This document shows positions 1 through 20,395 of a stretch of DNA of 20,395 bases, one piece after another; the first letter of the stretch is position 1, and each line of letters starts with the position of its first letter. The stretch is from a virus: positions 1-20,395 of IMG/VR virus record IMGVR_UViG_3300024062_000087; one strand, 5' to 3'. The notes under the pieces are model-generated. The model had not been told where the DNA came from, made no database searches, and saw only the letters and a program-made list of their open reading frames with translations. A program made the position numbers and the translations under genes.

Positions 1-65
1 ATCTCTAATGTGCGAATAAGCTGGACGATTACGAGGAAGGGACTTGGAATCCGCACATTAGAGAT
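1..65. repeat. Terminal inverted repeat, 14-bp arms
   Basis: Positions 1-14 are the exact reverse complement of positions 52-65, with 37 bases between them. The left arm carries an in-frame stop just before the conserved tail-fibre motif. The position at the very first base suggests a fold-back chimera at a contig end rather than a biological element. Confidence 0.7.
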
Positions 66-410
66 GATAATGGGGTAGTCGTATCCTGTACAGGGCAAGG
101 TAAGTATACAAGGGTGGGCAATACAGTGTACTTACAGATAGCAATCTATGCAAATGGAGTTACTGGGGGTAACTTTGCTGGTAATCCTTATATTCTCCTA
201 CCATTTAGCACTCCCTCTGGATCAAGTGAATCTGGCTTTATACCACATTATACCAATGGTATTGGCTCTATAGTAGCTGGGTACTCTAGTGGCGGGCAAA
301 GTAAAATATTCCTATCGACTGCAATTGAGGCTCTAGGTTCTTTAGCAACAGGAGGTTCTTACGGGGGAAGTGTTCGTATTTACGGTGATTTAACAACTAG
401 AGCAGCATAA
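15..410 (+). CDS. Tail fibre/spike protein, C-terminal part (5' truncated)
   Basis: This is the C-terminal ~131 residues of a receptor-binding tail fibre. Near the edge the frame reads KLDDYEEGTWNP. The LDDYEEGTW-P signature introduces a beta-rich terminal domain found in many phage tail fibres and spikes. The rest is glycine-, serine- and tyrosine-rich, as expected for a trimeric beta structure, and ends in VRIYGDLTTRAA before the stop at 408-410. A GTG at 114 could be read as a start, but it would cut through the conserved domain, so I treat the gene as running in from the left. An in-frame TAA at 6-8 lies inside a suspicious inverted repeat (1-14 against 52-65) and may be artefactual, so the feature is drawn from 15. 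The fibre role is inferred from the motif and from the tail genes beside it. Confidence 0.75.
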   Translation, partial: NKLDDYEEGTWNPHIRDDNGVVVSCTGQGKYTRVGNTVYLQIAIYANGVTGGNFAGNPYILLPFSTPSGSSESGFIPHYTNGIGSIVAGYSSGGQSKIFLSTAIEALGSLATGGSYGGSVRIYGDLTTRAA

Positions 411-420
411 CAACCAATAC

Positions 421-438
421 GCCTAGTGGATTCTAGGC
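421..438 (+). other. Small intergenic hairpin
   Basis: GCCTAG (421-426) and CTAGGC (433-438) form a perfect 6-bp stem with a 6-base loop, just after the tail fibre stop and before the next ribosome binding site. No T tract follows, so it does not look like an intrinsic terminator. It could be an RNA processing or stability element. Confidence 0.35.
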
Positions 439-460
439 ACAGACCAAAAGGTATTAAAAA

Positions 461-736
461 ATGACAACACTTACAAAAGAAGTAGTAGTAGACAAGATCG
501 AAGTGCTTGAGAACGGCTCAGTACAAGTACGCACAGCAACCCGTGTGCTTGAAGATGGCGTAGTGCTATCCAGCTCATACCACAGACACGTATGTATGCC
601 AGACCATGATTGCTGTGATGAAGATGCCAAGGTAGCGGCTATCTGCGCTGCGGTACACACACCCGAAGTCAAGGCGGCTTATGCAGCAATGCAGGCAGAA
701 CAAGAAGCTGAAATGGCTCCACAGGAGGCAGAATAA
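461..736 (+). CDS. Small conserved phage protein next to the tail fibre, function unknown
   Basis: This 91-residue acidic protein begins MTTLTKEVVVDKIEVLENG. It has an N-terminal beta-like segment with alternating Val/Ile and charged residues, a central His/Cys patch (HRHVCMPDHDCCDED, about residues 42-56), and an alanine/glutamate-rich helical C-terminus. The general layout, 'TLTKE..vdkIEV.eng.vqVR.atrvleDG', resembles small proteins often seen beside tail fibre genes in environmental phages, but I know no established function. AAAGG at 447-451 provides a ribosome binding site with good spacing. The His/Cys cluster might bind metal, which is speculative. It may help fibre folding or assembly, judged only from position. 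Confidence 0.75.
   Translation: MTTLTKEVVVDKIEVLENGSVQVRTATRVLEDGVVLSSSYHRHVCMPDHDCCDEDAKVAAICAAVHTPEVKAAYAAMQAEQEAEMAPQEAE
723..728 (+). promoter_or_regulatory. Strong ribosome binding site fixing the start at 738
   Basis: AGGAGG lies nine bases before the ATG at 738. It overlaps the end of the preceding coding region and rules out an in-frame start at 681 inside that gene. Confidence 0.8.
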
Positions 737-737
737 A

Positions 738-1055
738 ATGACTGACTTTAACTGGAAAATCAACAACCTTGAACGCTCTACAGCCGATGACTATGTGCTT
801 ACTGTCCACTATGGCGTAGACGCTACAGACGGTGAACACAGCCAAGGCGCTTATGGCACTGTTTCATTCAACCCTGAGACTATGCCAGCAAGCACAAACT
901 TTGATTCATTGACCGAAGAAACGGTATTGAGCTGGGTGTTCACTAAAGTCGAAAAGGACGTTGTGGAGTCTCAATTGGAGGCGGTGATTGCTGAACTGAA
1001 AGAACCTAAAGTTGTTGCCGGTATGCCTTGGGTTGTTGCTGAAACTGAAGTCTAA
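738..1055 (+). CDS. Small conserved phage protein, function unknown
   Basis: This 105-residue protein begins MTDFNWKINNLERSTADDY. An in-frame ATG at 681 would extend it into the previous gene, but a perfect AGGAGG nine bases before 738 makes 738 the better start, and only one base then separates it from the upstream stop. The N-terminal half (WKINNLERST..YVLTVHYGVDATDG..SQGAYGTVSF) looks like a small beta sheet. The C-terminal half is helical and ends in a tryptophan- and valine-rich tail (AGMPWVVAETEV). I recall similar short proteins next to tail fibre genes in marine phages, but no biochemical role. Its stop directly abuts the next ATG, so the two genes are probably translationally coupled. 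Confidence 0.75.
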   Translation: MTDFNWKINNLERSTADDYVLTVHYGVDATDGEHSQGAYGTVSFNPETMPASTNFDSLTEETVLSWVFTKVEKDVVESQLEAVIAELKEPKVVAGMPWVVAETEV

Positions 1056-1490
1056 ATGCTAATCGAGCTAGCGGCAGCCAATGCGGCCTTTGCTATTATC
1101 AAGAAAACTCTCTGTAATGGTAAAGAGTTGCTTGATGCTGGAGCCGCAGTTACTGACTACTTTGGAGCTTCCAGTGCCATTAACAAGGAGGTTGCGTCAA
1201 AGGGTAAGACTAACGCACTAGAGGCTTACCAAGCTCAACAGCAGTTAATGCGGCAAGAAGAAGAACTAAAGCAAATGCTCAACAAACAATCCATGATGGG
1301 CTATCACGACTTCTTACAGTTCAAGGCTCAGTTTGCCAGAGATCAGAAAGAGGTAGCTAAAGTTCAGGCTCGAAAGAAGTACCAACGTGCAGCGGCAATA
1401 GAAGAAAACATAACGATAGCCATCAAGGTTTTTGCTATACTAGCAGTAATACTTGCCACGCTATTCGGCGTGGCTATTTATTTGAGATGA
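1056..1490 (+). CDS. Membrane-anchored helical phage protein, function unknown
   Basis: The protein has 144 residues. It opens with a hydrophobic helix (MLIELAAANAAFAIIKKTL), followed by a glycine/alanine patch and a long charged helix rich in Gln, Glu and Lys (about residues 50-115) that is a likely coiled coil. One strong C-terminal transmembrane segment (about residues 118-142, ITIAIKVFAILAVILATLFG) ends in YLR. The start follows the previous stop directly, and the end overlaps the next gene in an ATGA. Related small proteins occur near tail genes in environmental phages. Possible roles are a lysis accessory such as an antiholin or spanin-like factor, or a membrane-associated assembly protein. 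The sequence does not decide between them. Confidence 0.75.
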   Translation: MLIELAAANAAFAIIKKTLCNGKELLDAGAAVTDYFGASSAINKEVASKGKTNALEAYQAQQQLMRQEEELKQMLNKQSMMGYHDFLQFKAQFARDQKEVAKVQARKKYQRAAAIEENITIAIKVFAILAVILATLFGVAIYLR

Positions 1491-1765
1491 ATATAATGGA
1501 TGAACAATGGCAGAATCGTATGGAAGCCAAGATGGATAAGATGGCAGATGCTATGGTCCAACTGGTAGCTATAGACACCAAGATTGACGGGTTGATTAGC
1601 CATAACAACACACAAGATAATCGTCTAAATAAACACTCGGAAGCCATTGATAACCACGCGGTCAAGCTGGCCACAGTCAGCAAATCAAGCGGCGCTAATG
1701 AGTGGTTTGTAAGATTATTAATTGCTGCACTGGTTACTGGTGTGGCATTTATGTTGAGAGGTTAA
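1487..1765 (+). CDS. XhlA-like coiled-coil protein with C-terminal membrane anchor
   Basis: This 92-residue protein has an N-terminal coiled coil (about residues 4-60; EAKMDKMADAMVQLVAIDTK and following), then a short linker and one transmembrane helix (about residues 73-90, WFVRLLIAALVTGVAFML) ending in RG. The layout matches the haemolysin XhlA family of phage membrane proteins, which act with holins in cell lysis in some Bacillus phages and occur widely in phages. The ATG at 1487 overlaps the upstream stop (ATGA); an alternative ATG lies at 1496. It pairs with the upstream membrane-anchored gene but is far from the endolysin and holin at 16.4-17.1 kb, so a lysis role is only a hypothesis. 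Confidence 0.75.
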   Translation: MNIMDEQWQNRMEAKMDKMADAMVQLVAIDTKIDGLISHNNTQDNRLNKHSEAIDNHAVKLATVSKSSGANEWFVRLLIAALVTGVAFMLRG

Positions 1766-1766
1766 A

Positions 1767-3248
1767 ATGCCCCTAATAGCATTAGATTTACCAGCAGGTG
1801 TATATAGAAACGGCACTGACTTGCAAGCAGCGGGTCGCTGGCATGACTCTAACCTAGTTCGATGGCATGACAAAACGTTACGGCCTATTGGTGGCTGGCG
1901 TACCCGTAGTGACACAGCAAGCTCGGCTAAGGTGCGTGGGCTTCATGCTTGGATTGATAATAGCTCAGATCGTTGGATTAGCGCGGGTAGTTTTGATAAG
2001 TTATACATCTATAGCGCCTCTGGGAGTCAGTACGATATCACGCCTGCTGGCCTAACCTCTGGTAATGAAGATGCTTTAAATCCAGTGGGTTATGGCAACT
2101 CATTCTATGGTCAAGAGTTCTTTGGTATAGCTCGACAAGAGGCAACAACCACTACGCCAGCGACAACATGGGCGTTGGATTCTTGGGGTGAGTACATGGT
2201 TGCTTGCTCCAGCTCAGACGGTAAGATTTACGAGTGGCAATTGGCTACTGGAACGCCTGCTGCTGTTATCACTAACGCGCCTACAGGGTGTCGCTCTATC
2301 GTAGTTACAGAGGAGCGCTTTCTAATTGCTCTTGGTGCTGGTGGTAATCCACGTAAGGTGCAATGGTCAGACCGTGAAGATAATACGACATGGACGCCTG
2401 CTGCAACTAACGAGGCAGGTGATTTAGAGCTGCAAACAAGTGGACGGATTCAATGTGGCGTTAAGGTTCAAAACCAAACACTTATTCTCACTGATACTGA
2501 TGCTCATGTTGCTACCTACAGCGGCCCGCCTTATGTATACGGTATCGAGCGCGTTGGTACGTCATGCGGTATCATCTCAGCTCAAGCAAAGGCCGTGGTT
2601 GATGTTGGTGCCTTATGGATGGGTCGTAGATCATTCTATGGTTATTCTGGTGGTGCTGTGACTGAGCTTGATTGTGATGTTGCTGACTACGTTTTCTCAG
2701 ACATTAACCTAAGCCAGATCAGTAAGGTCTGCGCTGTTCCTAATGCTAACTACGGTGAGATTTGGTGGTTCTATCCATCATCTAGCGCTAACGAGAATGA
2801 CCGCTATGTTGTCTTTAACTACAATGACCAGACGTGGGCTATCGGCACGATGGCAAGAACTGCGGGCATTGATTCGGGTGTATACCGCCAACCCATAATT
2901 GCCTCTGCTACAGACAAGAAGTTGTACGAGCATGAGATCGGATTCAATTACGATGGCATAGAGCCTTTTGCAGAGTCAGGGCCGATATCTATCGGTGATG
3001 GTGAGCGGGTAATGTCTGTAACTGAGATGATACCCGATGAGAAGACCCAAGGTGACGTTGACGCTACCTTCAAGACTCGATTCTACCCTAATGATGTAGA
3101 GAGGGCGTATGGGCCGTTTAATATGGCGAACCCTACTAGCCTCCGCTTCACTGGTCGACAGGTCAGACTACGCATTGAAGGGTCTAACGCTAATGATTGG
3201 CGTGTTGGCATTAACAGATTGGAAGTCAAGGCAGGTGGTAGACGATGA
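1767..3248 (+). CDS. P22 gp10-like tail / DNA stabilization protein
   Basis: This 493-residue protein starts MPLIALDLPAGVYRNGT and continues QAAGRWHDSNLVRWHDKTLRPIGGW. That opening ('..l..G.y.ngT..qa.grW.d.nlvRw..g.lrp.gGw') is typical of phage stabilization/tail proteins related to P22 gp10, which closes the portal after DNA packaging and joins the tail machine to it. The rest is beta-rich, with repeated Trp/Tyr/Gly blade-like segments (RWISAGSFDKLYIY, YEWQLATG, KVQWSDRED). The C-terminal domain (about residues 400-493) looks like a beta sandwich. GAGAGG at 1756-1761 supports the start. Its place among fibre and structural genes agrees with a tail hub. The family assignment is by pattern, not alignment. 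Confidence 0.75.
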   Translation: MPLIALDLPAGVYRNGTDLQAAGRWHDSNLVRWHDKTLRPIGGWRTRSDTASSAKVRGLHAWIDNSSDRWISAGSFDKLYIYSASGSQYDITPAGLTSGNEDALNPVGYGNSFYGQEFFGIARQEATTTTPATTWALDSWGEYMVACSSSDGKIYEWQLATGTPAAVITNAPTGCRSIVVTEERFLIALGAGGNPRKVQWSDREDNTTWTPAATNEAGDLELQTSGRIQCGVKVQNQTLILTDTDAHVATYSGPPYVYGIERVGTSCGIISAQAKAVVDVGALWMGRRSFYGYSGGAVTELDCDVADYVFSDINLSQISKVCAVPNANYGEIWWFYPSSSANENDRYVVFNYNDQTWAIGTMARTAGIDSGVYRQPIIASATDKKLYEHEIGFNYDGIEPFAESGPISIGDGERVMSVTEMIPDEKTQGDVDATFKTRFYPNDVERAYGPFNMANPTSLRFTGRQVRLRIEGSNANDWRVGINRLEVKAGGRR

Positions 3249-3910
3249 GCATTCTCGATCAGCCACCTAAGCTGATTAATGCTAATTGGCAGCAGTGGTC
3301 GCAGCGTGTATCTACATGGTTAGCACAGACCCGTAGTGCTTTACGTCACAAGGTTACTGGTGAATCAGCAGCAGAAGATGGTGTATTGCTATGGGATAGG
3401 GAGCATTCAGAGCCTGCTATATCTATTGATGGAAGGTATGTACCCTTAGTCATTGAAGGTGGGTATGGCGCGTTTATTAGAACTACAGACGTAATCCCAT
3501 CCGCTATCAACACAGCGGAAGTTGTTACGCTAGACTCTAACGGATTCTCAGACAGAATTGACTTTGGTACTCCATCATCAAGAATCGTGTTTGAAGATGC
3601 TGGTATATATACTCTAGCGTTTTCAGTACAGCTAACTTCACTAGGCGGTGCTGTAAAAACTGTATGGTTTTGGCCTAGAATTAATGGAGCTGATTCTGAG
3701 AATTCGACCGTTAAAGTGTCAATTAAAGATAATGCCACTACTACTGTGGTTAGTCGAACCCAAGTATTCCGAGTAAGCGCCAATGATTATCTAGAGATTT
3801 TCTGGGCAACTGATAACTTAAATCTGAAGCTAGAAGCGGTTCCAGCTACAGCGTTTGCACCAGCGGCCCCAAGCGTAATATTGACAGTAGCAAGAGTGCG
3901 TCAAGTATGA
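3245..3910 (+). CDS. Small fibre-like virion protein with possible jelly-roll C-terminus
   Basis: This 221-residue protein has an N-terminal segment with Trp/Gln-rich helices (INANWQQWSQRVSTWLAQTR), a likely virion-attachment part. A short beta segment follows, then from about residue 80 a beta-rich domain: FEDAGIYTLAFSVQLTS, TVWFWPRINGAD, STVKVSIKDN, VFRVSANDYLEIFWAT, SVILTVARVRQV. The pattern 'aG.Y.l.fs.ql.s' plus 'y.r.nG..' resembles C1q/TNF-like jelly-roll heads on phage head or tail fibres. The start overlaps the upstream stop in ATGA, and the stop overlaps the next start in the same way. The likely role is a fibre or decoration protein attached near the gp10-like hub. It could instead be a head fibre. 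Confidence 0.65.
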   Translation: MSILDQPPKLINANWQQWSQRVSTWLAQTRSALRHKVTGESAAEDGVLLWDREHSEPAISIDGRYVPLVIEGGYGAFIRTTDVIPSAINTAEVVTLDSNGFSDRIDFGTPSSRIVFEDAGIYTLAFSVQLTSLGGAVKTVWFWPRINGADSENSTVKVSIKDNATTTVVSRTQVFRVSANDYLEIFWATDNLNLKLEAVPATAFAPAAPSVILTVARVRQV

Positions 3911-4263
3911 ATGAGCTAGAGCGTTGTAGGCCGTGGATTGAAGCGGCCCTAGAGTACGGCGGCGGGACGCATATATACTCAGACATAGTAACGTCTATAG
4001 TTGAGGGTAAGATGCAATTATGGCCTGCTGAGAAGGCGTGTATTGTCACAGAGATCACCGTTTACCCTAGAAAGAAGGTGCTTCATGTATTCTTAGGTGG
4101 CGGTGAGCTAGGACAAATTTTAGATATGCACACAGATGTAGTACAATGGGCTAAGGATCAGGGCTGCGAGAGTCTTACTATGACAGGTCGCAGAGGCTGG
4201 ACAAAAGCATTAAAGAATGACGGCTGGAAAGAACAGCTCGTGTTATTAGAGAAGAGGTTTTAG
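3907..4263 (+). CDS. GNAT-like phage virion-associated protein
   Basis: The protein has 118 residues. The order of helix-strand elements (LERCRPWIEAALEYG..HIYSDIVTSIVEGKMQLWP, then CIVTEITVYPRKKVLHVFLGGG, then a helix with VVQWAKDQGCESLTMTGRRGW) recalls short GNAT-fold (acyl-CoA N-acyltransferase-like) proteins encoded in T7-like and other phage structural modules. The strand-turn 'HVFLGGGELGQ' sits where the acetyl-CoA loop of GNAT enzymes lies, and 'A...GC..l...GRrGW....k..Gw' is the typical tail of this phage group. Whether it is enzymatic is unknown; several relatives are virion components. ATGA overlaps the previous gene, and only two bases separate it from the next. Confidence 0.7.
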   Translation: MNELERCRPWIEAALEYGGGTHIYSDIVTSIVEGKMQLWPAEKACIVTEITVYPRKKVLHVFLGGGELGQILDMHTDVVQWAKDQGCESLTMTGRRGWTKALKNDGWKEQLVLLEKRF

Positions 4264-4265
4264 GT

Positions 4266-5945
4266 ATGTCTAAGGGTGGATCAACGACCAGTAAAACAGA
4301 GATTCCAGAGTGGTTGGAAAATGCTGCGATCGAGAATATAAATAAAGGTCGTGACGTATCCCAGATCGGGTATACTCCTTACTACGGCCCTGATGTTGCA
4401 GCTTTCTCACCGATGCAAACTCAATCCATGCAATCTACAGGTAATGCAGCTAGCGCCTTTGGATTAGCCCCACAAGGCTTTGATGCCATGGCGGGAATGC
4501 CACAGGCTCAAACATTTGCAGGCGGCGTACAAGGCTACTCTAGCGCACCACTCTACGAAGAGTCGCTAGCAACATTCAAAGAAAAGCGCCCTGCTCAGTA
4601 TAATGCAATCATGGGTATGTTTATTGACCCAATTACAGGCCAGCTAACCCAGCGCGATTACTCGGCTACTGATGAGCAGAAAGATCAAATGATTGATCGA
4701 ACGCCTACGGTAGCGCCTGACTACTCAATTAATATCAATAACCAAGCAACAGGCGGTTCTGGTACTGGTGGAGCTGGCGGCACAGGCACTGGTGGTGCAG
4801 GTGGTACAGCAGCAGGTGGTGCAGGTGGCTCTAACTGGGCTGACATAGATACAGACACTACAGGTTGGGTCGGTGATGCAACGGGTGGTGCAGGTGGTGC
4901 AGGTGGCGTGGGTGGCGTGGGTGGCGCTACCTATGACTCAATCTACAATCAAGCAGAGTACGGTGATTTAACTGGCGGCGAGACATTTACTGGCGATGAC
5001 GGCGAATATTACACGGTTGGCGGTGGCGAAGGTCAAGTAGATGCTGGTCTAGCTAACGCAGTAGTTGATGGTCAAGCGGCGGTAACGACCCCTTATAATA
5101 TGGGTAGCGTCACTGAGGTTGATGTATTTACAGGTGATGATGGCGGATTGTATGAAATCGGCGGCGGTGTTGGTCAAGTGGATGCTGGTCTAGCGGGTGC
5201 TGTGGGCACTGGTGCTTTGCCTGATAACTTACAGTACGGTGATTGGGAGCCAGAAGATTACTCTCTAGAGGGCGGATTACCTGCTGCTGATGCGCCTATT
5301 AATTTAGGTGGTGATTACGGCACAGACTACTCAGACCCTACTCAACCACCTGTTGACTCAAGTGGTGTAGTTGACCCACTAATGACAAGCGGGGAGGCGT
5401 TAGGAAATATAGCAACTACAGTTAGCCCAACATTAGGCTTGCTAGATACTATACTTGGTGACGATACGTTACCACCTGTAACAGAACTAGATAATTCTGA
5501 TGCGATTGGGGGCTTGCTAGACCCGCGAATTACTGCTAACCCAGATGCGGCTCGTGACCTAATGCTCCAGATGATTGTCGGTCTAGCAGATATGGATATG
5601 GCTTATGATATGAATAGGGACGGCACAATTGATATATCAGACATATCGGCGCTTAATCAGAATCAAATTGCTAACAATCCTAGCTCAGTACCACAGACTC
5701 AAATAACGCAAAATCAGCCTATCGTAGACCCTGTTATGGGTACGCAGGTGTCAATGGGTAATGGCGGTGTGCTAACCACTTCTGATGGTTCGCCTGTATA
5801 TACAGCACCACCTGTGGAGTCTCAGAGTCAGAAAAATACGAGAGTTGCTAGCGAGTTAGCGGCTGCTCAAGCATATCAAGATTTAATCAATAACCCACCT
5901 GTTTACACAAATACAGGGCGTACAGGTTATAACTTCGGTTTATAG
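4266..5945 (+). CDS. Glycine-rich virion protein with GGX tracts and a dockerin/EF-hand-like loop
   Basis: This 559-residue structural protein has four visible parts. The N-terminus (MSKGGSTTSKTEIPEWLENA) and following segment (GYTPYYGPDVAAFSPMQTQS) resemble the start of large podovirus virion proteins. Residues ~163-222 are glycine-rich with GGX runs. Two copies of a 27-residue acidic repeat lie at 240-266 and 287-313 (FTGDDG...GGG.GQVDAGLA.AV). A perfect calcium-loop pattern DMNRDGTIDISD spans residues 448-459, with ligands D448, N450, D452, T454, D456 and D459, as in dockerins and EF-hands. The composition suggests an extended, possibly calcium-stabilised virion protein. The exact role is unknown; neighbours suggest tail or ejection apparatus. 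No homologue with known function comes to mind. Confidence 0.7.
   Translation: MSKGGSTTSKTEIPEWLENAAIENINKGRDVSQIGYTPYYGPDVAAFSPMQTQSMQSTGNAASAFGLAPQGFDAMAGMPQAQTFAGGVQGYSSAPLYEESLATFKEKRPAQYNAIMGMFIDPITGQLTQRDYSATDEQKDQMIDRTPTVAPDYSININNQATGGSGTGGAGGTGTGGAGGTAAGGAGGSNWADIDTDTTGWVGDATGGAGGAGGVGGVGGATYDSIYNQAEYGDLTGGETFTGDDGEYYTVGGGEGQVDAGLANAVVDGQAAVTTPYNMGSVTEVDVFTGDDGGLYEIGGGVGQVDAGLAGAVGTGALPDNLQYGDWEPEDYSLEGGLPAADAPINLGGDYGTDYSDPTQPPVDSSGVVDPLMTSGEALGNIATTVSPTLGLLDTILGDDTLPPVTELDNSDAIGGLLDPRITANPDAARDLMLQMIVGLADMDMAYDMNRDGTIDISDISALNQNQIANNPSSVPQTQITQNQPIVDPVMGTQVSMGNGGVLTTSDGSPVYTAPPVESQSQKNTRVASELAAAQAYQDLINNPPVYTNTGRTGYNFGL
4752..4928 (+). repeat. Glycine-triplet coding repeats (GGX tracts)
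   Basis: GG-rich codons encode tracts such as GGAGGTGTGGAGG (from residue 163) and five successive GGX triplets at residues 207-221 (4884-4928). Many triplets share the near-identical 9-base unit GGTGGTGCA or GGTGGCGTG, which suggests growth by slippage. Confidence 0.75.
4983..5204 (+). repeat. Two-copy 81-base in-frame repeat
   Basis: Copies at 4983-5063 and 5124-5204 encode FTGDDG...VGGGEGQVDAGLANAV and FTGDDG...IGGGVGQVDAGLAGAV. Protein identity is clearly higher than in the flanks, pointing to an internal duplication. Confidence 0.75.
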
Positions 5946-5956
5946 AGGATAGGATT

Positions 5957-7276
5957 ATGGCAGGTTCACCACAAGGCGGCTTTAACGTCAATCAGGCAGC
6001 AGCCCAAGGCATTCAAAAGGCGGGTTTAGGTGCGTCATCTGAGATGGACTATCGGCCTCTGAGCGTTACCCCAGCAGATTATAGCGCGGCACAAGCTACG
6101 CCTACAGGCTTTACATCGGCAGGTGTTGGTTCTCAGGGTTATGACGCGGCGCAGGCGCAGGGCAAGGGCTTTACAGCAGCAAATGTTGGCTCTCAAGGCT
6201 ATACGGCCTCACAAACAGGTGCAGCTCCAACCCTATCAGCAGGTCAAGTTGCTGCTGGACAAATTGCTGGCTCTAATTTGCAGTCATATATAAACCCGCA
6301 TGAGTCACAGGTTGTTAATCAATCGTTAGCTGATATAGAGCGCTCACGCCAGATGGCTCAGAATGTGGGTGGTGCTCAAGCTACATCCGCTAATGCGTTT
6401 GGTGGCTCACGCCAAGGCATTGCCGAAGCAGAGACTAATCGAGCCTTTGCAGAGCAAGCAGCGCGAACAGCAAGCGGCTTACGCCAAGCTGGTTATGATC
6501 GCGCTACGGCATTGGCTGGACAGGATATTGCCACTCGTATGCAAGCTGGTTTAGCGAATCAAGGTGCGAATCTACAGGCCGGAACAACGTCAGCCCAGCT
6601 AGCTCAACAGCGCGCATTACAGAATCAATCAGCACTTAACCAAGCAGGACAGTTCGGTGCAAGTGCGGCCAATCAAGCAGCAAGTCAGCTAGCCCAACAG
6701 CAGCAAGCAGCAAGTCAGTTTGGAGCAGGTGCAGCCAATCAAGCCGCATTAGCCAATCAAGCCGCACTTAATCGCGCTGGTCAATTTGGCGCTAGCGCAG
6801 CTAATCAGGCGACAAGCCAGACCGCGCAACAATTACAGGCCGCACGACAGTTCGGTGCTGGTGCAATGAATCAAGCATCCCTAGCGAATCAGCAAGCCAC
6901 AAACCAAGCTCGACAGTTTGGCGCAGGTCAATCTATGCAAGCTCAGTTAGCTAATCAACAAGCCGGTTTAGCAGGATCGCAGCAGCGTTTAGGCGCAGCG
7001 GGCCAATTAGGTAACATCTCTAACCTAGGCTTTGGTATGGGTCAAACTGTACAAAACCGAATGGATCAACAGGGCCAACAGCAGCAGATGGTACAACAAG
7101 CACTCATTGATGCGGCTAAGGGTCAGTATGGTGGCTGGACAGGCTCACCAACACAGAGCTTACAGCCACTACTAGCTGCGTTAGGCGCATCTCCAGCAGT
7201 AGGTGATGTAACCAAGTCAAAGGAAATGGGACTGATGGATTACTTGAAGTTAGCCGCTGGTATTAAAGCATTTTAA
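5957..7276 (+). CDS. Alanine/glutamine-rich repeat protein, candidate DNA-ejection protein
   Basis: This 439-residue, low-complexity protein begins MAGSPQGGFNVNQAAAQG. Residues 51-90 hold two 20-residue repeats (GFT.A.VGSQGY.A.Q). Residues ~112-140 (SYINPHESQVVNQSLADIER) match the 'npy...vv...l.di.r' helix often seen in podovirus internal proteins. Residues 232-341 hold five exact-length 22-residue repeats that open with QFGA. The C-terminus is more ordered (LMDYLKLAAGIKAF). The long amphipathic Ala/Gln helix predicted from the repeats, the lack of enzyme motifs and the position before portal suit a protein that is stored in the capsid and ejected with DNA, like P22 gp7/gp16/gp20. That function is inferred; no sequence motif proves it. 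A GAGG-containing leader precedes the start. Confidence 0.65.
   Translation: MAGSPQGGFNVNQAAAQGIQKAGLGASSEMDYRPLSVTPADYSAAQATPTGFTSAGVGSQGYDAAQAQGKGFTAANVGSQGYTASQTGAAPTLSAGQVAAGQIAGSNLQSYINPHESQVVNQSLADIERSRQMAQNVGGAQATSANAFGGSRQGIAEAETNRAFAEQAARTASGLRQAGYDRATALAGQDIATRMQAGLANQGANLQAGTTSAQLAQQRALQNQSALNQAGQFGASAANQAASQLAQQQQAASQFGAGAANQAALANQAALNRAGQFGASAANQATSQTAQQLQAARQFGAGAMNQASLANQQATNQARQFGAGQSMQAQLANQQAGLAGSQQRLGAAGQLGNISNLGFGMGQTVQNRMDQQGQQQQMVQQALIDAAKGQYGGWTGSPTQSLQPLLAALGASPAVGDVTKSKEMGLMDYLKLAAGIKAF
6107..6226 (+). repeat. Two 60-base in-frame repeats
   Basis: Residues 51-70 and 71-90 are back-to-back 20-residue copies (GFTSAGVGSQGYDAAQAQGK and GFTAANVGSQGYTASQTGAA). They lie in the N-terminal part of the candidate ejection protein. 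Confidence 0.75.
6650..6979 (+). repeat. Five 66-base in-frame repeats (22-residue units, 44-residue super-period)
   Basis: Units start at residues 232, 254, 276, 298 and 320, always with QFGA, and none has an insertion or deletion. Units 1 and 3 are 18/22 identical and units 2 and 4 are 16/22 identical, so the true ancestral unit seems to be 132 bases. Twenty-two residues equal two hendecads, a period known for right-handed or straight helical coils. Confidence 0.85.
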
Positions 7277-7286
7277 GGGGTAGGTA

Positions 7287-8387
7287 ATGGGCATTTTAGA
7301 TTCGATAATGACTCCTGTAAGTCAGGCAGCAGATCCTCTAGCAGAACGCGAGAAGTGGCTTCAAATGAGCCAGCTTTTTAATAGCTTTACCATGAACCCC
7401 GAAGATAGTAAAGGATACTATGAAGGTCAGGAACGTGGCATTGCACGTCAACGTGAGGCGGCAGCACTAAAGAGTAAGGAAGTTACTTCCAGTAATGCTC
7501 TAGCGGCACAAACTGCGCAAGCCTTAAAGTTGATTGGCGATCAGTATCCAGATATAGCTCAGGCTATACAGGGTGGTTTTATGACACCTAAAGAGGGTAT
7601 GCAGGAAGTTATGCGGCGTAAGAATTCACCTAATGAGAATTTCACTACCATCACAGGTGCAGAAGCTACCGCTAGGGGATTAGATCCATCTAGGTCGTAC
7701 AATGTCAGCAGTACAACAGGAAAGATTACAGGCATAGGCGCAGGCGGCACAACTATCATTAATGAAGCAGCCGCACCAGATCAAGATGAGCTGTATAAAG
7801 TGCTTGCTAAGAATGAAGCAGAGCAGTGGGGAGACTTTTTAAAAGCTGGCTCTAAAGCTGCATCTGTTATACCTGATATAACAATGCTCGGTGAGTTGCT
7901 AGCAATGGCTCCTAGTGGCCCCGTACAAGGACGACTAGCACAAACCTTCAGTGGCTTTAATAATGCTGCTGATGCAGCTAAAGCAATCATTAACCGATTA
8001 GCTCCAAGTATGCGTGTGGCTGGCTCTGGCTCAACTTCCGATATTGAAGTTAAAATGATGATGGATTCATTAGGCTCATTAATAAATCAGTCAGGTGCTA
8101 ACGCACTAATTCATCAGGCATTCAAAGCTAAACTTAACCTAGATATACAGCGCCAGAGTATCGTACGTAAAGTGCAGAGTAGAACGCTTACCGCAGATCA
8201 AGGTCGAGAAGAGCTAAATAAGCTAGATCAAGTCTCTATATTACCAGACGGTCTGCGCGGTAGGATTAGCGCAAATGCTGCTTCATCTATTCAGGCTGGT
8301 GGCATACCAGCAGGCATATCTAAGAAGAAGTGGGATAGTTTAACTCAGGCACAAAAAGACTCAATATCTGGTTTATTTACGCAGTAA
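7287..8387 (+). CDS. Candidate internal virion / DNA-ejection protein
   Basis: This 366-residue, mostly helical protein begins MGILDSIMTPVSQAADPLAE. Residues ~15-110 form charged helices. A short Gly/Thr-rich segment (~residues 130-158) leads to a second helical domain (~165-320) containing GPVQGRLAQTFSGFNNAADAA and LAPSMRVAGSGSTSDIEVK. That region resembles a recurrent module in podovirus internal proteins that precedes a lytic or DNA-transfer domain. No catalytic motif is visible. AAGGGG just before the start gives a strong ribosome binding site. Its place between two other repeat/alanine-rich virion proteins and the portal makes it a likely part of the ejected protein set. Confidence in function is moderate; it is clearly a real gene. 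Confidence 0.65.
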   Translation: MGILDSIMTPVSQAADPLAEREKWLQMSQLFNSFTMNPEDSKGYYEGQERGIARQREAAALKSKEVTSSNALAAQTAQALKLIGDQYPDIAQAIQGGFMTPKEGMQEVMRRKNSPNENFTTITGAEATARGLDPSRSYNVSSTTGKITGIGAGGTTIINEAAAPDQDELYKVLAKNEAEQWGDFLKAGSKAASVIPDITMLGELLAMAPSGPVQGRLAQTFSGFNNAADAAKAIINRLAPSMRVAGSGSTSDIEVKMMMDSLGSLINQSGANALIHQAFKAKLNLDIQRQSIVRKVQSRTLTADQGREELNKLDQVSILPDGLRGRISANAASSIQAGGIPAGISKKKWDSLTQAQKDSISGLFTQ

Positions 8388-8396
8388 GGATTTAAC

Positions 8397-10289
8397 ATGG
8401 CTACACAGTTAACGGATGCACAAGTTGATGACTTGCTTAAAACATTAGCGTCAGGTGACGTTGATAAGGCCCAGTTCAGGTCAGTTATGCAGGGATTGAC
8501 ATTTGGCTTTGCTGATGAGATTGAGGCAGGTGCTAGGTCAATGTTTTCAGAGACTTATGATGAGGCTATTGGAAAGGTTAGAGGTAAGCTAAAAGACTAT
8601 AAAGAAGCCTTCCCTATTGAGTCTACTGCATACGAGGTTGGTGGTGCTATGATACCAGCATTAGCCGCTACTGCATTAACGGGTGGTTTAGCAGCTCCAG
8701 CAGCAGGCGCGGGCCTACTTCGTACTGGTGGTCGCCTAGCCTTAATCGGTGGTGGTGAAGGCGCTGTTACGGCATTAGGCACTTCAGAGGGTGATGTGTC
8801 AGAACGGATAAAGAGCGTACCACTAGGATTTGCTGGTGGCGCTGTAATGGGGCCGTTAGGTGCAGCAGGCGTTAAGGCGGGTGGTGTTGCGATCAATAAG
8901 CTTATTGACACTGCTCGGCGTATCTCAGGTGGTCGTGGTGCAACTGTTGTTGAAAATGAATTACTACGCCTAGCTGATTCTACTGGCTTATCTACGGATG
9001 AAATTATTGCTCGCATTGCTTCAGGCGAAACTATGTCTGACAATAAAACACTCCATATGTCTGTTAGGGCGTTGATGGCTCAAGGTGGCAAGCCTGAGAA
9101 GGTTATTCGTCAGACATTGCCTGAACGTGCAGCAGCCAAACGTGCAGAGGCTTTATCTGGTGTTAAAAGCGGCTTATCAAAGACAACTGATGATAACGTG
9201 CTTAGAGCAACTCGCATGGATGAAGCGGAATGGAAAGCATACGAAAGGGACGGCTATAAAACCGTATTTAGTGGCTCTGATGAAATTACGCAGGAGCTTT
9301 CTGACTCTGCTTTATCAGCAGTTCAGCGGCTACCTAACGCTATGGAAGATGTAAGCAGCATCTATCAGGCACGTAACCTTGTGCCACTATTTAAGAAAGC
9401 AGACGATGGCTCTATTCAGTATGCTCGCGTACCAACACTAGAAGACACTGAAATCATTCGTAGATCTATTGCAGAAGCTAAGGGTAAGGCATACCGAGCT
9501 GGCTCTGGTGGCTTAGGTGAGGCGCTAGACAGTGTTGAGTCAGGGTTGCGTAGTTCAATAGATAACTTTTCCCCAAATCTTAAAAGTGTTCGTGCTGGCT
9601 ATAGCCGCATGATGGATGCGCGTACAGCGTTTGAAGATGGTCGTAAGGCGTTTAATAAACCACCAGAAGAGCTGGAGATTATCTTTAACGAGCTTACTAA
9701 GAAAGGTGATAGTGCAATTATTCAAGCATTCCGTGAAGGCGCTATGGCTCAGATTAACAATAAGATGTCGAGATCTGGCAGTAAGCAGTTGATGGGTAAA
9801 ATGTCTGATCCTAATACACTTGAGGGCAAGTTATTTGCTACTATATTCCCTGCTGACCAGCAGGCTAGTGTTTTAAATAAGCTAGACCTTGCAGGCAAGA
9901 CGCAGGCGACAATGGAGCAGGTTACTCAAGGCTCAACAACTGCGTTAGCACAGCAGGCAGTTAAACAGCAGAACAAAGGTATTTCATTAGGTGAGATCGC
10001 TGGTGCAGGAACTGGGCAATTAACAGACATAGCATCTGTTGGTTTTAAGCTAGTCCAAAGCATGACACCACAACTAACTGAATCTCAACGTGGTAGAATA
10101 GTAGAAGTTCTCTTATCAGAAAGTCCAGACCTAGTTAAGAAGGCGCTAACTGATGAAAGCGCGATGATGGCACTACAGCAGCGTGTAGCACAGATTATGC
10201 AAGGTGCAAGCGCAGCAGCTCAGGGTGCGGCATCGTATTATGGCGGTCAACAAGGTGCAGAGGCTACCAAAGGTCTTTTAGCTCAATAA
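8397..10289 (+). CDS. Large candidate ejection protein with Gly/Ala-rich hydrophobic domain
   Basis: The protein has 630 residues. The N-terminal stretch QGLTFGFADEIEAGARS (about residues 32-48) recurs in large internal proteins of podoviruses and related phages. Residues ~80-165 are rich in Gly and Ala with hydrophobic runs (GGAMIPALAATALTGGLAAP, LGFAGGAVMGPLGAAG) that could insert into a membrane as loosely packed helices, as expected for proteins that form a trans-envelope DNA channel. The remainder is a long, charged helical body, and the C-terminus is Ala/Gly-rich (IMQGASAAAQGAASYYGG). No lysozyme or transglycosylase catalytic motif is recognisable. AAGGA precedes the ATG. It is the third of three candidate ejection genes and directly precedes portal. 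Confidence 0.65.
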   Translation: MATQLTDAQVDDLLKTLASGDVDKAQFRSVMQGLTFGFADEIEAGARSMFSETYDEAIGKVRGKLKDYKEAFPIESTAYEVGGAMIPALAATALTGGLAAPAAGAGLLRTGGRLALIGGGEGAVTALGTSEGDVSERIKSVPLGFAGGAVMGPLGAAGVKAGGVAINKLIDTARRISGGRGATVVENELLRLADSTGLSTDEIIARIASGETMSDNKTLHMSVRALMAQGGKPEKVIRQTLPERAAAKRAEALSGVKSGLSKTTDDNVLRATRMDEAEWKAYERDGYKTVFSGSDEITQELSDSALSAVQRLPNAMEDVSSIYQARNLVPLFKKADDGSIQYARVPTLEDTEIIRRSIAEAKGKAYRAGSGGLGEALDSVESGLRSSIDNFSPNLKSVRAGYSRMMDARTAFEDGRKAFNKPPEELEIIFNELTKKGDSAIIQAFREGAMAQINNKMSRSGSKQLMGKMSDPNTLEGKLFATIFPADQQASVLNKLDLAGKTQATMEQVTQGSTTALAQQAVKQQNKGISLGEIAGAGTGQLTDIASVGFKLVQSMTPQLTESQRGRIVEVLLSESPDLVKKALTDESAMMALQQRVAQIMQGASAAAQGAASYYGGQQGAEATKGLLAQ

Positions 10290-10301
10290 CAGGATTTAGT
10301 A

Positions 10302-12470
10302 ATGTCAGATAAAATGTCAGAAGACGATATTCAAGGCGCAATCAAAGCAGCTATACAGGCTGCAATTGATTACGTTGATAGTGATATTAGCCGCCAGCGT
10401 GAACGCGCTCAGCGATACTTCGATGGCCAAGTAGACTTGGAGCATGAGGAAGGCCGTAGCAAGGTTGTTTCAACCAAGGTGCGTGATGTAGTACGTGGTG
10501 CTAAACCAAGCCTGATGCGTGTATTTCTGACTAACGACAAGTTTGTTGAGTTTACGCCTAAAGGGCCAGAAGACGTCGCCACTGCCGAGCAAGCCACAGC
10601 TTACACCCATTGGGTATTTAATAAAGTAGGCGGCTATAACGTTCTTAATAACGCCATCCATGATGCACTTGTAAAGAAGGTCGGCCTAGCTAAGGTTTGG
10701 TGGGAAGATAAAACCATATCCGAGTCGTACAGCTACGACAACCTAAACGATGAAGAGTTGCAGGTTCTTATCTCTGATGACGAGGTTGAGGTGGTTGAAC
10801 ACGCTCAAGAGGTCGTCATGGAGATGGACGAGATGGGCATGGAAGTGACCCGTAACGTCCATAGTATCGTTCTTTCGCATAAGCGAGAAGAGGGCGAGAT
10901 GATGGTGGAGAATATCCCACCCGAAGAGTTCTTTATTGATGGCGCAGCTAAGACTATTGATGATGCCTATATCGTTTGTCACCGCACAGAAAAGCGTGCA
11001 GGCGATCTTATTGCAATGGGTTATGATGCCGATGTTGTTGAGAATTTAGGTGGTCTAGATGATGACACGTTAAGCGGTGAGGAAGAGAAGGTATTGCGTT
11101 TCGGTGAGTCTATTGACACCAATGAGGGCTTATCTAACGACCCATCCATGCGTGTAGTTATCGTGACAGAAGCCTATATGCGTATTGACGCTGAGGGCGA
11201 TGGTATTCCGACATTGCATAAGTTTGTATGCGGCGGCACTAACTATGAGGTTTTAGAGATGGAGCCTTGGGATAAGGTGCCGTTTGCTGACTTCCATGTT
11301 GATCCAGAGCCACACGCATTCTATGGTCGCTCACTGGCTGAATTGGTGATGAATGACCAAGACACTACAACGGGTGTCTTGCGCGGCATTATCGACAACG
11401 TAGCACTAACTAACAATCCTCGCTTAGAAGTCAACGAGGATATGGTGGAAATGGACGATGTACTCAATAACGAAATTGGCGCGATCATTCGATCAGAGCA
11501 GATTGGATCTGTTAATCCGCTTACAGTACCGTTTGTTGCAGGCAGCACTCTACCTGCACTCCAGTATCTTGACATACTGGTTGAAGAAAAAACGGGTATT
11601 ACAAAGGCTTCTATGGGGTTAGACGCAGATGCGTTGCAGAACACCACAGCTACAGCGGCAGCGCTAACAGCCCAAGCAGGCGCAGGTCAGATTGAAGTGA
11701 TGGCCAGAAACCTTGCTGAGGGCATGAAGCGTCTATTTAAGCTAATGCTACACACAGCCATTAAAAACTCACCAGATGAGCAGATGATGCGCCTGAATGG
11801 TCAATTTGTACCAGTAGATCCGCGAGTGTGGAATGCTGATATGGATATGGAGGTTAACGTAGGTTTAGGCACTGGTAAGGAGGACGTTCGCGCAGCAGCA
11901 TTGATGCAAACCTTCCAAACCCAGCAAATGATCTGGCAGTCGTATGGTCCTAATAACGGCCTAGTGACAATGACTCAGATGCGTAACACCTTAGCGGATA
12001 CGCTAGCCATTAGTGGTATTCGTAACGCAGACCGTTACTACTCGCCGATGAACCAGCAGACAGAGCAGCAGTTAATGCAGGCTCAGGCCCAGCAGGCAGA
12101 GCAGCAAGGCCAACAGAGTGACCCGATGGCAGATGCGCTTATTCAGGCAGAACAGATCAAGGCACAGGCTAAGATGCAGGGCGACCAGATGCGCTTACAA
12201 GGCAAGATGCAGGGCGATCAGATTAAGCTACAGGCTGATATGCAAGTTAAGGCAGCGGAGATGCAGGGTAAGCAAGGTCAGGAGCTAGCCAATCTGCAAT
12301 TGAAGTACCGTGAGCTACAGGCAAGCAATGACCTAGATCGTGACAAGATGGGACAAGACCTATTAGTTGAGGCCGCTAAGATTCTAGGGCAGTATGGCAC
12401 GTCAGTTGATGTGGCTAGAGTGCAAGCAATCCAAGCAGCACCACGCGATCCAATGGGTAACATCCAATGA
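10302..12470 (+). CDS. Portal protein, P22 type
   Basis: The 722 residues are close to the 725 of P22 gp1. The dodecameric portal sits at one capsid vertex, is the conduit for DNA packaging and exit, and binds the tail hub. The N-terminal half (RQRERAQRYFDGQVDLE; RSKVVSTKVRDVVRGAKPSL; TAYTHWVFNK; NAIHDALVKKVGLAKVWWED) is characteristic of P22-type portals, as are EEFFIDGAAKTIDDAYIVCH and LVMNDQDTTTGVLRGIIDNV with the later GITKASMGLDADALQ. The C-terminus from about residue 580 is a long Gln-rich helix with 11-residue repeats (624-667) that would form the barrel extending into the capsid. The last bases overlap the next gene in ATGA. AGGA upstream of the ATG supports the start. Confidence 0.9.
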   Translation: MSDKMSEDDIQGAIKAAIQAAIDYVDSDISRQRERAQRYFDGQVDLEHEEGRSKVVSTKVRDVVRGAKPSLMRVFLTNDKFVEFTPKGPEDVATAEQATAYTHWVFNKVGGYNVLNNAIHDALVKKVGLAKVWWEDKTISESYSYDNLNDEELQVLISDDEVEVVEHAQEVVMEMDEMGMEVTRNVHSIVLSHKREEGEMMVENIPPEEFFIDGAAKTIDDAYIVCHRTEKRAGDLIAMGYDADVVENLGGLDDDTLSGEEEKVLRFGESIDTNEGLSNDPSMRVVIVTEAYMRIDAEGDGIPTLHKFVCGGTNYEVLEMEPWDKVPFADFHVDPEPHAFYGRSLAELVMNDQDTTTGVLRGIIDNVALTNNPRLEVNEDMVEMDDVLNNEIGAIIRSEQIGSVNPLTVPFVAGSTLPALQYLDILVEEKTGITKASMGLDADALQNTTATAAALTAQAGAGQIEVMARNLAEGMKRLFKLMLHTAIKNSPDEQMMRLNGQFVPVDPRVWNADMDMEVNVGLGTGKEDVRAAALMQTFQTQQMIWQSYGPNNGLVTMTQMRNTLADTLAISGIRNADRYYSPMNQQTEQQLMQAQAQQAEQQGQQSDPMADALIQAEQIKAQAKMQGDQMRLQGKMQGDQIKLQADMQVKAAEMQGKQGQELANLQLKYRELQASNDLDRDKMGQDLLVEAAKILGQYGTSVDVARVQAIQAAPRDPMGNIQ
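12171..12302 (+). repeat. 11-residue (33-base) repeats in the portal barrel
   Basis: Four in-register units at residues 624-634, 635-645, 646-656 and 657-667 read KMQGDQMRLQG, KMQGDQIKLQA, DMQVKAAEMQG and KQGQELANLQL. The first two are nearly identical at both the protein and the DNA level, so the barrel helix has a hendecad period here. Confidence 0.8.
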
Positions 12471-12691
12471 TAAAGAAAGCTCAAGCAGAGCATTTACTCA
12501 AAGATGATACTTTCTGCACAGTATTTGATATAATCCGACAGGAACAAGTAAAAAAGTTCCTAAACTCTAGCACAGGTGAAATTGATGCTAGGGAAGACGC
12601 CCACGCAATGACGCGGGCATTAAATGAGTTCGAGCATATCTTGAAGCGAGCAATCACTAACGAGGTAATGCAAGACAAACGCAGCAAATAA
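12467..12691 (+). CDS. Small helical protein between portal and scaffold
   Basis: This 74-residue protein begins MIKKAQAEHLLKDDTFCTVF. It is all helical, with a middle segment AREDAHAMTRALNEFEHIL and a basic tail (MQDKRSK). Short proteins of this shape (a 'll.d..f...fd.i...q...w..s...d...re.a....rale.f...l' pattern) are common next to portal or terminase genes in tailed phages, but their role is not established. The ATG overlaps the portal stop (ATGA), so translation is probably coupled, and the scaffold gene follows after 11 bases. It could be an assembly factor or a small head protein. Confidence 0.7.
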   Translation: MIKKAQAEHLLKDDTFCTVFDIIRQEQVKKFLNSSTGEIDAREDAHAMTRALNEFEHILKRAITNEVMQDKRSK

Positions 12692-12702
12692 AGGATAGCA
12701 CC

Positions 12703-13692
12703 GTGGAAACGACTAACCAAAGCGTTGAAAGCGCAGTTGAAGCGTTAATGGCTCCTAGTGAGTCAGAGACAGCCGAAGTAGAAACTACCGAAGTCGAAGA
12801 GGCAGAGGTCGAAGAAGCGGAGGTTGAAGAAGCCGAAGTTGAAGTTGAAGAATCGAATGATGACTCAGATGATGAGGAAGAAGACGAAGAAGACGAAGAC
12901 GAAGGTGAAGAATATCAAGCATCGGACGAAGAAATTGCCGATCGGGTTGAGCCTACGACATTCTCTATCAAAGTTGATGGGGCAGATGTTGAAGTAACTC
13001 TAGATGATCTAAAGCGAGACTATTCAGGACAGGCTTATATTCAAAAGGGCATGAAGCAAGCGGCAGAGCAGCGCAAGCAAGCGGAAGAGGCATTTAATGG
13101 CCTTAACCAGCAGCGAGCACAGCTAGACCAATTGATGCAACAAGTACAGGCGCAAGGTGTATTGGCACAACCAACTCCACCCGCGAAAGAGCTACTGAAC
13201 GATGACCCATTAGGGTATATCGAGGCAGAGGCAAACTACCGCGAAGAGATGGGACGTTTTCAGACACAGCGACAGCAGATAGCACAGCAGCAGCGGGCAA
13301 CTGCTCAAGCGCAAGGGCAAGCTCAAAAGGCTTACTTGCAAGAGCAGATGGCAGAACTAACTAGCGCCATTCCAGCTTTCGGCAATCCTGAGAAGTCGGG
13401 TAAGTTGAAAGAGGCATTAGTAAAGCAGGGCGTAACCGAAGGGTATACACCAGAAGAGATTGGCGGTATTGCCGATCATCGAGCTATGAAAGTTCTACAC
13501 AAGGCCATGATGTACGATCAGTTGATGGCGGGAAAGGGTACGGCAGAGGCCAAGCTCAAGAAAGCTAGACCACTTATCAAAGCTGGTGTTAAGAAGCAAC
13601 CTGACTCAGTGCAAAAGGTACACCGTAAGCAATTGTCGAAATTGAAGAAGTCAGGCAGCGCAAAAGATGCGGCTGCATTATTGTTTAGTTAA
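12703..13692 (+). CDS. Scaffolding protein
   Basis: The protein has 329 residues and a GTG start, chosen because AAGGA lies seven bases upstream and the acidic N-terminus continues from it. The N-terminal third is extremely acidic: EVEEA pentapeptide repeats at residues 25-49, then a run of Asp/Glu to about residue 85. A short ordered segment follows (TTFSIKVDGADVEVTLDDLK, 'dG.e.evtldel.r.y'), then long Gln/Ala-rich helices (residues ~115-215), and a basic C-terminus (KKARPLIKAGVKKQ; KVHRKQLSKLKKSGSAK). An acidic, helical body with a basic C-terminal tail is typical of phage scaffolds, whose C-terminus binds the coat protein. Position directly before the capsid gene confirms it. Confidence 0.85.
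   Translation: METTNQSVESAVEALMAPSESETAEVETTEVEEAEVEEAEVEEAEVEVEESNDDSDDEEEDEEDEDEGEEYQASDEEIADRVEPTTFSIKVDGADVEVTLDDLKRDYSGQAYIQKGMKQAAEQRKQAEEAFNGLNQQRAQLDQLMQQVQAQGVLAQPTPPAKELLNDDPLGYIEAEANYREEMGRFQTQRQQIAQQQRATAQAQGQAQKAYLQEQMAELTSAIPAFGNPEKSGKLKEALVKQGVTEGYTPEEIGGIADHRAMKVLHKAMMYDQLMAGKGTAEAKLKKARPLIKAGVKKQPDSVQKVHRKQLSKLKKSGSAKDAAALLFS
12775..12849 (+). repeat. 15-base acidic tandem repeats in the scaffold gene
   Basis: Residues 25-49 consist of pentapeptides EVETT, EVEEA, EVEEA, EVEEA and EVEVE. The Glu codons vary between GAA and GAG, so the copies are drifting rather than newly made. Confidence 0.75.
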
Positions 13693-13710
13693 TTTTTAGG
13701 AGAGACCATC

Positions 13711-14655
13711 ATGGCTCAACCAAGTAATACTTTTGATTCGTATGATGCTAATGGCATCCGCGAAGACCTTTCTAATGTGATCTACAATGTATCACCAGAA
13801 GAAACCCCACTTCTTAGCTCTATTGCTAAGGTAAGCGCAACTAACACTCGTCATGAGTGGCAGACTGACACCCTTCGTTCAAGTGCCGTTAACGCACACG
13901 TTGAGGGCGATGACACTACCGCAGAAGCTCGCGTTGCAACTACTCGTTTGGGTAACTACACTCAAATCTTGAAGAATGCCGTTGTTACTGCTGGCACTGA
14001 TTCTGGCTTGGATAAAGCTGGCCGTGGCAAAGAAATGTCTTACCAAGTTGTATTGGTAGGCCAAGAGCAGAAGCTCGACACTGAAAAAGCGTTGATGAGC
14101 AACCAAGCTGCTGTAGCTGGTAACTCTACCACTGCTCGTAAAATGGCTGGCTTAGGCGCATGGATCACTACTAACGTGAACAACGTTGGTACTGGTGGTG
14201 CTAACCCTACTGGTGACGGTACTGACGCTCGTACTGACGGTACACAGACTGTGTTCTCTCAGGCCGATTTCGACCTAACCATGCAGGATATCTGGAAGGA
14301 AGGCGGTAAGCCTGACTGTGTTATCCTGTCGAGCTTCAACATGGACAAGGCTCTAGGCTTCACTGGTAACAACAACCAGCGTGCTACTGGTGCTGTTGGT
14401 ACTGTTGATAACTTGCTTAACGTTTATCAGACTCCTTGGGGTACTGTAGACTTCATCCCAGCTCGTGAAAACCGTAGCCGTGATGTGTTCATCATTGAGA
14501 AAGACAAGCTGGCACTTGCTCAGTTGCGCCCAATGAAGAACGAAGCTCTTGCCAAAACTGGCGACAACGAGAAGCGTCAGGTTGTCTCTGAATGTACTCT
14601 AGTAGTGCGTAACGAGAAAGCCTTGGGTAGTATCGTTGACTGTACTACTTCGTAG
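13711..14655 (+). CDS. Major capsid protein, SU10 / DUF5309 type
   Basis: This 314-residue protein begins MAQPSNTFDSYDANGIREDL and continues SNVIYNVSPEETPLLSSIAK. The pattern 't.dsyda.gnredL.n.Iyni.p.eTPf.s.i' is characteristic of the DUF5309 / phage SU10-like major head protein family with an HK97-type fold. Further family-like parts are EWQTDTLRSS, GNYTQILKNAVVTAGT, KDKLALAQLRPMKNEALAKT and ECTLVVRNEKALG near the end. It lies directly after the scaffold with a clear AGGAGAG ribosome binding site, and codon use looks more biased and ordered than in its neighbours, fitting high expression. A strong terminator follows at 14679. No delta domain or protease is fused; the scaffold is separate. 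Confidence 0.9.
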   Translation: MAQPSNTFDSYDANGIREDLSNVIYNVSPEETPLLSSIAKVSATNTRHEWQTDTLRSSAVNAHVEGDDTTAEARVATTRLGNYTQILKNAVVTAGTDSGLDKAGRGKEMSYQVVLVGQEQKLDTEKALMSNQAAVAGNSTTARKMAGLGAWITTNVNNVGTGGANPTGDGTDARTDGTQTVFSQADFDLTMQDIWKEGGKPDCVILSSFNMDKALGFTGNNNQRATGAVGTVDNLLNVYQTPWGTVDFIPARENRSRDVFIIEKDKLALAQLRPMKNEALAKTGDNEKRQVVSECTLVVRNEKALGSIVDCTTS

Positions 14656-14669
14656 TCAAATAGCTAACG

Positions 14670-14678
14670 TGCTATAAT
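14670..14678 (+). promoter_or_regulatory. Extended -10 promoter element
   Basis: TGCTATAAT is a perfect TGnTATAAT extended -10 box directly after the capsid stop codon. No good -35 is visible, which extended -10 promoters do not need. A start point about seven bases downstream would fall near 14685, inside the 5' arm of the following terminator. Confidence 0.45.
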
Positions 14679-14702
14679 AAAGGGGGCTTCGGCCTCCTTT
14701 TT
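14679..14702 (+). terminator. Intrinsic terminator after the capsid gene
   Basis: AAAGGGGGC (14679-14687) pairs with GCCTCCTTT (14692-14700) through nine base pairs, one of them a G-U wobble, capped by a UUCG tetraloop (14688-14691). The T tract at 14698-14702 completes the signal. It ends rightward transcription of the structural operon. Confidence 0.9.
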
Positions 14703-14720
14703 GTTATCTGGAGAAAAGTA

Positions 14721-14897
14721 ATGCCAAAGGTAGAAGTTTTATGCAGCAACATCATGCTTGATGAGATGCGCTATAAAGGCTGGAAGGGTGAAGTAAGCAA
14801 AGAGATTGTTGATATTGTCAATGAGTCTGATGCGGGTTACGGCTCACCACGAATCAAGGTTACACCAAAGAAAAAGGCGGCTAAGAAAAATGGCTAA
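14721..14897 (+). CDS. Small basic-tailed phage protein, function unknown
   Basis: This 58-residue protein begins MPKVEVLCSNIMLDEMRYKG. It has a short strand, a helix with a central WKGEVSKEIVDIVNESDAG stretch, then a basic tail (KVTPKKKAAKKNG). GGAGA at 14710-14714 gives good spacing to the ATG. The stop overlaps the next start by eight bases (ATGGCTAA), arguing for coupled translation. It is the first gene after the capsid terminator. The 'm.dem.ykG....v..ei.d.v...dag' shape resembles small proteins found downstream of capsid genes in other phages, possibly head-associated, but this is only suggestive. Confidence 0.7.
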   Translation: MPKVEVLCSNIMLDEMRYKGWKGEVSKEIVDIVNESDAGYGSPRIKVTPKKKAAKKNG

Positions 14898-15174
14898 GAT
14901 TGCAGAGAAGTGGGTCGAGGACGGTGATCGCATCGTTCAGATCAAGACCCAAGATTGGAACCCGATGTTAGAGCGAGCAGAGATGCTACGCCAGACGGGT
15001 AATGAAGAATTTGGCGAGTCTAAGCTAATCGGCGTTGTTGATAGTGCTTTGCTTGGTGAGTGGCTTAAAGAAGCAGGCATTGGCTGGGATGATCCAGCGC
15101 GAGGTGATGTGATTAAGCGCAAGATGCTGTCGGGCGAGTTTGACAAGTTGAGAGTGTGGCAAGGGACATATTAA
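14890..15174 (+). CDS. Conserved phage protein downstream of capsid, function unknown
   Basis: The protein has 94 residues from the ATG at 14890. An in-frame ATG at 14806 would run through the previous gene and is rejected. The sequence starts MAKIAEKWVEDGDRIVQIKT and later carries AEMLRQTGNEEFGESKLIGV followed by VDSALLGEWLKEAGIGWDDP, then a basic segment (VIKRKMLSGEFDKLRVWQGTY). The 'vg.vp..ll.eWlkeaGv.wdD' pattern is shared by short proteins following capsid genes in many tailed phages, where it might belong to the head or neck, but no function is established. It sits twelve bases before the phosphoesterase gene. Confidence 0.75.
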   Translation: MAKIAEKWVEDGDRIVQIKTQDWNPMLERAEMLRQTGNEEFGESKLIGVVDSALLGEWLKEAGIGWDDPARGDVIKRKMLSGEFDKLRVWQGTY

Positions 15175-15186
15175 AGGAAGCGCAAC

Positions 15187-16383
15187 ATGGATTTGCACGA
15201 ATTAAAACAGTTTGCTACAACAAGACAATGCGAAATCATTGACGCCATCATTAAACATGGCTCTCAAGCCAAGGCAGCTAAAGCGTTAGGTATAAATTCT
15301 CGCAGCCTAGAGCGAATGCTGAAACGAGTTAAGCAAAGCGCATCACGACAGGGCTGGTCGCCAGACCATGATATGATTCATATTGCGCCTGACACCCATT
15401 TAGTCAAAGGCGTATCTACATTCTACGACGAAAACGGCAATCCTATTCGCCAGTGGGTAAAGACTGATCTTAAAAAAGAAGATCAAGCAGCGGCCCTAAA
15501 AGCGTTTGCAGAAGGCTTGATTCAAGAGCTACCCAAGTACGTTCGCACACCTCAAACGATAGCTCACAGCGTCCATAATCAGCTTACAGCGTATGCCATC
15601 GGTGATGCTCATATCGGAATGTGGGTGAATAGCTCCCGCAATCGAGCCGCAGGCGATTGGAACCTTGAGATCGCGGAGCGCGTGACCCTAGAAGCTATTG
15701 AAAAGCTCATTAACGCAGGCGGCTTTAGCCATACAGGAATGCTTGTTGATGTGGGTGATTTCATGCACGCCAATAACGCGGCAGGCACTACGGTAGGCGG
15801 TACGCCTGTTGAGACTGATGGGCATTTTGGCGAAGCGGTAGCAGCCGCAGTGCGGGTTTATCGCCATGCTATCAACCTAATGCTGGACGCTCATAACGAA
15901 GTGATTTTAATGATGACTAGGGGCAACCATAATGGTGATGTTGCTATCGTGATCAATGAAATGCTTAAAGTGTTTTATGAAGATGAGCCTCGCGTCACCG
16001 TCTTGGATAACGCCAATAAGTTTATGTCGCACCAATTCGACAAAGTGTTGATCACCTCCCATCACGGCGACAGAATGAAGCCCCAAAAAGCCTATGAATA
16101 TTTCACTCGCACCATGCCGAAAGCGTGGGGTGACACTGATCACCGCTATTGCTTGATGGGCCACATTCATCACGAAACAGCTAAAGAGATTGGCGGGATG
16201 ATTTTCGAGAGCTTTAATTCACTAAGTGCCCCTGATGGCTGGCATTCAGATTCAGGCTACGGGGCCAAGCGCTCAATGACTTGCATTGTGTTCGATGGTA
16301 AACACGGCGAGATTCAGCGGCACAAAGTCGGCATTAACCAGTTAAAGGGGGCTTCATGTTCAGATTCAGCGAAACTTCTCTAG
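15187..16383 (+). CDS. Metallophosphoesterase with N-terminal helix-turn-helix
   Basis: This 398-residue protein joins two parts. Residues ~14-52 form a helix-turn-helix (RQCEIIDAIIKHGSQAKAAK, then ALGINSRSLERMLKRVKQ). From about residue 134 there is a calcineurin-like phosphoesterase domain with all metal-binding blocks: GDAHIG (D140, H142), VGDFMH (D191), RGNHNGD (N247, H248), SHHGD (H292/H293) and MGHIHH (H326, H328). The intact motifs imply an active dinuclear metal hydrolase, probably a nuclease or phosphodiesterase acting on DNA, given the HTH. This architecture occurs in phages, usually annotated as a DNA-repair-like exonuclease. It is unexpected to find it beside the lysis genes; its 3' end overlaps the endolysin by 28 bases. 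Confidence 0.85.
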   Translation: MDLHELKQFATTRQCEIIDAIIKHGSQAKAAKALGINSRSLERMLKRVKQSASRQGWSPDHDMIHIAPDTHLVKGVSTFYDENGNPIRQWVKTDLKKEDQAAALKAFAEGLIQELPKYVRTPQTIAHSVHNQLTAYAIGDAHIGMWVNSSRNRAAGDWNLEIAERVTLEAIEKLINAGGFSHTGMLVDVGDFMHANNAAGTTVGGTPVETDGHFGEAVAAAVRVYRHAINLMLDAHNEVILMMTRGNHNGDVAIVINEMLKVFYEDEPRVTVLDNANKFMSHQFDKVLITSHHGDRMKPQKAYEYFTRTMPKAWGDTDHRYCLMGHIHHETAKEIGGMIFESFNSLSAPDGWHSDSGYGAKRSMTCIVFDGKHGEIQRHKVGINQLKGASCSDSAKLL

Positions 16384-16760
16384 GTCGTTTATCTGGCACT
16401 AACGCGCACGTTAAAGAGACTATGGAGTTGGCTATTGCGTTATCCAGCATTGATTTTGGTATTCCTCAGTACGGTGGCCTGCGTACCGTTGAAGATCAAG
16501 CCGCATTGTTCACAGCAGGCAAGTCGAAGTGCGATGGCAGGGTCAATAAATCCAATCATCAATCAGGGGACTCCGCTGATGTGTACGCTTACGTTGACGG
16601 AAAAGCGAGCTGGGAACCAGAACACTTGGCCTTGGTTGCCATTTACGTTCTAACGGCAGCAAACAAGCTCGGCTATAAGTGTGAGTGGGGTGGTACATGG
16701 GCCAAATCTGGCAAGCAGTACGGCTGGGATATGCCGCATTTTAATATAACTACAGGGTGA
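16356..16760 (+). CDS. Endolysin, M15-type L-alanyl-D-glutamate peptidase
   Basis: The protein has 134 residues, near the 137 of phage T5 endolysin. It cuts the peptide stems of peptidoglycan. Zinc ligands are seen as SNHQSGDSAD (H68 and D75, seven residues apart as in T5) and DMPHF (D125 catalytic acid, H128 third ligand). GGLRTVEDQAALFTAGKSKC is the typical substrate-groove helix and loop, and WGGTW (111-115) is also conserved in this group. There is no signal peptide, so it needs the holin encoded immediately downstream to reach the wall. The ATG lies within the phosphoesterase gene, preceded by AAAGGGGGC, a strong ribosome binding site. Confidence 0.92.
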   Translation: MFRFSETSLGRLSGTNAHVKETMELAIALSSIDFGIPQYGGLRTVEDQAALFTAGKSKCDGRVNKSNHQSGDSADVYAYVDGKASWEPEHLALVAIYVLTAANKLGYKCEWGGTWAKSGKQYGWDMPHFNITTG

Positions 16761-16763
16761 TCT

Positions 16764-17123
16764 ATGGGTATTTTAAGCACTATTTTCGGCAGTGGTGATG
16801 TGATCGGCAAAGGCATGGATCTAATCGACTCATTCCACACCAGCGACACTGAGATGATCGAAGCCAAGACTAAGGCTAAGACCGACCTGATGGCCGCATA
16901 CGCGCCGTTTAAAATAGCTCAACGCTACTTAGCCTTAATGTTTGGCGGCACGTATATCGTCACCTATGGCCTTGTGATGGCTATGGTGTTTATGGATAAG
17001 GATGTAACCGCCGTTAAAGGTGTTTTAGCAGAGTTCCAAATTGATTGGATTATGCTATCTATCGTGATGTTCTATTTCGGCGGTGGCCTTGCTGATTCAG
17101 TGATGAGAAAGAAGTCTAAATAG
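16764..17123 (+). CDS. Holin, 3TM-phage-holin family
   Basis: This 119-residue membrane protein begins MGILSTIFGSGDVIGKGMDL. The N-terminal amphipathic part is followed by KAKTDLMAAYAPFKIAQRYL, the family signature, two clear transmembrane helices (about residues 55-77 and 93-115), and a basic tail (RKKSK). In this family a third, weaker helix may lie in the N-terminal segment. It would release the M15 endolysin to the periplasm by making lesions in the inner membrane. It starts three bases after the endolysin stop. Its last codons overlap, by eight bases, the convergent leftward gene at 17116-17271. Confidence 0.9.
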   Translation: MGILSTIFGSGDVIGKGMDLIDSFHTSDTEMIEAKTKAKTDLMAAYAPFKIAQRYLALMFGGTYIVTYGLVMAMVFMDKDVTAVKGVLAEFQIDWIMLSIVMFYFGGGLADSVMRKKSK

Positions 17124-17147
17124 ACTCCAATTTAGTCTTTAAAGACT
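17113..17147. repeat. Twin dyads with identical AGTCT/AGACT arms
   Basis: AGTCT-AAAT-AGACT (17113-17126) and AGTCT-TTAA-AGACT (17134-17147) are two dyads with the same 5-bp arms and 4-base centres, separated by CCAATTT. They lie on the stop codons of the convergent holin and leftward gene. The second is a perfect 14-base palindrome. Confidence 0.7.
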
Positions 17148-17271
17148 CAATCTTGGTTCGGTAGAAGTCAGCAAACTTATGCTTGTTGTTCACCGCGTCC
17201 TCGTAGATGGCTATCTCTTTACGTATCTCTTCGACTTTACGCGCCTTGGCTAACTTCGCTTTTAAATCCAT
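17116..17271 (-). CDS. Short coiled-coil-like protein
   Basis: This 51-residue charged protein begins MDLKAKLAKARKVEEIRKEI. It is nearly all helix with Lys/Glu heptad-like spacing, followed by HKFADFYRTKIESLKTKLES. It overlaps the holin 3' end by eight bases and starts ten bases inside the end of the upstream 25-codon membrane peptide, a compact arrangement typical of phage genes and favouring coupled translation. A GGGG stretch lies about nine bases before the ATG. Function is unknown; the composition suggests a small adaptor or regulator. Confidence 0.55.
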   Translation of the reverse strand: MDLKAKLAKARKVEEIRKEIAIYEDAVNNKHKFADFYRTKIESLKTKLESI

Positions 17272-17339
17272 TCCATTAAACCCCATAAAACTATTAGTGT
17301 GATCCCGACTATCTGCTCAATCGGGAATTGCTCGTCCAT
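17262..17339 (-). CDS. Candidate 25-residue membrane peptide
   Basis: The reading frame encodes MDEQFPIEQIVGITLIVLWG followed by LMEWI: an acidic N-terminus and a single hydrophobic helix (about residues 9-24) ending in Trp-Ile. AAGG sits eight bases before the ATG, and the stop overlaps the following start by ten bases. It fills a gap between two better supported genes. Its small size keeps confidence moderate. If expressed, it would be an inner-membrane peptide. Confidence 0.4.
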   Translation of the reverse strand: MDEQFPIEQIVGITLIVLWGLMEWI

Positions 17340-17343
17340 TACT

Positions 17344-17360
17344 GCCACCTTAAAAGTGGC
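17344..17360 (-). promoter_or_regulatory. Hairpin overlapping a ribosome binding site
   Basis: On the leftward RNA, GCCAC and GUGGC form a 5-bp stem with a 7-base loop (UUUUAAG). The AAGG that would serve the 25-residue peptide lies across the loop and stem. It might limit translation of that peptide. Confidence 0.3.
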
Positions 17361-17363
17361 GTA

Positions 17364-17573
17364 TTATACACCTTGGCGGCGGTTAATTTCACGCTCGATA
17401 TACCAGAGCGCCTTGTTTAAATCTTCCAATCCGCCATCGTCATGCTTTAGGTCAGCACGCCAGATATATTTCACAGCATTACCTAAGCAAAATCCCATGT
17501 GCTCAGTTATTTGGATACACTCAACGCCACTAGGATGGCTTTTGTAATGGTTGGGGTTGATGTTATCTTCCAT
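17364..17573 (-). CDS. DUF3310-like phage protein
   Basis: This 69-residue protein begins MEDNINPNHYKSHPSGVECI. NPNHYKS followed by GVECIQITEHMGFCLGNAVK and KYIWRADLK, then GGLEDLNKALWYIEREI, are the conserved blocks of the DUF3310 family of small phage proteins, sometimes described as nucleotide-kinase-like. The family sits in the early and DNA-metabolism regions of many phages; its biochemical role is not settled. The 5' end overlaps the upstream SANT-like gene by eleven bases. The family match is strong by pattern. Confidence 0.88.
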   Translation of the reverse strand: MEDNINPNHYKSHPSGVECIQITEHMGFCLGNAVKYIWRADLKHDDGGLEDLNKALWYIEREINRRQGV

Positions 17574-17886
17574 TTAGTGCTTCACTTATCAATATTTTAC
17601 GTCTAACCTGAATGGCTTTTTGTAACTGGTGCTTATGTACAGCGCCAGCCGTATCCGCTGCTTTGCGCTTTAGAATCGCACCACAGACCGTATGCGGCAA
17701 TGCTAGGGCGCGCAGTTCTATTAGCAATGCCAAATCCTCTGAGGTCCATGCTCTTTTTGCTCTACGCTTTTGAGTAGGTGCAGGCTTGGGCTTAGGCTTG
17801 GGCTTCGGCTTAACTTCCTCTACCTTCTCTTTACGCATTGACGCCTTAAAGAAATCAGGTATCTTTGGTTTAAATGCTAAGCTCAT
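17563..17886 (-). CDS. Basic protein with Lys-Pro linker and SANT/Myb-like domain
   Basis: The protein has 107 residues. The N-terminus (MSLAFKPKIPDFFKASMRKE) leads to an extended KPKPKPKPKPAP linker (about residues 26-37), then a basic patch (QKRRAKRAW), then a three-helix segment starting AWTSEDLALLIELRALALPH and ending GAVHKHQLQKAI. The W-x(3)-D/E start, leucine-rich first helix and His-Lys near the end resemble the SANT/Myb or GcrA-like DNA-binding folds. It is probably a small DNA-binding regulator whose tail keeps it away from the linker. The ATG overlaps the upstream stop in ATGA. Binding target and function are unknown. Confidence 0.7.
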   Translation of the reverse strand: MSLAFKPKIPDFFKASMRKEKVEEVKPKPKPKPKPAPTQKRRAKRAWTSEDLALLIELRALALPHTVCGAILKRKAADTAGAVHKHQLQKAIQVRRKILISEALNGR

Positions 17887-18050
17887 TTCTCTAACTCCTT
17901 CCTACAATCCTCAAACTCGCAATCGGTGCTAGGCGATACGCCCAGCTTCACACGGTCTTTGAGTTTCGTCTTCTTGCCGAAAATCTTGTCGTAGTTGTCA
18001 GCAAACTGCTGGTTCATTGGCTTACTGGTTGGTCGGTCTTTTGCGCTCAT
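17883..18050 (-). CDS. Small charged phage protein, function unknown
   Basis: This 55-residue protein begins MSAKDRPTSKPMNQQFADNY. The segment ADNYDKIFGKKTKLKDRVKL is basic and the end, SPSTDCEFEDCRKELEK, contains two cysteines. Both its start and its stop overlap neighbouring genes by four bases (ATGA), the same chained pattern that links these leftward genes. That chaining, plus near-identical spacing, is the main support for it being real, since I know no function for it. Confidence 0.65.
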   Translation of the reverse strand: MSAKDRPTSKPMNQQFADNYDKIFGKKTKLKDRVKLGVSPSTDCEFEDCRKELEK

Positions 18051-18244
18051 TCTGTTAACTCCTCAATTGTTACGCCTAATTCCTTAGCTAGGGCCATATC
18101 TTCCGCGTAACGGCGTTTCTTTACGTGGGCAGCATTGCTATGTTGCAACTTAGATTCGGCCTTAGATACGCCTCTAGCCTCCCTGCACAGCTTTGTGCGC
18201 AGGGCATTGTTTATGCTGACGGTGATGCTATCTTGGTAGCTCAT
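18047..18244 (-). CDS. Small basic phage protein, function unknown
   Basis: This 65-residue protein begins MSYQDSITVSINNALRTKLC and ends LAKELGVTIEELTE. The middle (REARGVSKAESKLQHSNAAH) is basic and glutamine/alanine-rich, and the C-terminal helix is amphipathic. It overlaps the following gene in ATGA and touches the preceding one by a single base (TAATG). The tail 'KELGVTIEELTE' resembles the second and third helices of helix-turn-helix proteins, but the fragment is too short to be sure. Function is unknown. Confidence 0.6.
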   Translation of the reverse strand: MSYQDSITVSINNALRTKLCREARGVSKAESKLQHSNAAHVKKRRYAEDMALAKELGVTIEELTE

Positions 18245-18528
18245 TAGTGAACCTCTTCCTTGTGGTAAAAGTCAGCAGCTTCGTTAACCAGCGTTACAAA
18301 CTGTTCAGCAACACGGTCAGGGCTTCTTACATTCATCGGGTAATCATCTAAGACGCTGCGAACCAACTTGGCAAACCTATCAATAAACATCGGCCCTGTT
18401 AGCTCGGTGGCTACGCTTTCAACGGTGTGGGTAATACTTCCATCTTGAACCATGCCGTCATCTGCTAGCAGCTCTTTAAAGCGGTCTAACGGCGTGATGT
18501 AGTCGTAATCTTCATAAGGATTATTCAT
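18244..18528 (-). CDS. Acidic helical phage protein, function unknown
   Basis: This 94-residue protein begins MNNPYEDYDYITPLDRFKEL. It is acidic and mostly helical, with FIDRFAKLVRSVLDDYPMNV and a C-terminal FVTLVNEAADFYHKEEVH. The stop shares one base with the next ATG. It lies in a chain of overlapping small leftward genes that follow the helicase, where phages typically carry host-takeover factors, but no family is recognised. No signal or membrane segment is visible. Confidence 0.6.
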   Translation of the reverse strand: MNNPYEDYDYITPLDRFKELLADDGMVQDGSITHTVESVATELTGPMFIDRFAKLVRSVLDDYPMNVRSPDRVAEQFVTLVNEAADFYHKEEVH

Positions 18529-18531
18529 AAG

Positions 18532-18669
18532 TTACCCCAAAAGTGTATCAATTGAAAAGATGATGCAGGCTGCGCCGATCAGAGCGCCTAGCGTCGAAAA
18601 TGCAAACGTGGCTATCTTGTCATTGCGGATTTGCTTGTTAACTGCTTTCATGTTTTTATAGTCGGTCAT
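18532..18669 (-). CDS. Small single-pass membrane protein
   Basis: This 45-residue protein begins MTDYKNMKAVNKQIRNDKIA, a short basic tail that would stay in the cytoplasm. One transmembrane helix (about residues 21-41, TFAFSTLGALIGAACIIFSI) and the short end DTLLG follow. GGAGA five bases before the ATG is a good ribosome binding site, and a stable hairpin lies just upstream of it. It is too short for many gene finders. It could be an inner-membrane anchor, a lysis-inhibition or superinfection-exclusion type peptide; nothing in the sequence decides. Confidence 0.65.
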   Translation of the reverse strand: MTDYKNMKAVNKQIRNDKIATFAFSTLGALIGAACIIFSIDTLLG

Positions 18670-18682
18670 GGTGTTCTCCAGT

Positions 18683-18696
18683 GGGGCCGTAGCCCC
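18683..18696 (-). promoter_or_regulatory. cUACGg-capped hairpin in a 5' leader
   Basis: On the leftward RNA GGGGC-UACG-GCCCC forms five G-C-rich pairs closed by a UNCG tetraloop, directly upstream of the ribosome binding site of the 45-residue membrane protein. There is no T tract, so termination is unlikely. A 5' stabilizer or processing site is plausible. Confidence 0.5.
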
Positions 18697-18702
18697 GTTT
18701 AG

Positions 18703-18849
18703 TTAAAGGTTATTATCGTTAATTTCTTTCTTTAAAGTTTTTAAATCATATATTTCATCAAAAATGTCTTGAAGAGTTGACGCGTCTTTAGTTAGGTTTG
18801 CTTTAGCTTTTAAAGCGTCTATCTGCATTTCTATTTTTTTACTATTCAT
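18703..18849 (-). CDS. Short AT-rich gene for a helical protein
   Basis: This 48-residue, highly charged protein begins MNSKKIEMQIDALKAKANLT and continues KDASTLQDIFDEIYDLKTLK. Leucine/isoleucine spacing suggests an amphipathic helix or short coiled coil. AAAGGTG upstream of the ATG serves as ribosome binding site. The gene is clearly more AT-rich than its neighbours, which may mark recent acquisition. It is the first gene after the AT-rich gap at 18850-18926. Function is unknown. Confidence 0.6.
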   Translation of the reverse strand: MNSKKIEMQIDALKAKANLTKDASTLQDIFDEIYDLKTLKKEINDNNL

Positions 18850-18926
18850 GTTATTCACCTTTATTTGTTTATTTATTAACTTGAAGCTAGTTTAGCTTAC
18901 CTTAACTAATTAAGCAACCCTTAACT
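18850..18926 (-). promoter_or_regulatory. AT-rich intergenic region with nested dyads, possible leftward promoter
   Basis: Between the helicase stop and the next leftward ATG lie several small dyads: AAGCTA-GTT-TAGCTT (18884-18898), CTTAA-CTAA-TTAAG (18901-18914) and GCTTA...TAAGC (18895-18915). On the leftward strand TTGCTT, 17 bases and TAAACT form a weak -35/-10 pair in the same place. These may be operator and promoter sequences for the small gene chain. Confidence 0.35.
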
Positions 18927-20267
18927 CTATTTATTTTTCAATGCTGATATTAACGCGCTTTGTGTTGCGTCTTTGCCTTCCAATACAGACATGACGCGCT
19001 CATCCATACAGCCCTTGGCGACAATATGAATAACGCGAACGGGGCGGCCTTGCCCTTGGCGGTGCAACCTTGCGTTGAATTGCTGGTAAAGCTCAAGTGA
19101 CCAGTTGAGACCAAACCACACAGCCAACGCACCGCCCTTTTGTAAGTTCAGCCCGTGGCCCGCACTGGCAGGGTGGGCCAACAACATACCTATTTCGCCG
19201 TTGTTCCATCGCGTGATCGTGTCGGGGTTCTTGTCTAGCACAACGGCTTTAGGGAAACGCTTTGTTAATCGTTCAAGGTCTGTTTTGTAATTGTAGGCTA
19301 CAAGTATAGATTCGCCCGCGTTGTCGTCTACAATGTCTGCTAGTGCGTCTAGTTTGACATTGTGCAACTCGACCCAGTTCTTGTATTCATCCGTATAGAT
19401 TGCACCGTTACACCATTGCAGCAGCTTGTTAGCCAGCACAGCGGCGCTTGTAGCCTCAATTAATTCGTCGCCCATCTCAACGAGCAATTCCTTCTCGAAC
19501 GACTGGTATTGTTTCAAAACGGATACGGGCAACTCGCATTGCTCAACCAAGTCAATACGCTCAGGCAATTCTAAATAATCCTCAGCGGTCATAGACAGGG
19601 TGTAAGGTTTAATTAGGCCGTGTATCTTCGCGTCTGACCCGTCACGGGGCGAGAACGTATAACCGCCGTAACCGCTTTGCTCAAAGAAACGGCTTTTAAA
19701 ACCCGTCACAGTGCGCCCTAGCGCCTGCCCATAATCGACTAAATAGCACTGCGCCCACAAATCCATCAAACCATTCGGCGCTGGTGTACCTGTTAACAAG
19801 GTTATGTATTGGGTGTGGTGTAGCACTTTTTTAAGCGCTTTAAAACGCTGACTCTTTGCGCTTTTAAAACTTGAGGATTCATCAATAACAACATAGTCGA
19901 ATGGCCACTTGTCGCCGTACAGGTCAACCAACCACTTCACGTTCTCGCGGTTGATAACGTGAATGTCTGCGCGTTTATGTAACGCGGCGCGTCTGGCTCG
20001 CTCATTACCAGTGCATAATGACGTGGTGAGGTGTTTTGTGTGCTGCCAGTTCGCCGCCTCCTGAACCCATACGCTATTCGCAACGCGCAACGGGGCGATG
20101 ATTAACACACGGCTAACAGCAAACCCATCAATCAAATCAACAATGGCAGTTAGCGTGGATATTGTTTTGCCCAAACCCATGTCGAGAAACAGTTGGCAGC
20201 GTTTCTTTTCTGTAATAAACCCCACCGCGTTTTCTTGATAGGCGTGTAAATCAGTTCGGGAAAGCAT
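18927..20267 (-). CDS. SNF2-type DEXH/SF2 helicase-like ATPase
   Basis: This 446-residue phage SF2 translocase carries all motifs in order: a Q-motif-like HAYQENAVGF (8-17), Walker A MGLGKT (30-35), Ia IIAPL (56-60), Walker B VIDESSSFKS (128-136, DESS instead of DEAH), III LLTGTPAPN (158-166), V HPASAGHGLNL (365-375) and VI QFNARLHRQGQ (396-406). The C-terminal RecA lobe is intact, so ATP-driven DNA translocation or remodelling is expected, usually in replication or recombination. The start is set at 20267 because GGAGG lies six bases upstream; an in-frame start at 20309 would run through the preceding nuclease gene. It overlaps that gene by 17 bases. Confidence 0.92.
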   Translation of the reverse strand: MLSRTDLHAYQENAVGFITEKKRCQLFLDMGLGKTISTLTAIVDLIDGFAVSRVLIIAPLRVANSVWVQEAANWQHTKHLTTSLCTGNERARRAALHKRADIHVINRENVKWLVDLYGDKWPFDYVVIDESSSFKSAKSQRFKALKKVLHHTQYITLLTGTPAPNGLMDLWAQCYLVDYGQALGRTVTGFKSRFFEQSGYGGYTFSPRDGSDAKIHGLIKPYTLSMTAEDYLELPERIDLVEQCELPVSVLKQYQSFEKELLVEMGDELIEATSAAVLANKLLQWCNGAIYTDEYKNWVELHNVKLDALADIVDDNAGESILVAYNYKTDLERLTKRFPKAVVLDKNPDTITRWNNGEIGMLLAHPASAGHGLNLQKGGALAVWFGLNWSLELYQQFNARLHRQGQGRPVRVIHIVAKGCMDERVMSVLEGKDATQSALISALKNK

Positions 20268-20395
20268 CGACCGCCTCCAGTGAATCAATGACGCGAACGT
20301 CACAACCAAGGTCGCGTCTACGGCTATGGTCTAATTCTTGTTTGAGTGTGGGCTTTTTGTTGGGTGCTTTTAACTCAACAAAGATAATACGCCCA
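20251..20395 (-). CDS. VRR-NUC domain nuclease, C-terminal part (5' truncated)
   Basis: The last 47 residues are visible, running in from the right edge. GRIIFVELKAPNKKPTLKQE carries the E-x-K catalytic strand (VELK) and the downstream Gln of VRR-NUC (PD-(D/E)xK type) nucleases. RDLGCDVRVIDSLEAVDAF is the typical closing strand-helix ('lG..v.vids.eaVda'). Phage VRR-NUC proteins cut branched or flap DNA and often sit directly before an SNF2-type helicase, as here with a 17-base overlap. The metal-binding residues upstream of the ELK strand lie outside the window. Confidence 0.85.
   Translation of the reverse strand, partial: GRIIFVELKAPNKKPTLKQELDHSRRRDLGCDVRVIDSLEAVDAFPN
20274..20278 (-). 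promoter_or_regulatory. Ribosome binding site fixing the helicase start
   Basis: GGAGG on the leftward strand lies six bases before ATG 20267, inside the nuclease gene. It decides the start against the upstream in-frame GTG/ATG options at or near 20309. Confidence 0.75.

Follow-up and report, generated by a model that had tools for sequence, protein, structure and literature searches.

The window, by which is meant the whole stretch of DNA analysed here, is a 20,395-base IMG/VR virus record. Its plus strand holds late genes up to about 17.1 kb, among them those for virion proteins, a portal, a scaffold and a major capsid protein, and the major capsid gene is the last gene upstream of the intrinsic terminator that forms part of the element described below. 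The features of this region are collected in Table 1. A longer listed open reading frame (14806-15174), which contains the 94-aa gene, gave a weak match to phrog_3982, while a Pfam search with the 398-aa exonuclease/phosphoesterase-like protein returned no match. The distance at which the exonuclease-like gene and the endolysin gene lie downstream varies among the relatives in which they were found.

Table 1. Features around the post-capsid element of the window
Feature	Positions	Strand	Basis and remarks
Portal		+	phrog_1216; among the late genes
Scaffold		+	phrog_3927; among the late genes
Major capsid protein gene, SU10 type	13711..14655	+	PF17236, E=2e-85; phrog_1328, E=4e-87
Extended -10 element TGCTATAAT	14670..14678	+	Sequence; position conserved in 21 distinct intergenics, the window's included
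Intrinsic terminator: 9-bp stem, TTCG loop, T-rich tail	14679..14705	+	Sequence, folding; hairpin in nearly all relatives
Putative transcription start, 6-8 nt after the -10, within the 5' arm	14684..14686	+	Predicted from the usual -10-to-start spacing
Ribosome-binding-like CTGGAG region for the 58-aa ORF	14707..14712	+	Read from sequence
58-aa ORF, first downstream gene	14721..14897	+	Present in part of the clade
94-aa gene	14890..15174	+	In nearly all relatives with enough flank, a homologue follows the terminator directly
Exonuclease/phosphoesterase-like protein, 398 aa	15187..16383	+	phrog_704, E=9e-87
Endolysin-like protein, 134 aa	16356..16760	+	phrog_465, E=4e-35; PF13539 just below its cut-off
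Helicase-like gene	18927-20309	-	

In the window, 14 bases separate the capsid stop codon from TGCTATAAT, which has a TGn directly before a -10 hexamer with A at position 2 and T at position 6 and matches at six of six positions. Its last base (14678) abuts the first base of a stem (14679), and the hairpin, AAAGGGGGC-TTCG-GCCTCCTTT, spans 14679-14700 and is followed by the tail TTGTT, so that a G+C-rich stem, a short loop and a T tract directly after it, the features of an intrinsic terminator, are all present. An extended -10 element adjoining a terminator hairpin, as proposed by an earlier, sequence-only reading of this DNA, was thus confirmed at 14670-14678 and 14679-14700. When the window was folded, the complete hairpin had an energy of -13.4 kcal/mol (z about -2.8); an RNA beginning at 14685, 7 nt after the -10, was left with three of the nine stem pairs and -4.2 kcal/mol, and one beginning at 14686 with 2 bp and -0.5 kcal/mol.

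Reading of the sequence revealed no -35 box for TGCTATAAT, with one to three matches of six at spacings of 16-18, and a sigma-70 scan of the window called no site there. A -35 box is optional for extended -10 promoters. Comparison of the element with known RNA families gave only sub-threshold matches, the best of which, to the terminator part of a Brucella sRNA, reached 17.3 bits where the gathering score is 382. At positions 14660-14677 the window has a small inverted repeat, ATAGC-TAACGT-GCTAT, which overlaps the -10; similar repeats are present in some relatives, the left arms not being kept.

Relatives were gathered by a scan with the capsid protein (80 loci), an alignment-based scan that yielded more, and a scan with the exonuclease (nine). 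Sufficient downstream sequence was available at 155 of the 163 loci with a capsid match, and these provided 93 distinct post-capsid intergenics, nearly all of which have a hairpin behind the capsid gene. The same overlap, which the earlier reading had proposed to look for in relatives, was recovered in 21 of the 93, where the motif [TC]GnTA[TC]A[AG]T lies at the stem. Among these 21 the gap between motif and stem is 0 nt in 17, 1 nt in three and -3 in one, and the distance from motif to stop codon drifts between 12 and 29 nt. Position +7 falls within the 5' arm in every case, and the mean hairpin energy of -13.7 kcal/mol declines to -5.3, -2.9 and -1.3 for starts at +6, +7 and +8, respectively. 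By sequence and folding alone, a start in the 5' arm with loss of the hairpin is found in 21 of 21, and the relatives and the folding together support the earlier proposal that transcription would begin inside the 5' arm and that the promoter's own RNA would escape the terminator.

The 9-mer by itself is no evidence, and is unremarkable in the window, where TGnTATAAT occurs three times against 0.96 expected and 9 of 100 shuffles reach three. The case rises above chance because the motif abuts a strong terminator and is conserved there in relatives. Shuffling of the bases between stop codon and stem gave an expectation of 0.003 motifs at the stem per 21 intergenics, and TA[TC]A[AG]T was present at the stem of 14 of 51 strict post-capsid terminators versus 1 of 56 other terminators from the same loci. 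Five columns of the motif (G, T, A, A, T) are invariant in all 21 intergenics, and the remainder appear to vary as those of an extended -10 may: the n position takes all four bases (T in 13, A in five, G in two, C in one), hexamer position 3 is C in 15 and T in six, position 5 is A in 20 and G in one, and the first motif base is T in 17 and C in four, with G next in 21 of 21. At fourfold sites of the capsid gene, identity between the window and 12 relatives was 0.31-0.55, the random expectation being 0.35-0.45. With its columns invariant while the synonymous sites of the capsid gene are saturated, the motif looks selected. Apparent TTGACA-like hexamers, matching at four of six positions and at a spacing of 16-18, were seen by eye in the CG-type members L011, L017, L088 and L166, where it seems as if the -35 had compensated for the lost TG.

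The nearest named phage is Octadecabacter DB virus 2 (DB2), with 65% capsid identity. A tree was reconstructed from 58 capsid proteins, namely those of the first capsid scan together with DB2 and PaP3, the capsids from the alignment-based and exonuclease scans being left out. The sequence-only reading had held that loss of the motif from relatives that keep the terminator would count against a promoter at this place, and such loss is seen in part: in the window's 31-row clade, of which 30 rows could be scored, 10 rows keep the hairpin and lack the motif, as do 26 of the 27 rows outside the clade, which keep a hairpin-bearing intergenic, and the motif is retained in 20 of the 30 clade rows and in one row outside (L027). 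Loci L106 and L141/L146, from later scans, are likewise without it. The fewest state changes on the capsid tree are six, and the number of independent origins of the motif is small, since the 21 intergenics are related. Because DB2 and the more distant PaP3 both have a post-capsid hairpin without the motif, the pattern is read most simply as an old hairpin in the family to which a -10 was later added in the window's clade.

Nine of the 10 motif-less clade rows have TTATGCAC before the stem instead, with capsids in different sub-branches, and this distribution suggests that the stretch has been exchanged between phages. Since 10 of the 30 scored clade rows have the hairpin but no motif, the motif is replaceable, and the pattern of loss is more in keeping with a promoter that can be dispensed with than with an essential one. 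A near-invariant GTTATGCAC(A)AAGGGGG was observed in place of the -10 before the post-capsid hairpin at loci L018, L020-L022, L024-L026, L029/L030, L033-L035 and L057-L059, whose capsids also lie in different sub-branches; this sequence may represent a different type of promoter or an allele that was swapped in. In DB2 (L082:22465), a terminator-like hairpin that lies within gp28, about 90 bases ahead of the lysozyme gene, is adjoined by TGTTATAAT, the post-capsid hairpin of the same phage having no -10.

Similar composites were sought in IMG/VR with the pattern TATAAT, 3 nt, GGGG-(4-10)-CCCC and T5. Controls were the scrambled hexamer TAATAT in the same place, TATAAT at 13 nt, a distance that would put the start ahead of the hairpin, and the composite itself in bacterial and archaeal genomes. 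These searches returned at least 120 (TATAAT), at least 120 (TAATAT), 118 (13 nt) and 114 (cellular) stretches, of which 100, 94, 81 and 111 were counted after removal of repeats of the same 40 bases and of sites lying no more than 40 bases from the end of a contig; the scrambled-hexamer set of 94 becomes 97 when all loci are searched. Only the make-up of the matches was compared between TATAAT and TAATAT, not their totals. Among the matches listed, TG preceded the hexamer in 59 of 100 abutting sites versus 6/94 scrambled, 9/81 at 13 nt and 11/111 cellular; a -35 with five or six matches was present in 22/100 versus 2/94, 3/81 and 4/111; and either feature was present in 69/100 versus 8/94, 11/81 and 14/111. 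Counting one site per upstream-similarity cluster, again among the matches listed, gave TG or -35 in 44/72 versus 5/73, 10/74 and 14/100, the 72 clusters comprising 44 with and 28 without features, clustered apart. In viruses, predicted promoter features appear when the hexamer abuts the stem. The IMG/VR sample consists of the matches listed and is rich in cyanophages (three of three viral matches tested by similarity were cyanophage-like, one of them being in phage S-RIM32), and so describes a pattern, not a frequency. A stricter fixed pattern gave 0 matches for the test and scrambled hexamers alike.

Among 654 distinct terminators (513 viral and 141 cellular) that had not been chosen for the motif, extended -10 elements peaked at the stem start in viral contigs and showed no such peak in cellular ones. 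A strict extended -10 ending no more than 4 nt from the start of the stem was found at 32 sites among the 513 viral terminators versus 0 of the 141 cellular ones, at 18 sites among the 414 viral terminators that remain without the capsid loci, and at eight sites among the 278 viral terminators from contigs picked by the controls only. The viral background of strict extended -10 elements was about 1 per 1000 positions, versus 5-7 at the stem. No excess was seen of nearby downstream start codons that have a Shine-Dalgarno match (14/55 TG sites versus 32/91, 26/78 and 36/108 in the controls). The strand of the longest downstream frame was co-directional, convergent or ambiguous in 52/4/4 promoter-like sites versus 70/12/3, 58/14/1 and 63/31/8 in the controls, and in 25/0/2 of the 27 abutting sites that have neither TG nor a -35, making it suggestive at most as an independent sign of promoter function. 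At L188, L193, L204, L245 and other loci, many cyanophage-like composites follow a gene ending in AAGTAC..CTTCTGA, which looks as though the composite were the tail of a single gene family.

A comparable arrangement is found at the E. coli promoter E of phage T7 (V01146), where the last base of TGATATACT is 36828 and the first of a 10-bp hairpin is 36830. As predicted for the window, the start falls within the 5' arm; it is annotated at 36836, 8 nt past the -10, and RNA from that point folds at -2.9 kcal/mol versus -12.6 for the full hairpin. The hairpin region is L643:36820-36853, and the next gene is the lysis gene 18.5. It differs from the window in that the T tail, CTTTATGG, is short and weak and the hairpin is not annotated as a terminator, and T7 is unrelated to the window's phage. 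In cyanophage S-RIM32 (KU594606.1), the 32 nt that separate psbD from an nrdC-like gene contain TGTGATATAAT with a hairpin and T tract directly adjoining it, although this phage belongs to another family with other genes, and the element is not annotated in its record. A -10 lies at the stem in two of eight strict terminators over 44 kb of S-RIM32, and one of 15 strict terminators in 50 kb of T4 was flagged with a -10-like hexamer near the stem.

The terminator Tphi of T7, in the T7 record, and its counterpart in LUZ100 (PMC10134795) are similar to that of the window in being strong, directly after the capsid gene and followed by further late genes, but the polymerase there is phage-encoded, and no promoter is annotated at Tphi, the next being about 3 kb on. 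Among five T4-like phages, a terminator after gene 23 was predicted in all six genomes considered, and the available part of that report describes no promoter overlapping it (PMC1524935). A paper on C. glutamicum transcripts concerns, in its available portion, 3' ends inside stems (PMC3890552). No prior description of a phage promoter overlapping a terminator was found in the literature searched, in which older T4/T7 work and subscription journals were thinly covered.

The A+T-rich stretch before the stem could belong to the terminator alone, pairing with the U tract or easing release, with the likeness to a -10 due to chance or descent. Upstream A tracts are usual at terminators, and -10 hexamers without TG are somewhat denser near stems, those of cellular genomes included. 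We nevertheless consider this explanation unlikely, as the motif, with its TG, free n and TAYAAT, goes beyond plain A/T; other terminators of the same loci are without it (1/56); and, among the matches listed, the scrambled A/T hexamer abutting hairpins is preceded by TG in just 6/94, and a -35 accompanies TATAAT in 22/100 versus 2/94 for the scrambled form. It is very unlikely, in our view, that a phage regulator or anti-terminator has its binding site or RNA element in the conserved upstream bases: the groups of L008, L044 and L055 keep the motif with left arms that are, by eye, short or missing, even though several members, the window included (ATAGC-GCTAT), have inverted repeats ahead of the motif, and one such repeat, TAACAC-TTTT-GTGTTA, ends in the motif.

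A further alternative accepts the promoter but has it start early in the arm, at +5 or less, so that it would be mostly attenuated and give a short RNA or a mere leak downstream. With a +5 start, the window would be left with -6.5 kcal/mol and its relatives with -0.9 to -16.4, mostly -6 to -9, and a start at +5 or +6 might leave a hairpin that still terminates partly. Usual starts lie 6-8 nt after the -10, and the annotated start of T7 promoter E is at 8 nt, both of which count against this reading and make it quite unlikely.

A T7-type polymerase (PF00940) was not found in the window, in complete DB2 or in the records of 16 relatives, which together make 18 records, mostly fragments; the positive control, T7, was detected at E=1e-109. 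A promoter for a phage polymerase, which was also considered, is unsupported by this search of 18, mostly fragmentary, records for T7-type enzymes, and the host sigma-70 polymerase is the simplest candidate for the reader of the element.

The 35 bases at 14670-14705 are likely to form a composite punctuation element that the host sigma-70 RNA polymerase reads, and that probably closes one message and allows the next to start. RNA of the capsid operon would carry both hairpin arms and stop in the T tract. Polymerase on the extended -10 (TGnTATAAT, with no -35 needed) would start 6-8 bases on, inside the 5' arm, and the resulting RNA, being without most of that arm, would form no terminator and would read into the downstream late genes. 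The element would in this way insulate the downstream block from strong capsid transcription and feed it at a rate of its own, at a cost in DNA of almost none. What was observed is how the element is built, that it keeps its place among relatives, that its hairpin loses energy when the RNA begins within the arm, that no T7-type polymerase was found in the 18 records, and that the element recurs in other phages; its promoter activity, its start point, the efficiency of its terminator and its purpose we infer. The separate control of lysis proposed in the sequence-only reading is unsupported as stated, the first downstream genes being the 58-aa ORF and the 94-aa gene, with the endolysin 1.7 kb downstream of the element, behind other late genes. 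Because the 94-aa gene has a homologue directly downstream in nearly all loci with enough flank, and the exonuclease and endolysin follow at varying distance, that statement is too narrow, and the element would instead supply a late block that contains the lysis genes.

The inferred start point and the T tract lie about 20 bp apart, the T tract being downstream. E. coli polymerase often remains on the DNA after RNA release and restarts nearby, according to the available parts of three reports (PMC6978380, PMC6978322, PMC11347151), one of which, for a single in vitro template, puts restart at 37% of terminations, or 55% when sigma-70 was added (PMC6978380). The likeness to the present element is that a terminated polymerase restarts at a nearby promoter; the difference is that the units used there, in the available text, were separate, with no overlapping promoter (PMC6978380, PMC11347151). 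A bolder reading, improbable in our estimation, is that phages which use the host polymerase carry a class of composites whose terminator holds the start of the next operon, and that these act as a termination-reinitiation relay, in which polymerase released at the T tract would pass straight to the overlapping -10 and capsid output would set the downstream rate.

A composite punctuation element of this kind offers a compact genome a way to close one message and open the next within about 35 bases while the promoter avoids silencing itself. Should the wider pattern hold, predictors that treat promoter and terminator apart would misread operon borders in many phages, cyanophages included. The element is also a natural test bed for whether a terminated polymerase restarts at an overlapping promoter and, if the relay were true, the output of the capsid operon would set the rate of the downstream block.
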